Assembly: GCA_019359235.1 (NCBI GenBank)
Contig: JAHHHT010000006.1
Coordinates: 1-64,000 of the forward strand
Direction of reading: 5' to 3'
Source of the DNA: Oscillatoria princeps RMCB-10
Lineage (GTDB): Bacteria; Cyanobacteriota; Cyanobacteriia; Cyanobacteriales; Oscillatoriaceae
DNA: 64,000 nt
A model generated the notes under the pieces. The model was not told the DNA's origin. It worked only from the letters and a program-made list of their open reading frames with translations, and searched no databases. The position numbers were made by a program, and so were the translations under genes. Below are positions 1 to 64,000 of this stretch, piece by piece. The stretch's first letter is position 1; every line of letters starts with the position of its first letter.

Positions 1-226
1 TTCTCCACTGGAGAATCGGGAATATGACAGCGTTTGCCGGATTTTAGATGGGGCGCAACGGGAAGTCTATACAGGGCGAGCCAATTTGAGGGCGTCAGGG
101 AGCCGACTGACGACTTGGTGCTGGTATGATTTTGACAAAAAGGTGGACAAACCGGGGGAATGGGTGTTTGAGTTTTCTTTAGACGGACAAAATATCGTGC
201 AAAAGCATCTGACTGTGTTGCCTTGA
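1..226 (+). CDS. Hypothetical protein, C-terminal part only
   Basis: A reading frame that is open from base 2 of the window to the TGA at 224-226 gives about 74 residues; the start lies outside. The visible part is rich in W, Y, F and charged residues, and ends with a beta-strand-like stretch containing PGEWVFEFSLDGQ and a final LTVLP. This looks like the last strands of a beta-sandwich domain, with some resemblance to the ends of DUF3859-type proteins. I cannot assign a function. It points toward the convergent pilin-like gene. Confidence 0.6.
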   Translation, partial: SPLENREYDSVCRILDGAQREVYTGRANLRASGSRLTTWCWYDFDKKVDKPGEWVFEFSLDGQNIVQKHLTVLP

Positions 227-306
227 CACCCGGTAGAGAGGCGATAAATCGCTGCGCCTCTCTACAGCGCAAAAATTTAGATTTCGGGGGGAAGTATCTA
301 GCTGCT

Positions 307-933
307 TTACTCACCTACCCCCTCCCATCCTTTGGGACATTGAGGTTCTCCCTTAGCAGGTTGCATAAGCATAAATGGGGCTGGCATAGGAGAAGAAAAG
401 GTAAATGATGGTTTCTCTTCTTGGCAAACAATCGCCCTCGGCAAAATTTGATTGAGTCCTTTGTCTTGGATGGCAATTACCACTCCTATGTAACCTCTTA
501 CGTTAGGTATTTTTGGTTGTGCGGTGTTGATAACAGCCTCGAAAGATGGCGCTAACTCTTTAGGATCATTTGAGGTCTGTACCGGCCCATTAGGTAAACT
601 ATGGTAGCTATAATTAGTGGTTTCTGTCTTTATTCCTAACCCGACGTTCTCGATGGTTGCAAAGCCCCCGAATTCCAGATTGTAGGCTTGCTGCCCTCTG
701 TTGAGTGCCCCAATAGTGTTTCGCGCTTCTACCTGAGGGGAACAGTTTGTTTGGAAGAATAACCAATGGCAAGAATTACATCTACAGGGACGGATGTACG
801 ACGGTAATAACACGGCACCGGCAACGCAACTGTAAAGGAAAATCCGCACCAGCAGCCCTATCTTGGTAAAGCCGCCGGTGTCATTTTTCTTGAGGAAATA
901 TTGCAGCAATTTGGCTTTCATTTCTACTTTCAC
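307..933 (-). CDS. Type IV pilin-like G/H family protein, atypical N-terminus
   Basis: A 208-residue protein resembling cyanobacterial pilin-like proteins of the G/H family. The start may be codon 1 or codon 5 (MKAKLLQ). A short basic leader ends at Gly21, followed by Phe22 and a hydrophobic stretch to about residue 45, as in prepilins. The segment ARNTIGALNRGQQAYNLE (about residues 70-88) and the later TTNYSYHS are the family signature. Two oddities: the mature residue 5, normally Glu and needed for assembly and efficient processing, is Gly (GFTKIG), and a Cys-rich insert with CRCNSC follows the hydrophobic helix. It may be a minor or non-assembling pilin, or a decaying copy. No pilus genes are adjacent. 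Confidence 0.75.
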   Translation of the reverse strand: MKVEMKAKLLQYFLKKNDTGGFTKIGLLVRIFLYSCVAGAVLLPSYIRPCRCNSCHWLFFQTNCSPQVEARNTIGALNRGQQAYNLEFGGFATIENVGLGIKTETTNYSYHSLPNGPVQTSNDPKELAPSFEAVINTAQPKIPNVRGYIGVVIAIQDKGLNQILPRAIVCQEEKPSFTFSSPMPAPFMLMQPAKGEPQCPKGWEGVGE

Positions 934-1356
934 TGGAGATGCCTCCTTGGGAAACGGGGGGAATTGGGCTGTTTATCTATAGTTTACCCACTCGTGCCGG
1001 TGGTTTTATCACAGGTACAAAAAAATTAACACAGCGGTGCGGCGCGAGGGGAGAGCCGGCTGTCGAGGGGTGCTGGTGCGGGGGCATTGCACAGTCGAAA
1101 AATGATGGAAAAGTGAAAAGGTTTGGGGGGCGACTTTTGCTTTGAAAACAGGGGTGATCTCAGGTGGGTGACGCGCTTCGCGTCACCCACCCTACTAACT
1201 TTCTTTACCTCGTTCCCAGCCTGAGGCTGGGAACGCGCCTCGGTCGGCTCTGCAGACTTTATCTAATAAGCATATTAAAAGCGTAACAGCTTAGCAGCGG
1301 ATAGCTAAATCCAATCTGCGCTACTGTAGGAATTGAGATGAACTTTTTGATTTGCC
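934..1356. other. Intergenic region with palindromic repeats
   Basis: No credible gene. It holds a perfect 13-bp stem hairpin at 1163-1191 (GGTGGGTGACGCG, loop CTT) and a compound repeat at about 1205-1290. The compound repeat has a GTTCCCAG...CTGGGAAC palindrome followed by a conserved 25-bp tail that recurs in inverted orientation at 47572-47655. Confidence 0.6.
1163..1191. repeat. Perfect hairpin, dispersed GGGTG-type palindrome
   Basis: The arms GGTGGGTGACGCG and CGCGTCACCCACC are perfectly complementary around a CTT loop. Related hairpins ending in ACCCACCCTA or CGCACCCTAC appear near 29470, 51920 and 57735, so this is a dispersed intergenic family rather than a gene-specific terminator. 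Confidence 0.7.
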
Positions 1357-2664
1357 GTGCTGCTGTATCAACGCTCTGCTGCCTTCGCGCTCCTAGCTGC
1401 TAGCCTGCTGATAACGCTTACCGCCTGCGCCAACACCCCCACCGGCAAGGCGCTGGAGCAGTCTTTGTCGGCAGATCCCAGCCTCAAAGACAATCCCGTG
1501 ACCTTCGGTGGCGCGAAAAACAGCCCCCCAGCACCGGCGGCGGCGCAGCTGCCGGCAGATTTCCCAGCGGAGATTCCCCTCTACCCCAACGCCAAGCTGC
1601 AAGAAGTCAAGCCCCTGACCGGCGAACCAGAGGGCTCCGCCGGACAGACTCGGTGGGCCAGTCCTGACTCCGGAACTGCCGTGCGGGAGTTTTACCAAAA
1701 GCAATTTCAGGAGAGCAACTGGGAGACTGTCAGCCAGCCGGCGGGCGACGGCACCGGCACCTTAGAGGTTCGCCGCGATAATTTGCGCGTCAAAGTCTCG
1801 GTTGAACCTAAGGCGGCTGCCGGTGTGACAGCATTTACGATTAAATACTTGCGCGAAACGGCAGAAACAGCGCAGCCGCAACCCGCCCCGTCGCCCGCCG
1901 CCAGCGCCCAGCCGAGCCCCGAAACCGCATCTCCGGCACCCCCAACCGGCACCGAAACGCCGCCCGCATCCGCCGGTGCGGGAAGCCTCACAGATTTAAA
2001 CAAAGCGCCGGCTCAATTGCGGCAGTACCTGGAAGATTTGGCCAAGCTCGGGGTGCTGACGCCCTCCGCCGCCGCCAAGAGCAAAGAACCCGCCGCCGGC
2101 ACACTGTTTGAGCCGAACAAAGCCATCACCCGCCGCCAATTTGCCCGGTGGCTGTTGGACGCCAACAATAAAATCTACGCCAGCCAGCCGGCGCGACAAA
2201 TCCGCCCCGGACTGGAAACCGCTCAGCCGGCATTCACAGACGTGCCGGTAAAAGACCCGGATTTTGGCGTCATTCAGGGCTTAGCCGAAGCCGGCATCAT
2301 CCCCAGCCCCCTGTCTGGAGACAGCACAACCGTTCAATTCCGCCCCGATGCTCCCCTGACGCGGGAGACGCTTGCGCTCTGGAAAGTGCCCCTCGACACC
2401 CGCAAATCTTTGCCCGCAGCCTCCACTGATGCCGTGCAGCAAACGTGGGGCTTCCAGGATGCGGCAAAAATTGACCCCAAAGCATTGCGTGCGGTGCTAG
2501 CCGATTACCAGAATGGGGATTTGGCGAATATCCGCCGGTCTTTTGGTTACACAGCCCTCCTCCAGCCCAAAAAGCCGGTGACTCGCGCCGAAGCGGCATC
2601 CGCCCTCTGGTACTTCGGCTTTCAAGGCGAAGGCATCTCCGCCAAAGACGCCCTGCAGCAATAG
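1357..2664 (+). CDS. SLH-domain-containing lipoprotein
   Basis: A 435-residue secreted lipoprotein. A hydrophobic signal peptide ends in the lipobox LTAC with Cys24 as the acylated residue. Residues about 55-170 form a globular part containing a PLYPNAKL segment common in cyanobacterial lipoproteins. A Pro/Ala/Thr/Ser-rich linker (about 172-210) follows. The C-terminal half carries S-layer-homology-like repeats: FEPNKAITRRQFARWL, FTDVPVKDPDFGVIQGLAEAGII, FRPDAPLTRETLALW, and a last unit with KPVTRAEAASALWYFG. SLH domains in cyanobacteria usually bind the peptidoglycan-linked cell wall, so this probably tethers the outer membrane or cell surface to the wall. TTG or another nearby start is possible; the first ATG-like frame is used here. 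Confidence 0.85.
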   Translation: MLLYQRSAAFALLAASLLITLTACANTPTGKALEQSLSADPSLKDNPVTFGGAKNSPPAPAAAQLPADFPAEIPLYPNAKLQEVKPLTGEPEGSAGQTRWASPDSGTAVREFYQKQFQESNWETVSQPAGDGTGTLEVRRDNLRVKVSVEPKAAAGVTAFTIKYLRETAETAQPQPAPSPAASAQPSPETASPAPPTGTETPPASAGAGSLTDLNKAPAQLRQYLEDLAKLGVLTPSAAAKSKEPAAGTLFEPNKAITRRQFARWLLDANNKIYASQPARQIRPGLETAQPAFTDVPVKDPDFGVIQGLAEAGIIPSPLSGDSTTVQFRPDAPLTRETLALWKVPLDTRKSLPAASTDAVQQTWGFQDAAKIDPKALRAVLADYQNGDLANIRRSFGYTALLQPKKPVTRAEAASALWYFGFQGEGISAKDALQQ

Positions 2665-2945
2665 CGCATTGAATTTACACTATCCATCTCTACCTGCCAG
2701 TTCGGGGGGCGGGCACGGGGACCCGCCCCTACAGGTTGGTAACGCTTTCATCTGGGTAGGGGCGGGTTCACCCCAAATGTTTGCAGCACAAAGAAGAATG
2801 TTTGTCAACCCGCCCCCCGCCCCTACCATCTCGGATGAACCCGCCCCCGCACATGTAATTGCCCACCAACAAACCCGGTTTCTTTACAAACACTCTCTTA
2901 ACGCCTGAAGGTGTTGTAGCAGTTTGTGCGGTTAATCAAGCTGAC

Positions 2946-3563
2946 ATGATATTACTCCCGCGCGTAAGAAGATTAAGGTTAAGCAAGTTCTGGGTTGTGC
3001 TGCTCTCAACAGCACTGATTGCACTCACCGGCTTTATTCCGGTGCGGCTGGCAATTACGCTCAACCGAGTGCCGGTTCCTCAAGCCATCTTGGTGCTGGG
3101 CGGGGATTTTAGCCGAATGATCTTCGCGGCTCAGTTCTGGCGAAAGCACTCCAATCTAGAGATTTGGGTGTCGGAAGACCGCCAAATTATGCAGGATCTC
3201 AGAATATTTTTCCAGAAATCAGGGATTCCGGAACAGCAAATCCACTACGATATCTGTGCGACGGATACGGTAACGAACTTTACCTGTAACGTTCAAGATT
3301 TTGCGGAGCGGGAGATAAGGCATCTCTATTTGATCACGTCGAAGTATCACATGGCGCGATCTCTGGCGATTGCTACCATAGTTTTGGGCAGTCGCGGGAT
3401 TGCTGTGACGCCGCTTTCTGTGCCTTCAAAGGGGCAGCCACCGGACTCCCTATTGCGAATAGTGCGGGATTGCGTTCGTTCTGCGCTTTGGATAGCGACT
3501 GGGCGCACCGGCGCTCGCTTCAACCCGCGCCTCGATTTGGAAAATCCGGACAGTCTGAATTAG
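2946..3563 (+). CDS. YdcF family (DUF218) membrane-anchored protein
   Basis: A 205-residue protein from ATG 2946; an upstream in-frame ATG at 2859 lies in repeat-like sequence and is less likely. A basic N-terminus (PRVRRLRLSK) precedes one membrane helix (about 14-37). The rest matches the DUF218/YdcF fold: QAILVLGGDFSRMIFAAQFW, then EDRQIMQ, TDTVTNF and the ITSKYHMARSLAIA segment, which is the family hallmark. Members are thought to act in the cell envelope, but no biochemical role is settled. It stands alone. Confidence 0.85.
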   Translation: MILLPRVRRLRLSKFWVVLLSTALIALTGFIPVRLAITLNRVPVPQAILVLGGDFSRMIFAAQFWRKHSNLEIWVSEDRQIMQDLRIFFQKSGIPEQQIHYDICATDTVTNFTCNVQDFAEREIRHLYLITSKYHMARSLAIATIVLGSRGIAVTPLSVPSKGQPPDSLLRIVRDCVRSALWIATGRTGARFNPRLDLENPDSLN

Positions 3564-3606
3564 GCTGTTTGCAGTGAGGGCTAAAGTCCTCAAAGCCGGT
3601 GAGTTG

Positions 3607-3740
3607 GGGAGCATCCCATTTTTGTTTACCCATCTCTTGTAGGACAGGCATCTTGCCTGTCCCAGAGCCATTTTTTTGCACAGGCGAGACGCCTGTGCTA
3701 CATAAAATGATAAATAGACTTACAAAATCGGGATGCTCCC
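3607..3740. mobile_element. Candidate MITE with 19-bp inverted ends
   Basis: The sequence GGGAGCATCCCATTTTTGT at 3607-3625 and its near-complement at 3722-3740 (17 of 19 bases pair) bound a 134-bp non-coding block. Inside are two smaller palindromes around GACAGGCATCTTGCCTGTC and ACAGGCGAGACGCCTGT. The structure fits a miniature inverted-repeat element, but I cannot see target duplications clearly. Confidence 0.45.
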
Positions 3741-3789
3741 GTGAGTTGAGGCGATATATTATTATTAAGTTAGTTAACTGCGCCCTTGC

Positions 3790-4836
3790 ATGTCTTTACC
3801 AGATTACGACCGGCTGTTTGCAACCATAGAAGAGTTAGTGCTGCACCACTCACCTAGCGGTGTGGAGGGAGAAATTGACCGGCTGTTAGTGAAGCGATTT
3901 GCGGAGTTGGGGGTGGAGGCGTGGATCGATCCCGCCGGCAACGCAATTGCTAAAATCGCCGGTGCCGGTAGCGGGCGAGCCATCGCCATCACCGCCCACA
4001 AAGACGAAATTGGCGCAATTGTCAAGACAGTCGGCGACGGAGGGCGGGTGGAAGTGCGCAAGTTGGGCGGCTCGTTTCCTTGGGTTTATGGCGAAGGAGT
4101 GGTGGATTTGCTGGGAGACGCGCAAACCATCAGCGGCATCCTCAGCTTTGGCTCGCGCCACGTCTCCCACGAATCCCCCCAAAAAGTCCTGCAAGAGGAA
4201 GCTCCCCTGAAGTGGGAGAATGTCTGGATAGAAACAAAACGCACAGCCCTCGAACTCGAAGCCGCCGGCATTCGACCGGGAACCCGCGTGGTGGTGGGCA
4301 AACACCGCAAGAAGCCGGTGCGCCTGAAGGATTATATTGGCAGCTACACCCTGGACAACAAGGCGTCCGTGGCCATTTTGCTGGCCCTGGCCGATCTCGT
4401 GAGACAGCCGCCGGTGGATATCTATCTGGTGGCTTCCGCCAAGGAAGAGGTGGGAGCGATTGGGGCGCTGTACTTTGCCAACCGGCAGCCGGTGGAGGCG
4501 CTGATTGCTCTGGAAATTTCTCCCCTGGCGGAGGAATATCCTATTAAAGATGGGGAAGTGCCGGTGCTGCTGTCCGGGGATGGCTATGGCATCTACGATG
4601 AAGACTTGAATGGCCAGTTGCGGCAAGCCGCCGGTCGGGCGGGGGTGCCGGTGCAGCTGGCGGCGATTGCCGGTTTTGGCAGCGACGCCTCGATCGCCAT
4701 GAAATTTGGCCATATAGCCCGTGGGGCTTGCCTGGGGTTCCCCACCCAAAACACCCACGGCTATGAGATAGCCCATTTGGGAGCGATCTCCAACTGCATC
4801 CGCATCCTGCAAGCCTACTGCCAAGGCCCGCTGTAA
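3790..4836 (+). CDS. M42 family metallopeptidase (glutamyl aminopeptidase-like)
   Basis: A 348-residue cytoplasmic dinuclear-zinc peptidase of family M42 (FrvX/CelM-like). Zinc and catalytic residues are visible in order: His70 and Asp72 in ITAHKDEIG, Asp189 in YTLDNKAS (bridging ligand), the Glu219-Glu220 pair in SAKEEVGAIG (general base and ligand), and His323 in THGYE. The length matches the family. These enzymes trim N-terminal residues from peptides. The gene stands alone between the repeat element and the tRNA-Glu pair. Confidence 0.92.
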   Translation: MSLPDYDRLFATIEELVLHHSPSGVEGEIDRLLVKRFAELGVEAWIDPAGNAIAKIAGAGSGRAIAITAHKDEIGAIVKTVGDGGRVEVRKLGGSFPWVYGEGVVDLLGDAQTISGILSFGSRHVSHESPQKVLQEEAPLKWENVWIETKRTALELEAAGIRPGTRVVVGKHRKKPVRLKDYIGSYTLDNKASVAILLALADLVRQPPVDIYLVASAKEEVGAIGALYFANRQPVEALIALEISPLAEEYPIKDGEVPVLLSGDGYGIYDEDLNGQLRQAAGRAGVPVQLAAIAGFGSDASIAMKFGHIARGACLGFPTQNTHGYEIAHLGAISNCIRILQAYCQGPL

Positions 4837-4908
4837 CGTGGCCAATAGCCGGTCGGCAAGCTCCCGCAAGAGCCGAAAAAATTTTTTGAAAAATTATCGG
4901 AAAAGGTA

Positions 4909-4942
4909 TTGACAGAACCGGTGAGATTGGTTAGTGTATAAA
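4909..4942 (+). promoter_or_regulatory. Possible promoter of the tRNA-Glu pair
   Basis: A perfect TTGACA lies at 4909-4914 and a TATAAA at 4937-4942. The spacing of 22 is long, so the exact -10 is uncertain. It is the only good -35 between the M42 gene and the tRNA genes. Confidence 0.35.
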
Positions 4943-4984
4943 AGGTGCGAGACAAGCGCCCTCCAAACAAGGAGTCAGCGACGC

Positions 4985-5057
4985 GCCCCCATCGTCTAGA
5001 GGCCTAGGACACCTCCCTTTCACGGAGGCGACGGGGATTCGAATTCCCCTGGGGGTA
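4985..5057 (+). tRNA. tRNA-Glu(UUC), copy 1
   Basis: A 73-nt cloverleaf: acceptor GCCCCCA pairs with TGGGGGT, the anticodon stem CCTCC/GGAGG encloses CTTTCAC with anticodon TTC at 5019-5021, and the T arm holds GGTTCGAAT-like GGATTCGAATTCC. CCA is not encoded. In cyanobacteria this tRNA also feeds tetrapyrrole (chlorophyll, haem) synthesis through glutamyl-tRNA reductase. Confidence 0.95.
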
Positions 5058-5092
5058 CTAAAATTGAATAAGTTTGGCAGAACGGTGAACGC

Positions 5093-5165
5093 GCCCCCAT
5101 CGTCTAGAGGCCTAGGACACCTCCCTTTCACGGAGGCGACGGGGATTCGAATTCCCCTGGGGGTA
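5093..5165 (+). tRNA. tRNA-Glu(UUC), copy 2
   Basis: Identical in all 73 bases to the copy at 4985-5057 and separated from it by 35 nt, so the two are probably co-transcribed. This is a recent tandem duplication or a gene-conversion pair. Confidence 0.95.
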
Positions 5166-5234
5166 TTAAAAGGGTAAAAGTAGGGTGGGCAGAGCCTACC
5201 TTATTGTTTTTACTTAAGACCATATCTGTAATAA

Positions 5235-5362
5235 ACAGAAACCCGGTTTCTTTGAGAAACCTGGTTTCGCCTAAGAAACCCGGTTTCTTTAAGAAACCGG
5301 GTTTCTCAGTAGTTGTCCAATCCAAAATCCAAAATCCAAAATCCAAAATCCAAAATCCAAAA
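5235..5362. repeat. Dispersed AGAAACCCGGTTTCTT palindromes and a heptamer run
   Basis: Three to four copies of the AGAAACCCGGTTTCTT-type palindrome occupy 5235-5308. Six perfect copies of the heptamer TCCAAAA follow at 5321-5362. The palindrome recurs near 11247, 15155, 15335, 15420, 45090, 57658, 58403 and 58803 in this window. Confidence 0.8.
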
Positions 5363-5368
5363 TTGGTA

Positions 5369-7051
5369 TTATTTCTCAGCCAGCTTGTCCAATTTTTCCC
5401 TAACCGCCAAATCGATTAAAGAGCGCAGCAAAGCTAAAAACCCCGCCCCAGAAAGAGCAAAAGCCGCAAAAGCCCCGACTTTGTAAGTAGTTCCTACCAG
5501 CAGCACCGCACCAGACAGCAAAGTAAAACCAGTCAAACAGGCATAAATTAAACTTTTAATAGCTAGATTAATGCGTTTCAGGGTGCGTTCAGTCTCAATT
5601 GCTCGCACGCGCACTATCAACTCACCCCGCTCAATGCGCTCTTCCAAGCGCCGCATAAAAACTTCCCCCGTACTGGGTTGCTGCAACCGATATCTGATGA
5701 ACTCCCGCGCTTGTCTTGCTAGTTCTCCCAGCGCGTTTCCCTGTCCTTGAGCCACCGTGACACTTTTCACAAAAGGCTGAGCGGCTGCAACTATGCTGTA
5801 TTCCGGATCTAGCGAGCGAGCGATGCCGTCAAGAGTCGTCAGTGACTTCAAAATAAAAGTCATCTGTGCCGGCAAGCGAAAAGGCTGCTGCTCGAACATC
5901 ACATACAGTTCGCTCTTGATTTCATTAAAAGCCTGAAAATCTATAGGCTTTTCCGTAAACTTTTCTAGCAGAAAGGAAATCAGCCTGCGCACCGGCATCA
6001 TATCCGAAACCGGCTCAATCAGCCCCATCCGAATCAAAGTATCCACCACCGTATCAGTATCCTTGCGCAGCACAGCAAAAAACGTTTTAATCATCTGTTC
6101 TTTTGCCAGCGCCTTCACCTCCGCCATCATCCCGAAGTCATAAAAAACCAGACTGCCATCAGAAGTCACCGCCAGATTTCCCGGGTGGGGGTCAGCTTGA
6201 AAGAAACCGTCCTGCAACAGTTGCTTCAAATAACAGCAAATCCCCAGCTGGTTGAGCTTCTTAACATCCACCCCGCAGGCTTCCAGAGTTTGCCGGTCAT
6301 CCACCTTAACTCCCGGTATATATTCTATAGTCAGCACTTTTGCCGTCGTGTGCCGCCAGTAGACTTTAGGCACAACAATCCGAGAATAGCCGCTGAAATT
6401 CGCGCGAAAGCGGTCGGCATTCTTCCCTTCTTGTATATAGTCTATCTCCTGATATAGAATATAAAAAAACTCATCATAAATAGCGTCCAAGTCATACTTT
6501 CTTATCTCCTTAAAATGCCGCTGGCAGAACCGCATGAGTTTGCGCACCGCCTTAACGTCCACATCAAACAACTTTTTCAATCCCGGGCGCTGAACTTTCA
6601 CGACCACATCTTCCCCCGTGTGCAGCCGCGCCTTGTGCACCTGACCCAAGCTAGCGGCGGCAATAGGAAACCGGTCGAAATCCCGATACAAAGCGTGAAT
6701 AGAGCTGCCCAGTTCAGATTCAATGATAGCGATAGCTTCTTCAACACTAAATTGCGGCACACTATCCTGTAACTTCGCCAACTCCTCCACATATTCTAAA
6801 GGAAGTATATCCGCACGGGTAGACAGCGCCTGACCAATTTTAATAAAAGTAGGCCCTAAATCGAGCAGAGAGCGAACCAACCACTCAGCCCGACGCTTTC
6901 TCTGAGTGGGGGAACTGTTTCCAGTTAACCCATCCCACCACAAGTAGAACATGAACTTCCCCGCCGCAGCAAAAACATCTTTCTGACGTGCCAGCGGGGA
7001 ATATCTAGACCTTTGCCAGCGAAGTGGCTTAGGCGCTGCTTTTACGAGCAT
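5369..7051 (-). CDS. ABC1/AarF (UbiB-like) family atypical kinase
   Basis: A 560-residue ABC1K protein. The UbiB-family motifs are clear: KxGQ in FIKIGQALSTR (Lys71-Gln74), the Ala-rich loop AAASLGQVH (131-139) that replaces the usual Gly-rich loop, VVKVQRPG with the ATP-binding Lys152, the catalytic-loop segment QADPHPGN, and YDFGMM as the DFG motif. One or two hydrophobic C-terminal segments (about 505-550) should anchor it in a membrane. Cyanobacteria carry several paralogues; roles include quinone or prenyl-lipid homeostasis and stress response. The specific role here is unknown. Confidence 0.9.
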   Translation of the reverse strand: MLVKAAPKPLRWQRSRYSPLARQKDVFAAAGKFMFYLWWDGLTGNSSPTQRKRRAEWLVRSLLDLGPTFIKIGQALSTRADILPLEYVEELAKLQDSVPQFSVEEAIAIIESELGSSIHALYRDFDRFPIAAASLGQVHKARLHTGEDVVVKVQRPGLKKLFDVDVKAVRKLMRFCQRHFKEIRKYDLDAIYDEFFYILYQEIDYIQEGKNADRFRANFSGYSRIVVPKVYWRHTTAKVLTIEYIPGVKVDDRQTLEACGVDVKKLNQLGICCYLKQLLQDGFFQADPHPGNLAVTSDGSLVFYDFGMMAEVKALAKEQMIKTFFAVLRKDTDTVVDTLIRMGLIEPVSDMMPVRRLISFLLEKFTEKPIDFQAFNEIKSELYVMFEQQPFRLPAQMTFILKSLTTLDGIARSLDPEYSIVAAAQPFVKSVTVAQGQGNALGELARQAREFIRYRLQQPSTGEVFMRRLEERIERGELIVRVRAIETERTLKRINLAIKSLIYACLTGFTLLSGAVLLVGTTYKVGAFAAFALSGAGFLALLRSLIDLAVREKLDKLAEK

Positions 7052-7315
7052 ACGGTTTTTTTACCAGAGTTGGCGCACCGCCATTATTCCATCGTCGCAC
7101 ATTATAACACTTCTAAATGATTTGTAAAATTCTCCCTCTTCTCTTTCCTTGGCGTTCTACCCTGCGGGAAGCCGCTGGCGCGTCTAAGGCGTCTTGGCGG
7201 TTATAAAAAAAATAACTCTCACAAATCAGAATCGCTACAGTTGGATGAACTCCTCTGCAAAAATACCCCTCCCGGAGTGCACCGGAGGGGGCTGGGGGGT
7301 GGGGTTTCCAGAGCT

Positions 7316-9655
7316 TCAGACCTTGATGGGGTCCAAGACCTGAGGTAAAGTCAGGGTGAAGCAAGTTTCCCAAGAGGTAGCGCCCTCCAGGGGGCGGCTG
7401 GAAACCTCAATCGCGCCATTAACGTGCTGGACTAGGCACTTGACCAGAGCCAGCCCCAAGCCGGTGCCGGCAATCGCCTGGTCGGTCACGCCCTGTCCCC
7501 GGCGAAACTTATCAAAGATATAGGGTAATTCTTCTGGGGAGATCCCCTGGCCGGTGTTGGAGAGGCTGAGGACAATTTGTCGGCTGTTTTGATGGGATTG
7601 GTGATAGCCGCGCAAAACCGCAGTAGTTCCCGGTGCGGAGTATTTGCCGGCATTAGTCAGGAGTTCTTGCAGAATGCGCTGCAAGCTGTCCTTGTCCGTC
7701 TGGAGTTTCAGCGATAGCTTGGGCAAATCCACGGCCAGCTTTAATCCCTTATCGGCCCAGCTCTCCTCAAAAGACTGGACTAACTCCGCGATTAAATCTT
7801 TGATGTCGATTTTTTCCAGATGCACCGGCACTTTTTGCGACTCCAGCTGCTGCAGCGCCAGCAAGTCATTAATCAGAGTGGTTTCCCGGTTGCACTGCTG
7901 CTCCAAAATATCCAAACACTTGTCGCGCTTTTCTGGAGGCAGACCGGGCTGGCGCAACAGGCGGATGGCCAGGGTCATGCTCGTCAGAGGAGTGCGCAGC
8001 TCGTGACTCATCGTCGCCAGGAATTCGTCCTTGAGCTGGTTTAACCGGCGCAGCTGGTCTATTTGCTGGCGGGTTTTTTCGTAAAGTTTAGCTTGAACTT
8101 CCAGACTGCGCTGCAGCTGAGAGGTGCGCTCCTCCACAAGAGCTTGGACGTGCTGGATTGTCTGGTTTTGGATGATAGCGGTGCTCAGTTGGGCCCCTAC
8201 CAATTCTACCAGTTCCAATTCCTCTGCTGCCCACAGACGGGGTTGGGAGTGTTGCAGCACCAAGAACCCCAGAACGGTGGCGGAAACCGGCCCTTTGCTG
8301 GTGCCCCCCACCAAAGGGACTAAAAGCAGAGCCGGCATCACCTCTGGACTGAAGAGCTTGGCCACACTTAGCTCTGAGTCCGGGCTGATAGCGTCGCCAA
8401 AGTCGGCAATCGCCAGTGGCTTGGGTGCCTCTGTGAAGGCTTGCTGGAACAGAGCGCACTCCGACAGCCAAAAGGATTGGTTTAATATCGCGCCCGCCGG
8501 TTGAGGCTGGGGATTGGCCCGCTCTGGCCCCTGACCCGCACCCGACACAAGGCACACTATCGTAGCCTTAGCCTTGGGAATGCGTTTTGCCTGCGCCGCA
8601 GGTTGACGAGTGGCGAAGAGGGGGTCTGCATATTTCAGCATCAGGATCGCACCTCTTGCCACCTGGAGGGTTTGGGCAATCCCATCGATGGCCATCTGGA
8701 AAATCTGGTTCAGGTCTAGGGCATTATGGATGGCCACAGTTAACTGGTTGATCAGGGTTCGGTGTTGAGCGAAGGCACTCACCTGCCCCTGTAAAGACCC
8801 GATCTCCCTGCTCTGTACGACTTGAGAGATGGCAATCGCCACAGAGTCTGACACTGTTTTGAGTAATTCCGTTTCTGGTTCTGTCCAGCAGTATGGCTGC
8901 GCTCGCATCACAATAATCTCCCCATTCACCTGACCCTGAAACTGCGTCTCGATCGCCAAAACCGCCCTGACTTGCAGCGCTTCCCACAGATCGACCCTTA
9001 AGCCCTGTCCCGAAACTGCCTCCAGGTCAGAAATGGCCAACAGCTGGCAATCAGCCCGCCCGCCAGCGCACGCCGGCACCCCGACGCCAGGAATCGCCAG
9101 CTCGGACAGCACCGCTTGCAGGCGGCTGGGATATGCGTGTAGCGTTTGAGTCGTGGCTGAGTTTAGGCTCTCTTGAACCGAAACCAAGCAGCCGTCTGCC
9201 TGAAACACTTGCCCCACGGCAGTTGCCACTGCGCTGAGCAAGGTTTCCGCACAGGCGGCGGTGCGGATTATCTGGACAATTTGTCGCTCTAAATCAGCGG
9301 CATCTGCACGAGACTGCGTGAGTTGCGCATGGTGGGGCTGTGTGAGAACCGGCTCAACAGCGCATGCGGACTGTTCCGTGAAAGAGTCTGCCATCACTGG
9401 CGCAATCCCGTTTGTTTTAATATTGTGCTGACACACAGGTTTGCTCCCCCTTTTCGATCCAGAACCGGCCAGCTCAGCCTTCTGCGCCCGCCCGCCACCC
9501 TTCGCCCGCCCCTTGCCAGCCTTTTCACGGGGTCTCCGTGAATATACTGGCTCTGACGGCGGCACTTCGCCCGTCCTCTGCCGACCTGTGTCCTTTTCTG
9601 CGAATTTATCCGGCATTAGATAGCCCCAGGTGCCATCCTCGGCACAAACGCACAT
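7316..9655 (-). CDS. GAF-domain sensor histidine kinase
   Basis: A cytoplasmic sensor kinase of up to 779 residues with no membrane helices. The first about 85 residues are low-complexity and basic, so the true start may be the ATG at 9616 or at 9394 (MADSFTEQ). Two GAF-like regions (about 105-260 and 290-480) lead into a coiled coil, then HisKA with the phosphoacceptor His551 in FLATMSHELRTPL, and HATPase_c with N box (LLTNAGKY, Asn668), G1 (SNTGQGIS) and G2 (AGTGLGLALV). There is no receiver domain, and no response regulator adjoins, so it is an orphan kinase. Confidence 0.9.
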   Translation of the reverse strand: MCVCAEDGTWGYLMPDKFAEKDTGRQRTGEVPPSEPVYSRRPREKAGKGRAKGGGRAQKAELAGSGSKRGSKPVCQHNIKTNGIAPVMADSFTEQSACAVEPVLTQPHHAQLTQSRADAADLERQIVQIIRTAACAETLLSAVATAVGQVFQADGCLVSVQESLNSATTQTLHAYPSRLQAVLSELAIPGVGVPACAGGRADCQLLAISDLEAVSGQGLRVDLWEALQVRAVLAIETQFQGQVNGEIIVMRAQPYCWTEPETELLKTVSDSVAIAISQVVQSREIGSLQGQVSAFAQHRTLINQLTVAIHNALDLNQIFQMAIDGIAQTLQVARGAILMLKYADPLFATRQPAAQAKRIPKAKATIVCLVSGAGQGPERANPQPQPAGAILNQSFWLSECALFQQAFTEAPKPLAIADFGDAISPDSELSVAKLFSPEVMPALLLVPLVGGTSKGPVSATVLGFLVLQHSQPRLWAAEELELVELVGAQLSTAIIQNQTIQHVQALVEERTSQLQRSLEVQAKLYEKTRQQIDQLRRLNQLKDEFLATMSHELRTPLTSMTLAIRLLRQPGLPPEKRDKCLDILEQQCNRETTLINDLLALQQLESQKVPVHLEKIDIKDLIAELVQSFEESWADKGLKLAVDLPKLSLKLQTDKDSLQRILQELLTNAGKYSAPGTTAVLRGYHQSHQNSRQIVLSLSNTGQGISPEELPYIFDKFRRGQGVTDQAIAGTGLGLALVKCLVQHVNGAIEVSSRPLEGATSWETCFTLTLPQVLDPIKV

Positions 9656-10254
9656 CGCCCGAACCTACAAACAGAGTTCCCATTTGACTCGCGCTAATCT
9701 CTCGCTCGAAGGCGTTCTAAATTAACAAAACAATTAGACCAATCAAACTCCCTCGCTCCCTACTAACGGTGTCTGATCCAGATTACACCGCACCCCACCC
9801 AGACAGCATCCGTGATTTCGCGCTCTTTTTCAGTTCGACCCTCTCACAGACGCGCCCGCGAGCGGCTGTTAATCTTTTTTTATTGTTAGTTCTTTATTTG
9901 CAACTGTCAAGGTGAGAGACTTGTGCGGCCATCAGCCGTGAGTCACAAGCGGCTAAAGTCCGTTAGCTGACCATTACCCCTGCAACTCCCCGCCACAGCG
10001 ACCGCTAAATTTTATAAAAAGTAATTAAACAATCTTCCTGGTTTTTAACATTTTGTAACAGCCGCCCCGCTGACGCTGCCGTCCTATTAATTCTGATAAA
10101 TATCCCTCTTTTATTCAAAAGAATACTACTGTACAGTCATCAAAAAGCCCAAAAGTCAAACAGACAGGTAACGGTTCTCGGTCAAGCCCACCTCAAGAGC
10201 CCCTGCCACCGGCAGCGCCGCAATTTGCCTTAACATCTTAATCGGTACTTACAG
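9656..10254. other. 599-bp intergenic region, no gene seen
   Basis: Divergent spacer between the histidine kinase and the GST gene. It becomes AT-rich toward the GST gene. I see no tRNA, conserved small ORF or recognisable riboswitch. Confidence 0.5.
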
Positions 10255-10830
10255 GTGAAAAATATAGCCGTGCTCAAACTGTATGGCGGTGCTCGCAGCC
10301 GCGCCTCGATTGTCCAGTGGTACTTGGAAGAACTTCAAGTTCCTTACGAATTTGTCTTGCTCGACATCCAAGCCGGTGCCAACCGGGAACCTGATTTCCT
10401 GGCCATCAACCCCATAGGGAAAGTCCCCGCCATCGTCGATGGCGACTTCAAACTCTGGGAATCTGGCGCAATTCTGCTGTATTTAGCCCACAAATATGGT
10501 AAAATGCCCGCTTCTCTAGAGAAGCAAGCTGAAATAACCCAGTGGGTGCTGTTTGCCAACGCCACCCTAGGGCCAGGGATTTTTGTCGAAGCCAGCCGAG
10601 AGCGGGAAACGCCCCGGTTGCTGACGCCGCTCAATGAGATTTTCCAGCGCCAGCCCTTCCTCACCGGCGACGAATTCACAGTGGCTGATGTTGCCGTCGG
10701 GTCAATTCTGGCCTACATCCCCATGATGCTAAAGCTAGACCTGAGCGCTTACCCAGCTGTTGTGGACTGCATCAAACGCTTGTCTGAGCGACCGGCATAC
10801 CAGAAAACGATTGGCTCCCGCGCCCAATAG
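10255..10830 (+). CDS. Glutathione S-transferase family protein
   Basis: A 191-residue protein with a GTG start. The N-terminal thioredoxin-like domain shows LKLYGGARSRASIVQWYLEE (the Ser/Arg region holds the glutathione-activating site), NPIGKVPAIVDG with the cis-Pro, and LWESGAILLYLA with the Glu-Ser pair that binds the glutathione gamma-Glu. The C-terminal helical domain has FTVADVAVGSIL, the N-capping box motif. It should conjugate or reduce with glutathione in the cytosol. It stands alone. Confidence 0.9.
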   Translation: MKNIAVLKLYGGARSRASIVQWYLEELQVPYEFVLLDIQAGANREPDFLAINPIGKVPAIVDGDFKLWESGAILLYLAHKYGKMPASLEKQAEITQWVLFANATLGPGIFVEASRERETPRLLTPLNEIFQRQPFLTGDEFTVADVAVGSILAYIPMMLKLDLSAYPAVVDCIKRLSERPAYQKTIGSRAQ

Positions 10831-11020
10831 CGGCGTCTGGGCGATGGGATGGGAGGGGGGGAGAGGGTGACTCTTGAAGAGACGCGAGCGCTCGCGTCTC
10901 TTAGATCGATCGCCACCGCAGGTTTCGGGATCGCAAGAGAAAGGCTGTGCCTTGTTCCCTCGCCCAACTTCCCTGGCCCAATCGACCGCCCCCAACCCCC
11001 AACCAATGCCTGCGCGGGAT

Positions 11021-11158
11021 TTAGCGGAAACCCACCGCTGCCTGCCACACGAAAGCCAGCAGCAGGAAAAAGACGGGGATAATCGGCAGAACGTCCACCA
11101 GGGGGTCAAAAATTGAGTAAGCTTCAGGCAGTTTTGCCAACAGCAGAGCCGCTTCCAT
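11021..11158 (-). CDS. psbK: Photosystem II reaction centre protein K
   Basis: A 45-codon gene. It starts at 11158, ends at the stop 11021-11023, and reads [19 protein letters not shown]..., ending [10 protein letters not shown]. The mature part from KLPEAY through the single membrane helix ([16 protein letters not shown]) is the conserved PsbK sequence; the first residues are the cleaved leader. PsbK is a small thylakoid subunit near CP43 in photosystem II. It lies downstream of tgt on the same strand, an arrangement I recall from other cyanobacteria. Confidence 0.95.
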
Positions 11159-11242
11159 CACTAAATCTACCTCTTCAACACAGCTTTAAGAATTGCGATA
11201 TATCTTAACACGAGCCGCTCATATAGCGCGTCTGAATCATTC

Positions 11243-11300
11243 GTGTAAATTTCAGAACCCCGGTTTCTTAAAGAAACCGGGGTTCTGGGCCAAGAGCGGT
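11243..11300. repeat. Palindromic repeat (AACCCCGG type)
   Basis: An inverted repeat AACCCCGGTTTCTT/AAGAAACCGGGGTT between tgt and psbK, followed by a tail GCGCAAATCATTTAGA. The same hairpin plus tail recurs in opposite orientation around 61312-61385. Confidence 0.65.
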
Positions 11301-11321
11301 TGCGCAAATCATTTAGACCTG

Positions 11322-12443
11322 CTATGTATGGGCCGGCTCGCGCCCGAGCCAGCCGGCAAATTCCGTCGCAAACCGGTCAGCCACAATAGCGTCCCGAATC
11401 CGGCGGTTGAAGCGAATCAGTTCCGTGACGTTGTGAATCGACAGCAACGTATAGGCCAGAACTTCCCGGACTCGCACCAGATGGCACAAATAAGCGCGGC
11501 TGAAGTGCCGGCAAGTGTAGCAGGGACACGACTCGTCCAGCGGCGAGAAATCCTCCCGGAACTGAGCGTTTTTAATATTCCAGCGCTCCCCGCGCACCAT
11601 CACCGTCCCGTGACGGGCCCAGCGAGTCGGAATCACGCAGTCAAACATATCCACACCGGCAGCCACAGCCCTGACCATTTCCCGGTAAGTGCCCACTCCC
11701 ATCAGATAGCGGGGTTTCTCCCGGGGGAGCAGGGGCGCTGTCACCCCGACGGTGTGTGAAATCTGTTCTGCCGGCTCCCCGACACTGACCCCCCCTATGG
11801 CATAACCGGGCAAGTCCAGCTCAGAAAGCGCAATAGCTGCGCCGGCACGCAAATCGAGATAGGCCCCGCCCTGAACAATGCCAAACAAAGCTTGGTCAGG
11901 ACGCCGGTGCGCCTCAATACAGCGCAGCAGCCACTGGTAAGTCCGCTCCGTGGCCACCTCCACCTCTGACCGCGCAGCTGGGTAAGGCGGACACTCATCA
12001 AAGGCCATAATCACATCCGCCCCCAGCTGATTTTGAATGTGTACCGATAGCTCCGGGGTGAGGTGGATCATCTGGCCATCTCTAGCAGAGCGAAACGTAA
12101 CGCCGTCATCGGTGATGCGGCGCAGCTGGCTCAAGCTGAAGACTTGGAAGCCGCCGGAATCCGTGAGAAGCGGGCCATCCCACCCCATAAACCGGTGCAG
12201 CCCACCGGCAGCCGCCACAATCCCTTCCCCAGGCTGCAAGTGGAGGTGATAGGTATTTCCCAGCACCATCGTGGCGCCGGTGGCGAGCAGCTGGTCGGGC
12301 GTGAGAGTTTTGACAGTAGCCACAGTCCCCACCGGCATGAAACAGGGCGTTTCCACCGGCCCGTGGGGAGTCAAAAACACGCCGGCTCGCGCCTGAGTTT
12401 GGCTGCAGCAGCTTACGCACTGAAAAGTAAAATTGTCAAGCAA
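11322..12443 (-). CDS. tgt: tRNA-guanine transglycosylase
   Basis: A 373-residue queuine/preQ1 tRNA-ribosyltransferase. It exchanges guanine-34 for preQ1 in tRNAs with GUN anticodons. Diagnostic segments are [13 protein letters not shown] (nucleophile region), DECPPYP, GIVQGG, the second catalytic Asp region [16 protein letters not shown], and the zinc site CPCYTCRHF...LCH near residues 305-325. The start is TTG or a nearby codon. psbK follows downstream on the same strand after about 160 bp of repeat-containing sequence. Confidence 0.95.
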
Positions 12444-12503
12444 GATTAACAGACACCAGGTAAATTGTCAAGTCAGAAGCCGGATCTCTGCAGTCCTTGA
12501 AAA

Positions 12504-12566
12504 ATTTGTTGCCCAATGGGCAACAAATAGCTGAGGGAAAAATTTGTTGTCCAATGGGCAACAAAC
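12504..12566. repeat. Two tandem TTTGTTGCCC hairpins
   Basis: Two copies of an 11-bp stem hairpin (ATTTGTTGCCC, loop AAT) at 12504-12528 and 12542-12566. The second copy has one G-T pair. They lie between the 12672-13160 gene and tgt, both on the minus strand, and could act as transcript ends for the former. Confidence 0.6.
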
Positions 12567-12671
12567 CGCCGCAAGCGCTTTCAGCATGAAAATCCCATGC
12601 CCAATGCCCGGTGCCCAATGCCCCACGCTCCTATTTTCAGGGTAGAACTGTAAATTTTCCCACCTCACCCC

Positions 12672-13160
12672 TCAGAATGGCAAAGAGCCAAAATCGTCAA
12701 TTTCCGCATCCAACTTGGCGCAAAGCACTTGGGTCAGCAGGGCTTCCAAAGAAGCCGCATTGAACTGGCCACTGTCGCGCTCTCGGACGGGGTCAGACAG
12801 CGGTATCAGCCGCAGTTGGCGACCTTCCTGAATCAGGTCGAAACAAGCCTCTTGCCGGTCAGACTGTTTGAGTTCTAAACAGTCAAAACTGCAGACATTG
12901 AGATAGAGGGCGCGGTTCGCCACGAGGGTTGACCGCATGGGGTCGGCAAAAACTTCCAGCACATATCCCTCACCCTGACTTTGCAGTTGGCCATCCTGAG
13001 TGTGGCTGTAGCGAACCCGGCCCAGATCGGCCAGCAGCCGCAGCATATCTCGCTGGTTGACGACGGTACCAGTGTCGATGATGCAGGGAGCCGGCACCCC
13101 TGCATCTGAGCGAAAGACACTGTCGCGTCCCGCTTCGCTATCGGAATTCATAGGAAACAA
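12672..13160 (-). CDS. Conserved-looking hypothetical protein
   Basis: A 162-residue soluble acidic protein with no signal peptide or membrane helix. The start may be codon 1 or the Met at 13151. The central segment (VRYSHTQDGQLQSQGEGYVLEVFADP, then ALYLNVCSFDCLEL) looks like a beta-rich domain, and the acidic C-terminus ends DAEIDDFGSLPF. It resembles cyanobacterial proteins of unknown function found next to tgt/cobS. I do not recognise a family. It is divergent from cobS. Confidence 0.65.
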   Translation of the reverse strand: MFPMNSDSEAGRDSVFRSDAGVPAPCIIDTGTVVNQRDMLRLLADLGRVRYSHTQDGQLQSQGEGYVLEVFADPMRSTLVANRALYLNVCSFDCLELKQSDRQEACFDLIQEGRQLRLIPLSDPVRERDSGQFNAASLEALLTQVLCAKLDAEIDDFGSLPF

Positions 13161-13305
13161 GCCTCTGGAGTTTTATCCTCCCTGACGGCACAATCAGCAG
13201 CATTCAGTGGGTGCCTTGGGGAGGGGGACGGATGTTATCGCTACAATTCTGGCACACGTCAACGGGGCTAACACTCCCAAAGCACAGAAAAAAATAAGAA
13301 TTGAT

Positions 13306-14112
13306 ATGGCGGAGTATCAGCGGTTCACAGACAGGGGTTTTGAGTTTTTGCGCTCCTCTGGGACAGCCCTGGCGGCGGCGGTGGCGTTCTACACCTGTTT
13401 GCCGGTTCCAGAGGCTTGGACAAAGGATTTTCGGGGCGTTGCCCGTCTGGCACCGGCCATCGGGGTGATGATTGGCGGACTTTTGGGGCTTTTGGATGCC
13501 GGCTTGCAGCTGCTCGGCATGCCGGTATTCACCAGGTCGGCGCTGGTGGTGGTGGCTTGGATTGCCCTCACCGGCGGACTTCACCTTGACGGCGCGATGG
13601 ATACCGCCGACGGGCTAGCGGTGCTTGACCCCAACCGGCGTCTGGAAGTGATGGCAGACAGCCGCACCGGCGCTTTTGGAGCGATGGCTGCAGTTGCCCT
13701 GCTGCTGCTGAAAACAGCCGCCCTGCACGACTTAGACGCCTACCGCCCGCTGGCGATTATGGCCGCAGCTGGCTGGGGCCGGTGGGGCCAGCTGGTGGCC
13801 ATCGCTCGCTATCCCTACCTGAAAGCCACAGGCAAAGGTGCGATTCACAAAGCCGCCGCCCGCTCCCCCCTGGATTTGCTTCCCGGACTGCTGTTGCTGC
13901 TGGGACTCAGCGGTCTGCAAATTGTCCTCGCTCCCGACCGGTGGCGGCTGGCTGCCGGCATGGCCACTGGCGGCGGAGCGATTGCGGTGCTCACGGGTGC
14001 CTGGTTTAACCGCAAATTAGGGGGCCACACCGGCGACACCTACGGGGCGGTGGTGGAGTGGACTGAGGCGCTGTTCCTCTGCCTGCTCACCGGTCTTGGC
14101 AATTGGCTTTAA
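13306..14112 (+). CDS. cobS: Adenosylcobinamide-GDP ribazoletransferase (cobalamin synthase)
   Basis: A 268-residue membrane enzyme joining alpha-ribazole to AdoCbi-GDP in the last step of (pseudo)cobalamin assembly. ATG 13306 is chosen because homology begins near there; an upstream open frame to 13207 shows none. The acidic motif [14 protein letters not shown] near residues 85-100 is the active-site signature, RTGAFG follows, and multiple hydrophobic helices span the protein. The C-terminal [10 protein letters not shown] is also family-typical. cobM, another B12 gene, is 42 kb away at 56307, so the pathway is dispersed. Confidence 0.93.
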
Positions 14113-14126
14113 ATCACTGGGGGAAG

Positions 14127-14217
14127 TTGGGCATTGGGCATTGGGCATTGGGCATTGGGCATTGGGCATTGGGCATTGGGCATTGGGCATTGGGCATTGG
14201 GCATTGGGCATTGGGCC
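14127..14217. repeat. Heptanucleotide tandem repeat TTGGGCA
   Basis: Twelve perfect copies of TTGGGCA at 14127-14210 plus a partial copy, directly after cobS. This is a short tandemly repeated repetitive sequence of the type common in filamentous cyanobacteria. The copy number probably varies between strains. Confidence 0.9.
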
Positions 14218-14265
14218 CTATGCCCCATGTCCGGTTTTTCAGATTTCAAAGCACCCCAAAACTAT

Positions 14266-14721
14266 TCAGCGCGCTTTAAGGCGGCGCGGGCGGGCGACGC
14301 TAACACCCAGGCGCTGCAGGTAGTCCCAGCCTCGCTGATCCGGCACCTGACGCCCGAGCTTGTCCGCCATCCACTCCGCCACCTTGCGGCTATTCCAGGG
14401 CCCGCCATCGGGAGCGGGCCCTTGCAGAGCTTGCAAGAGTTCCTCCTGCTGCTGTTCGGACAGCAGCGGCTCTCCCCCTGGATTTTCGTGCCGCCTATCT
14501 CCAAGCCCATCCGGGCCATACTGGTTGTAGCGACCGGCAATTTTCCGCACCCAGGTGGCAGAGTAGCCGGTCGCCTCCACCACGGCGCGAGTCGGTTTAC
14601 CTTGGGCGAGGAGCCAGACAATCTGCCAGTGGCTGCGGGCCACCGGGTCTTTGGCTTTGCGATACCGAGTCTCTAGCTCTTTCGGGCTCAAGTGGGGTTC
14701 GATTGACAGTCGTTTGGGCAT
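14266..14721 (-). CDS. Stand-alone helix-turn-helix domain of IS630-type transposase
   Basis: A 151-residue protein made of a winged helix-turn-helix region: [55 protein letters not shown], and a C-terminal part with [16 protein letters not shown] and [17 protein letters not shown]. This is the DNA-binding half of IS630/Tc1-type transposases. The DDE catalytic domain that should follow is absent: the frame stops after RRLKAR and no continuation is visible. It is either a transposase remnant or a domesticated DNA-binding protein. Confidence 0.75.
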
Positions 14722-14793
14722 TAGACAATTCTATAGTCGGAAATTGTCTGCTCAATCATAAACGATTTGTTCTGCGGTCATTTGTGGGCTGGT

Positions 14794-15081
14794 TTACCGG
14801 GGAGAAGCTGCGGTGTGGGGGCACTCAGCCAGCAGCACTTGTGTGCAGTCGGGAATCGAGACAGGCACAGGGCGAATTTTGTCTTCTGGCACCGATCCGA
14901 TTTGCACAAGCCGCACCAGACGCGGGGTGAGGGGGCAGCCGGTGTCCGCACTGCAGCGGCAGCCAGTTGAGTGTGCTCTTCTTGTGTCGTGTTTACTGCG
15001 GACTTGCAAAAGACTGCCGGCACAGACAGTCCCCACAACTTCTTGCTGTCCCTGTTTTCTGAGCGACACGGCATTTGTCAC
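14794..15081 (-). pseudogene. Degenerate copy of the PP2C gene C-terminal end
   Basis: The minus-strand translation contains QQEVVGTVCAGSLLQV and EDKIRPVPVSIPDCTQVLL. These align with QQEVVGTVPAGSVLQV and EEKVRPVAVEIPDPTLV at the end of the PP2C protein encoded at 15867-18371 on the same strand. The linker between them is shortened and rewritten, and nothing corresponding to the phosphatase domain is present. It is best read as a partial duplication of the 3' end that is decaying. Confidence 0.6.
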
Positions 15082-15403
15082 TGCTCACTTTAGGGTTTTC
15101 TGCGCTCGCGCGCAGGTGGGCAAAAATAAACGGAACACCCACAAACCAAGTTTCTTAAAGAAACCCGGTTTCTAGCCGCCGCCGTTTTCTGTTGTATAAT
15201 TGCATGTCAGGTGCCCTAACATCCAAAAATGAGACAGAAGAAAAACTCGCAGCCAGGGGCGAATGCCGGTGATTGCTCTGCGGGTAGGGCCACTCTGAGA
15301 GTTCATTTATAAAGAAAAAGTGAAGGCACAAGAAACCGGGTTTCTTGTACAGGGGTAGCCGGAAAACTGAGCCCTCCTACAGCAAGAAACGCCGTTTTGG
15401 ACA

Positions 15404-15579
15404 TCCTCGCAAGAAGTGAAGAAACCGGGTTTCTAGTGAGTCGAGGGCATTGCATCAGCTTGACTGTAAAAAGAACCCTGGTTTCTGGCCCTCCTCGCAA
15501 GAAGTGAAGAAACCGGGTTTCTAGTGAGTCGAGGGCATTGCATCAGCTTGACTGTAAAAAGAACCCCGGTTTCTGGCCC
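15404..15579. repeat. 88-bp tandem duplication
   Basis: Two nearly identical 88-bp copies (15404-15491 and 15492-15579) that differ at one visible base (CCCTGG versus CCCCGG). Each contains a GAAACCGGGTTTCT palindrome and a GAACCCYGGTTTCT one, which may have promoted the duplication. Confidence 0.85.
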
Positions 15580-15866
15580 CCATTCTGGCTTAACAATTAC
15601 TTTATATCAGCTCTGAGGGCTGGAACAAAGGACGGATGCCGAGCGCGAGATCGATCCAGTAGCAGTAGGGTGCGTGAAGCGCAGAATTCACCCTATTTTT
15701 GCCGAGTCCTCTGGCACTGCGGCACCCCACCTCTCGGTATAAATTTGCAGAAAGTCTCGCACTGCCTTTGCCGCCACTCAATCCCAATGCCCCACAGCGG
15801 CTGCTGCGCCAGATAAAATATAGCAGTGCAATTAAACGGAATAAATCTTAACTGAGTTGCAGGGGC

Positions 15867-18371
15867 TCACTGGGGCGATTCCGCCGGTGCCGGCTGAGTT
15901 GTTGCCGGTGTTCCCCCACCGGCAGCGGGGTCAGAACACTCACCCTCCGGCACAAGTGTCGGGTCGGGAATCTCGACCGCCACAGGGCGAACCTTCTCTT
16001 CGAGCAGCCATCCGATATCCCCCGGTCGCACCGGAGGCGGTGCCGGGGATTCGGAGGCCGGTGTTTGCAGGGTTGCGGTAGCTGACCTGCCAAGGGGGGG
16101 CGCTGTGCGCGGGGTAGGGGTTGCGGGTTTGCCGGCAGGTGCCGGTGCCGGCTTGTCCGAACTGTTCTTCTTGGGAGGCACAGAATCGCTTTCATCTGGC
16201 CCTGCTGCCGGTGGGCTGGAGTCACTGGCAGGCGTCCAGCAGACCTTCAGCTTTACCGATTTCAACCTCTCGTCTGTCCTGAGGACTTGCAAAACACTGC
16301 CGGCTGGCACAGTCCCCACAACTTCTTGCTGTTCCGGTTTGCTGAGCAAAACTAGAGGTTTGCTCTTGACTTCAGCGGTTTCTGCGGTATAATTAGAAAT
16401 TCGTATCAGAGAATTCAAAGCCAGGGAGAGTTCAGGGGAAGGACTGGCAGCTGGGGTAGCGGGTGACGGCCTTGGGCCGGTGGAAGCGATCTCAGAGCTG
16501 GGATTGGGACTGCGGCCAATCAGGGGATCGATGCGCTCCCTGAGCTCGGGAATGAAGAAATAGGCCAGAGCGGGAAGCGCGAGCAGTACAGCGATTAACA
16601 GCAGGAGAGGCAGGGGGCTGGCGGCGGGGCCCTGCAGCATCAAAGTGCGCCCGCGCGAACCGGTATGGGCAGGCTGAACCAGAGTGGGGGCGGTCTGAGC
16701 GCTGATATCAGAGCCAGCTGCGCTTGGAGGAACGGCGTCGAGTTCAGCGAGCAAAGATTGAAAAGAAACCTCGGCGTTTTTGCTCGCTCTCACCTGAAAG
16801 TAGAGCAGAGAGACAGTCACATTGTCGTGGCCATTTTGCTTATTGCCGATCTCAACAAGTTTAGCGGCGCAGGCCGGCAGATCGCGAGAGCCGTCGATCA
16901 CCGGCAGAATTTCGCTTTCCCAGGATTGCTCAACTCGGTCGTTGTCGCTCAAGCCATCGGAGCAGAGCAGGAAAATGCAGTCTTCGTCCACAACAAAGCG
17001 CTGAGCGGTGGGGTGGAGCATGCCGGAGGCACCCATTCCCAGAGCTTGAACCAGGGAGCCGGCTGCCGGCTGCTGCACGGCATCGCGGTAGAGGGCGTAG
17101 CCGAGGCGCACCTCGCGAGACGCCACATCATCGTCGAGCGTCACCTGATAGCAGCCACTGGGTGCGATCCAGTAGGCGCGACTGTCGCCGACATGGGTGA
17201 TGTAGATTTCGTGAGCGCGGGCGACAGCCATCACCAGGGTTGTGCCCATGCGCTGGCGACCTTGGCGCTGTTCGTCATTGTTGCGATCGCTGATGGAATC
17301 ATTGGCAGCGCGGGCTGATTCTTCTAATTCCGAGAGCAGGGTTTGAGGGTTTAAATTGGCTTCGCGAGACTGCAGCGTTCGGACACGCTCCTGGATGGTT
17401 TGAATCGCTGTTGCCGAGGCGACATTGCCGCCTTCATGTCCGCCAATGCCATCGCAAACAATAGTGAGAACCGGGGAAGTCGATGACTTGAATGCGCCGC
17501 TGTCCGGGTAGCAGGCGTCCTCATTGCGCCGGCGCATCGGGCCGGTGTCGCTGAGGGTGGCAATCTGACAGGTGCGTTCTTGGGTTCGCCCGCAAACAGC
17601 CAGAGCTTCATCTAACAGCTCCACTAGATTTTCGGGGTGCAGCCGACCCTGAACCAGCAGCTGGCAAAGTTTCTCTAGAAAGGGAAGAATCAGGGGTTTA
17701 GCCTGGGGAACCCATTTCGACCACAGCTGCCCGAGTTCCGACAGGCTTCGGGGCTGCCGGTCGGTCTGCAGCTCCAGCAGCCGGACGATTTGCCCTTCGG
17801 CACGCAGCAGTTCTGGGTTCAGCAGGCTGGAGGCGACGCCTTCGGCGCTCGCCGGCTGCCAGAGTTGGGCGAGCTGCCACAGCCAATTCAGCTGGCGCAT
17901 GGCGGTGGCATCTTTCCAGGCGCTGGCCAGTGGGGGCCGCAGTTGGGGGGCGACCGGCGCGTTGGGTGTGGTGGCAGCTGCTTTTGGGGAATTTTCTCCA
18001 GCGATGGGAGCCCCCTCTAGCAGCCAGATGTCTTTTGTCTGGCGTCCCGAGCGGGGCAGATGCCCGTACACTTGGGGGACGTGCAGCCTGTAGGGGAAAA
18101 GTCTGAGATAGGGTGCGAGTTCCGGCGGAACTTCCTCGGGCATGGCTGGTGCAAGCCCGGGTTTGGTATCGAGCAGAATTCGGTCACGCTTGACCAAGTA
18201 GCGGTCGGCTAATATTTCCCCAGGCTTACAGGCGGCGGCACCTGCGCCGATTGCCCACAGGTAGCGAACCGGCAAGGGTGTCCGGCATTTCTCGCAAAAC
18301 CTGTTGCTCTCGGGATTGGGAGCCTGACAGGTAGGGTTAGAGCAGTTGATCTTTGCCACATTGTGTTGCAT
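15867..18371 (-). CDS. PP2C-type serine/threonine phosphatase with zinc ribbon and C-terminal SH3-like tail
   Basis: A large 834-residue regulator. An N-terminal zinc ribbon (Cys10, Cys15, Cys26, Cys29 in CSNPTC...CEKC) leads into a helical region. The PP2C phosphatase domain spans about 275-510, with TLSDTGPMRRRNEDACYP, VCDGIGGHEGG (metal-binding Asp and Gly), THVGDSRAYW and LLCSDGLSDN. One membrane helix follows (PLPLLLLIAVLLALPALAYFF), then a Pro/Ala-rich linker and a tail with QQEVVGTVPAGSVLQV. It should dephosphorylate Ser/Thr-phosphoproteins, countering cyanobacterial Ser/Thr kinases. A decayed copy of its tail lies at 14794-15081. Confidence 0.9.
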   Translation of the reverse strand: MQHNVAKINCSNPTCQAPNPESNRFCEKCRTPLPVRYLWAIGAGAAACKPGEILADRYLVKRDRILLDTKPGLAPAMPEEVPPELAPYLRLFPYRLHVPQVYGHLPRSGRQTKDIWLLEGAPIAGENSPKAAATTPNAPVAPQLRPPLASAWKDATAMRQLNWLWQLAQLWQPASAEGVASSLLNPELLRAEGQIVRLLELQTDRQPRSLSELGQLWSKWVPQAKPLILPFLEKLCQLLVQGRLHPENLVELLDEALAVCGRTQERTCQIATLSDTGPMRRRNEDACYPDSGAFKSSTSPVLTIVCDGIGGHEGGNVASATAIQTIQERVRTLQSREANLNPQTLLSELEESARAANDSISDRNNDEQRQGRQRMGTTLVMAVARAHEIYITHVGDSRAYWIAPSGCYQVTLDDDVASREVRLGYALYRDAVQQPAAGSLVQALGMGASGMLHPTAQRFVVDEDCIFLLCSDGLSDNDRVEQSWESEILPVIDGSRDLPACAAKLVEIGNKQNGHDNVTVSLLYFQVRASKNAEVSFQSLLAELDAVPPSAAGSDISAQTAPTLVQPAHTGSRGRTLMLQGPAASPLPLLLLIAVLLALPALAYFFIPELRERIDPLIGRSPNPSSEIASTGPRPSPATPAASPSPELSLALNSLIRISNYTAETAEVKSKPLVLLSKPEQQEVVGTVPAGSVLQVLRTDERLKSVKLKVCWTPASDSSPPAAGPDESDSVPPKKNSSDKPAPAPAGKPATPTPRTAPPLGRSATATLQTPASESPAPPPVRPGDIGWLLEEKVRPVAVEIPDPTLVPEGECSDPAAGGGTPATTQPAPAESPQ

Positions 18372-19028
18372 GGGGATTCCTCGCGCCTATCAGCCTGAGT
18401 TGCAAAAGCTTTTGTTAGCAGACGCCAATAGAGGGCAGCTGGGTGCGACGCTCAAATTCTTAAATAGGAGTGCCGATTCCGATTGTAGTGCCTGACAAAG
18501 AGCGCGGATTGGGTTTTGACATTTGACTGGCGTGCCCGCACTGTTAGAGTTACCTTTATTGTGGCGCAGCAGCCCGCCGACTTTCACGCCGCGCCCGGGG
18601 TTGCCCGAGCTGCTGTTTAGAACTGTCCCCCTGGGGGCTCGCCGGTGAAACCCGGACAGTTTGTTCGCCTTCGGTGATTGTCTCAAAGCCCCTGAGAGCC
18701 GCTCATCCCCACAGAGGTAGAGGCCCACAAAGAGGTTCGACCCGACGAGAGGGGCTCCGACTGAACTGTGCCGTCAATAGCTGACAGCCCGGTAGGGGAG
18801 TTCCCCCTTGGAGGAGCGGCACGCCAGATTCTAGATTTGATGTTAAAGTGGCTGGAAATTTCCCTCAACAGCCCGCCCGTCAGAGGCGACTGTGGGGCTT
18901 CCCCGTGCGACGAGTGATGAGTTTAAAGAGTCCCTACCCCGATCGCTGAGGGTGCGTCTCAGAACAGCAGCACACATTTCTCTGATACCCTTCTGGGTAG
19001 GACAGGGAGCGCCCAGGGACTGGGGGGT
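18372..19028. other. 657-bp intergenic region, no gene seen
   Basis: Divergent spacer between the PP2C gene and the 19029 ORF. Short open frames here have no recognisable features. No RNA gene could be identified by eye. Confidence 0.5.
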
Positions 19029-19472
19029 GTGAGGCTGTTGCTAAAAATGTTCGGAGTTATTGACAGCCAAAGCACTCTCACAGGCCAGCCATCGGCAGCC
19101 CAGCACTCACCGAGGTCAGCAATCGCTATGCCCGCACCTAAATTCGAATCGTTCCCCAACCCACCGATTTTAGAGCCAGAATGGCCCGACAGCCAGGATA
19201 TTGAGCAGTGGATCGCAGCGCTCAAGCAGTCTCAGGAGATGAATTATAAGATGATCAGTCTTAACGCTTGGGTGCTCTCTGAGACGATGGATCGGTTTCT
19301 GCCTGGTTTTTGGAGTCGCTTCATGGCGAATCGCCAAATCGCCCACAAACAGTTTTTGCAGCGAATGCAAAAGCGCCACCAGCAAGCCGGTGCCAACAGC
19401 GAAGACCTTCAAGCCGGCGGCACCGGTCAGGGGTTGGCAGAGCGCGATCCGACCGGCAGCAGCAGCCACTGA
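19029..19472 (+). CDS. Hypothetical protein
   Basis: A small soluble protein of up to 147 residues; the Met at 19047 is a possible start. A disordered N-terminus precedes an amphipathic helical block with DIEQWIAALKQSQEMNYKM, then WVLSETMDRFLPGFWSRFM and a basic coiled stretch HKQFLQRMQKRHQQ. The C-terminus is Gly/Ser-rich. The helical middle looks like genuine protein and may mediate oligomer or partner binding. I recognise no family. Confidence 0.55.
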   Translation: MRLLLKMFGVIDSQSTLTGQPSAAQHSPRSAIAMPAPKFESFPNPPILEPEWPDSQDIEQWIAALKQSQEMNYKMISLNAWVLSETMDRFLPGFWSRFMANRQIAHKQFLQRMQKRHQQAGANSEDLQAGGTGQGLAERDPTGSSSH

Positions 19473-19699
19473 GGCTGTGCCACCAAGACTGCCTTCGGGC
19501 CCTTTGACATCAAGGGCCACTCAGATTTCATTCATTTAATTTGCCTATTTAGCTGCAGCGGGCCCTCCAGGTTAATTTAGCCTGCCGGTTGCAAAAATCA
19601 ATAGCTTCTGAGATAATATATCTCAACTTCTGTCGGGCGCTATCGAGCGCAGCTGGGGCTCGCTAGGTTGTCTAATATGCAGATTTGATGCTAAAAAGT

Positions 19700-20044
19700 T
19701 TACGGGGTGTCTGGGGAAACTACCTGAGGGAGTCCCATACTGTAGTTGAGTGCCCGACTGTTAAGGTTGTAACTGATTTGGCCACTTTGGAGGAGGGAGC
19801 GCACAAAATGCTCCAAATCCGAACCAATCCGGCGGATGTTATATTCTGTCAAGTCTGCCCCGCTGCTGGAGTCCACCAGATCCTCAAATTTGCGGTAGAC
19901 CTGCTGCAGGGCGTCTGGATTCCAGTTCAGTTCACTGTCTGGATCGACGTCCAAGGTTAAGACCCGCTCGTTCGGAACGAGCTCGTTGTTCTCAACGTCG
20001 GCGGCAAATATGTGAATGTGGCGAGTTGTGGATTTCAGCAACAT
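19700..20044 (-). CDS. ndhM: NAD(P)H-quinone oxidoreductase subunit M
   Basis: A 114-residue oxygenic-photosynthesis-specific subunit of the NDH-1 complex, which carries out cyclic electron flow and CO2 uptake at the thylakoid membrane. The conserved pattern is full: STTRHIHIFAADVENNELVP, TLDVDPDSELNW, ALQQVYRKFEDLV, GADLTEYNIRRIGSDLEHF and the C-terminal SYNLNSRALNYSMGLPQV. The length matches the family. It is divergent from the sugar dehydratase gene, with 64 bp between them. Confidence 0.95.
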   Translation of the reverse strand: MLLKSTTRHIHIFAADVENNELVPNERVLTLDVDPDSELNWNPDALQQVYRKFEDLVDSSSGADLTEYNIRRIGSDLEHFVRSLLQSGQISYNLNSRALNYSMGLPQVVSPDTP

Positions 20045-20108
20045 GGGACTAGATTGTATGCAAATCTTTACAAATACGACTTAAATCATAGCAACTAACA
20101 GAGCCCCC

Positions 20109-22037
20109 GTGAACTTAGCAATCAAATCCCTGGAAGCTGTACTTGAGACGGCTGCTTACTCTCTATCCAGACGGCAAAAGCGCTATATACTGATGGCCAT
20201 CGATGCTGTATTGCTGTTGCTGGCCATCTATTGTGCGCTGCTACTCCGCTTTGGCTCCCTCAGCCCCAGTCCAGAAATCTATCGCTATGCCTGGTTAATT
20301 GCCATACTGATTGGCATTAAACTCATCTGCTTTCGCGCTATGGGGCTGTACCGCTCCATTCTGCGCTATACCGGCTTGGAGTTTTTGCTGACTGCTGTCC
20401 TCAAAGCCGTCGGGATCAGCTCGGGGCTGCTGATAATTATTGCTTATTTGCTAGAATCCTGGCCACTGCCTCGCTCAATTCTGGCCATCGACGCTCTGCT
20501 GACCCTGCTGTTCGTGGTGGGTGTGCGGGTTTGTCTGCGCTGGCTGGTTTACGAGGTCACTGCTTACTCTCGTCGGGGTGCGTTTGCGGAGCGAGTGGTG
20601 ATCTACGGTGCCGGTGCGACCGGCTCTCAACTGGCTCAATCCCTGGCGACTAACCCCGCGTATCGCCTGGTCGCCTTTGTGGATGACAGCCCCTCTCTGC
20701 ACCAGCAAGTCGTTCACGGACTCACGGTGTACTCTCCGGCTGACTTGCCCAAACTCCGGGTGAAAAAGCCGTTTGACACTATCCTCTTGGCCATGCCCTC
20801 TGCAGACGGCAAAACCCGACTTCAGATATTGCAGCGCTTGCAGCCCTTATCCGTGGCGGTGAAGACCGTTCCCACCATTGGCGAGATTTTGTCCGGCAAA
20901 GTCTCCATCAGTAAAATTCGCAACATTGATATTGCCGACCTTCTCGGTCGCGAAGAAGTTGCGCCGAATCTAGAATTACTCCGGATGAATGTAACCGATA
21001 AAGCCGTCCTGGTGACCGGCGCGGGCGGCTCGATTGGGTCTGAGCTGTGCCGGCAGATAGCGTTCCAGAAGCCCAAATGCCTGGTGCTTTACGAACTCAG
21101 CGAGTTTGCCCTCTACAGCATTGACATGGAATTGGCTGAAACCCACCCAACGCTGAATAGGGTGGCCTGTTTGGGGTCTGTGACCGATTCCTCCCAGCTG
21201 ATGGCCGTCTTGAGCAACTATCAAGTCGATACAGTGTATCACGCCGCTGCTTACAAGCATGTGCCCTTGGTAGAAGCCAATCCCCCTCAGGGTGTTTGGA
21301 ATAACATTTTAGGGACTTTGACCGCAGCCCGCTGCGCGGTGGAGTGCGGCGTTAGCAAGTTTGTCTTGATTTCCACGGATAAAGCGGTTCGCCCCACCAA
21401 TGTCATGGGAGCGACGAAACGGGTGGCGGAACTGATCTTGCAGGCGCTAGCAGAGCGGCCAAAAACCGCCACCTGCTTCACAATGGTTCGATTTGGCAAT
21501 GTCCTCGACAGCAGCGGTTCCGTTGTCCCCCGCTTCCGCAAACAGATTGCGGAGGGCAAACCGATTACGCTCACCCATCCGGACATGACTCGCTATTTCA
21601 TGTCCATCCCGGAAGCCGCTTCCCTGGTGATTCAGGCGGGAGCAATGGCCAAAGGGGGCGACGTTTTCTTATTGGATATGGGCGAGCCGGTGCGGATTTA
21701 CGATCTGGCGGTGCAGATGATTTGCCTGAGCGGTTTGGAACCCGGGCAAGATGTTGAGATTCAAATCACCGGCTTGCGCCCAGGAGAAAAGATCCATGAA
21801 GAATTGCTAATTGACAGCGCCAAGGCCAGAGCCACCAAGCATCCCAAGATTTTCTGCGCCCACGAGTCTAAAATCCGCTGGGAATTTTTGCAGCCCCGGT
21901 TGGAGGCGCTGTTCGCACAAGCTCGCAGAGGGGACGGTGACGGCATCCGGGCGGAGCTGCAGCATCTCGTGCCCGAGTACCAGCCAAAAACAGGGACAGT
22001 GCGTGAGGGTGCGGCTCGGCGGGTATCCGCGCAATAG
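20109..22037 (+). CDS. FlaA1/CapD-type nucleoside-diphosphate-sugar epimerase/dehydratase
   Basis: A 642-residue membrane protein of the WbpM/PglF/CapD class. It has four N-terminal membrane helices (about 25-135), a first CoA-binding-like Rossmann region (VVIYGAGATGSQLAQSL), then the catalytic SDR domain with VLVTGAGGSIGSELCRQ near residue 300, YHAAAYKHVPLVE and STDKAVRPTNVMGATKR. Met replaces the usual SDR Tyr, which is typical of the inverting UDP-GlcNAc 4,6-dehydratases. It probably makes a 4-keto-6-deoxy sugar nucleotide for exopolysaccharide or glycan synthesis. A GTG or nearby start is used. Confidence 0.9.
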   Translation: MNLAIKSLEAVLETAAYSLSRRQKRYILMAIDAVLLLLAIYCALLLRFGSLSPSPEIYRYAWLIAILIGIKLICFRAMGLYRSILRYTGLEFLLTAVLKAVGISSGLLIIIAYLLESWPLPRSILAIDALLTLLFVVGVRVCLRWLVYEVTAYSRRGAFAERVVIYGAGATGSQLAQSLATNPAYRLVAFVDDSPSLHQQVVHGLTVYSPADLPKLRVKKPFDTILLAMPSADGKTRLQILQRLQPLSVAVKTVPTIGEILSGKVSISKIRNIDIADLLGREEVAPNLELLRMNVTDKAVLVTGAGGSIGSELCRQIAFQKPKCLVLYELSEFALYSIDMELAETHPTLNRVACLGSVTDSSQLMAVLSNYQVDTVYHAAAYKHVPLVEANPPQGVWNNILGTLTAARCAVECGVSKFVLISTDKAVRPTNVMGATKRVAELILQALAERPKTATCFTMVRFGNVLDSSGSVVPRFRKQIAEGKPITLTHPDMTRYFMSIPEAASLVIQAGAMAKGGDVFLLDMGEPVRIYDLAVQMICLSGLEPGQDVEIQITGLRPGEKIHEELLIDSAKARATKHPKIFCAHESKIRWEFLQPRLEALFAQARRGDGDGIRAELQHLVPEYQPKTGTVREGAARRVSAQ

Positions 22038-22129
22038 GTAAAAGTGTGGGCAGCCACACCCCTCTCCCCCTACAGTAAGGGGGAACTTTGAAGCGGTGAG
22101 ATTGCCGTCATTGTGCCTTGCGAACCCCA

Positions 22130-22684
22130 TCAGGATGGACTGGCGCTGGCAATCATGCCGGTATTGCGGGCGTAGGCAAAAATGCCACCGGCATCAATCA
22201 CCGGCCCCACTTCTCCCAGGGGCTTGAGGTCATACGTCTTGCCGAGGCTGTGATTGATCAGTTGATTTTTTTCCATATCTATGGAAACCTCTTGACCGGT
22301 TGCGAACTGGTCGCACAGCCGCTCGACACTTTCGCAGGGGTAAAGCTCGCCGGTGGCGGCGCAGTTGCGGAAAAAGATGCGGGCGTAAGACCCGGCGACA
22401 ACAGCCTGTACGCCCGACGCCCCCAAGGCAATCGGTGCGTGTTCCCGGGAGGAACCGCAGCCGAAGTTTTCCCCTGCCACAATAATGGGGTAGCGGGTCT
22501 TGATTTCGCCGGCACCGACAAACTTGCCGTAGCGGTCTGGCAAACCGACTAGGGCGTAGCTTCCCAGTTTTTCGTACTCATCCGGCTTCGAGGGAACTAG
22601 GGTGAGGTATTCTGCTGGGATGATCTGATCGGTATCAATGTTGTCGTCCAGCACAAAAATCGCGCCTGCAATGACTTTGCCCAC
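22130..22684 (-). CDS. leuD: 3-isopropylmalate dehydratase small subunit
   Basis: A 184-residue LeuD. With LeuC it isomerises isopropylmalate in leucine synthesis. Recognised by VLDDNIDTDQIIPAEYL at the N-terminus (swivelling domain), AGENFGCGSSREHAPIAL (substrate-recognition loop), and SYARIFFRNCAATGELYP. It is the compact archaeal/cyanobacterial form. leuC is not in the window. Confidence 0.93.
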   Translation of the reverse strand: MGKVIAGAIFVLDDNIDTDQIIPAEYLTLVPSKPDEYEKLGSYALVGLPDRYGKFVGAGEIKTRYPIIVAGENFGCGSSREHAPIALGASGVQAVVAGSYARIFFRNCAATGELYPCESVERLCDQFATGQEVSIDMEKNQLINHSLGKTYDLKPLGEVGPVIDAGGIFAYARNTGMIASASPS

Positions 22685-23032
22685 TTTTCGATATCCCTGT
22701 TTTCCTTTAGCTGTTTAAACAAACCACTTTGCATTCTAACCTGCTTGCGGGGCAACAAGTTTACCCACATCAGGCGGCAGGGCGAGTCGGGGCGATCACT
22801 GCAGCAAAGCGCTTTGGGCGCTTTGGCCTCTCGGGCGCAAGTGAAACTGGAAAACCCCTCGGTCGTCCCCTGCGGGCACGGGCGTCTGGGGGGAGTGAGG
22901 CCAGAGCGGGGTGCCGGCGGGCGAGGGCCACGGTCTTTGAGCCGGTACTGGGGGACAGAAACCCAGATACTCTAGATATAACCGTGAAATCAACAAGTCA
23001 GGTTTAACTATCAATCAACTGCTGAACCAAAC
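22685..23032. other. 348-bp intergenic region, no gene seen
   Basis: Divergent spacer between leuD and the 23033 gene. It is GC-rich in the middle, and I saw no RNA gene or clear repeats. Confidence 0.5.
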
Positions 23033-23887
23033 ATGGCCAATTCCATCGATGACATTGCCAGACAGGCTCGCCAGGGAAGCGTTGCGGCGATTATTCAAAT
23101 CCTCAATGAAAAACTCGCACACTGCGGTGTCAGAACCCGAGCCGTTTTGGACAATGGGGTGTTGCAACTGCTGTGCGAGGCTCACAAGGTGGAACAGCTG
23201 GAACAATCTACCTTGGTCGAACGCATCCGGCAGATTCTAGAGTCACTGGCACCGCGCAATATTCGTCGAGTCAAGATCAACAGCCGGCTTGTCCGAGAAA
23301 AGCAGTTACTCTGGCTCGAAGAAATTAGTCGCGACCCAGAAAAACACCTGCTCTGGTTCCAAGAAATCACCCTGGCCAAGCCCAACATCATCAAGCGGCT
23401 GGCAGAAGATATCAAAAACCTCAGCGCTAAACCTGACGAGCCACCTCTGCCTCTGCAGGCTTCTTCTTCAACTTCATCTTTGAGTTTGGAGCGCGAGCAG
23501 CGCCAATTCTGGCGAGGCATCATGGTGGGCGGTGCCGGTTTGGGCTTGTTACTGCTGGTTTTAGGCTGGGCTGTTTCTAATACTCTGGGTCTGAAACTGG
23601 GCAGCCCGACAGAAGCGCCAAAGCCGGCTCCTCTCGCTCAGTCCTCCCCAAAGCCAGACCAGTTTACAGAGGCGGTGCGACTGGCTCAGCAAGCTGACGC
23701 CGCCGGAAAAACAGCCAAATCTCGCGCTGATTGGCTGACTATCGCTGCCAAGTGGCAGCAAGCTGCGGATCTGATGGCTGCCGTACCGAAGAGCGATAGC
23801 CGCTACAAGACGGCTCAGGACAGGAGGAAGGTCTACCGTGAAAATAGTCAAGATACTCAAAAGAAAGCCGAGAAAAGGGGCTCCTAG
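23033..23887 (+). CDS. Conserved-looking hypothetical membrane protein
   Basis: A 284-residue protein. The N-terminal soluble half begins SIDDIARQARQGSVAAIIQILNEKL, a pattern recurring in cyanobacterial proteins. It is helical and charged up to residue 150. One membrane helix (about 162-185) follows, then a Pro-rich linker. The C-terminal block FTEAVRLAQQADAAGKTAKS...WLTIAAKWQQAADLMAAVP resembles TPR-like helical repeats found outside the membrane in several cyanobacterial proteins. No catalytic motif is seen. Confidence 0.75.
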   Translation: MANSIDDIARQARQGSVAAIIQILNEKLAHCGVRTRAVLDNGVLQLLCEAHKVEQLEQSTLVERIRQILESLAPRNIRRVKINSRLVREKQLLWLEEISRDPEKHLLWFQEITLAKPNIIKRLAEDIKNLSAKPDEPPLPLQASSSTSSLSLEREQRQFWRGIMVGGAGLGLLLLVLGWAVSNTLGLKLGSPTEAPKPAPLAQSSPKPDQFTEAVRLAQQADAAGKTAKSRADWLTIAAKWQQAADLMAAVPKSDSRYKTAQDRRKVYRENSQDTQKKAEKRGS

Positions 23888-24137
23888 CTTGTAGCAGCGA
23901 CTGCCACCGGCCTTGTCCTGCAACTTGACCTCAAGGTCGCCGCTAGCACCTCATACCTTGGCAGCATTCCCTAGCGCTCATTGTCTCAGGCTGGGGAGAG
24001 TAATATGAAATCCGGGTGTACGCTCTTTTGAGCGCTCCATCGGATTTGATATAAAGCCCTGAATGGGAACCGGCATTCATAGCAGGGCGCTCAGAGCCGG
24101 TGAACCGCACAACATGACGGGACACTTGCAAAGGAGA

Positions 24138-24776
24138 TCAGTGCAAGTCTGCCTCCCAGATACCGATATAGATCCGCTGGCGATCGTCCCGCTCAATCAC
24201 ACCTTTTAGGGACTCTACAGTCCAGGTGTACCGGCTGGACTCTCGCTGATGCACCTGCTGCAACCCCCGCTTGATTTCCTCGTTCATCCGGCAGCCTAAC
24301 ATGCTATTCAGCGTCACCAGGATCTGCCGAGAGTCCACCGAGTCGGCAAAGGATGCCTCCGTTTGGCGCAGCCGCTGGGAGTCCTTGTCAAATAAAAAGC
24401 CCAAGCTAACCCGGTTTGGTATTAAGTCATAGATCACCGCACTGGTATTTGGCCAATAGCCTGAGAGAATTCGGCTCGGGACGCCGAACATGCGGCGGAC
24501 CAGACTTTTGGGTGTCCCCGGCTGAAATCCCGGTATCCCCACTCCGATTGGCTCTTTCCGGCACTCACTGTCGAGAATCCTCTCCAGTCGTGCGCCCTGA
24601 TGTGTTAAAATTAGCTCAGTGAGGGAATATCCCAGCGGTTTCGACCTCAGCTTCGAGGAGAGAGAATAAATTTCTTTTCCCCGCAGCGTTTCTGACAGCA
24701 ATTCGGAAGGCAGCGGGACTTGGGAAAGTCCGCTGAGTAAAAAACTTATACCGAGAGAAGCTTTGAACGCTATCAT
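24138..24776 (-). CDS. Hypothetical exported protein
   Basis: A 212-residue protein whose N-terminus (FKASLGISFLLSGLSQVPLPS) looks like a signal peptide or short anchor. The body is basic with two Cys (SECRKE and MLGCRMNE). The C-terminus (TWTVESLKGVIERDDRQRIYIGIWEADLH) appears beta-rich. I recognise no family. The gene stands alone. Confidence 0.65.
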   Translation of the reverse strand: MIAFKASLGISFLLSGLSQVPLPSELLSETLRGKEIYSLSSKLRSKPLGYSLTELILTHQGARLERILDSECRKEPIGVGIPGFQPGTPKSLVRRMFGVPSRILSGYWPNTSAVIYDLIPNRVSLGFLFDKDSQRLRQTEASFADSVDSRQILVTLNSMLGCRMNEEIKRGLQQVHQRESSRYTWTVESLKGVIERDDRQRIYIGIWEADLH

Positions 24777-25233
24777 TGGTGAATCTCTTAGGAATAGGCG
24801 TTGCCGGTTTTTAGCCTTCTACAGTAATGCACCCTCTGACAATCCTTGATTCCGACGGGTGCCGCTAGCGATGCCGGCTTCTGGCGCAGGCTAAGTCCTA
24901 CCGCTGTCAGCGTCGCTTTACCCAATTTCCAGTATATCTTAAATTGAGCGTTTCAGAACATTTGTAAAGGCTTTCGCAGGCGCTCACCGGCTTTGCCGAA
25001 GGACTGCCCCCTCTCTGCCGGGTGGCCACTGCCCCGTTTGTAGTTGGGCTTTAGCCCTACCGTTTGTAGTTGGGCTTTAGCCCTACTGCTTCGCAGCACT
25101 GCCGTTTGTAGTTGGGCTTTAGCCCTGCCGGTTCGCACCCCTGCCAACTTCGGGCTTGGCGCGTCGGGCGATGATTTTTTCACCTCCTTCTCCCCTTTTC
25201 AAAGTTGATGATGCTATAATTATATATGTAAGC
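24777..25233. other. Intergenic region with TAGTTGGGCTTTAGCCCT repeats
   Basis: Holds three spaced copies of the CGTTTGTAGTTGGGCTTTAGCCCT hairpin family at about 25034-25126. A TATAAT at 25215-25220 lies shortly upstream of the vWA gene start. No gene is seen. Confidence 0.6.
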
Positions 25234-27792
25234 ATGGAGAGAAACAATATGGCACGGCAATCTCTACATCCCAATCGAGCCAACTCCCCGAATTTACCCA
25301 GCCCAGTCGCTCCCACCACTCGCACGAAATTCACCCTCTACAACTTTGCCGGTCAGGAAAAATCCTTCTATCTCGCCGACCGAATTCCTCTGGAAAGGAA
25401 GCAGGTCGCCCTTCCTGAAAACTCAGTCGCTCACAGCCTCATCATCCTCGACCGTTCGGGGTCAATGTCTGAGGACATCGGAGCATTAAAAACCACTCTT
25501 ATCAAGCTTTTGACTCTGGATGAATATCGCAACATCCAGCTACTCGTTAGCCTGATATCCTACTCTTCTCGGGGAGATGTCACCTGTCACTTCCAGCGAG
25601 TTCCCATCGGGGAAGTGATGAAACCTAACTCTCCCTCCATCCAAGAGGTTCAAAAAATACAGGTTGCCGGTTTGACCTGCATGTCGCAAGCGATGAAACT
25701 CGCTCAGTCTCTCATCCAAAAGGGAGAGCTGACGGCGATAACCCTCCACAGTGACGGCTATGCCAACGATCCTAGCGCTCGTTCAGAAGCAACAGCGCTG
25801 GAGGAGATTTGCGAACAACTCAAAGGCATGGATGTCTTCGCCAACACCATATCTTATTCCTCAGCAGACTTTAAAATGCTCTCCAAAATTGCCAACAGCC
25901 TGTCTGGCTCTTGCATTCAAGCCGGCACCGTCAAGGAAGTTTACGACTCCCTTTACAGCACCTCCAAACTCCTGAGCAGTTCAGTCGCACCTCCAATTGA
26001 GGAACCCTTAATCAAAGATTACGATTACCAGGTTTTTGTGTCAAGGAGTGGCAAGAAAATCAACGGCTCGTCTGGAACGCTCAAAATTGTCGGTTTAAAC
26101 GCAGATGATGACGCGACGTTCTACAAATACCGGCAGCTAACTGAGGAACAGTACAAGCGACTGGCGGACGTGACTGTCGCGCAGACAGATGAGTCAGTGT
26201 TTGCTTTTGCTAAGGCAAATCTGGCTGAGGGTAATCTGAATACTGCCAAGTACGCGCTGGCGAGTACCTTCGACGCCACCCTGACTGAAAAACACGCCAA
26301 GGCGCTGACCAATGCGCAAGTGGCTGAGTTGGCGCAAGACTTGGAGCGGGCAATTTTTGAACCGGCTGTCTTGCAAGACCATGAAATCTTAGATGGCGTT
26401 CAAGTCAGTGACAAGATTTCCCTGCTGGAGGTAATCCAGATATTAGAAGAACATTCTGACAGCATCATTATTAACCTGAAGCACTTGCAGGAAACCTATC
26501 AGCGAACAGGGCTGAAGAGAATTACCGGCGTCCGAGATCAGGATGGCAACCTTATCGAACCCACGCTGAAGACAGAAGCCTTAGATACGGGAGATTATGT
26601 TCAGATGGGGTCGTTTTCCATAAATCAAAATACGGCTACCATCAACATGCTGGTTCGCCGGCGAGTGAAGTTAGTCACGGTTGAAAGCGGAACGCCGGTA
26701 GTGGAAGTGGCGGGGGTTCTTCTCAATGACACCGAGAGTTTCAACAATTATACTATTGTCAGTGATGGCGAACTCAATGTTAAGTACCTTAAAGTCAAAA
26801 TAAGCAACAAAAAAGTGTTTGAGTTGCTGAAGGAAAAGGGCGTCCTCGAACAGGATGGTGCGCCCGCCGGCGATTTTGACTTCCGAGTGGAGTGCGATCT
26901 CAAGCTTGACAATTTGCCACTGGTGCCTTTTGTGGGGCATTACAGCAGCCTTGAAGGGGTGTTTGAGGAACTGGCGGAAGTTAAAATTCTCTCCAGTATT
27001 GTGTCGGCTCATTTGAAAGAGGAGTCGGAGATTTACACGCCGGCTCAGTTGGATGAGTTGAAGCAGCACTACCTGTCGAAGAACCTCTATGTCAACTTCC
27101 CCACAACAACCGAATACACTGATTTAGAGGAGGCTATTAATAACGGCACGGTTGATTCGCGGGTGAGCTACAAGATTGATATCGGCAGCAAGGACATCCT
27201 CAACTTGGGGAAACTCTATTCGGCGAACAAGTTCCTCGACCGGCTGTATGAGGCTTACGATAAAGATACGGGAGAGAAGGTGGAAAAGCCGACTTTTGAA
27301 CAGGCGCTGGATAGCGACCTCATTTTCGGGCACAAGGATTTGTCATCCCGCATGAAGATAACGAAAGTTGATGAGTTGATGCGGCGGATTTTTGATGACT
27401 TTCTCGGACTTCGGGAAACCGGCACGGTTGCGGGGATTTTGTCAAAAGTGGGTGCGGACAGTTTGCGGCGGGTGTTGCAGGCGAAGTGGAAGGGTGAGGG
27501 GGTGAAGCGAGACGAGTTTGTGGAAGCTTTGGCTGCTGGGAAAGAGAAACTTGAGCGCTATGCGGAAAAAATCTATCAGGAGAAGGTTTCTCCTCTGGTG
27601 TTCTACATCGGTGCGACGGGGCTTTTCCCGGATGAGATGGAGGCTAAGGCGATGACGGCTGAGGAGATTGGCGACCGGTATCCGAATTTGCAGTTTTCTA
27701 AGGATGAGCGAGAGGGGATGTTTTTTGATGCCGGTGAGTGTATAATTAGCGTGTACGCTAAGAATGAGTATTACACGAAAAAAGAGGCATAA
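25234..27792 (+). CDS. von Willebrand factor type A domain protein, large
   Basis: An 852-residue cytoplasmic protein from ATG 25234; the frame extends upstream, but a TATAAT at 25215 argues for this start. The vWA domain spans about 65-260 with an intact MIDAS: DRSGSMS (Asp73, Ser75, Ser77), the Thr of AGLTCMSQAM, and the Asp of LHSDGYAND. The remaining about 590 residues have no membrane segment or known motif that I recognise. They include helical blocks and a beta-rich middle. Such proteins often organise partners through divalent metal binding. The gene stands alone, which gives no clue to its partner. A palindrome at 27794-27822 may end the transcript. Confidence 0.85.
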   Translation: MERNNMARQSLHPNRANSPNLPSPVAPTTRTKFTLYNFAGQEKSFYLADRIPLERKQVALPENSVAHSLIILDRSGSMSEDIGALKTTLIKLLTLDEYRNIQLLVSLISYSSRGDVTCHFQRVPIGEVMKPNSPSIQEVQKIQVAGLTCMSQAMKLAQSLIQKGELTAITLHSDGYANDPSARSEATALEEICEQLKGMDVFANTISYSSADFKMLSKIANSLSGSCIQAGTVKEVYDSLYSTSKLLSSSVAPPIEEPLIKDYDYQVFVSRSGKKINGSSGTLKIVGLNADDDATFYKYRQLTEEQYKRLADVTVAQTDESVFAFAKANLAEGNLNTAKYALASTFDATLTEKHAKALTNAQVAELAQDLERAIFEPAVLQDHEILDGVQVSDKISLLEVIQILEEHSDSIIINLKHLQETYQRTGLKRITGVRDQDGNLIEPTLKTEALDTGDYVQMGSFSINQNTATINMLVRRRVKLVTVESGTPVVEVAGVLLNDTESFNNYTIVSDGELNVKYLKVKISNKKVFELLKEKGVLEQDGAPAGDFDFRVECDLKLDNLPLVPFVGHYSSLEGVFEELAEVKILSSIVSAHLKEESEIYTPAQLDELKQHYLSKNLYVNFPTTTEYTDLEEAINNGTVDSRVSYKIDIGSKDILNLGKLYSANKFLDRLYEAYDKDTGEKVEKPTFEQALDSDLIFGHKDLSSRMKITKVDELMRRIFDDFLGLRETGTVAGILSKVGADSLRRVLQAKWKGEGVKRDEFVEALAAGKEKLERYAEKIYQEKVSPLVFYIGATGLFPDEMEAKAMTAEEIGDRYPNLQFSKDEREGMFFDAGECIISVYAKNEYYTKKEA

Positions 27793-27793
27793 T

Positions 27794-27822
27794 CTCTAGT
27801 TCCCAGGCTCCGCCTGGGAACT
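27794..27822. terminator. Palindrome after the vWA gene
   Basis: CTAGTTCCCAGGC and its complement GCCTGGGAACTAG around TCC form a perfect 13-bp stem directly after the vWA stop. There is no T run, and the same GTTCCCAGGC palindrome family occurs elsewhere, so it may be a dispersed repeat acting as a transcript end. Confidence 0.45.
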
Positions 27823-27878
27823 AGAACGGATATCTCTTAGGACACGTCTCGCCTGTCCCAATGTCTCCACACCGGCTC

Positions 27879-28802
27879 TCACCAGTCATCCTCGGCGTCG
27901 GCTTCCTGGGCTTTGACAGTCAGCCGCAAAGTGGGAGTTTTCTCGACTTGCACGTCGAGTTGGCTAATGGCTTCTCCTAAGTCTTTCTGGAGAGCTTGAG
28001 TGAGGGTTACGGGAAAATCCAGTTTAATTCCGCTGGTCAGGACTAGCTTGGCTAGATCTGAAAACTCTGTTTTGACAGTTGTCCGATCGTAACTGGCTAG
28101 TTTGAAGTGGGGCGTTTCTGTGACTTTTTGCGCCTGCATGGCTTTTTTGATCCGCTCTTGGATGGCTTCGATTTCTGAATTGAGAAGTTTCCACTGTTCG
28201 GCGATTTCCTGATATCGTTTAGCTAAGGCGGTTAAGTTTTCGGTGGCTGGGTCTGGGCTGCACCGGCTGATGAGTTCTAGCAGCCGTCTGTGCGCCTGAG
28301 CCAGATAAACTGTGTCCATGTGGGCGTATTTTAGCTGTTTTTCGCTGAGGGGGCGCTTGCCCCAGTCGCTTCCCTGCTCTTCTTTGTCTGGGTTGGGGAA
28401 GTTGCAGAGTTTTTCGGCTAGGGTTTTTAGTTTCAAGTTGGGTAATGGCAGGAGATAGTAGGGGATTTTCTTTGCCATTTCCAAGGTGCAGGTGACGTTC
28501 TTGGCTTTAGTTTTGCCGAGAAATTTGATATCGTAGCTGGCGTTGTGGAAGACTTTCTCGATGTCTGGGTTGGCCATGATTTGGTCGGTGAAAGCTGCTG
28601 CTAAGTCTGGCCGGTCTAGGACATCGAGGATGTAGGTTTGAGCGCCGGTTAAGTCTGTGGGATCGTCGGAGACTTGAATGAGGGAGAGTCTGGGTTTTTT
28701 GGTGTTGTAGTCGGCGACTTCTGTGTCAGCCCAGAGGGTTTGGCACTGAGCGAATGTGCTGATGAGGGATTTGATTTCGCTGGCTGCTGTGAGGTACGGC
28801 AT
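27879..28802 (-). CDS. RNase D-like DEDDy 3'-5' exonuclease
   Basis: A 307-residue protein from ATG 28802; the open frame further upstream runs through repeat sequence. All DEDDy catalytic residues are visible: Asp26 and Glu28 in WADTEVAD, Asp91 in HNASYDIKF, Tyr159 and Asp163 in YAHMDTVYL. The C-terminal third is a helical extension without a clear HRDC domain. It should trim RNA (or DNA) 3' ends in the cytosol, for example in tRNA maturation. It converges with the vWA gene. Confidence 0.9.
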   Translation of the reverse strand: MPYLTAASEIKSLISTFAQCQTLWADTEVADYNTKKPRLSLIQVSDDPTDLTGAQTYILDVLDRPDLAAAFTDQIMANPDIEKVFHNASYDIKFLGKTKAKNVTCTLEMAKKIPYYLLPLPNLKLKTLAEKLCNFPNPDKEEQGSDWGKRPLSEKQLKYAHMDTVYLAQAHRRLLELISRCSPDPATENLTALAKRYQEIAEQWKLLNSEIEAIQERIKKAMQAQKVTETPHFKLASYDRTTVKTEFSDLAKLVLTSGIKLDFPVTLTQALQKDLGEAISQLDVQVEKTPTLRLTVKAQEADAEDDW

Positions 28803-29995
28803 TGGCTGAGTTCCTGATTTCGGTGGGGGGAGGGTGTTGCACAAAGGCAGGATGAACCCCACCCCCCAACCCCCTCCCCGCGTGCGGGGAGGGGGAGTAA
28901 GAGGGGGTTTGAGAGCAGTGAAAAAAGTTGAAATCATCCTTCTACTGTGCAACGCTTTTGTCTCAAGGATTAAGGTTTTTATTATCTCATCTGAGGGGGC
29001 TGGAGCCAACTGCCGGTGGTGCCGGTGTCTGGGCGGAGGGGGCGATCGCAAGGTTTGTAGTTGGGCTAAAGCCCAAAAGTTTGTAGTTGGGCTAAAGCCC
29101 AAAAGTTTGTAGTTGGGCTTCAGCCCAAACGTTTGTAGTTGGGCTTCAGCCCAAAAGTTTGTAGTTGGGCTTCAGCCCAAAAGTTTGTAGTTGGGCTTGA
29201 GCCCAAAAGTTTGTAGTTGGGCTTCAGCCCAAACGTTTGTAGTTGGGCTTCAGCCCAAAAGTTTGTAGTTGGGCTTCAGCCCAAACGTTTGTAGTTGGGC
29301 TTCAGCCCAAAAGTTTGTAGTTGGGCTTTAGCCCCACCGGCATTCAGCTCTTAGCCAGGTGATATCCTGTCCGCCGGCAGTCTCTGGTGGTTGGGGCGGG
29401 GGCGGGTTGATGGCCATCTTTCGCGCTCGCCACAGATACAGGACTTACGCAGCGACACTTAATGTAGTGTGGGGTGGGTTACGCTATCGCTAACCCACCC
29501 TACAGATAGAGGCGCAAGCGTAAGTCCTGAGATATATGGGGTGAACCCGCCCGTGCAAATATGGAAAATCGATGCCGGTGGATATCACAGGATTGTGCTG
29601 TGAGAGAGTGTTTGTGGAGAAAACGTGATGGGGCCAGAGACTGGGGGCGGCCACGGGGGGCCGCCCCTACAGGCTGTGTGCCATATATATGTGGGGGCGG
29701 GGCGCACCCGAAATGTTTGCTGCTAGTCGAGGATGTCTGTAAACCCGCCCCTACCCGCATTCATAACCCGGTTTTTTGCCCCTGTGCTGTTTTTTGATGG
29801 GAGCTACCGCCAATTGGCGGGGCGGAATTGCCGGTGGCGCTGGGGGATGCGCCGTCGAAAGCCGGCAGCCGGTGAGATGGGCGGTGGGGCAAGGGCACCG
29901 GCAATGGCCCACTGCGCCCAGGGGTGCCGTGCGAGGCAAGCCGGAAGTCTGAATCCCTTTTGGCTGGGGGGTTCGGGAAAATTTCAGCTAGCCTC
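28803..29995. other. 1.2-kb repeat-rich intergenic region
   Basis: No gene is seen. It contains a GGGGAGGGGG-type palindrome near 28870, the eleven-copy 26-bp array (29053-29338), a hairpin around TAGCGATAGCG near 29470-29500 and GC-rich dispersed repeats. It isolates the CRISPR-Cas locus from upstream genes. Confidence 0.6.
29053..29338. repeat. Eleven tandem 26-bp hairpin units
   Basis: Eleven head-to-tail units of 26 bp, each GTTTGTAGTTGGGC plus TTCAGCCCAAAA or a close variant. Each unit can fold as GGGC-TTCA-GCCC, and base changes in the loop (TAAA, TTCA, TTGA, TTTA) leave the stem intact. Single copies of the same unit occur at 25034-25126 and about 44270. Confidence 0.9.
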
Positions 29996-30024
29996 TTGAC
30001 AGTCTGGAATTTTTAGGTTATGGT
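29996..30024 (+). promoter_or_regulatory. Promoter P1 upstream of the cas operon
   Basis: A perfect TTGACA at 29996-30001, a 17-nt spacer, and TATGGT at 30019-30024 (4 of 6). Transcription would start near 30031, a few bases before the ATG of the 47-codon ORF and its guide-matching site. Confidence 0.6.
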
Positions 30025-30037
30025 CAATTTATATCGA

Positions 30038-30051
30038 ATGCTTCAAGGTGT
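30038..30051 (+). promoter_or_regulatory. Guide target site 1 (ATG PAM plus 11-nt match)
   Basis: ATG at 30038-30040 is followed by CTTCAAGGTGT, identical to the first 11 bases of the guide at 30250-30260. The site lies just past the predicted P1 start, where bound Cascade would block elongation. Confidence 0.6.
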
Positions 30052-30181
30052 TACACATGGGAGCAGACAGGGTGGAGCAAGGCTTTCCGCCGATTTTAAA
30101 GCCCTCCCTGTTGGCTGGAGCGCTCTGAGCGCAATCGCTCTGGGAAATCCCTGGGCTGAGCTTGACAGTATGATATTTTGA
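30038..30181 (+). CDS. Small ORF at the head of the cas operon, 47 codons (candidate DevI- or CreT-like)
   Basis: It starts MLQGVTHGSRQGG and ends LGNPWAELDSMIF, with stop at 30179-30181. The ORF sits exactly between promoters P1 and P2, and P1 would make it nearly leaderless; no Shine-Dalgarno sequence is visible. A moderately hydrophobic middle (ALPVGWSALSAIAL) is the only feature. Its first codons are the sequence that the upstream guide matches, directly after the ATG that doubles as PAM. By position it corresponds to devI, the small inhibitor gene at the start of the Myxococcus dev cas operon, or to creT in CreTA modules. No sequence homology was tested, and it may be non-coding leader. 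Confidence 0.4.
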   Translation: MLQGVTHGSRQGGARLSADFKALPVGWSALSAIALGNPWAELDSMIF

Positions 30182-30190
30182 GCGTAGACT
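30162..30190 (+). promoter_or_regulatory. Promoter P2 of the guide and cas operon
   Basis: A perfect TTGACA at 30162-30167, a 17-nt spacer and TAGACT at 30185-30190 (4 of 6). The predicted start near 30197 falls immediately before the first diverged repeat, so P2 would make guide and cas mRNA as one transcript. Confidence 0.6.
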
Positions 30191-30200
30191 TAATATCTAC

Positions 30201-30249
30201 CAACCTGTGATGCCTTAAGCCGTTTAGCAGAGCAAAAGGCGTTGAGAAC
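30201..30249 (+). repeat. Diverged CRISPR repeat psi-R1
   Basis: Bases 30201-30230 match 23 of 30 positions of the array repeat from ACACCT to its end, including TGATGCC and TTAGCA. A second match to the 3' half, AAGGCGTTGAGAAC (13 of 14), follows at 30236-30249. The two together look like one repeat with an insertion. GCCTT at 30212-30216 can pair with AAGGC at 30236-30240, restoring a Cas6-type stem before the handle. Confidence 0.7.
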
Positions 30250-30328
30250 CTTCAAGGTGTGTGGCTCAAACTAGGGCCAAGCTCGAAAGTTCGGAGCGGC
30301 AAGGTTCATTTATACCCTCGCTCGCTCG

Positions 30329-30362
30329 TCACCTCTGATGCCGTCAGGCGTTTAGCAAAGCA
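30329..30362 (+). repeat. Diverged CRISPR repeat psi-R2 in the cas6 leader
   Basis: It matches the array repeat at 25 of 30 positions, with the stem GCC-GTCA-GGC intact. A 5-nt insertion TAGCA follows GTT, after which AAGCAC restores the repeat end. psi-R1 has the same insertion, so the two share ancestry distinct from the array repeats. It lies 32 nt upstream of the cas6 start. Confidence 0.75.
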
Positions 30363-30393
30363 CTTAATTGTAAAATTCAGGAGGGTTACTCCT

Positions 30394-31038
30394 ATGTCTT
30401 TGTACGCCCAAGGTTCTATGCTTCAAGGTGTTATCGACGAGCCGTTTATTGAACTGAGTTACCCCGTCAGGGGGCGCTCACTTCCAGCGGATCATGGCTA
30501 TGCCTTATATGCCGCGATCGTTCACCTGCAGCCGGCGGTGCGTCAGGAGAGCGAGCTGAGTATTCTGACTGTCCCCGGCATTCCCGACAGAGAGGGCAAG
30601 ATTCTGCTGACAGAGCAATCGCACCTGCGAATTCGGGTGCCGGTTTCCAAAAGCCGGCTGGTTTACGCACTTGCAGGGAAAAAAATCCGGATTGGCAAAC
30701 ATGAGGTTCTCATTGGGATTCCGGAGGTTTCTCTGTTGCAACCGGCACCGGCTCTCAGGGCGCGAATTGTCACGCTGAAGGGACACACCGAGCCTGAGGA
30801 TTTTTTAGCGGCGGCTCAGCGCCAGCTAGATTCCTTAGAAATTACAGGCGACATTCAGATTCCTCTGAATCGCGATAAAGCGCCCAGCCGTAAGACGATC
30901 AAGATTAAATGTCACACCATCGTTGGCTTCACTATCGAAGTGACAGGTTTAAGTGACTCCGACTCCCTCACGTTGCAGCGAGAAGGATTGGGAGGGCGGC
31001 GTCATATGGGTTGTGGCGTGTTTGTGCATTCAAACTGA
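30394..31038 (+). CDS. cas6: CRISPR-associated endoribonuclease Cas6 (MYXAN type, Cmx6)
   Basis: A 214-residue protein. ATG 30394 is chosen because GGAGGG sits at a good distance upstream (30380-30385); the frame is open further 5' but passes through psi-R2. It matches the short Cmx6 form: FIELSYPVRGRSLPADHGYALYAA at the N-terminus, RIRVPVSKSRL in the middle, and the C-terminal Gly-rich loop (EGLGGRRHMGCGVF) typical of Cas6. His in the ADHGY segment may be catalytic. It should cut the repeat 3' of the GCC-GUAA-GGC stem to leave the handle. It is the first cas gene, 42 bp before orf93. Confidence 0.85.
   Translation: MSLYAQGSMLQGVIDEPFIELSYPVRGRSLPADHGYALYAAIVHLQPAVRQESELSILTVPGIPDREGKILLTEQSHLRIRVPVSKSRLVYALAGKKIRIGKHEVLIGIPEVSLLQPAPALRARIVTLKGHTEPEDFLAAAQRQLDSLEITGDIQIPLNRDKAPSRKTIKIKCHTIVGFTIEVTGLSDSDSLTLQREGLGGRRHMGCGVFVHSN
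30418..30431 (+). promoter_or_regulatory. Guide target site 2 inside cas6
   Basis: ATG at 30418-30420 (codon 9 of cas6) followed by CTTCAAGGTGT, again 11 bases identical to the guide start. The identity with site 1 covers 16 bases and stops sharply on both sides. It lies downstream of the guide locus, so a Cascade block here would spare the guide transcript while cutting cas expression. Confidence 0.6.
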
Positions 31039-31079
31039 TTGACTGGCCAAGCCATCTAGTTATCACGAGGAGATTATTA

Positions 31080-31361
31080 ATGTTAAATAACAACATCGAC
31101 CTGCAGCTGCTCCGCAGCCTGAATGGCCTAGTGATTGATTTAATTGAAGAGGAGCGGCGACAGAATGCTGTTCAAGATAGTCGCCTTGATGCGATTGAAC
31201 ACCAATTTCAGGAGTTGGAAGATCGGATAAATTCTTTAGCAGCCGAATTCAGGATAGTTAACCGCAGTCAAGCTGAAAAAATAGCCGAGCTTGAGTGCTT
31301 GCAAGATCCTTATTCTCCAGATGGAGATCCGATTTCCAATCGCTCGTATTCTGTAAGCTAG
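31080..31361 (+). CDS. Small coiled-coil protein in the cas operon, unknown
   Basis: A 93-residue gene from ATG 31080 preceded by GAGGAG at 31066-31071, between cas6 and cas3. Residues 4-75 are almost entirely helical with heptad spacing (LQLLRSLNGLVIDLIEEE, then DAIEHQFQELEDRINSLAAEF), followed by a flexible acidic tail. It resembles no Cas protein I know. Its place in the operon suggests a role tied to Cascade or to regulation, for instance a dimeric cofactor or an antagonist, but this is inference from position only. Confidence 0.7.
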   Translation: MLNNNIDLQLLRSLNGLVIDLIEEERRQNAVQDSRLDAIEHQFQELEDRINSLAAEFRIVNRSQAEKIAELECLQDPYSPDGDPISNRSYSVS

Positions 31362-31394
31362 ATACTAGACTTATGACACAAATGAGTTTGTCGT

Positions 31395-31410
31395 GGGGAC
31401 TTCAGTCCCC
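31395..31410. terminator. GGGGACT hairpin between orf93 and cas3
   Basis: GGGGACT-TC-AGTCCCC forms a 7-bp stem in the 151-bp gap before cas3. It has no T run and belongs to a dispersed cyanobacterial repeat type, so it may modulate rather than end transcription. Confidence 0.35.
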
Positions 31411-31512
31411 AACCCCCTGTAGGCAAGGGGTGTTCGATACTTGCTACAAACGAGTCTTCAGGACTTTTACAAGAGGTCTACTGCAAATAAAGTCGAAGGG
31501 CTGTAAGAAGAA

Positions 31513-33915
31513 ATGAATTTTAAACGCTTACTCGCCAAATCCTTGCCACAGCGAGAATCCAAGACCGCGCCGGCAAGTAAGGCGGCTAGATACGCTGGTC
31601 ACTTGGCGTTAGTGAATCAGTCTGCCGAGGTCTTGCTCCAGCAGTTAGGGCCAACTATTATCCAGCAATTAGGATTAGAGAGCATTGACCCGGATTATTT
31701 TGCCAATACGGTGAGGTTGGGGGCTTATCTCCACGACTGGGGGAAAGCCAATCAGCACTTTCAGGAGATGGTCTGCCTGAAGTCTCTTGACTCCAAATCT
31801 GCTGATGAAAAAATTCGCAATTACCGGAAGAAGCTGCAAAAGTCCTGGCAAGATCACGACGCTAGGCAAATGCTGCGCCACGAGGTCTTGAGCGGTATCT
31901 TGGCTTTGCGAGTCCCTAGCTTTAGACACTGGTTAGAGCAGTGTGCGGATGCAGATTTTATGGTGGCCGTTTGGGCGGCAATGGGACATCACCTGAAACT
32001 GGGGGAAGAAGTTGCTGAAATCCCCGATGGCACTGGGAGCGAGCTGAAAATTTACACCGATCACGAGGATTTTAGAGCTGTCTTGAAAATGGGCAAGCGG
32101 TTGGGGTTGCCGGCTCCATTGCCCGAAAGGCCCCAGCAAAAGTGGTCAAAGTCTCAACTCCAGAAAGAGCTTACAGCCTTGCGGGATGAATTTGTCGAAA
32201 TTGAAAATCAGATTATAAAGGAGGAGGACTGGAAGCGCCAGAAGTTTATTGCCGCAGTTAAAGCAACGGTTATCGCAGCTGACCTGGCCGGCTCAGCCAT
32301 ACCTGTTGCTGGGTACAGTCTCAAGGACTGGATGCAACAAGTCCTGGGATTGGTGCTATCTGATGAGGATATTCAACAGCTGTTGGATGAGCGTCTCAAA
32401 GACAAGCCCCTACGCCCATTTCAGGAACAAATTGCCGGCACACCCTACCGAGTCACATTGGTTAAAGCTGGATGCGGCACCGGCAAGACTGTCGGCGCTT
32501 ACGCCTGGGCGAAAAAATGGGCAGCCGGTCGTAAGTTATTTTTCGGATATCCGACAACCGGCACCGCGTCTCAGGGCTATATGGACTACGCCGCTGAGAC
32601 TGAAATCGAGACGGCTTTAATGCACTCCCGCGCTGAGATTGACTTAGAGGAAATTTTGTTTTCTGGTGACTCGGAAGATTCTGAAGGCATCGATGCGCGA
32701 CTGGCGGCATTTAGGGCGTGGCAAGCCAAGCTGATTGTCTGCACGGTAGACTCGGTTTTGGGATTGATTCAAAACAATCGCAAGCCTTTGTACTCATGGC
32801 CGGCTATCTGTCAGTCCGCCTTTGTGTTTGATGAGGTTCACGCCTATGACGAGTCTTTATTTGGGGCGCTTCTCTGCTTTCTCAAAACCTTTGGCGGTGC
32901 GCCAATCTTATTGATGTCCGCTAGTTTCACTCAGGGACAGCTGGACGCTATCGGGCAAGTTATGGATGAGCTGGGAGAGCCGGTTGAGATAATCGAAGGG
33001 CCACAAAATCTGGAGATTCTCCCCCGCTATCAAATCCAGTCTATTTCTCAGGTGTCTCATCCAGAGGAATTGCCGGAAATTTTGCCGGCTGTCTTGGAGG
33101 CTTTGCGGGAGAAACAAAAAGTCCTGTGGGTGACTAACTCGGTAAAGAGTTGCATTCAACTCTACCGGCTGGCGGGGACAAAGATTGCTGAAAACTTGTC
33201 CGGGGTGCCGGTGAACCGGCTTATCTATCACAGCCGGTATCGCTATAAAGACCGGCTGCAAAAGCACAAAGCGGTGATAGAGGCGTTTGATCAGGAGCGG
33301 GATGGGCCGGTTTTAGCGATTACAACGCAAGTGTGTGAGATGTCTCTCGACTTGAGTGCGGATTTGCTGGTATCGGCAATGGCACCGGCGGCTGCCTTAA
33401 TTCAGCGGTTGGGAAGACTCAACCGGCGCGTGATAGAAGATGAGCTGGGTAATGTTCGCCTTGCTTCTGGCCGGATTTGCTCGGCTATCATTTATCCTTG
33501 GAATAATGACAAGCCTTATAAGCCGGCAGAACTCTTGACAGGCAAACAGTTCGTTGATAAACTGGCAGGAGGGGCTATTTCACAGCTGGATTTATCTGAA
33601 GTGGCGGCTGAACTGGCGTCCAACACACCCACTCCTGTAAAATCTAACTGGCTGGAAGGGCATTGGTGCACTTATCCTGGTTTTCTCAGGGAAGCCGGTT
33701 ACACTATTACTGTACTGCTAGAGGAGGATTTGGCTGATATTCGGAAAGCTGCTAATCAGCGCAAAGATAAATCTTTTATGAAGGAGGCGCAGCGGTGGTC
33801 AGTGCCTGTCCGGATTGTACCCGGATTTCAGGAATGGCGGCGAATTGGCTTTTACCCTGTTGCCCCACGGGAGAGAGTTTGTTATACTGAGGAGACGGGG
33901 GCTGAGGAACTGTGA
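31513..33915 (+). CDS. cas3: CRISPR-associated helicase/nuclease Cas3 (MYXAN type)
   Basis: An 800-residue fusion of an HD nuclease and an SF2 helicase, recruited by Cascade to unwind and degrade target DNA. In the HD domain, His30 (YAGHLALV) and His74-Asp75 in AYLHDWGKA are visible, with later HHs in MGHHLK. In the helicase, Walker A is KAGCGTGKT (about 318-326), the DEVH box is at 440-443, motif III is MSASFT, and motif VI is near IQRLGRLNRR. All key residues are present, so it should be active. It overlaps cas8 by 4 bp. Confidence 0.93.
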   Translation: MNFKRLLAKSLPQRESKTAPASKAARYAGHLALVNQSAEVLLQQLGPTIIQQLGLESIDPDYFANTVRLGAYLHDWGKANQHFQEMVCLKSLDSKSADEKIRNYRKKLQKSWQDHDARQMLRHEVLSGILALRVPSFRHWLEQCADADFMVAVWAAMGHHLKLGEEVAEIPDGTGSELKIYTDHEDFRAVLKMGKRLGLPAPLPERPQQKWSKSQLQKELTALRDEFVEIENQIIKEEDWKRQKFIAAVKATVIAADLAGSAIPVAGYSLKDWMQQVLGLVLSDEDIQQLLDERLKDKPLRPFQEQIAGTPYRVTLVKAGCGTGKTVGAYAWAKKWAAGRKLFFGYPTTGTASQGYMDYAAETEIETALMHSRAEIDLEEILFSGDSEDSEGIDARLAAFRAWQAKLIVCTVDSVLGLIQNNRKPLYSWPAICQSAFVFDEVHAYDESLFGALLCFLKTFGGAPILLMSASFTQGQLDAIGQVMDELGEPVEIIEGPQNLEILPRYQIQSISQVSHPEELPEILPAVLEALREKQKVLWVTNSVKSCIQLYRLAGTKIAENLSGVPVNRLIYHSRYRYKDRLQKHKAVIEAFDQERDGPVLAITTQVCEMSLDLSADLLVSAMAPAAALIQRLGRLNRRVIEDELGNVRLASGRICSAIIYPWNNDKPYKPAELLTGKQFVDKLAGGAISQLDLSEVAAELASNTPTPVKSNWLEGHWCTYPGFLREAGYTITVLLEEDLADIRKAANQRKDKSFMKEAQRWSVPVRIVPGFQEWRRIGFYPVAPRERVCYTEETGAEEL

Positions 33916-35495
33916 AATTAGAGTTTGATTTGGGGAATCCCAGTTTTACCTTACTGCATGGCGCTGGTTTGGCTGGGTTATATATGACTCTCCAACAGCT
34001 AAGGAAAGCAATTCCTGCTGAAAAGTGCCCAGGAAGGCTGGACTGGCAACTTTCCCGCCGGCGGGTGACGCTGAACTGGCAAGGAAATGATTTAGAGGTG
34101 CTGGATTGGCTGCTGAAGTCGTCCTTTCAGTTAGACGACGGGATTATCTCTCTGAAAGGTTTGGACTCAAAAACAATGGACATTCAACCCCGGCTGATTG
34201 CTCACCAGGGAATCCTTGGCACTTTCTTGCAGCACAACAGCACCCACAAGTCAACCGGCACAGTTTCCAAGTCTTTTGTGCTTGAGGAAGATAAACCGGA
34301 GATTGTCGTGACTTACAAGTCCCTGACAAGTTATGTTTATCAAGACTTTGCTAGCGACCTTTGCGACAAAAATGGGCGGCTGCTGGACAAGCCAATCAGT
34401 GTTGCCGGCTGGTTAAATCCCGGTGCGGTGGTGCGCCACATTGCTTTTCCTGCGGACACAAGTTTTGAGGAACCGCCAGAGCAAGCGCTGCTGCTGCTCT
34501 TTGCGCCGGTGGCGTGCTATTATTATATATTGAGGTCGAAGTTGCGGGACAAACGGGCGCAGTACGCGCTGGTGGTTCCTGAAGTCACCGATTTAGAGGT
34601 GTATGCCAGCTACCGCCAGCAGCCCAAGTTGAGAAGTGCCGGTTACAAGGATTTCTTTGCTTCTGGGTTGGGAGATGCCGGTTTGAGGTTTTTGACTTAC
34701 CAAACTACAGTCAAGACGGCTGAAACTTACAATATTCAACGCTGTCAGGTTTTGACTTTGGGCACGGTGGCGTGGTCAACTCAACAAAAAACCCGCACGG
34801 ATTTGTATGTGGTAGAAGCCAAGGCTGAGATTTGCGAGAAATATCAAGTCTGCCGTGACAATTTTTCTGATGGCGTAGTTGCCGGTAAAGACGGCGGATT
34901 TGTAGCTAGTAGCTTTGCCCGAGAGCTGATTGCCGACAATCTGGCTAAGTCTAAACCGTGGTATTCGGGTTTGTCTGATAAGGTGAATAGCAATGAATTG
35001 TTCGAGCGATTAACCTACGAAAAAAAAGGACTTTGCGCGATGATACAGAAAGCAGAAACAGAAACAGAAAAGCTTGAGAAGCTGTTTGTTGAGGCTTTTC
35101 ATGAAGCTATATATTTTCTTCGGGGGAAAATAAACACGCAAGTAAAAAAGAAAGGAGGAAGCCCTGAATTCCAAAAGGAGTTGCGCAATAGCCTGTTTAA
35201 CAGAGAGGCAGTAAGAATTCGGTCGGAATTAGTGCGAGCTAGAAGTGCTGATAAATTCAGAGAATTTATTGTGCGCTTTTTCAGCAGAGCTGGGCGAGTT
35301 CCTAAGTTGAAGGAAAACTGGACAGAATTGATGCAAATGACTATGGGACGTGGGGATTGGAAATTAACAAGAGATTTGGCTCTCTTGGCACTGGCTAGCT
35401 ACAACGGGAAGGGCGTGAAAGATTCAGGAGAAGATGAGAATCAGGTAGAGCAGGAGGTAGAGGAAGAAGATGAGGTGTTTGATATCGGACTGTAA
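33912..35495 (+). CDS. cas8: Cascade large subunit Cas8 (Cmx8 / DevT type)
   Basis: A 527-residue protein with a GTG start overlapping the cas3 stop (translational coupling). The N-terminus FTLLHGAGLAGLYMTLQQL and the middle segment WLNPGAVVRHIAF, with the following QALLLLFAPVACYYYIL, match the Cmx8/DevT family of MYXAN systems. A very acidic C-terminus ends the protein. It should recognise the PAM and bind the 5' handle in Cascade. In Myxococcus the homologue DevT is needed for autoregulation of the dev operon, which is relevant to the upstream guide. Confidence 0.85.
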   Translation: MKLEFDLGNPSFTLLHGAGLAGLYMTLQQLRKAIPAEKCPGRLDWQLSRRRVTLNWQGNDLEVLDWLLKSSFQLDDGIISLKGLDSKTMDIQPRLIAHQGILGTFLQHNSTHKSTGTVSKSFVLEEDKPEIVVTYKSLTSYVYQDFASDLCDKNGRLLDKPISVAGWLNPGAVVRHIAFPADTSFEEPPEQALLLLFAPVACYYYILRSKLRDKRAQYALVVPEVTDLEVYASYRQQPKLRSAGYKDFFASGLGDAGLRFLTYQTTVKTAETYNIQRCQVLTLGTVAWSTQQKTRTDLYVVEAKAEICEKYQVCRDNFSDGVVAGKDGGFVASSFARELIADNLAKSKPWYSGLSDKVNSNELFERLTYEKKGLCAMIQKAETETEKLEKLFVEAFHEAIYFLRGKINTQVKKKGGSPEFQKELRNSLFNREAVRIRSELVRARSADKFREFIVRFFSRAGRVPKLKENWTELMQMTMGRGDWKLTRDLALLALASYNGKGVKDSGEDENQVEQEVEEEDEVFDIGL

Positions 35496-35561
35496 AGGTT
35501 TTATTCTCAAATGCCGGCGGGCATTAAAGAATCCCACTATATCTATATAGGAGGTTTAAAA

Positions 35562-36476
35562 GTGACGTTCCATCTTTTCGGCAACATTCTCACTAGCTAC
35601 GGTACGGCTGCGAACAATCGCGGAGAAAATGAAGGGAATATTACCACCCTGCAGAAGTTACTCTGGAAGGGAGAGGTGCACACAACGGTTTCAGCGGAGG
35701 CGATTCGGTGGGCGCTGCGCTACTACTGGCAAACTGCCGGAGAAGGCTATAAAGTGAACCGGCACTGGGATGATGACAAGAATGATAATGTCTGGCAAAA
35801 TGCTAATTTCGATGATGAGACATACATCGATGATGATGTTCTCGGCTTTATGCGGGCGGAGGGTGCTAAAATCGAAGCCTCTGACGAACCCAAACAAAAA
35901 GGCAAAAAGCCTCCCAAGGGAACAACGACAGCAAGGCGCGGGGTGTTGGAGGTGACTCGTGCGGTTTCCACCACTCCCTATGCTGGGGATATGACGTTTA
36001 ATTCTGCCAGCGGGCAAAAGGGAAGGACTTCTCTTTACGGAACCGAAGTTCACGCGACGCGCTATCAGTACGGCTTTGCGCTGACACCCGACCGGCTGAA
36101 GGATAAATCCCGCACAATTTCCGTTTTGGATGGGTTGATTTCTCTGGGGGAAGTGGCGGGGAATCACTCGCGTTTCTTGTACGATTTCTCGCCAGACAGT
36201 CTGGTGCTGCGGTGGACGCACGATTTTTCTCCCCGCTTCCTTTATTGCTTCGCAGAAGATGAGGAGGGCGAGATATCAGCACCCGATTTGCTGCGGCGAG
36301 TCAAGGAGGGCGATATTGAGCCGGCGGAGTTGTGGGTTGCGGGGGCGATTTCGTATTCAGATGAGATAGATGCGCTGGAAGAAATGGGTGTCAATGTCTT
36401 CACCGGCATTAAAGCAGCTGTAGAACATTTGAAGCAAACAATCGCCGCCGATTTAGGTTTTCCACAGCGGAGGTGA
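35562..36476 (+). CDS. cas7: Cascade backbone Cas7 (DevR family)
   Basis: A 304-residue protein from GTG 35562, which follows GGAGG at 35550-35554; the frame is open to 35511 but lacks a ribosome site there. The N-terminus FHLFGNILTSYGTAANNRGENEGN is the conserved RRM-like start of DevR/Cas7, and SLYGTEVHATRYQYGFAL plus GEVAGNHSRFLYDFSPDSLVLRW complete the signature. Multiple copies coat the crRNA. It overlaps cas5 by 4 bp. Confidence 0.9.
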   Translation: MTFHLFGNILTSYGTAANNRGENEGNITTLQKLLWKGEVHTTVSAEAIRWALRYYWQTAGEGYKVNRHWDDDKNDNVWQNANFDDETYIDDDVLGFMRAEGAKIEASDEPKQKGKKPPKGTTTARRGVLEVTRAVSTTPYAGDMTFNSASGQKGRTSLYGTEVHATRYQYGFALTPDRLKDKSRTISVLDGLISLGEVAGNHSRFLYDFSPDSLVLRWTHDFSPRFLYCFAEDEEGEISAPDLLRRVKEGDIEPAELWVAGAISYSDEIDALEEMGVNVFTGIKAAVEHLKQTIAADLGFPQRR

Positions 36477-37114
36477 GCGAAATGATGCCTGTTGCTTTGC
36501 AAGTAGAAGTGCCGGTTGCCTGTTTCCGCCAATCCCGCGCACGGGAATATGCGGAAACCTATCCCGTACCGCCGCCTTCAACGGTTTATGGAATGTTGAT
36601 CTCGTCGGTTGGGGAAACGGATAGATATAAACACTGCGGGGTTCGGCTGGCAATTGCCCTCCTCTCTCATCCGGAAAAATCAACTATTATCCGGACGTTT
36701 CGCCGGTTCAAGAAAAAGGATATCCACGATCCCACTAATGCCAGACCTGACTATCAAGAACTGCTGACAGATATTCGATTTGCTGTCTGGGTGGATGCCG
36801 GTGGGGACAGGGCAAAACCGGCTCTCCCACAACGCTTGCAGCAGGCTTTTTCTAACCCCGCTTCTGTGAGCCGGTTTGGGGGGTTGTGCTTGGGAGAAAG
36901 CCGCGATTTAGTTAATGAGGTTACGCTGCTATCTGAAAATTATCGCGGCGAATCCTTACAGTGGTTAGTGCGGGATGAAAACGGCTTGCTGACGCTTCCT
37001 TACTGGGTGGATCATGTCGGAGCTCAGGGGACTCGCTGGCACAGATTTTCCCTGCTGTCAGTTGATGAATGGCAGCCCCCTGAGCTATCATGGACTGTAA
37101 TTGAGCCGGCTTAA
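36473..37114 (+). CDS. cas5: Cascade subunit Cas5 (DevS family)
   Basis: A 213-residue protein starting at GTG 36473 within the cas7 stop (ATG at 36482 is an alternative). VEVPVACFRQSRAREYAETYPVPPPSTVYGMLISSVGE is the Cas5 N-terminal fold, with the conserved PPPSTVYG turn. FGGLCLGESRDLVNEV and LPYWVDHVG follow. It should bind the crRNA handle beside Cas8. It ends the effector block; a 146-bp gap with a hairpin separates it from the next gene. Confidence 0.9.
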   Translation: MSEMMPVALQVEVPVACFRQSRAREYAETYPVPPPSTVYGMLISSVGETDRYKHCGVRLAIALLSHPEKSTIIRTFRRFKKKDIHDPTNARPDYQELLTDIRFAVWVDAGGDRAKPALPQRLQQAFSNPASVSRFGGLCLGESRDLVNEVTLLSENYRGESLQWLVRDENGLLTLPYWVDHVGAQGTRWHRFSLLSVDEWQPPELSWTVIEPA

Positions 37115-37199
37115 TTGACTGAACCTGTAATCCCCTTGTTCAGGTGTGCCGGTGCGCCACTGAACGAGTAAAATTGACCTAAGGCGCACAGCCGGCTAA

Positions 37200-37224
37200 G
37201 GGGCAATCGCAGTAGGATTGCCCC
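37200..37224. terminator. Hairpin after cas5
   Basis: GGGGCAATC, a 7-nt loop, then GATTGCCCC form a perfect 9-bp stem between cas5 and the Uma2 gene. There is no T run. It may lower expression of the downstream Uma2 and adaptation genes relative to the effector genes. Confidence 0.45.
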
Positions 37225-37260
37225 CAAGTCGATTCACTTCTTAGTAGAAGGTTTTTACCT

Positions 37261-37818
37261 ATGGTGTTAGTCAAAGATAAACTCACACTTCAAGAATTTC
37301 TGGCTTTGCCAGAAGCAGATATAACCTGCGAGCTAGTTGATGGAGAAGCTGTACCGAAAATGTCACCAAAATTATTTCACTCTACGCTGACTGGGGCTTT
37401 GTTTGTACTCCTGAGCCAGTGGAGTCAAAATCGAGGCAGAGTGGGTATTGAATGGTCAGTAACGCTCACTCGCAGAGGGCAAGATTGGGTGCCAGTGCCA
37501 GATTTGCTCTATGTGTCCTACAGCAGACTTGCTGCAGATTGGATGCAAAATGAAGCTTGTCCTGTCCCCCCTGAATTAGCGATTGAAATCATTTCTCCCG
37601 ATCAAAGCTTTGGAGAAATGAGCGAGAAAGCAACAGATTACCTCAATGCCGGTGTGTCCAGGGTTTGGGTTGTCGATCCGCGAGCTAAGAGCATCACTAT
37701 TTTCTATCCGGATGCCCCCCCTCAGACAAAAAGAGGCGATGCGGCTTTAACTGATTCCTTGTTTGAAGGACTGCAATTGACTCCCCAGCAAGTTTTTCAA
37801 CAAGCCGGCATTCCCTAG
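37261..37818 (+). CDS. Uma2-family (DUF820) restriction-like endonuclease inside the cas locus
   Basis: A 185-residue protein with the Uma2 PD-(D/E)XK-like core: FLALPEADITCELVDGEAV (active-site Glu region), VPVPDLLYVS (catalytic Asp), ELAIEIISPDQSFGEMSEKATDYLNAGV (E-x-I-SP and K), and VWVVDPRAKSITIF. Cyanobacteria carry many such genes, mostly of unknown role. Here it separates the effector genes from cas4-cas1 and cas2. Whether it takes part in CRISPR function is unknown; insertion by chance is equally possible. Confidence 0.9.
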   Translation: MVLVKDKLTLQEFLALPEADITCELVDGEAVPKMSPKLFHSTLTGALFVLLSQWSQNRGRVGIEWSVTLTRRGQDWVPVPDLLYVSYSRLAADWMQNEACPVPPELAIEIISPDQSFGEMSEKATDYLNAGVSRVWVVDPRAKSITIFYPDAPPQTKRGDAALTDSLFEGLQLTPQQVFQQAGIP

Positions 37819-37870
37819 TTTTTTAGTGCTAAAAATGGAACAGGCGAGACGCCTGTCCTACAATTCCTCG

Positions 37871-37891
37871 GATGCCGTAAGGCGTTGAAAC
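37871..37891 (+). repeat. Orphan CRISPR-repeat hairpin upstream of cas4-cas1
   Basis: The 18 bases GATGCCGTAAGGCGTTGA are identical to the array repeat 3' half and are followed by AAC, giving a handle GUUGAAAC of the classic type I form. The 5' half of the repeat is not conserved. It lies 24 nt before the cas4-cas1 ATG, in what would be its mRNA leader, so Cas6 could cut there. Confidence 0.8.
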
Positions 37892-37915
37892 ATTATACCT
37901 TTTCTGGCATCTTTT

Positions 37916-39580
37916 ATGCAAACACTAGACTTTCTCGAAAAAACCGCACAAGAAACAATTCGCGTCTCCGCACTCCACGCTATTGCCTACTGCCCTCGGC
38001 TTTTCTACCTGGAAGAAGTGGAGGAACTCCACACCCAGGATGCGGCAGTTTTTGCCGGACGCCGGCTGCACGCTGAGCTGGAAAAACAGGAAGATGAGGA
38101 GTGGGAAGAACTCTTCCTCGAAAGTGAGGAGTTGGGATTGCGCGGTCGGGTTGACGCTCTCCGCACGCGCGATGGGGAAACAATTCCCTACGAACACAAA
38201 CGAGGTCGCTGCTTCCGGGATGAAAACAATCAACCCCAAGCTTGGGAAAGCGATCGGCTGCAAGTTCTCGCCTACTGTTGCTTGATTGAATACGCTCTCA
38301 AAATCCGGGTTAAAGAAGGCCGAATCCGCTACCACGCTGATAATATTTTAGTTCATGTGCCGCTGGATGATGCGGGGCGGGAAGCGGTTCGAGAAGCGGT
38401 AAAACAAGCAAAAGCCCTGCGAGAATCGGCACACCGGCCCCCTGTAATTGACAATGAGCGCCTGTGCGCCCGCTGCTCTCTCGCGCCGGTTTGTCTGCCT
38501 GAAGAAGCGCGACTGGCGCACAACCGCGAGTGGCAGCCCATTCGTTTATTTCCGGAAGATGATGACCGGCAAATTCTTCACATTTTGGAACCGGGAACGG
38601 CTGTGGGGCGCACGGGCGAGCAAATCAAAATCTCCCGCCGCAACCAGCCGGTGGAAACCATTCCCGCCCGACAGGTGGGGCAAATTGTGCTGCACAGTTT
38701 CGCCCAGATTTCTACGCAAGCGCTGCACTTCTGTGCCGGTGAGGGGATTGGGGTGCATTTTATTTCCGGCGGCGGGCGATATCTGGGCAGCTTTGACAGC
38801 CGGCAGGGTTCTATTCACCGGCGCATCCGCCAGTATGCCGCGCTGAGCAATCCTGAGATTTGCTTGGATTTGGCGCGGAAGCTGGTGACTTGTCGCGGTG
38901 AGAGCCAGCGCAAGTTTTTGATGCGTGGGCAGCGGGGGGTGAAGAAGGTGCCGGTGGCGCTGAAGGCGGCAATTTCTCAGATGAAAGCGGTTCTGAAACA
39001 AGTTGCAAAAGCTGATTCGCTGTCATCTCTGTTGGGGGTGGAAGGCAATCTGGCTGCTCTGTATTTTGGGGCGCTGCCGTGTCTGATTTCTGAGGCGGTT
39101 GCGCCTGAATTGCGCTTTGCCGGTCGCAATCGCCGCCCGCCTAAAGACCGGTTCAATTGTCTGTTGAGTTTTGGCTACGCTTTGCTGCTCAAGGATGTGA
39201 TGAATGCGATCCTGACGGTTGGGTTAGAGCCGGCACTGGGATTTTACCACCAGCCGCGCACTCAGGCACCGCCGCTGGGGCTGGATTTGCTGGAAATTTT
39301 CCGTGTTCCGCTGGTGGATATGCCGGTGATGGCATCTGTTAACCGGGGGCAGTGGGATGTTCTGGCGGATTTTGACGTGCGGGGAGAGCAGGTTTGGCTG
39401 AAGGATGCGGGAAAAGAAAAGTTGATTGATATTTACGAGAAGCGCAAGGAGGAAAGTTGGAAGCACCCAGCTACCGGCTATTCTTTGACGTACCGGCGTC
39501 TGTTTGAGTTGGAGGTGCGGCTGCTGGAAAAAGAGTGGAGTGGGGAAGGGGGTTTGTTCGGTCAGTTAGTGTTGCGGTGA
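37916..39580 (+). CDS. cas4-cas1: Cas4-Cas1 fusion, CRISPR adaptation integrase
   Basis: A 554-residue fusion typical of MYXAN and I-G systems. The Cas4 part (1-200) has iron-sulphur Cys26, Cys184, Cys187 and Cys193, and RecB-nuclease residues Asp80, Glu93 and Lys95 with Gln116/Tyr120 in LQVLAY. The Cas1 part (about 225-554) has catalytic Glu376 (LLGVEGNLAALYF), His445 (LGFYHQPR) and Asp457 (LDLLEIFR). With Cas2 it selects PAM-bearing fragments and inserts them as spacers. No Shine-Dalgarno is evident; the leader holds the orphan repeat hairpin. Confidence 0.95.
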   Translation: MQTLDFLEKTAQETIRVSALHAIAYCPRLFYLEEVEELHTQDAAVFAGRRLHAELEKQEDEEWEELFLESEELGLRGRVDALRTRDGETIPYEHKRGRCFRDENNQPQAWESDRLQVLAYCCLIEYALKIRVKEGRIRYHADNILVHVPLDDAGREAVREAVKQAKALRESAHRPPVIDNERLCARCSLAPVCLPEEARLAHNREWQPIRLFPEDDDRQILHILEPGTAVGRTGEQIKISRRNQPVETIPARQVGQIVLHSFAQISTQALHFCAGEGIGVHFISGGGRYLGSFDSRQGSIHRRIRQYAALSNPEICLDLARKLVTCRGESQRKFLMRGQRGVKKVPVALKAAISQMKAVLKQVAKADSLSSLLGVEGNLAALYFGALPCLISEAVAPELRFAGRNRRPPKDRFNCLLSFGYALLLKDVMNAILTVGLEPALGFYHQPRTQAPPLGLDLLEIFRVPLVDMPVMASVNRGQWDVLADFDVRGEQVWLKDAGKEKLIDIYEKRKEESWKHPATGYSLTYRRLFELEVRLLEKEWSGEGGLFGQLVLR

Positions 39581-39589
39581 GGTGGTATT

Positions 39590-39883
39590 GTGGCTGAAGC
39601 GAAAAACTGGTATTTAGTGGCTTATGATATTCGGTGCCCGAAGCGCTGGCAGAAGGCTTACAAGCTGCTGCAAGGATATGGGGAGCGCCTGCAATATTCG
39701 ATTTTCCGCTGCTGGCTGAGCCAGCGGGATCGGGAGAAGCTGCGCTGGGAGTTGGAGAGGGTTTTGGCGGCGGAGGACAGTCTGCTGCTGATCCGTTTGC
39801 CTAACCAGTGTGTGGAGGGGTTGCACGCTTATAACCGTGCTGGGGCGTGGCCGGTGGCCCAAGAGGCGTACCGGATTGTCTGA
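39590..39883 (+). CDS. cas2: CRISPR-associated protein Cas2
   Basis: A 97-residue protein with a GTG start 9 bp after cas4-cas1. It has the ferredoxin-like Cas2 fold: WYLVAYDIRCPKRWQKAYKLLQGYGERLQYSIFRCWL, with Asp in AYDI and the family RLQYSIFRC segment, then LLLIRLPNQC. It bridges two Cas1 dimers in the adaptation complex. The CRISPR leader follows. Confidence 0.95.
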   Translation: MAEAKNWYLVAYDIRCPKRWQKAYKLLQGYGERLQYSIFRCWLSQRDREKLRWELERVLAAEDSLLLIRLPNQCVEGLHAYNRAGAWPVAQEAYRIV

Positions 39884-40142
39884 GGCAAGCACCTCTGGCT
39901 GTGAAGTGGCTGTGCCGGCATTCGGGGCGGGAAACTTCCAGCCGGTGTGCTTTTTGGGGTTTTGGGAGCGGTCAGGGGTGCTTGCAATTTGGTATAATGT
40001 AGGTGGGGTAAGGGTTTGAGAGGAGGGGATTTGCTGTGAGGCGGGGGTTTTGGAGGGAATTTGCTGTGCCGGTTGCTTTTCCGGAGCAGTGCTTGTATAA
40101 TGGCGTACAGGCGGTTATGGAGCAAGGGTTTCAGCCGGCGCT
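39884..40142 (+). promoter_or_regulatory. CRISPR leader with two candidate promoters
   Basis: A 259-bp stretch between cas2 and the first repeat. It holds an extended -10 (TGGTATAAT, 39990-39998) and a second promoter TTGCTT at 40073-40078 with a 17-nt spacer to TATAAT at 40096-40101. The second would start transcripts about 35 nt before repeat 1. Both point into the array, fixing its direction. Confidence 0.7.
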
Positions 40143-43100
40143 CTGGACACACCTTTGATGCCGTAAGGCGTTGAGCACGCCAACGTTTCTGGCAGAAGAG
40201 AGGCACTGGGATAGTCCCTGGACACACCTTTGATGCCGTAAGGCGTTGAGCACATACTCTCCTATGGAAGTCTCTATCGAGCTTTCTATTCTGGACACAC
40301 CTTTGATGCCGTAAGGCGTTGAGCACTGCCCCAATATCCATGACGAGGCCAGCCGTGGATCTGGACACACCTTTGATGCCGTAAGGCGTTGAGCACCAAG
40401 GTGCCGATGTGACAACTGCAGCTGAGCCTTTCTGGACACACCTTTGATGCCGTAAGGCGTTGAGCACATCTGCCGCAAATCAGGAAGCACTTCGCTTACT
40501 TATGTCTGGACACACCTTTGATGCCGTAAGGCGTTGAGCACCATTGAAGCGGCATTAGTTTTTCTCGCAAAATCTAGCTGGACACACCTTTGATGCCGTA
40601 AGGCGTTGAGCACCTGGGAATTGCTGGAAGACAACTCGCGAGACTAGGACTGGACACACCTTTGATGCCGTAAGGCGTTGAGCACACAGGTGGGGGGATG
40701 GGGACCAGAGATTTCAAGAACTGGACACACCTTTGATGCCGTAAGGCGTTGAGCACAACCACGCTAACACACCCCCAGTCGGAGCCAAAACACCTGGACA
40801 CACCTTTGATGCCGTAAGGCGTTGAGCACGGTTCTAAGCCGTACTTTTGCGTCTATTTCTTGGATACTGGACACACCTTTGATGCCGTAAGGCGTTGAGC
40901 ACCTTTCGAGCTCGCTTGACTCCTAAGCCTTGGCGCGCCTGGACACACCTTTGATGCCGTAAGGCGTTGAGCACGATTTGGAAGAAGCGGGAGTAGAGAC
41001 GATTGTCACCTGGACACACCTTTGATGCCGTAAGGCGTTGAGCACAAGCTTTGCAAAGGGCAGGGGATGACGCCCCCAATCTGGACACACCTTTGATGCC
41101 GTAAGGCGTTGAGCACAGATCAAGCTGTGGGTTGAGGCGCTCGTCGCACCAGCTGGACACACCTTTGATGCCGTAAGGCGTTGAGCACAGGCGATTGCAA
41201 AGTATCGGCTCTTGGGTAAGTCTGGACACACCTTTGATGCCGTAAGGCGTTGAGCACTGTACGCGACTTGCGAGTGATGAACCTACTCAAAGTCTGGACA
41301 CACCTTTGATGCCGTAAGGCGTTGAGCACCTAAAGGAGTCTCTCACAGAGAGGCATTAGAGCACTCTGGACACACCTTTGATGCCGTAAGGCGTTGAGCA
41401 CTCGTCAGGAAGCTCCTCTAGCCTCTTTCCCAGGACGCCTGGACACACCTTTGATGCCGTAAGGCGTTGAGCACATCGACCGGCGCGACGTAGGAGATTT
41501 TGTTGGGACTCTGGACACACCTTTGATGCCGTAAGGCGTTGAGCACATATCCGACTCCTCCCCAGAGGAAGTGTTTAATCTTGCTGGACACACCTTTGAT
41601 GCCGTAAGGCGTTGAGCACTCACCACGGTGCCCTACCTCCAGGGCACCGACTTCCCTGGACACACCTTTGATGCCGTAAGGCGTTGAGCACTGTCACCAT
41701 CCCGAAATAGCAATCATGAATAAAGCTACTGGACACACCTTTGATGCCGTAAGGCGTTGAGCACGGTTTTAATATATTTGGCCTATTCCCTTCCGAATGG
41801 ACTGGACACACCTTTGATGCCGTAAGGCGTTGAGCACTTAGAAAGAGTACTGCCGCGATCCGCTGAAGATGCTACTGGACACACCTTTGATGCCGTAAGG
41901 CGTTGAGCACATTTGTTATCGCCGAAAAGAGGTGGACGCATTAAACTGGACACACCTTTGATGCCGTAAGGCGTTGAGCACAGTCCCCTTGTTGGTATGG
42001 GCTCGTAGCGCTAGAGGCTGGACACACCTTTGATGCCGTAAGGCGTTGAGCACAACGATATTTTTGGCCCAATTGTCCCCTCCCGCGCCTGGACACACCT
42101 TTGATGCCGTAAGGCGTTGAGCACGAAACCTATAGGTTTCCGATATTTGGAGATAGGCTGCTGGACACACCTTTGATGCCGTAAGGCGTTGAGCACTTCT
42201 GTCAGCAATCAAGAAAGGACAGCTCTTGCTGCCTGGACACACCTTTGATGCCGTAAGGCGTTGAGCACATTTTAGTGTGGTTGCCTGCAGCGTCTCTGTT
42301 TTTCCTGGACACACCTTTGATGCCGTAAGGCGTTGAGCACGCCGTCAATACCACCTATCTCGCTGCCGGTGCAACCCTGGACACACCTTTGATGCCGTAA
42401 GGCGTTGAGCACCATTAGCGTCCCCTTCCCATTCAGAGTGCTGGAACTGGACACACCTTTGATGCCGTAAGGCGTTGAGCACCATTAGCGTCCCCTTCCC
42501 ATTCAGAGTGCTGGAACTGGACACACCTTTGATGCCGTAAGGCGTTGAGCACTATTTAGAGGATCTGGAGTGGGCGAAATCGAGCGCCTGGACACACCTT
42601 TGATGCCGTAAGGCGTTGAGCACCTCTAGACGCCGCTCAAGCGCAGTTAGGGGGCAGATCCCTGGACACACCTTTGATGCCGTAAGGCGTTGAGCACGAC
42701 ACTATTAGCAAAAAGTGGGAGGCGGCCAAAGCCTGGACACACCTTTGATGCCGTAAGGCGTTGAGCACCAACTCAGCGCACTGAAGAAACGGCTCGCCCT
42801 AGAGGCTGGACACACCTTTGATGCCGTAAGGCGTTGAGCACATTGTTGTAGTTGGGTTCCCTGAGGTTCTGCCACGCCTGGACACACCTTTGATGCCGTA
42901 AGGCGTTGAGCACTTATTAGGCAAATTCATAATCGCTCTGTCCGGGAACTGGACACACCTTTGATGCCGTAAGGCGTTGAGCACGGCAGGCGCTGGCGTG
43001 AAGGTCAAAGGCTCAACCCGACTGGACACACCTTTGATGCCGTAAGGCGTTGAGCACATCGCCCTCGCAACAGTGTTCGCCTTGTCTTCCCGCTGGACAC

Positions 43101-43341
43101 ACCTTTGATGCCGTAAGGCGTTGAGCACGGAGAGGAGCGGGACGCCGGCTGGGAAGAAGAAGCCTGGACACACCTTTGATGCCGTAAGGCGTTGAGCACT
43201 CTTGTTATTCCCAAGAACTTTCAGGGCTTTGCTGCTGGACATACCTTTGATGCCGTAAGGCGTTGAGCACGAGTCTGGGAAGAGTCGGGTACAGACGAGT
43301 TATCCCTGTCCACACCTTTGATGCCGTAAGGCGTTGAGCAC
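40143..43341 (+). CRISPR. CRISPR array, 45 repeats of 36 bp, 44 spacers
   Basis: By hand count there are 45 repeats beginning CTGGACACACCTTTGATGCC and ending GTAAGGCGTTGAGCAC; spacers are about 34-39 bp. The hairpin GCC-GTAA-GGC and handle GTTGAGCAC place crRNA on the + strand. All repeats are identical except the last two: 43235-43270 has ACATACC and 43306-43341 begins CTGTCCACACC. Those two mark the leader-distal end. One spacer is present twice in neighbouring units (42413-42446 and 42483-42516). Confidence 0.98.
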
Positions 43342-43379
43342 CACCAATCGCTCTGCTCAGTGAAATTCTTCCCGTCGAA

Positions 43380-43415
43380 CTGGACAGTTTCTCCGCAGCA
43401 CACTAATTTGAGAAC
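43380..43415 (+). repeat. Possible fully decayed terminal repeat
   Basis: A 36-bp block beginning CTGGACA and ending TTTGAGAAC lies one spacer length (38 bp) after the last recognisable repeat. Only the two ends match the array repeat, so it may be coincidence. Confidence 0.25.
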
Positions 43416-43800
43416 CGCTATATACGCCCCATTAACATCAGCATTTATCACAGAGCCGCAAGCCGTCTTAAACAATCCTCTTTTCACCCTCACGCCCAGG
43501 TAAATGCTGTGTTACCTCAGCGTTTCTAAATCCACAAAGCTGCACCGGCTCGTATAATATTCCTCCGTCACGATTACCTGCCAAATTACCTGGTTGCTAA
43601 CCTTGCGAGGCAAACCCCTGTAAGCCTCAGAGTCTTTAATCCGCCTGTAGATATCACTAATCCCCAAAACTTGCCGGCAGCCAAAGAAATGCTGGCGCAC
43701 ATAGGAGTTAGCCAGATTGAAAATATTCTTATAACGGAAAGCCAGCCGGTCGCATGTGAGCCAATCCTTATGCCCCCTCTTAACAACTCTCTGTTCTCCG
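43416..43800 (-). pseudogene. tnpB (IS200/IS605-type) remnant next to the array
   Basis: The minus-strand frame carries the TnpB N-terminal helix block (RYKNIFNLANSYVRQHFF, then SDIYRRIKDSEAYRGLP and KVSNQVIWQVIV). It joins directly to EEYYTSRCSFVDLETLR, a motif from near the TnpB zinc ribbon, so the RuvC core is deleted in frame. A TAA at 43512-43514 interrupts the frame, which then continues with LGVRVKRGLFK and VINADVNGAY, the TnpB C-terminal end, before degenerating toward the array. No functional nuclease is possible. Confidence 0.75.
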
Positions 43801-44409
43801 AGTTTAGCCACCCTTATCTTCCTCCCCTCTTCTCGCACCATACATCTTTCTCCCCTATAATTATAACCCACGCCCTCCATTATTAGAAAATTCCGCGCCT
43901 GCGGACTTTGTTTGTCGCAGTGAGTTTCCAATCGCCGGGGTATATGCCCACAAGTGTTCCCCACCCCACCCCTTCCAACCCTTTGCATGCTGCTGTCAAC
44001 CGGCACCCGGCACATGCCGGTGAAATTGCCACTAATCATTCTAAAACGTCCGCGAAGGCAGACTTCCTTTGTCGCAGTTAATTTCCAATCGCCGGGATTT
44101 TCTAAAAAGAAGGCAAACCCTTCACAAAACCTGCCGGATAACCCTCAAACCGGCAACCTGAACATGTTATAATAACTCAATTTGCTCCTTAACCAAAGTT
44201 GCAACTTTTGGAGGCAGTCGCTTCGGAACTGCGCCAATTAAAATGTGTGGGCGATAACCCGACGGTAGGGCTAAAGCCCAACTACAAACATTTTCAAGTC
44301 AGAACCTCCTTAGGTAGCAACTTGGGTTATAATAGATTGCTATACTGCTCAATATGAACGGCAACTCCAGCCATACCATTCTGAAAACCCAGCCTCACAG
44401 GAGGAATCC
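43801..44409. other. Repeat-bearing spacer between the tnpB remnant and the Uma2 gene
   Basis: Contains two 48-bp imperfect direct repeats (43893-43940 and 44050-44097) sharing TTTGTCGCAGT and TTTCCAATCGCCGGG, and one GGGCTAAAGCCCAACTACAAAC hairpin near 44270. No intact gene is seen. Confidence 0.6.
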
Positions 44410-45051
44410 ATGAACGCCTTACAGACAAAAGTGCCGGCTGATACTTGGGTGACAGCCACTTGGGAGGAGTACATCCAGGCAATAGAAGACCCCGCCTGCA
44501 AAAAAGCCAAAGGCTACTACTACAATGGACAAATGAGGATAGAGATGTCCCCAGTCGGAAATGACCACGCCAGCGACCACACCATTATTATCTTAGCCGC
44601 TAGCCTGTTTGCTGGAATCAAGAATATCCGCATGAATGGCAAAGATAACTGCACCTACCGGAAAACCGGCTTCCAAGACGCTCAACCCGATGTGTCTTAC
44701 TACATTGGCGAAAATGCCGGTGTAATTCCCTGGGGAACTTCCATCATCGACCTAGACATCTATCCACCCCCAAATTTAGTTATTGAAGTAGCCAACACCT
44801 CCCTCCCCGACGATCAAGGCGAAAAACGCCTCCTGTATGAGGAACTGGGAGTAGCTGAATACTGGATCGTGGACGTGCGAAATGTCCGCGTTATCCCTTT
44901 TGCCATTGCTGATAAAGGTAGCCGGCGGATTGCAGAGTCTCAAGTCTTGCCCGGATTATCTATTTCCTTACTAGATGAGGCTTTGCAGCGCACTCGCCAG
45001 ATGGATCAAAGCCAAGTCCTTACCTGGCTATTAACCCAATTTCAGCAATAG
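44410..45051 (+). CDS. Uma2-family endonuclease (second copy)
   Basis: A 213-residue Uma2/DUF820 protein. Core segments are ATWEEYIQAIED...KGYYYNGQMRIEMSPVG, the catalytic Asp in AQPDVSYYIGENA, PPPNLVIEVANTSLPDDQGEKRLLYEELGV with the Glu and Lys, and YWIVDVRN. It differs strongly from the Uma2 gene at 37261, so the two are not recent duplicates. CACAGGAGGAATCC gives a good ribosome site before the ATG. Confidence 0.9.
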   Translation: MNALQTKVPADTWVTATWEEYIQAIEDPACKKAKGYYYNGQMRIEMSPVGNDHASDHTIIILAASLFAGIKNIRMNGKDNCTYRKTGFQDAQPDVSYYIGENAGVIPWGTSIIDLDIYPPPNLVIEVANTSLPDDQGEKRLLYEELGVAEYWIVDVRNVRVIPFAIADKGSRRIAESQVLPGLSISLLDEALQRTRQMDQSQVLTWLLTQFQQ

Positions 45052-45084
45052 TTAGCGAAATCATCTCCTCACCGAGAGATTGAT

Positions 45085-45180
45085 TCATAAACCCGGTTTC
45101 TTAGCCCCTAGAAACCGGGTTTCTGAGACTTTCCTTCGCATCCCACCCAAAAGATTGATTCAGAAACCCGGTTTCCGAAC
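45085..45180. repeat. AAACCCGGTTTCT palindromes
   Basis: Two to three copies of the AGAAACCCGGTTTCT family separated by a duplicated GATTGATTCAKAAACCCGG context. They lie between convergent genes, where they could serve as a bidirectional transcript end. Confidence 0.7.
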
Positions 45181-45186
45181 TTAATA

Positions 45187-45912
45187 TCACACCCGCAGCG
45201 ACGCCAAACCCAAATAGCGGACACCCACCGGCGACACCTCAAACCGGCACGGCAAAACCCCCACGCCCAAAGCGATCGCATCCCGCAACAGCTTCCCATA
45301 AACCGGATCGGCAATATCCCCCGGCGCAAACTCCGCGCAATCCCCCCGATTAATAAAAAACAGTGCGATCGCCCTTCCTCCCCCCCGCACAACCTCCATC
45401 AATTCCCGCAAATGCTTCTGTCCCCGCTCCGTCACCGTATCCGGAAAAAGAGCCACCCTACCGTTCGCCCAAGTCGTATTCTTCACCTCCAGGTAAATAT
45501 CACAAATTCCACTTCCTGTCAACAGAAAATCCACCCGACTTTTTTTATCCCGACCGTACACCACCTCAGCCTGTATTCGCTCATACTCCCCCAACTCTGG
45601 AAACAGATATTGAGCCAAAGCCAGCTCAACCACCCGATTCGGCAAACCCGTATTAATCCCCACCCAAGTCGGCTCATTATCCCTCACCTCCACCAACTGC
45701 CAACTATAAGCCAACTTCCGCTTCGGATCGCTATGGTGCGACACCCACACCCGACTCCCAGGCGCACAAACCCCCAACATCGGGCCGGTGTTGGCGCAGT
45801 GCGCAGTCACCTTCTCCCCCGTATCCAGCTCAATATCGCAAAAAAACCGCTTGTAGCGCCTAACCAGAACACCAGACAGCAGTGGCGGGTACTTATAAAC
45901 AAAATCCGTCAT
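45187..45912 (-). CDS. sfsA: DNA/RNA nuclease SfsA
   Basis: A 241-residue protein from ATG 45912 (MTDFVYKYPPLL). SfsA signatures: GVLVRRYKRFFCDIEL (OB-fold), HCANTGPMLGVC, and the nuclease core RVDFLLTGSG...CDIYLEVKNTTWA (Asp and ExK), followed by DTVTERGQKHLREL. Originally linked to sugar-fermentation stimulation, it is now regarded as a nuclease. It is divergent from murJ, with 45 bp between the starts. Confidence 0.93.
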   Translation of the reverse strand: MTDFVYKYPPLLSGVLVRRYKRFFCDIELDTGEKVTAHCANTGPMLGVCAPGSRVWVSHHSDPKRKLAYSWQLVEVRDNEPTWVGINTGLPNRVVELALAQYLFPELGEYERIQAEVVYGRDKKSRVDFLLTGSGICDIYLEVKNTTWANGRVALFPDTVTERGQKHLRELMEVVRGGGRAIALFFINRGDCAEFAPGDIADPVYGKLLRDAIALGVGVLPCRFEVSPVGVRYLGLASLRV

Positions 45913-45957
45913 TACGCTTAAATAGTGTGGAATAGCTTTACATATTTTTAACCATTT

Positions 45958-47571
45958 GTGTCTCAAGCCAAAAAACCCGCTCGCTCCCTAGCCGGCATCG
46001 CCGGCATCGTAGCAGCAGCCACCCTAATCAGCAAAATCTTTGGCCTAGTCCGCCAGCAAGCGATCGCCGCCGCCTTCGGAGTCGGTGCTGCAGCTGACGC
46101 CTACAACTACGCCTACGTCATCCCCGGCTTCCTCTTCGTCCTCCTCGGCGGCATCAATGGCCCATTCCACAGCGCCATCGTCAGCGTCCTCGCCAAACGC
46201 AAACAAGAAGAAGCCGCACCCCTCGTCGAAACCATCACCACCCTCGTAGGCGGCGCACTCCTCTTCGTCACCATCGCCCTGATCATCTTTGCCGAACCCC
46301 TCACCGACGTAGTAGCCCCCGGGTTAAGCAAAACACCCGCCGGCGAAACCATCCGCCAGATTGCCATCCAGCAATTTCGCATCATGGCCCCGATGGCCCT
46401 GCTAGCCGGCCTGATTGGCATAGGCTTCGGCACCCTCAACGCCGCCGATCAATACTGGCTCCCCTCCATCAGCCCCCTCTTCTCCAGCGCCGCCGTCATC
46501 GGCGGACTGGCCATCCTCACCTTCCAGCTAGGGCCCAAAATCACCGACCCCAAATACGCCCTCCTGGGCGGTCTAGTCCTAGCCTGGGGAACCCTAGCCG
46601 GCGCAATCCTCCAGTGGGCCATACAGCTCGGTGCCCAGTGGCGTGCCGGTATGGGCACCCTGCGCCTGCGGTTTGACTTCCAGCAGCCCGGAGTCCGCCA
46701 AGTCCTCAACGTCCTCGGACCGGCAACCTTCTCCTCAGGCATGCTGCAAATCAACGTCTACACCGACTTGTGGTTTGCCTCCTTCATCCCCCAAGCCGCC
46801 GCCGCCCTTGGCTACGCCGGCTTGCTCGTGCAAACCCCCCTCGGCATCATCTCCAACGTCCTCCTCGTCCCCCTGCTGCCCGTCTTTTCCCGGCTAGCTG
46901 ACCCCCAAGACTGGCCCGAACTCAAAATGCGGATTCGCCAAGGCTTAATCCTCACCGGCATCACCATGCTCCCCCTGAGCGCCCTGATGATCACCCTAGC
47001 ATTCCCCATAGTGCGAGTCGTGTACGAGCGCTACGCCTTCAACAAAGACGCATCCAACTTCGTCGCCGCCGTACTGATCGCCTACTCCGCCGGCATGTTT
47101 GTCTATCTCGGGCGCGACGTACTCGTGCGAGTCTTTTACGCCCTGGGCGATGGCGAAACCCCCTTTCGCGTCAGCGTCGCCAACATCTTCCTCAACGCCG
47201 TACTCGATTACCTGCTCGTTGGGCCCTTCGGCGCACCCGGCCTAGTCCTGGCCACAGTCACCGTCAACCTGATCTCAATGGTAGTCTTCCTAATCCTCCT
47301 CGACCGCAAACTCAACGGCTTGCAGTGGCACACCTGGGGCTGGCCAATCCTCGGCTTAACCGGCGGCAGCGTCCTTGCCGGTGTGGCCAGCTGGGGCGCA
47401 CTCTGGGGCGCACAGCGCTTAATGGGCACCGAAGGACTGCTGATTCAGCTCCTCCAGCTCAGTCTCGCCAGTCTTGCCGGCTTGGGCGTATTCGCCCTAG
47501 TCGCCAGCCAGCTGAAATTGCCAGAAATTGACATCTTCCTCTCCCGCCTGCGCCAGAAGTTTGCCAGATAA
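45958..47571 (+). CDS. murJ: Lipid II flippase MurJ
   Basis: A 537-residue polytopic inner-membrane protein of the MVF/MviN family with about 14 helices; GTG start. The N-terminal SLAGIAGIVAAATLISKIFGLVRQQAIAAAFG is the diagnostic first helix pair, with the conserved Arg of GLVRQ, and IPGFLFVLLGG follows. It moves lipid-linked peptidoglycan precursor across the membrane. Its reading frame is strikingly C-rich at third positions compared with neighbours such as sfsA. Confidence 0.93.
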   Translation: MSQAKKPARSLAGIAGIVAAATLISKIFGLVRQQAIAAAFGVGAAADAYNYAYVIPGFLFVLLGGINGPFHSAIVSVLAKRKQEEAAPLVETITTLVGGALLFVTIALIIFAEPLTDVVAPGLSKTPAGETIRQIAIQQFRIMAPMALLAGLIGIGFGTLNAADQYWLPSISPLFSSAAVIGGLAILTFQLGPKITDPKYALLGGLVLAWGTLAGAILQWAIQLGAQWRAGMGTLRLRFDFQQPGVRQVLNVLGPATFSSGMLQINVYTDLWFASFIPQAAAALGYAGLLVQTPLGIISNVLLVPLLPVFSRLADPQDWPELKMRIRQGLILTGITMLPLSALMITLAFPIVRVVYERYAFNKDASNFVAAVLIAYSAGMFVYLGRDVLVRVFYALGDGETPFRVSVANIFLNAVLDYLLVGPFGAPGLVLATVTVNLISMVVFLILLDRKLNGLQWHTWGWPILGLTGGSVLAGVASWGALWGAQRLMGTEGLLIQLLQLSLASLAGLGVFALVASQLKLPEIDIFLSRLRQKFAR

Positions 47572-47655
47572 GCTGTTACGCTTTTAATCTGCTTATCTGC
47601 CCGAAGGAGGCAGAGCCTCCAGGACGGCGTTCCCAGGCAGAGCCTGGCAACGAGG
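47572..47655. repeat. Compound palindromic repeat, second copy
   Basis: GCTGTTACGCTTTTAATCTGCTTAT at the left end and GTTCCCAGGCAGAGCCTGGCAACGAG at the right end. The same pair, in inverted orientation, forms 1205-1290, with a more variable middle. This points to a dispersed two-part element of about 84 bp. Confidence 0.6.
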
Positions 47656-47764
47656 GTATAGAGATGTATAGTGCAAATTAAATGCACCATATCTAGCGCG
47701 AAAGCCAAGTGGGGAATGGGGACACAACAATCCCCAAATCCCCAAATCCCGGCTTCTAACAAAA

Positions 47765-48076
47765 TTAGCCCAGCTTGCGCTGGCACTCCTCCAAAATATC
47801 CATCAGCTGAACCTGAGACTGCACCGGCAGCAAATCCGCCAGAGGGACTTCCCGCCTGCCGCCGCCCAGTTTCACCGAGATGCCTTGCAGCACCTCCAGC
47901 ACCCGATCTTCTTCCAGATTGCCACCCGTCAGGAGCGGGTAGAGCTGTTCGGCGAGAGGCGTGTGCAGGTGGGCGTCACTCAGATACAGATGCCACTTGG
48001 CGATATCAATATAGATGTTTTCGCCAATTTCAGCGGCTAAGGCTTCGATTGCTTCTGAGGCAGTTTTTTTGACCAT
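47765..48076 (-). CDS. DUF3181 family protein
   Basis: A 103-residue soluble protein confined to cyanobacteria and plastid lineages. It is recognised by SEAIEALAAEIGENIYIDIAKWHLYLSDAHLHTPLAEQLYPLL, which is nearly the family consensus, and by VLQGISVKLGGGRREVPLADLLP. The function is unknown. It lies 84 bp downstream of the VKOR gene's stop, same strand. Confidence 0.9.
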   Translation of the reverse strand: MVKKTASEAIEALAAEIGENIYIDIAKWHLYLSDAHLHTPLAEQLYPLLTGGNLEEDRVLEVLQGISVKLGGGRREVPLADLLPVQSQVQLMDILEECQRKLG

Positions 48077-48160
48077 AAAACTTCACACTCACTCAAGAAA
48101 AGTCGAGAGCGTCACCGGAGTATCCGCCCTTATTCTAGAATTTCTCCCCCTTGTTTGCCT

Positions 48161-49120
48161 TTAGGGCGCTGCCGCCCCGGGGATTAAATTCTTAAAGTTG
48201 CCTGGACCCTGGTAGCCTGACAGCTCGCCCAGTTTTTGCAGCGAAAACACTCCCGGATACAGCTGGCCCTTGATTTCCCAGGTTGGGTAGCCTTTGATTT
48301 TCGCCTCCGCGCACAGCTGGGGACGGGCGTTCTTGCCGCTGGGGTCGCACTCCACGTAATCCAGGATCTCAGACGCTTCTTTGCCGAACAGCTGCTTCTG
48401 GTCGTGGCAGTGGGGGCACCAGTAAGCCCCATACTCCTTAGCGCCTATCGCTCTGAGGTGACGCGCCAAAGCAATTTCGGCCTCCCCAGAGATAGTGGTA
48501 ATCGGCTGGCCTGCTTGTCCGGGCGCACTGGAAGCCGTGGTCGCTCCCGGAGTTGCCACCGGCGCTTTGGCGCTGGCGTACAAACCCAAAGTGCCAATCA
48601 GCGTCACCATGCCCACGATGACGCCGTTAAAAAACAGCTGGCCCATATCCTCCCACTCCCGACCTGTCAAACTCAGCACAAACAGAGACAGCGAGAAGAC
48701 AGCCGAGGCGATGCAGTAGGGACAGAACGCCTTGATTTCAAAAGCCTGCAGGTAAAACAAGTAGCTGCTGAAAATCACCATTGCCGTCCCGCCGGCAAAC
48801 AGCAGCGGCCAAGTCTGTTTTTCCAGCTTAGAGCGGAGTTCTTTTTTATTTACTGGGTCAATTGTCAGGGGAGCGGCTGCCAGCACCCCCATGCCGGTGT
48901 AGGCCAAAAAACCGAACAAGGTCAGGGGCAAGCCGAATACTTTCCCGTAGGAGCTAGAAAGCACCTGCACGCAGCCGCTCGTGGGGCAAACAGCAGAGGC
49001 GCTGCCGGTCAGCTCGACCACCGTCAGAAAGGCCGTTTCCAAGGCACCGGCTGCTGCTATCGCGGCTATCAGCAGGCGGGAGAAGCGATGAATCCAGGGA
49101 GTTTGGCGTCGGCGAACCAT
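48161..49120 (-). CDS. VKOR-thioredoxin fusion, disulphide-forming membrane protein
   Basis: A 319-residue fusion. The vitamin K epoxide reductase domain has about four to five helices with Cys45 and Cys50 in AVCPTSGCVQVL and the quinone-side CxxC in FCPYCIAS. A linker leads to a periplasmic thioredoxin-like domain with the active site GAYWCPHCHDQ. Cyanobacterial homologues replace DsbA/DsbB: the thioredoxin domain oxidises exported thiols and VKOR passes electrons to quinone. The Ser/Thr that usually follows VKOR helix 1 is present. Confidence 0.93.
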   Translation of the reverse strand: MVRRRQTPWIHRFSRLLIAAIAAAGALETAFLTVVELTGSASAVCPTSGCVQVLSSSYGKVFGLPLTLFGFLAYTGMGVLAAAPLTIDPVNKKELRSKLEKQTWPLLFAGGTAMVIFSSYLFYLQAFEIKAFCPYCIASAVFSLSLFVLSLTGREWEDMGQLFFNGVIVGMVTLIGTLGLYASAKAPVATPGATTASSAPGQAGQPITTISGEAEIALARHLRAIGAKEYGAYWCPHCHDQKQLFGKEASEILDYVECDPSGKNARPQLCAEAKIKGYPTWEIKGQLYPGVFSLQKLGELSGYQGPGNFKNLIPGAAAP

Positions 49121-49331
49121 ATCAATTTTAGATTTTAGATTTTAGATTCTAGATTTTAGAAAGTTCTTTCTACCTTGTCCTCTCTCTACTGTCAAGTGTT
49201 CCCACAACCGTCCTGAATCCGGGCAGACAAAATCAACCTCACAAGCTGCGGCATTCTGCTGTCCGATCCCCCCTCTCCGAAAAGCGGAGAGGGGGTTAGG
49301 GGGTGAGGTTCCTTTGCTGAAACAGATGAGT

Positions 49332-50228
49332 TCAGTTGCGGACAGCTTCCAGGGAACTTTCACTGGAAATTGCTTTGGGCTGGGTCTTTGTCGCCAAGCT
49401 GCGGCGCGTAGCTTCCACGAACTGGCTGACCCGAATCGGATCGATCGTCTGCTCGATGCGCCCGTGCCGCTTCAGGGAACTGGAGACAATCACCCCGTCG
49501 GCAGCCTGCATTAGGGTCGAGATATTTTCCCAGCTGGCACCGCTGCCGATAAACACCGGCGTGCCCTCGGCTGCTGCCTTGGCCAGCTCCAGGTCTTCCA
49601 GAGTCGGAGGGCTGCCCGTGGCCCACCCGGAGAGAATCACCCCATCCGCCAAACCTCGCTGAATTGTCTCTTGCACTGCTGTGGTGAGATTGGGGGAGCC
49701 CAGGGGGCGAGCGTGCTTGACCAGCACGTCTGCCAGTATTTGGACATCGCTCCCCAGTTCCCGCCGGTAGCGCAGCAACTCGTGAGCTTGTCCCTCAATT
49801 AAGCCCTGGTCTGTGGCCATGACGCCGGTGAGGACATTGACGCGGATGAATTTGGCCCCCACACAGGAGGCTATGGCCAAACCGCTGTGGGCGTCGTTGC
49901 GCAACACGTTGATTCCCACCGGCAGCGTCAGCAAGTCCATCAGCTGGTGGACAATCAGCGTCATAGCGCTGACCACAGCTGGATCGACTTGCCCTTTGGT
50001 AAACGGAGCGTCGAAAAAGTTCTCAACGATAATGCCGTTTACCCCACCGGATGCCAGGGCTGTTGCCTCTTGTGCCGCTCGCTCCACAACCGCTCTCAGG
50101 CTCCCCCCCCAGCGGGGAGAAGTTGGCAGAGGCAGTAAATGCACGACGCCAATAATCGGATTCGCTGTTTTGAATATCTGAATTAAGTCCACGAGTTTAC
50201 TATTCGGACTCGCCATTGACACTCCCAC
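49332..50228 (-). CDS. btpA: BtpA family, photosystem I biogenesis protein
   Basis: A 298-residue (beta-alpha)8-like protein; ATG 50216 (MASPNSK) is the more likely start. The family pattern is PIIGVVHLLPLPTSPRWGGS near residue 30, then GVNGIIVENFFDAPF, LPVGINVLRNDAHSGLAIAS, GAKFIRVNVLTGVMATDQGLIEG and GVIVSSSLKRHG. In Synechocystis, BtpA stabilises photosystem I reaction-centre proteins at thylakoids. Start choice does not change the domain. Confidence 0.93.
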   Translation of the reverse strand: MGVSMASPNSKLVDLIQIFKTANPIIGVVHLLPLPTSPRWGGSLRAVVERAAQEATALASGGVNGIIVENFFDAPFTKGQVDPAVVSAMTLIVHQLMDLLTLPVGINVLRNDAHSGLAIASCVGAKFIRVNVLTGVMATDQGLIEGQAHELLRYRRELGSDVQILADVLVKHARPLGSPNLTTAVQETIQRGLADGVILSGWATGSPPTLEDLELAKAAAEGTPVFIGSGASWENISTLMQAADGVIVSSSLKRHGRIEQTIDPIRVSQFVEATRRSLATKTQPKAISSESSLEAVRN

Positions 50229-50913
50229 ATCTTCAAGAGGTGGGATTTTTCAAGCCTTGGGCTTGGATGTGCAGTTCGAGACTCAACTGCTCTGCCTTCC
50301 TGGCACATCACCTAAGCCCAAAAGGCCGCAGTGCTGTTTCCAGGCCCCTGCTGGTTCAGGGTCGGGCGCTGACCTCTATTTTAACTGTAGAGGGTTCGCG
50401 GAACTCCCACTTGGGCCACCGCAATTCCTTCCTAGAAAGGGCCGGCTTTCTTGAGGAGAATTCTGTCAAATCACTCAACGCACCACAACTGGTGGCACGC
50501 CTCGATCAGTGTGTCTCTCCTTTGCAGGTGATATGAAGCCACATGTACTTTACTATATTTCCATCCCCGATAGGGGTTGGTACAAAAGAACTGCTCACCG
50601 TCTCTAAAAATAGGACAGTCCCAGACCCCGGCTGCACTCCACGCCGCGTCAAAACCGCTATAACTGACCATGAGCCGCAAGCGGGCGAGTTTGACTTTCA
50701 AACGCTGCCACCAGAGCGGGCGATTTTCAGGGCCGGCCTGTTCGCTCGCCGCCCTTTGGCCCGCTCCGGCGGCTGGCTTCCTCCAGACCGGTGAGCGCCC
50801 CCGCACTCGCACAGAGGGGTTAGTTTTGCCAATTACGCCTAAATACTTTACTTATATAGCTCGCGCGTTCTGGGAATCGCGCTTTGCATGTAAACCCTAT
50901 AATTTACGCCCCT
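50229..50913. other. Intergenic region, possible minus-strand fragment
   Basis: Divergent spacer between btpA and the SGNH gene. A minus-strand open frame at 50471-50812 includes LRLMVSYSGFDAAW and DCPIFRDGEQFF. Its amino-acid usage (several W, Y, F) is more protein-like than random, but I recognise nothing. It could be a fragment. Confidence 0.4.
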
Positions 50914-51891
50914 ATGAAGTTTGCGATGATAGTTATTGCGGTAACAGCCGTATTGGTGCTGGCGCTAGAGGCATGCTTGCGGCTGTTCGCGGGCTTTGGC
51001 AGTCCGCTGATTTACATTGCGGATGCGCGAATCGGCTATCTGCTAGCGCCTTCCCAGCGCACTCGCCGGTTTGGCAAGCGCATAGAGATCAACGAGTATT
51101 CCATGCGCAGCCCTGCAGTAGCGGTAACACCACCGGCACTGCGGGTGTTGCTGCTGGGGGATTCGGTGGCCAATGGGGGCTGGTGGACAGACCAAGGGGA
51201 TACGATTTCAGCAATTTTAGCCCGCCAGCTCAGTTTGGTGGCGGCGGAGGGGGGAAAAATTCCCCCAACCGCCAGCCCCAATGTGGAAGTCCTCAACGCT
51301 TCGGCCAACTCTTGGGGGCCACGCAATGAATTGGCCTATTTGCAGCGGTTTGGCACCTTTGAGGCTCGGGCGGTGGTGCTGCTGATCAATACGGATGACC
51401 TGTTCGCCACCGCGCCCACTTCGCTGCCGGTGGGGCGAGATCGCAACTACCCTGACCGCAAACCGCCCTCAGCTCTGGCAGAGGTGTTCAGCCGCTACTT
51501 GCGACAGGCTGAGCCGGTGCCAGAGGAATTAAAAGCGGTGCAGGCAGAAGGGGGAGATCGCGCCGGTCGCAATTTGGAGGCGATCCGGCAAATTCAGGAA
51601 ATTGCCCTTGACAAAAATAGCCATTTTCTGCTAATGATGACTCCCTTATTGCGGGAAATCGGCAATCCTGGCCCTCGTGACTACGAACTGCAGGCTCGCC
51701 GGCGTCTGGCGGAGTTTACCCAGAAGCAAGGAATTACCTACATTGATTTTCTGCCCCTTTTCAACTCTGAAAAGCAGCCAGAAACCCTGTACCGCGACCA
51801 CATTCACCTCAGCCCCACCGGCAATCACTTTGTCAGTGAAGCCCTCAGCGCTGCTCTGGCACAGCTGTTGCGAGGGAGCGGGGGCAAATGA
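50914..51891 (+). CDS. SGNH/GDSL hydrolase family protein
   Basis: A 325-residue protein from ATG 50914. An N-terminal membrane anchor (FAMIVIAVTAVLVLALEACL) precedes an SGNH fold: block I LLLGDSVANGG with the nucleophile Ser, block III around NASANSWGPRNE (Asn), and block V YRDHIHLSPTGN with Asp and His. The catalytic set is complete. It is likely a periplasmic esterase or O-acetyl-ester hydrolase acting on glycans or lipids. It stands alone. Confidence 0.87.
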   Translation: MKFAMIVIAVTAVLVLALEACLRLFAGFGSPLIYIADARIGYLLAPSQRTRRFGKRIEINEYSMRSPAVAVTPPALRVLLLGDSVANGGWWTDQGDTISAILARQLSLVAAEGGKIPPTASPNVEVLNASANSWGPRNELAYLQRFGTFEARAVVLLINTDDLFATAPTSLPVGRDRNYPDRKPPSALAEVFSRYLRQAEPVPEELKAVQAEGGDRAGRNLEAIRQIQEIALDKNSHFLLMMTPLLREIGNPGPRDYELQARRRLAEFTQKQGITYIDFLPLFNSEKQPETLYRDHIHLSPTGNHFVSEALSAALAQLLRGSGGK

Positions 51892-52007
51892 GTTTTATCG
51901 GTTTTGTGAGTAGAAATAGGTGCGTTCCTCAGGGAGGAACGCACCCTACTTCTGGAAAAGAAAATAAATTATTAAAACGGAAATTGTCTGAGGGCTACCT
52001 TTCTCAA

Positions 52008-53078
52008 TCAGGCGACCGGGAGCGTGGAAGGATTCAAGGGACTGCGCTCCCAGCCCGGGGGATACCAGACTTGGCCATCGATCGCCATCTGCTCGATGGC
52101 ACTCGCCAAACGCAGGGCTTTGAGAGCCTGCTCTCCGCCGACGGAAGGTTGATTGCCACCGCGCACGCAGCTGACAAAGTGCTCTAACTCGGCGTGCAGC
52201 GGCTCAATGTTGCTCGTGTAGACCTTTTCAATCAGACCGTCCTGCCGGTAAAGCACTTGGCCATAATCCGTCATGCAGCTGGCAGTCGTTTGCCGGTGAA
52301 TCAAGATTTCACTGTTGAGAAAATCCGCCTCCGTCAAAGAGTTTTTGCAATGGGCCACAATTCGGCGCTGTTTGCGATGCGTTACCTTGCTGGCTGTCAG
52401 AGTGGCGACAATGCCATTGGCCAAGCCAAGGGTAGCGGTAACATAATCTAAATAGCCAGAGCCCGAAGCGCGGCTGCCGCTGGCTGTGAGCTTGACCACC
52501 GGCGACCCGGCCAATTCCAGCAGCAAGTCAATATCATGGATCATCAGATCCAAAACCACAGACACGTCGTTGGCTCGGCTGGAGTAAGGACTCATGCGAT
52601 GCGCTTCCAAAGCCAGCAACTCCTCGGTCTTGAGCACCTTGCTGAGTTCCTGGAAAGCTGGGTTGAAGCGTTCAATGTGGCCAACTTGCAGAATGCAGCC
52701 GGTTTGGGCTGCCGCATTCACCAGCGATTCAGCTTCGGCAATACTGGCAGCTATCGGCTTTTCGATTAATACGTGGACGCCGGCATGCAGGCAAGCCATC
52801 CCCACTGCGTGATGCAGTTTCGTCGGAACAGCAATGCAAACGGCATCCACATGGGGTAGCAAATCCCGATAATCTTCAAAAAAGCGAATCCGATACTTGC
52901 TGGCAGTGTTTAAACCGCGTTCGACATTAATATCGGCTACACCCACTAGATCGACATCTTTTAACAAGCTCAGAACTCGGGTGTGATGCTGTCCCATGTT
53001 GCCAACCCCAATCACCCCAATGCGGATGGGTTCAGGTTGGTTTCGCGGCACATAAGCGTTTGAACATCTCACTGACAT
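52008..53078 (-). CDS. Gfo/Idh/MocA family oxidoreductase
   Basis: A 356-residue NAD(P)-dependent oxidoreductase from ATG 53078; an upstream in-frame start at 53114 exists. The Rossmann motif IGVIGVGNMGQHHTRVL lies near residue 20, EKPIAASIAEAESL carries the catalytic Lys, and VLDLMIHDIDLLLEL the conserved Asp-His. Close relatives act on sugar nucleotides (WlbA-like) or inositol-like substrates; the substrate here is unknown. Confidence 0.9.
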   Translation of the reverse strand: MSVRCSNAYVPRNQPEPIRIGVIGVGNMGQHHTRVLSLLKDVDLVGVADINVERGLNTASKYRIRFFEDYRDLLPHVDAVCIAVPTKLHHAVGMACLHAGVHVLIEKPIAASIAEAESLVNAAAQTGCILQVGHIERFNPAFQELSKVLKTEELLALEAHRMSPYSSRANDVSVVLDLMIHDIDLLLELAGSPVVKLTASGSRASGSGYLDYVTATLGLANGIVATLTASKVTHRKQRRIVAHCKNSLTEADFLNSEILIHRQTTASCMTDYGQVLYRQDGLIEKVYTSNIEPLHAELEHFVSCVRGGNQPSVGGEQALKALRLASAIEQMAIDGQVWYPPGWERSPLNPSTLPVA

Positions 53079-53354
53079 GCGATCTGGCACTCCTAGATTC
53101 TCCTCCACCACCACAAGGCTTGAGCCACTTGGCAGCCTGATGCCGCCTCAAACCATCCAGATACTATCACAGCCATTCTATTTGTGAAGAATAACTAAGT
53201 GACTGTCCCCATTCTGGCACTCAGGGGTGGGCTCGCCAGACTTCCGGAGTCATCTGGCTGGGGGGCTGCCGGTGGCGGGACTGACACCGGCAGCGCCCCC
53301 GCACAAAAACCGCTGCTTGACAGCAAGCAGCGGCAGTGTGGCGCTTACCGGCAC

Positions 53355-54077
53355 CTACTGGCGGGACGGGTTGGAGGGTACCGGCACTACAGGGTTGCTA
53401 CTGCCCTCGTTGAGCTTGTAACAGGGGGTGCAGGGGGTCTGGCCCTGATAAGGGCACTCCAAATGACCGCCAATGCGGACGATGAAATCGTCAAAGTCTC
53501 TTTCTTCCAGCGCCTTGACTATCCCCGTATCGTCCCAGCGGATCGCAGTACCGCCCTGAGACAGACCGCTCATGCCACCTTCAAAGAGGGTCTGCTGTCT
53601 GCGGTTTAGGTTTTGAAAATCCGTCGAGTAGAGGATGCCCGCGGTCCTGCCGTTGTAGGTCGATTCCAGATAGAAGCTGTACCTCGTCTTGGCCTTAAAC
53701 TCGAACTCAGCCAGTGGCTGCGGCACGGCGTTGCCAGGAGTGCCCACAAAATCATTCTGCCGGCCTGTGTTGGTGTCGTCTATGAAATCCGAGGGGCGGT
53801 TGGGATCTTGCACGATGTCAGAGGGTTTGACCTCGACAATCAGGGGCGTCTTCTCACCTGTATCTAAGTTGATCACCCCAAAAGTTGACTGGAAGGCTCC
53901 ATTAGATTCGATAAATTCAAACTCGACAATCGTATCGGTATCAAACTGAAGGCCGCTATTTCCAAAAGTGTCCTCGGCTTGAACCGCTGTTGAGAAGGTG
54001 CTGACTAGCCCTCCGGCAAGCGCTCCTAGAAGAGCGGGCCATCTGCTAAAATTATTCTTGCCTCTGTTGCGCCTCAT
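53355..54077 (-). CDS. Hypothetical exported protein, beta-rich
   Basis: A 240-residue protein from ATG 54077 with a clear signal peptide (MRRNRGKNNFSRW, then a hydrophobic stretch ending VQAED). The mature part is acidic and beta-rich: FDTDTIVEFEFIESNGAFQSTFGVINLDTGEKTPL and FEFKAKTRYSFYLESTYNGR, like a jelly-roll or DUF4114-type domain. It ends with four Cys (ECPYQGQTPCTPCYK). It is the third gene of a minus-strand cluster of secreted proteins. Confidence 0.75.
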   Translation of the reverse strand: MRRNRGKNNFSRWPALLGALAGGLVSTFSTAVQAEDTFGNSGLQFDTDTIVEFEFIESNGAFQSTFGVINLDTGEKTPLIVEVKPSDIVQDPNRPSDFIDDTNTGRQNDFVGTPGNAVPQPLAEFEFKAKTRYSFYLESTYNGRTAGILYSTDFQNLNRRQQTLFEGGMSGLSQGGTAIRWDDTGIVKALEERDFDDFIVRIGGHLECPYQGQTPCTPCYKLNEGSSNPVVPVPSNPSRQ

Positions 54078-54216
54078 AATGCTATCCCTTTCTTTCTCCT
54101 CACTGAGACATAGTTTTGCTAGAGGCACCCAAAATTTGTAAAATAAAGAAGTCTCTCGACTTGTCTGACATCCCGAATTGCGGCAGACATTAACCCGATA
54201 TTTAGAATTATTTCTT

Positions 54217-54633
54217 CTACCAAATTCGGGTTCTATAGGCTTTTAGATATTCCGCGTACAGAGTGTCAACTCTATTTAAAAATATCCGGGCTTCTTCCAG
54301 CAATCGATTCAGGCGCTCGCACTCAGGACTGACACAAACGGCGTTGGGATCGCCAGGGCCTCGGGCGAACCGGCGGAGGGCCGGCGGGGTGCCGCCACAC
54401 GAACAAGCTAAATAAGCGTCCTCTATTTCGTCGGCCAGACGTCTGGCTGTACTGAGAATTTCGGGATCAATTCCGCCGCCGCGCTCGATTAAGATAATCA
54501 GACTGTTCCAGATGTTGGTTCCCTGAAGATCGGACTGCTGGCCGGCTGTCTGGGCAGCAGCAGGAGTTACTGTCATCGCTGCTGTGGCGAGAGAGATTCC
54601 AATTGCAAAACCGAGAGATTTGAGCCTTCGCAT
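54217..54633 (-). CDS. Small exported hypothetical protein
   Basis: A 138-residue protein from ATG 54633 with a textbook signal peptide (MRRLKSLGFAIGISLATAAM, cleavage after PAAAQ). The mature part is helical, with SLIILIERGGGIDPEILSTARRL and a Cys pair in YLACSCGG, plus CVSPEC. The frame upstream of this Met lies inside the next gene and is not used. The gene starts 23 bp after the barrel gene's stop, so they are probably co-transcribed. Confidence 0.7.
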   Translation of the reverse strand: MRRLKSLGFAIGISLATAAMTVTPAAAQTAGQQSDLQGTNIWNSLIILIERGGGIDPEILSTARRLADEIEDAYLACSCGGTPPALRRFARGPGDPNAVCVSPECERLNRLLEEARIFLNRVDTLYAEYLKAYRTRIW

Positions 54634-54656
54634 AACTGCCTCTCCTACTTCAGCAC

Positions 54657-56114
54657 TTAAAACTTGAATGAGTACCCGACGCCGAGCACAAACCGGGCAC
54701 CGTCTCCAGCGCCGGCAACGTCGCGGAGGGCGGGAGTAATCACCAGAGGAAGGTTTTTGAACGGAACAATCGAAGCCCCCAGCGTTAAGTCCTGTCCTGT
54801 CCATTCGGCAATTAAACTGACAGGTTCAGCCGCCCGGACGGCCACACTGCCAAACAGGTTGACCGCGCTCCTGTCATTGGCGATGTCTTCCTCTGACCGG
54901 AACTGGCCATTGCCCAAGCCGGCGGTGACAGCCACGCGACTGAAGGGCGATTTGATATCTTCTCGCAGCGGGAAAACTTTGGTAGCGGCTGCATAGAGGG
55001 AGTTTTCAAAGTCATTGTGGCCTGTATTTAAAAGACCGTTCCAGCCGGCGGCTACAGAAAGATCGTCAGCGAGACGCCGGTGAAGTTTGACGTTAAATCC
55101 GCCCCGCCCAAACTCGGTATTGTCTCCCGTAACGCTGGCGAGTGTGTAGGAAAGCTCGACACCCACGGATTTGCGGGCGTCGCCCAAGCCGACTCCGGCA
55201 AATAAAGCGCCATCGGGCTCGCTGTCGGTGTACCGAACTCGGGAGACATAGCTGGCACCGATATAGCCGGTGTTGTTATCCGCGCCAAATCCGGCAGGGT
55301 TGGTGACCGCCATTGACGGTGAGGCTCGATAGGTGTGGCCTAAATCGCCGATTTTGTCTTCGACGCCGCGCAGGTGGTTCCGCAGGTCTTGAATTTCTTG
55401 TCGGGAGGGTGTGCCTGGTTTGGGGGCTGCCGGCTGGTTTTGAGCCGGCTGCGCAGAGGGGGGTGGGGGAGGGACTGCTGGCAGCTGGCTGACAGGGTAC
55501 GGCCCGGAAGCGATTAGATTTTGGGCCAGAGTGCTGGAAGCAGGTGGGAGAACTGGGGCACCGGCAGCAGTGGCCATTCCCACCGGCAGGGCTGCCGGCT
55601 TGAGCAACTGGGCGCTCCTGGCGTATGCCGGCGGTGGCATCACCGGCGCGGCGGAAACCGCTGCCGCCCCCACTCTCGGCTGGACAATAAAGGCTAGGGG
55701 ATCTCCCCGCTCGGGCGCGACAGCCGCCGGAATCAGGAAATCAGCCGCTGGTGACATAGCGCGGCTGGCGAGCGCCTCCCCCGCCACCGGCCTTGCTGCC
55801 ACAAGAGTGCGGCTAGCGTCGGGCTCGGCTGGAAGCGCGATATACTTCAGGGGGTCTTGATAATTGCCAATTTCAGTGCTATGGTGCGTTGCGTAGGCTG
55901 ATGCCGGCATTTGTGCGGCCCCAACGATTGCCGGTGGGGCGAGCGACACAATCTGTGCGGGTGTGGCCGCAGAAAGGGGCTGGACAATAAAATCGCCAGC
56001 CTCTGGTGCCGGTGGGGGAAATGGGGAATTTGGACTGGCGCTCACCGGGGCGGTTAACCCCTGAGCAGCGATGGCCGTGACGGCACAAATTGCAGCTGCA
56101 GTTGGGACATGCAT
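54657..56114 (-). CDS. Outer-membrane beta-barrel-like protein with Pro/Ala-rich N-terminus
   Basis: A 485-residue exported protein with a signal peptide (about 1-27). Residues 28-240 are Ala/Pro-rich with repeated short motifs (ADFLIP, GDPLAFIVQP, GDFIVQP). A short coiled coil follows (SRQEIQDLRNHLRGVEDKI). The C-terminal about 220 residues show alternating strands typical of a barrel, ending in the aromatic signature GVGYSFKF required by the Bam machinery. The repeated IVQP motifs may bind a partner in the periplasm or cell wall. It is the first gene of the three-gene cluster. Confidence 0.8.
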   Translation of the reverse strand: MHVPTAAAICAVTAIAAQGLTAPVSASPNSPFPPPAPEAGDFIVQPLSAATPAQIVSLAPPAIVGAAQMPASAYATHHSTEIGNYQDPLKYIALPAEPDASRTLVAARPVAGEALASRAMSPAADFLIPAAVAPERGDPLAFIVQPRVGAAAVSAAPVMPPPAYARSAQLLKPAALPVGMATAAGAPVLPPASSTLAQNLIASGPYPVSQLPAVPPPPPSAQPAQNQPAAPKPGTPSRQEIQDLRNHLRGVEDKIGDLGHTYRASPSMAVTNPAGFGADNNTGYIGASYVSRVRYTDSEPDGALFAGVGLGDARKSVGVELSYTLASVTGDNTEFGRGGFNVKLHRRLADDLSVAAGWNGLLNTGHNDFENSLYAAATKVFPLREDIKSPFSRVAVTAGLGNGQFRSEEDIANDRSAVNLFGSVAVRAAEPVSLIAEWTGQDLTLGASIVPFKNLPLVITPALRDVAGAGDGARFVLGVGYSFKF

Positions 56115-56306
56115 AAACTATAAAATTTGTCCAGATCAAAGTGCCAACTCATGCTTCGCAGCAGATGCGAGTCCGTCAGGATACAATTAGCCTTTAGCAA
56201 GTATTAAAAAATTCCACGTTAATCTCAGCCACCCGTTTGACAGAATTAAGAGATATGATTTATTAGCGCTCGGATAAGACTGCACGCCAGGGGAGAAGAA
56301 AACAGA

Positions 56307-57119
56307 TTGAAGGCTCAAAATTTAAAGGAAACTAAAAATCAGGAACTTTTCCTGGCACCGGCTGTCTACATTGTGGGTGCCGGTCCGGGCGATCCCGATT
56401 TGCTGACGGTTAAGGCTCAGAAAATCCTGGAGCGGGCTGATGTGATTTTATTTGCGGACTCGCTGGTGCCCGAACAGATTTTGCAGGGGGTTCGCGCGGG
56501 GGCGGAAATTATTAGAACGGCGAATAAAACTCTGGAAGAGATCCTGCCGGTGATGGTGGAACGGGTGCGAGCTAACCAGTCTGTGGTGCGGCTGCACTCC
56601 GGGGACCCCTGTCTCTACGGGGCGGTGCACGAGCAAATGCAAGCGCTGGGGGAAGCTGGAATTCCGTTTGAGGTGATACCGGGGATTAGTGCGTTTCAGG
56701 CGGCAGCTGCTAAGCTGAAAATTGAGCTGACTGTTCCGGGTGTGGTGCAGACGATTATCCTGACGCGGATTGCGGGTCGCACCGGCGTCCCGGATACGGA
56801 GGAATTGGCCAGTCTGGCGGCGCACCGGGCGAGTTTGTGTCTGTACCTGAGCGCCCGTCATGTGGGAGAGGCGCAGGAGAAGCTGATGCAGCACTACCCG
56901 GCTGACATGCCCGTGGCCATTTGCTACCGGCTGGGGTGGCCTGATGAGAAAATTTGGCTGGTTCCCCTGCACGAAATGGCGGCGAAAACGAAGCTGGAAA
57001 AGCTGGTTCGGACAACGCTTTACGCGATCAGCCCCGCACTGGGGGAGGTGCCGGCGCGCTCCCGCCTCTACCATCCGGAACACTCCCACCTGTTCCGTCC
57101 GCTTTCCCGCGAGAACTGA
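56307..57119 (+). CDS. cobM: Precorrin-4 C11-methyltransferase
   Basis: A 270-residue SAM-dependent tetrapyrrole methyltransferase. VYIVGAGPGDPDLLTVKAQKIL is the N-terminal signature, LHSGDPCLYGAVHEQM and FEVIPGISAFQAAAAKL are the SAM-site segments, and TIILTRIAGRTGVP is diagnostic for CobM/CbiF. It methylates C-11 of precorrin-4 (cobalt-precorrin-4) in the corrin ring pathway. The start is TTG 56307. A TTGACA at 56237-56242 with a TTATTA 17 nt later could be its promoter. No B12 riboswitch was seen upstream. Confidence 0.93.
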   Translation: MKAQNLKETKNQELFLAPAVYIVGAGPGDPDLLTVKAQKILERADVILFADSLVPEQILQGVRAGAEIIRTANKTLEEILPVMVERVRANQSVVRLHSGDPCLYGAVHEQMQALGEAGIPFEVIPGISAFQAAAAKLKIELTVPGVVQTIILTRIAGRTGVPDTEELASLAAHRASLCLYLSARHVGEAQEKLMQHYPADMPVAICYRLGWPDEKIWLVPLHEMAAKTKLEKLVRTTLYAISPALGEVPARSRLYHPEHSHLFRPLSREN

Positions 57120-57175
57120 TAAACTATTCCCATCTGCATTAACTCAAGTTTGTTTAGATTCACAGGAATAGCAAA

Positions 57176-57559
57176 ATGAGCCAGATGACATGCCCGAAGT
57201 GCGCGGGGAATTTAGAAGCTGTTCTGCACGCAAATATCGAAGTGGATCGCTGCGGGAACTGCAAAGGGATTTGGTTTGATTCCCTGGAGGCTCAGGCGCT
57301 CAAGAAAATTGAGGGGTCTGAGAGTCTGGACATTGGCGACACCCAAACAGGCAGTAAGTATAATGAAATGGGGAATATCAACTGCCCGAAATGTCACACG
57401 AAAATGACTAAAATGGTTGACCTCAACCAGCCTCACATTTGGTACGAAAAATGCCCGGTTTGCTATGGCATCTGGTTTGATGCCGGTGAGTTTAAAGATT
57501 ACAAGGAAGAGGACGTTACCGATATCTTTAAGGACATCTTTAGCAAAGAGAGACGCTGA
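57176..57559 (+). CDS. zf-TFIIB domain protein, two zinc ribbons
   Basis: A 127-residue protein with two tandem zinc ribbons: CPKCAGNLE...VDRCGNCKGIWFD and CPKCHTKMTKM...KCPVCYGIWFDAGEF. This is the zf-TFIIB (DUF2614-like) arrangement, with GIWFD after each second Cys pair. It likely binds nucleic acid or serves as a structural zinc protein. The function is unknown in cyanobacteria. It lies 56 bp after cobM. Confidence 0.88.
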   Translation: MSQMTCPKCAGNLEAVLHANIEVDRCGNCKGIWFDSLEAQALKKIEGSESLDIGDTQTGSKYNEMGNINCPKCHTKMTKMVDLNQPHIWYEKCPVCYGIWFDAGEFKDYKEEDVTDIFKDIFSKERR

Positions 57560-57862
57560 GGAGCGGGGGTTTTAATGGCGGGCTCTAGCTTGGTGCTGAT
57601 TGGCTGAGGCGGGAATCAGATTGTCTGTAACCTTTAGAGGGCCGCTCTTGCAATACCAGAAACCGGGTTTCTTTGGATGGGATAAGAGAAATTATCGCCT
57701 GATAGCCTAAAGAAACCCGGTTTCTTACTGCTTCAGTAGGGTGCGTTCCCCTGGGAGGGGGAACGCACCCTACTTTTGTCAGGGAAGATTGTACCTTAAG
57801 TTGGTTGCCATGTCAAAAGGAATTGGTATACACTGAGCGGTGTACTGTCGGAGTGCAAGCCC
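57560..57862. other. Intergenic region with dispersed palindromes
   Basis: Two AGAAACCCGGTTTCT copies near 57658 and 57712 and a GGTGCGTTCCCC hairpin with arms at about 57738-57770. No gene is seen. Confidence 0.6.
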
Positions 57863-58345
57863 GTGCTGGACGAACAAGCGAAAAAGACTTTACTGCGCAA
57901 GATTCCCCACGGAATCTATATCTGTGGCGTTAAGGATGGGGACGATATTAACGGCTTCACGGCAAGCTGGATAATGCAGGCTTCCTTTAAGCCGCCTTTG
58001 GTTGTGAATTGCGTGAAGCAGGACAGCAGATCCCACGCGATGATCAAGGCGAGTGGGGTTTTTGCTCTCAGCTTCTTGGAAGCGGGACAGAAGGAGCTGG
58101 CGAAGAAATTCTTTCAGCCGCAGCGCTGGGTGGGGGATAAGTTCGGGGACGTGCAATTCTATCGGGGAGAGGAAACCGGCTGTCCGATTATCTCGGACTC
58201 CCTGGGCTATGTGGAGTGCAGAGTGGTGGGCTCGGTTGAGCATGGCGATCACACGGTCTATGTGGGTGAGGTGATTGCTGCCGGTGTCCACCGGGAGGGC
58301 GAGCCCCTGTTGCTGGAAAGCACCGGCTGGAATTACGGCGGCTGA
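57863..58345 (+). CDS. Flavin reductase domain protein
   Basis: A 160-residue FMN-binding split-barrel protein with a GTG start. Family features: LRKIPHGIYICGVKDGDDINGFTASWIMQASFKPPLVV, ALSFLEAGQKELAKKFF and VGSVEHGDHTVYVGEVIAAG, with the His-Asp-His segment lining the flavin. It should reduce flavin with NAD(P)H or serve in a two-component oxygenase. No oxygenase adjoins. Confidence 0.9.
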   Translation: MLDEQAKKTLLRKIPHGIYICGVKDGDDINGFTASWIMQASFKPPLVVNCVKQDSRSHAMIKASGVFALSFLEAGQKELAKKFFQPQRWVGDKFGDVQFYRGEETGCPIISDSLGYVECRVVGSVEHGDHTVYVGEVIAAGVHREGEPLLLESTGWNYGG

Positions 58346-58439
58346 TCGGGCGTCGCTGGTGCCTAGTGGCTGGCAAAATTTAGGATTGAGAATAGGATTG
58401 AGAAACCCGGTTTCTCGCACACTCTCGCTAGATTAATCT

Positions 58440-58793
58440 ATGCCTCTGATCAAAGTTCAAACCTCTGTGTCCGCTCCTGAGAAATCTGCTGTTGAGGGGC
58501 TGCTGAAAAGCCTGTCGGCTAAGTTGGCCAAGCATCTGGGCAAGCCGGAGTCCTATGTGATGACGGCTTTTGAGCCGGAGGTGGCCATGACGTTTGCCGG
58601 CACGGCGGAGCCGGTGTGCTATGTCGAAATTAAGAGCATTGGCAGCATGAGTCCGGCGCAAACGAAGGCGATGAGCCAGGATTTTTGCCAGCAAATTAAC
58701 GAGGCGCTGGGGGTGGCTCCCAATCGCGTCTATATCGAGTTTGCGGATGCGAAGGGTTCGATGTGGGGCTGGAATGGCTCAACTTTCGGTTGA
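58440..58793 (+). CDS. MIF-like phenylpyruvate tautomerase
   Basis: A 117-residue tautomerase-superfamily protein. Pro2 (the catalytic base after Met removal), Lys33-type KLAKHLGKPESYVM, YVEIKSIGSM and NRVYIEFADAKGSMWGWNGSTFG match macrophage migration inhibitory factor homologues. It should interconvert keto and enol forms of aromatic pyruvates. Cyanobacterial MIF proteins are known but their physiological role is not. Confidence 0.92.
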   Translation: MPLIKVQTSVSAPEKSAVEGLLKSLSAKLAKHLGKPESYVMTAFEPEVAMTFAGTAEPVCYVEIKSIGSMSPAQTKAMSQDFCQQINEALGVAPNRVYIEFADAKGSMWGWNGSTFG

Positions 58794-58802
58794 GGTCATC
58801 CC

Positions 58803-58837
58803 AGAAACCGGGTTTCTTGAAGAAACCCGGTTTCTTC
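58803..58837. terminator. GAAACCGGGTTTCTTGAAGAAACCC hairpin
   Basis: Inverted copies of the CCGGGTTTCTT palindrome lie between the convergent MIF and cyclase genes, spaced to form a long stem. A bidirectional terminator role is plausible. Confidence 0.5.
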
Positions 58838-58849
58838 TGTTTCTTGTGG

Positions 58850-60505
58850 CTAGATATTTCTCTGGGTCTGGTAAACTAGAACTGGCCGGTCAATTCCTTT
58901 GAAACGGTGCTCTCCCATCGGCTGAAAGCCTTGAGGCGCTTGCAGCAACTGATAGGTTGCTTCGCTCACCACACACTCACCGGGGGGACAGATTCCTTCC
59001 ATGCGGGAAGCGAGATTAACCGTCGCGCCCAAGACGGTATAGTCCACCCGCTGAGAGCTTCCGACATCTCCAATTACGGCTTTGCCGCTGTTGATGGCAA
59101 TCCGCAATTGCAGGGGTTCGCGCAAGGCGCGACTGGCGTTGAGTCTTTCGAGCCGGTCGAGCATTCCTTTGGCGGCTGCGACGGCGCGTTCGGCGTGATC
59201 CGGCTGCGATTCAGGAGCGCCAAAAAATGCCATGATGCAGTCTCCGATAAATTTATCGAGCGTGCCGCCTTGGGCAAAAACTTCGTAGAGCATTTCCTCG
59301 AAGAAATCATTGAGCAATTGGGCAATCTGGGAGGGAGTGAGCCGTTCGGAAAGCGCTGTAAAGCCAACGATATCGGCAAACAGGATGCTGATTTCGCCTT
59401 CTACAGGACGCAGGCGACCGTTTTCTAGGGCTCCTGCGGCGATTAGCTGCTGCACAACGCTTGGAGAGTGATAGCGCTCTAGCTTGTGGCGGATGGTTTC
59501 TTCGTTTCTGAGTTTGCGCGACAGCAGCCAGCGCTGCACGCTGGAAGCGACAAGGTTGGCTAAGGCGGAAAAAAAGCTTAAATCTTCTTCTGCTTTCTGG
59601 GCGAAATCGCTGCTGTAAAGTTGGGCGTCGGCATAAAGTACGCCGACTACTTTATTTTCATCCCACAGAGGGACAGCCATCGCGCTGTGAATGCCTTTGA
59701 ATAAAATGCTCTCTTCGCCATCAAACCGCTCGTCTGTCTGCGCGTCAGCGGTTTGAAGGGCCACTTTTTCCGAGAAGACTTTTTGGCAGATGGTGCGGCT
59801 AATCCAACTTCCATCAGCGGCGAGATTCTTCTGTTGCGAGGCATCTCTGGCGGCGGCGTTGAGCAATTCAAGTTTTTCTGTCCCGCTGATGTCGATTAAC
59901 AGGGCCAAGCGGTCGATAGAGTTGAGTTCGCGGAAAACGACTTTCTGGACTTGGGAGAAAATCGCTTCTATAGATTCCGCAGAGTTCAGACCTTTGGCGA
60001 TATCTACGAGGTCTTTGAGGCGGGCAATTGCTTTTTCCTGGTTGCTCGCCCCATCGCCCTGTTCGTCAGCCCGTATCCACTGCTGTTGCAGCTCTTTGGC
60101 ATTGCGGAGGATGGTCATTCCCGGACCGAGAGTCGTCATTTGCGGTGGGGTTTTGCTGGCAACGCGAGCGGGCCAAGCCGTCTGGGTTTCTGGACGGTTG
60201 GCGAAAATAACATTCAGCCCAATATTCCCCAGCTGAACAACGTCGCCGTGATTCAGCTTTTGAGGGGAGGTGACCAGGCGATCGTTGAGCAGCGTACCGT
60301 TTTTGCTGCCCAGATCCTCAACTGTCCACTCTCCGGCAGCTGTTTTCACAAAGCGGGCGTGACACCGGGAAATGGCCGCCAATGGCAACTGTAAATCGCA
60401 TTCCGGCGATCGCCCTATCTTAAATTCATCCCGATCTACCGTAACCGTTCTTTCTGTCTTTCCCTCAATTTGCAGGCGCAGCTTGAGCTCTGCCATTACT
60501 CCCAA
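58850..60505 (-). CDS. FHA-GAF-class III adenylate cyclase
   Basis: A 551-residue soluble signalling enzyme; the Met at 60496 (MAELKLRL) is the likely start. The FHA domain (about 10-100) has GRSPECDL, SRCHARF and SKNGTLLND for phosphothreonine binding. A GAF domain follows (about 165-340). The cyclase domain has both metal-binding Asp (LFADIVGFT and KFIGDCIMAF), the adenine-selecting Lys in DKFIGD, Thr in DYTVLG at the position that is Asp in class IIIa enzymes, and the transition-state Asn-Arg of VNLASRM. Thr marks class IIIb, which can respond to bicarbonate. It should make cAMP. FHA suggests control by a Ser/Thr kinase, perhaps opposed by the PP2C at 15867. Confidence 0.92.
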   Translation of the reverse strand: MGVMAELKLRLQIEGKTERTVTVDRDEFKIGRSPECDLQLPLAAISRCHARFVKTAAGEWTVEDLGSKNGTLLNDRLVTSPQKLNHGDVVQLGNIGLNVIFANRPETQTAWPARVASKTPPQMTTLGPGMTILRNAKELQQQWIRADEQGDGASNQEKAIARLKDLVDIAKGLNSAESIEAIFSQVQKVVFRELNSIDRLALLIDISGTEKLELLNAAARDASQQKNLAADGSWISRTICQKVFSEKVALQTADAQTDERFDGEESILFKGIHSAMAVPLWDENKVVGVLYADAQLYSSDFAQKAEEDLSFFSALANLVASSVQRWLLSRKLRNEETIRHKLERYHSPSVVQQLIAAGALENGRLRPVEGEISILFADIVGFTALSERLTPSQIAQLLNDFFEEMLYEVFAQGGTLDKFIGDCIMAFFGAPESQPDHAERAVAAAKGMLDRLERLNASRALREPLQLRIAINSGKAVIGDVGSSQRVDYTVLGATVNLASRMEGICPPGECVVSEATYQLLQAPQGFQPMGEHRFKGIDRPVLVYQTQRNI

Positions 60506-61891
60506 ACCTCCTTAAACCCTGGCGAACAAGGCGTGCGAGAACTCCAGGAGCACTCGATAGGTAAAATTTTACCCCCCGATGATTGCTGTGGCGTTCTGCC
60601 GGCAATTCCTGCGACTGTATTAACCTTGAGGAAAATCCTTGAGTTGGTGGTAAGCAGTATTTTAATTTGCCGCAACTCTAAGGGTAGCGCACCCATACCC
60701 TCCCCTCTGACAATCACTGTACAGTTGCCGCGCCGTTCGCTCCTTGTCTCCTTAATAGCACAGGTCAGGGGCTGCCCGCACCCCGCCGGTGCCTTGAGCC
60801 ACTGTTGGGTCTAATCCACGGGGCATTGCAGGGGGTTCACCGGCTGCTTTCCCGACGCCGGTGCTATCCGGTGCTATCTCAGCAAATTTGCCAAACCATC
60901 TGCCACCCCCGGGCTGTCCCAGTACGCTTTAGCGCTCTCCTCACACAGGGATGTTTTTAGGTATTTTTTATCTTAGACTATTTACAGCTTTCTCGCCATC
61001 GCTGATTTTGGGACAGGCGGGACGCCTGTCCGGCGTCTGGGAGAGGGACTGGACCGGCGCGACGCCTGTCCGGCGTCTTGGAGACGGACTGGACCGGCGG
61101 GACACCTTTCCGGCGTCTTGGAGACGGACTGGATCGACCCCTCTCCCGCTCCCAGACAGACTCGTGTCCCACAAGTGGCGTTTGACTGCCCCCGGAGTGC
61201 GGAACGCGCCTTAATTCACGGCAGCCTTATAGATTTTTGATTTTGGATGCCCGGATTTTGGATTGGAAAAGGCTACATGAATGCCTTTTCAGCTATAAAA
61301 AACTATAGCAGTTCTAAATGATTTGCGCAACGGCTGGGGGCCCAGAACCCCGGGTTCTTAAAGCAACCGGGGTTCTGAAATTTAGACGAAGGTATAGGAG
61401 GCGCTATATCTGTCTAAACGTGGCCTTATAAATCGCGGCTCATCAAACTTTACCCGCAAGGCCAGGGTTTCAAGAGTTGCTCTCAGGCGGATGCCTCCTT
61501 CTTCCCTCTTGGCGTCCCTGGCGTCTTGGCGGTTCATTCCCAAACCCCCTATCAACTCGCCAACACTCTCTTACAAATCCCGGCTCATCAAACTTTACCC
61601 GCAAGGCAAAGGTTTTAAGAGTTGCTGTCAAGCAGACGCACCGTGCATTTGAACCGCCCAATTCCGAAATCGGGACGCTCCCATTCGCCGCAGGCGGTGG
61701 GGCGGCTGTGGGGCATTAGCCCAACTGCAACCGGCTCACCGGCTCGCTTAACGGCGCGGGGGGCGGGGGAACGGCGGCGCGGGTTTGAAACGTCTCGGAA
61801 CCAGAGCTCAGCCACTGGTAAATAGGATGCAGCCTTGTAATCCCTGGCGGGTGAGTGAGATAATGCAAGAGGTTAGGTTGACGGTCAAATT
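60506..61891. other. 1.4-kb repeat-rich intergenic region
   Basis: No gene is seen. It contains a 40-bp tandem repeat in about three copies (61013-61133), the AACCCCGG hairpin with tail near 61312-61385, and a 61-bp imperfect direct repeat (61430-61490 and 61575-61635). Confidence 0.6.
61013..61133. repeat. 40-bp tandem repeat, three copies
   Basis: Units with period 40 containing GACGCCTGTCCGGCGTCT and GACGGACTGGACCGGCGG. The third copy has drifted (ACACCTTTCCGG). Single relatives of the ACAGGCGAGACGCCTGTCC palindrome occur at 3650-3700 and 37841-37862. Confidence 0.8.
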
Positions 61892-63559
61892 ATGAACTTT
61901 CTCTATGGATTGCCGGCAGCGCTGATAGGTGCGGCGGCGACAGTTGCGCTGGTGCAGCCTCACATGGCAGTGGCGCTAGAGCCATCAGAGGTTGCCGCTA
62001 AAGCCAAAGCCTTTACGGTGCGCATCGACGGGCCAGAAACCGGCTCTGGGGTGATTTTTGAGCGCAATGGCAAGACTTACTCTGTGCTAACCAACCGGCA
62101 CGTCATCTATACAGAGGGGGATTACCAAATCACAGCACCCGATGGCAAGAAATATCTCGTTCCCTACAGCCAAGTCAGATATCTGGCAGATGTGGATGTG
62201 GGGGTGCTGCAGTTTACCAGCGACGAAAGCTACCCGACTGCGCAATTGGGCAATTCTGCGGAACTGGCGCAAGGGAAGGCGGTTTATCTGGCCGGGTGGG
62301 CTGACCCGATACCGGGCATTCCTGAACCCACCTATCAGTTCTTGGTTGCTAACATTACCAGTATTGCGCAAAAAGCAGAAAAAGGCTACGCTCTAGTTCA
62401 CGACAATCCGGCTACTCCGGGGATTTCCGGCGGGCCGGTGCTGGACGCCAACGCTAGCGTGGTGGGGATTAATGGGCGTTTCACTTCGGAGGCGAGCACG
62501 GGAAAAGTGTCTGGCTTGGGGATTCCGGTGCAAACCTTTTTGGCGGAAAAAAATAATTGGGTGCTGCCTGCCAAGATTGTGCCGGTGGAGGATTTTGTCA
62601 GCCAGGGGCTGCAATTGGCTAAGGCGGGCAAGTACCGGGAATCAGTCGCTGAGTACAGCAAAGCTTTGGAGAGCAATCCAAATAATTTTGAGGCTTTCTA
62701 CCGGCGGGCTGAGGCTTACTTACAGATGGAAAATTACCTGGCTGCGATTGGGGATTTTAGCCAAGTTCTGCGGCTCAATCCCAACAGTGCGGCTGTTTAC
62801 TTCTACCGGGGGTTCGCCCGCGCCCAGATGAAAGACTATCAGGAAGCGATCTCGGATTATAATGAAGCGATTCGCCTCAATCCTAACGATGCCGGTGCCC
62901 ACAACAGCCGGGGGCTGGCTCGCTCGGAGTTGAAAGACTATCAAGCGGCGATCGCCGATTACAAGGAAGCGATTCGCCTCAGTCCCAATTTTGCAGAAGC
63001 TTACAACAACCGGGGTGTGGCTCGCTTCAACCTGAAAGACTATCAGGCGGCAATCTCCGATTACAGTGAGGCGATTCGCCTCAATCCCAACTATGACTAT
63101 GCCTACAATAACCGGGGGAACGCCCGTTACGATCTGAAAGACTATCAGGGCGCGAGGTCGGATTACGATGAAGCGATTCGCCTCAATCCTAACTACGCCT
63201 ATGCCTACAATAACCGGGGGGTGGCTCGCTTTAACCAGAAAGACTATCAGGGCGCGATATCGGATTACAATGAAGCGATTCGCCTCAATCCCAGCTATGC
63301 CTATGCCTACAACAACCGGGGAAATGTCCGCCGCAAGCTGGAAGAGTATAAGGAAGCGATAGCGGATTACGATGAAGCGATTCGTCTGATTCCCAATTAT
63401 GCCGGTGCCTATGTCAACCGGGGGAATTCCCACCGGCAGTTGGGAGAGAAGCAAAAGGCAATTGAGGATTTCCAGAAAGCCGCAGAGATTTTTCAGCAAC
63501 AAGGACGGAAAGATTTTTACCAAAAGGCGCTCGATCTGATTCGGGAGTTGCAGCGATAA
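61892..63559 (+). CDS. Trypsin-like serine protease with TPR repeats
   Basis: A 555-residue exported protein with a signal peptide (about 1-29, ending AVALEP). The trypsin-like domain (30-225) has catalytic His in VLTNRHVIY, Asp in LADVDVGVLQF and Ser in PGISGGPVLD (the usual GNSGGP is GISGGP). Eight or so TPR units follow, each with A-x-x-D-Y-x-E-A-I-R-L-N-P-N, nearly identical at DNA level for the middle units. It is probably a periplasmic protease whose TPR array binds partners or substrates. The middle TPRs look recently amplified. Confidence 0.9.
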   Translation: MNFLYGLPAALIGAAATVALVQPHMAVALEPSEVAAKAKAFTVRIDGPETGSGVIFERNGKTYSVLTNRHVIYTEGDYQITAPDGKKYLVPYSQVRYLADVDVGVLQFTSDESYPTAQLGNSAELAQGKAVYLAGWADPIPGIPEPTYQFLVANITSIAQKAEKGYALVHDNPATPGISGGPVLDANASVVGINGRFTSEASTGKVSGLGIPVQTFLAEKNNWVLPAKIVPVEDFVSQGLQLAKAGKYRESVAEYSKALESNPNNFEAFYRRAEAYLQMENYLAAIGDFSQVLRLNPNSAAVYFYRGFARAQMKDYQEAISDYNEAIRLNPNDAGAHNSRGLARSELKDYQAAIADYKEAIRLSPNFAEAYNNRGVARFNLKDYQAAISDYSEAIRLNPNYDYAYNNRGNARYDLKDYQGARSDYDEAIRLNPNYAYAYNNRGVARFNQKDYQGAISDYNEAIRLNPSYAYAYNNRGNVRRKLEEYKEAIADYDEAIRLIPNYAGAYVNRGNSHRQLGEKQKAIEDFQKAAEIFQQQGRKDFYQKALDLIRELQR

Positions 63560-64000
63560 ATAGCGCAGTTTTTCCTTCCCGCCTCGCCGCACGCACGAAC
63601 GCCGGTAGCGTTAGCGTGCGGGCGCGGAGTGCGCTAGCGGCGTGTTTTAGCGCGTTATGCCGCGTCTCTACAAGACGAGCGCCTGCCGAGATCGTTCCGC
63701 TGGGGGGAACGGCGGTTCGCCCCAAAAGCTCCATCGTTCGAGCTCCGAGCTCCATCAGTCGAGCTCGGAGCTCCATCGTTCGAGCTCCGAGCTCCATCAG
63801 TCGAGCTCCGAGCTCCATCGTTCGAGCTCCGAGCTCCATCGTTCGAGCTCGGAGCTCCATCGTTCGAGCTCCGAGCTCCATCAGTCGAGCTCCGAACTCC
63901 ATCAGTCGAGCTCCGAACTCCATCAGTCGAGCTCTGAGCTCCATCGTTCGAGCTCTGAACTCCATCGTTCGAGCTCTGAGCTCGGACATCCGCCGGCTGT
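63560..64000. other. Non-coding tail with 21-bp tandem repeats
   Basis: After the protease gene, a GC-rich palindromic stretch (CGGTAGCGTTAGCGTGCGGG and neighbours) leads into the 21-bp repeat array. Open frames on both strands here are a by-product of the 21-bp period. Confidence 0.55.
63729..63980. repeat. Twelve 21-bp tandem repeats
   Basis: Twelve units beginning CTCCATC(G/A)(T/G)TCGAGCTC, period exactly 21. Variation is confined to a few positions (ATCGTT or ATCAGT; CCGAG, CGGAG or CTGAG). Each unit contains GAGCTC, itself a palindrome. Multiples of three keep frames open but no start or protein context supports coding. Confidence 0.85.

Follow-up and report, generated by a model that had tools for sequence, protein, structure and literature searches.

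A complete type I-MYXAN operon is encoded in the window, the 64,000-nucleotide stretch of DNA analysed here, with the genes in the order cas6, a 93-amino-acid frame, cas3, cas8, cas7, cas5, a cas4-cas1 fusion and cas2, followed by the CRISPR array (Table 1). The effector operon contains cas3 (31513-33915), and the CAST criterion, an operon without cas3, is therefore not met. A small hairpin (AGGAG GGTTA CTCCT, 30379-30393) directly 5' of the cas6 start codon holds the Shine-Dalgarno sequence of that gene. Further upstream, 5' of the operon, 26-nt units of the GGGCTTCAGCCCAAACGTTTGTAGTT type are repeated in tandem at 29024-29387. In Oscillatoria sp. PCC 10802 (L158), cas4-cas1 and cas2 are 98% identical to those of the window, whereas cas7 is just 29% and cas3 31% identical and cas8 is without a match. 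These differences indicate that the effector module was swapped in L158 while the adaptation module was retained.

Table 1. Positions of the operon genes, leader elements and other repeat-derived elements in the window.
Feature	Position	Strand	Remarks
Promoter P1 (TTGACA-17-TATGGT)	29996-30024	+	10/12 consensus; -10 box 13 nt 5' of the site 1 PAM
Target site 1, start of P1 transcript	30038-30051	+	PAM ATG 30038-30040; seed CTTCAAGGTGT 30041-30051
Promoter P2 of guide RNA	30162-30190	+	TTGACA 30162-30167, 17 nt, TAGACT 30185-30190
psi-R1, degenerate repeat with expanded loop	30195-30249	+	Retained 5' handle TTGAGAAC 30242-30249
Predicted Cas6-processed CreR RNA, 109 nt	30242-30350	+	Inference, based on how repeats are processed (8-nt 5' tag); without RNA data
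Linear guide part of CreR, 44 nt	30250-30293	+	Seed 30250-30260
Conserved stem-loop of CreR RNA (GAGCGGCAAGGTTCATTTATACCCTCGCTCGCTC)	30294-30327	+	Model match in window 37.9 bits
psi-R2, degenerate repeat with degenerate handle	30323-30358	+	Retained hairpin ACCTCTGATGCCGTCAGGCG 30331-30350
cas6	30394-31038	+	TIGR02807, type I-MYXAN Cas6/Cmx6
Target site 2	30418-30431	+	Seed 30421-30431; PAM ATG 30418-30420 is Met codon 9 in the cas6 frame
cas3	31513-33915	+	
cas8 (Cas8a1/Csx13, MYXAN)	33912-35495	+	
Weak solo repeat, cas8-cas7 gap	35504-35531	+	Also in L033, L034, L164, L181, L182, L192
cas7	35563-36476	+	GTG 35563 start inferred
cas5	36473-37114	+	
Solo degenerate repeat (37865-37892) and inverted half-copy (37898-37911), directly 5' of cas4-cas1	37865-37911	+	
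cas4-cas1 fusion	37916-39580	+	
cas2	39590-39883	+	
Main CRISPR array, 45 repeats (CTGGACACACCTTTGATGCCGTAAGGCGTTGAGCAC)	40143-43341	+	Spacers 33-39 nt (mostly 35-37)

The leader upstream of cas6 was described in the initial annotation as a TTGACA-17-TAGACT promoter followed by two diverged CRISPR repeats, psi-R1 and psi-R2, that frame a spacer-like stretch. Both claims held and their coordinates were confirmed. It was also claimed that the 11 bases after the psi-R1 handle recur at two ATG-preceded sites, that the guide itself is flanked by AAC and that the match ends at nt 11, all of which proved correct to the base. The 11-mer CTTCAAGGTGT is present in only three copies in the window, at 30250-30260 in the guide and at 30041-30051 and 30421-30431 in the two sites, and contiguous pairing of guide and site is limited to nt 1-11. 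Across the 8.49-Mb genome, the target sites are the only two places that hold ATGCTTCANGGTGT, and the control gave 0 copies. The likeness of sites 1 and 2 to each other extends beyond the end of the guide match, as they share 16 nt (ATGCTTCAAGGTGTTA).

Two details were refined relative to the initial annotation. psi-R1, described there as a diverged repeat, is not a simple one; its loop is expanded, and it is composed of a repeat-like unit (30195-30230) followed by a second copy of the repeat 3' end, AAGGCGTTGAGAAC (30236-30249). These last 14 nt are identical to the array repeat at 13 of 14 positions, and the last 8 nt at 7 of 8. In psi-R2 the first 28 nt match the array repeat at 20 positions and the last 8 nt at 6, and the hairpin core (20 nt from ACCT) is intact relative to the family consensus. 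Thus, psi-R1 retains the handle and psi-R2 the hairpin, as in creA genes with two psi-repeats (PMC8501985). The processed RNA, originally placed at 30241-30328, is now predicted to span approximately 30242-30350, because the next Cas6 site is within psi-R2. In Rfam, psi-R1 and psi-R2 match CRISPR-DR33 only weakly, and the leader folded as a whole does not stand out from shuffled sequence (z -0.74).

The relation between guide and target was followed in a sample of 108 non-redundant cyanobacterial cas6/cmx6 loci. At each 12-mer resembling the repeat 3' end, the bases that follow were compared with ATG-preceded sites at nt 1-5 and 7-11. A perfect match within the same locus was found in 25 of the 72 type I-MYXAN loci in which cas3 is the next gene, whereas guide and site from different loci matched in 8 of 5,112 pairs, all 8 from sister loci. 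No match was present in any of the 27 loci with cas8 as the next gene, most of which are CAST-like, that is, of the transposon type without cas3. The sample was enlarged with 80 named loci, found with a cas4-cas1 alignment; a single-sequence search of the genome contigs with cas8 gave no matches. In the enlarged set, own-locus matches were found in 30 of 106 loci and cross-locus matches in 14 of 11,130 pairs, and 24 distinct guides were obtained, with L090 left out. The match in L090, which is counted among the 25 above, is a tandem duplication artefact and was dropped from the enlarged set by the overlap rule. Similarly rejected as artefacts were CCC-preceded matches 5' of the window operon, which stem from a tandem repeat, and self-overlap matches in L031/L032.

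The match is also specific in register and flank. It was found in 25 loci when the guide was read from the end of the handle, and in 0-1 loci at each shift of the guide window by 1-8 nt. When the PAM was left free, the match was preceded by ATG in 25 loci, AAC in 2, TAA in 2, CAA in 2 and CAG in 1. As a control, ordinary spacers of the main array were taken from 20 loci, 604 in all, and none matched. Together, the own-locus versus cross-locus counts, the register, the PAM and the array-spacer control indicate that guide and target change together. The initial annotation had named the absence of such co-variation in related MYXAN loci as a refutation of its reading; the test was run and passed. 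Under the handle criterion, a match at 9 of 10 positions was not reached by 39 of the 72 cas3 loci, nor by 61 of the 106 loci of the enlarged set. A majority of the cas3 loci are thus without a match, and therefore the device is either not universal or has diverged.

Two alternatives can be judged on these results. In the first, the three copies of CTTCAAGGTGT would be DNA operators to which a conventional transcription factor binds, and the placement of three identical 11-mers around two promoters is in its favour. However, the motif varies from locus to locus and yet tracks the bases after the local repeat handle, in that register only; in addition, ATG precedes the target and not the guide, and the 6th base is free. 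A protein operator would not follow the handle, and this reading is therefore very unlikely. In the second, the guide would act as an antisense small RNA on cas6 mRNA, as the location of site 2 within the start of the cas6 coding region could suggest. The guide and the sites share a strand, and therefore no pairing with the mRNA is possible, and opposite-strand matches at 10 of 10 positions number just two across all loci, one of them palindromic. Antisense action is all but ruled out.

The pairing pattern among the 24 distinct guides is that of a crRNA seed. Position 6, which was excluded from detection, matches in 17% of the guides and position 12 in 38%; positions 13-16 match in 54-79%, and matching is near background from position 18 onward. 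Mutational evidence from CreA has established that nt 1-5 and 7-11 are needed while 6 and 12 are dispensable (PMC8501985), and the agreement with these requirements identifies the MYXAN profile as the Cascade seed pattern. Since contiguous pairing in the window ends at nt 11, binding without cleavage would be expected there. The standard of comparison for the PAM was the set of published cyanobacterial I-B3 PAMs. Measurements in Synechocystis 6714 and in two I-B3 CASTs from cyanobacteria gave ATG/AYG as the PAM (PMC13199841), and the PAM of PmcCAST is ATG (PMC12719977). Phage matches to array spacers of the window and of L036 were sought as an independent source of the PAM, and none were found. 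As a separate observation, at the unpaired 6th position the target carries A for 19 of the 24 distinct guides and T for the other 5; G and C do not occur there.

The usual order in the loci is guide, site, cas6; the guide is flanked by two sites in the window and in L035/L036. The site follows a TTGACA-type promoter by 11-14 nt in L033, L034, L038, L081 and L107, the spacing also seen between P1 and site 1 of the window (13 nt), and no such promoter was evident in other loci. The PAM is in frame with cas6 in L031, L035, L036, L143, L144, L147, L152 and L154, and judging from the offsets it is probably the cas6 start codon itself in several of these. Some variation in the leader was also observed. 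In L031/L032, at -238 to -197 from cas6, psi-R1 ends as three tandem 15-nt copies of the handle (GTGTTGAGCAACAAA type), and only the guide after the last copy matches the target. In L035/L036, target site 1 sits within the loop expansion of psi-R1 and no promoter of its own was seen for the guide, which may thus come from a promoter under its own repression.

The positions of the sites bear on a third alternative, a CreTA-type module in which the guide RNA would be an antitoxin, P1 would drive a small toxic RNA or peptide (30031-30162) and repression of the cas genes would be secondary. In its favour, site 1 and P2 are about 110 nt apart, a short frame begins at the ATG of site 1, and CreA obeys identical psi-repeat and seed rules (PMC8501985). 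Against this, most relatives place the site between guide and cas6, several of them on the promoter that feeds cas6, without a separate unit (the short frame of the window was itself not compared). Furthermore, the second site in the window is inside cas6. A CreTA-type module is accordingly considered very unlikely.

The spacer of the guide RNA is itself unusual. It measures 73 nt in the window, as against 33-39 nt in the array, and about 66 nt in loci with the effector type of the window (range 59-76, many exactly 66); in several other MYXAN loci it is 19-44 nt. The long spacers consist of two parts. The linear part is 38 nt in 14 of 22 loci and 44 nt in the window, near the length of the array spacers, and the second part is a stem-loop of 31-35 nt that reaches or enters psi-R2. 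In the window, this stem-loop is formed by the end of the spacer together with the first bases of psi-R2. A co-varying stem was found across 21-22 loci. Arms from the same locus paired at -14.75 kcal/mol and swapped arms at -12.04 kcal/mol, a difference equalled in 0 of 20,000 permutations. In the stem alignment, 90.8% of cells were paired, which none of 500 shuffles equalled, and sliding the partner reduced pairing. The stem-loop has no match in Rfam. A model built from it, applied to 78 loci and 149 genomes, gave a single match per locus or genome, located 5' of cas6 and within this lineage. L175, which is absent from the rows of the model, was also matched, and its seed match is weak. A weak match in G101 adjoins a desaturase-like gene downstream and is regarded as false.

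A decayed mini-array or chance likeness, for which the degeneracy of the repeats could be cited, is all but excluded by the conserved stem-loop in the spacer, by the co-variation, register and PAM statistics and by the absence of any match among the 604 array spacers.

Repeat-derived elements are also found in other gaps of the operon, on the coding strand: a weak one 5' of cas7 and a clear one 5' of cas4-cas1. The weak solo repeat between cas8 and cas7 contains ATG 35511, and the true start of cas7 is inferred to be, in all likelihood, GTG 35563, which follows AGGAGG. In many cyanobacterial loci a solo repeat lies about 46-54 nt from the cas4-cas1 start codon and is followed by an inverted half-copy. 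The cas4-cas1 leaders (window 37865-37915; L158-L195) have the conserved layout solo degenerate repeat, short linker, inverted half-repeat (consensus ACCTTACAGACAT) and ATG. A hairpin of repeat and anti-repeat adjoining the start codon was obtained in all 5 leaders folded. The arms of a locus paired better with each other than with swapped arms, and 51 of 10,000 permutations were as good; shuffled arms gave -4.3 kcal/mol against -11.6 kcal/mol. RNAalifold, run on an automatic alignment of the cas4-cas1 leaders, predicted only the small repeat hairpin, and the repeat/anti-repeat hairpin therefore rests on the arm test. The hairpin could conceivably be a switch responsive to Cas6, crRNA or Cas1; switching is an inference for which there are no data.

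The stretch upstream of cas6 very likely encodes a CreR-type regulatory crRNA through which Cascade autorepresses a type I-MYXAN (I-B3-like) operon. The sequence itself shows the promoters and handles, the seed matches with their PAM and register, the co-variation among related loci and the conservation of the stem-loop; transcription, processing, loading, binding, repression and titration are inferred. In the proposed mechanism, P2, together with read-through from P1, would transcribe psi-R1, the guide, the stem-loop and psi-R2. Cas6 would cleave both degenerate repeats; the product, which would begin with the 8-nt handle and carry the psi-R2 hairpin at its 3' end, would be taken up by Cas8, Cas7 and Cas5 like a crRNA. 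The loaded complex would then bind the two ATG-flanked sites through the 11-nt seed. Occupancy of site 1, just past the P1 start, would block initiation or promoter escape, and occupancy of site 2, in cas6 codons 9-13, would block elongation into the operon from both promoters. The guide lies upstream of site 2 and would still be made from P2. Cas levels would thereby be kept low while free Cascade holds CreR, and would rise once array crRNAs or anti-CRISPRs divert Cascade. Of the mechanisms that can be inferred, the most economical combines an initiation block at P1 with a roadblock inside cas6 and leaves guide synthesis from P2 intact.

Several points weigh against this reading. The roadblock at site 2 is in a coding region, where repression is usually weaker than at a promoter; the 73-nt guide spacer is twice the normal length; the whole-leader fold is unremarkable; more than half of the cas3 loci lack a match under the handle criterion; and the evidence is sequence only, without RNA or expression data. 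The autorepressor interpretation put forward in the initial annotation is nevertheless supported by the PAM, the seed pairing and the co-variation, with repression and Cas6 processing remaining inferred. Two kinds of element had escaped the initial annotation: the conserved stem-loop within the guide RNA, and the solo repeats that lie in the leaders of cas7 and cas4-cas1.

CreRs have been reported for types I-B, I-E and V-A (PMC13131331, PMC12737573). Like these, the MYXAN element is a crRNA-like RNA beside cas genes, with a partial match to a cas promoter and predicted autorepression by Cascade. Those features of a CreR that can be judged from sequence are all present: it lies beside the cas operon between degenerate repeats, its PAM-flanked seed matches the cas promoter or operon start, the match is too short for interference, and guide and target co-vary between loci. 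Unlike the reported CreRs, there are two sites here, one at the promoter and one at the start of the cas6 coding region, and the PAM is often supplied by the start codon of cas6 or by a Met codon in its frame. A further difference is the guide of about 38 nt with a conserved stem-loop before psi-R2 in the lineage of the window, and the spacers of 19-44 nt elsewhere in MYXAN. The element likewise resembles CreA of CreTA (PMC8501985) in its psi-R1 5' handle, psi-R2 3' hairpin, seed at nt 1-5 and 7-11, PAM and free 6th and 12th nt. The CreA criteria of a psi-R1 with conserved last 8 nt and a psi-R2 with conserved first 22 nt are fulfilled. CreA targets a toxin gene, whereas the target inferred here is the cas operon; no known toxin was identified, and several relatives have the site on a promoter feeding cas6. 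Shmakov et al. 2023 (NAR 51:8150) reportedly describe regulatory elements derived from CRISPR, in which degenerate repeats close to cas genes match these genes in part, a further point of likeness. For Cas9, a natural single-guide RNA has been described (Workman et al., 2021, as cited in PMC10651486) that is similar in that the effector represses its own promoter through a short guide match. It differs in having a class 2 effector and in being derived from tracrRNA. The autorepressing kind of CreR is thus already known, and what appears new is the use of two sites, a PAM provided by an in-frame ATG, and the conservation of a stem-loop in the guide RNA, as judged without comparison to the primary CreR description or to the element lists of Shmakov et al. 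2023.

A bolder reading is that the RNA is a two-part regulator, in which a Cascade guide of canonical length (about 38 nt) is followed, ahead of the Cas6 hairpin, by the conserved 33-nt stem-loop with its co-varying stem. The stem-loop would give the complex a property absent from ordinary crRNA complexes, such as protection of the 3' end, a change in Cas6 retention, the exclusion of Cas3 or the ability to bind a sensor. Together with the repeat-derived hairpins in the cas7 and cas4-cas1 leaders, control by Cas6 or Cascade would then operate at both the DNA and mRNA levels. The functions are inferred, and taken jointly this reading could as readily prove wrong as right.

The 24 distinct guides constitute a natural co-variation experiment, from which cyanobacterial type I-MYXAN systems very probably redirect Cascade onto their own control. 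The seed rules (nt 1-5 and 7-11, a free 6th base and ATG) can be read out of evolution alone. The guide-RNA stem-loop and the cas4-cas1 repeat/anti-repeat hairpin are concrete RNA elements that can be tested, and guide/site pairs from named strains are ready for experiments, with clear pairs in Calothrix sp. PCC 7103 (L184), Calothrix sp. NIES-4105 (L194) and Laspinema palackyanum D2a (L177) as well as in the window. Such autorepression is to be expected by anyone who expresses or engineers these Cascades with their native leader.
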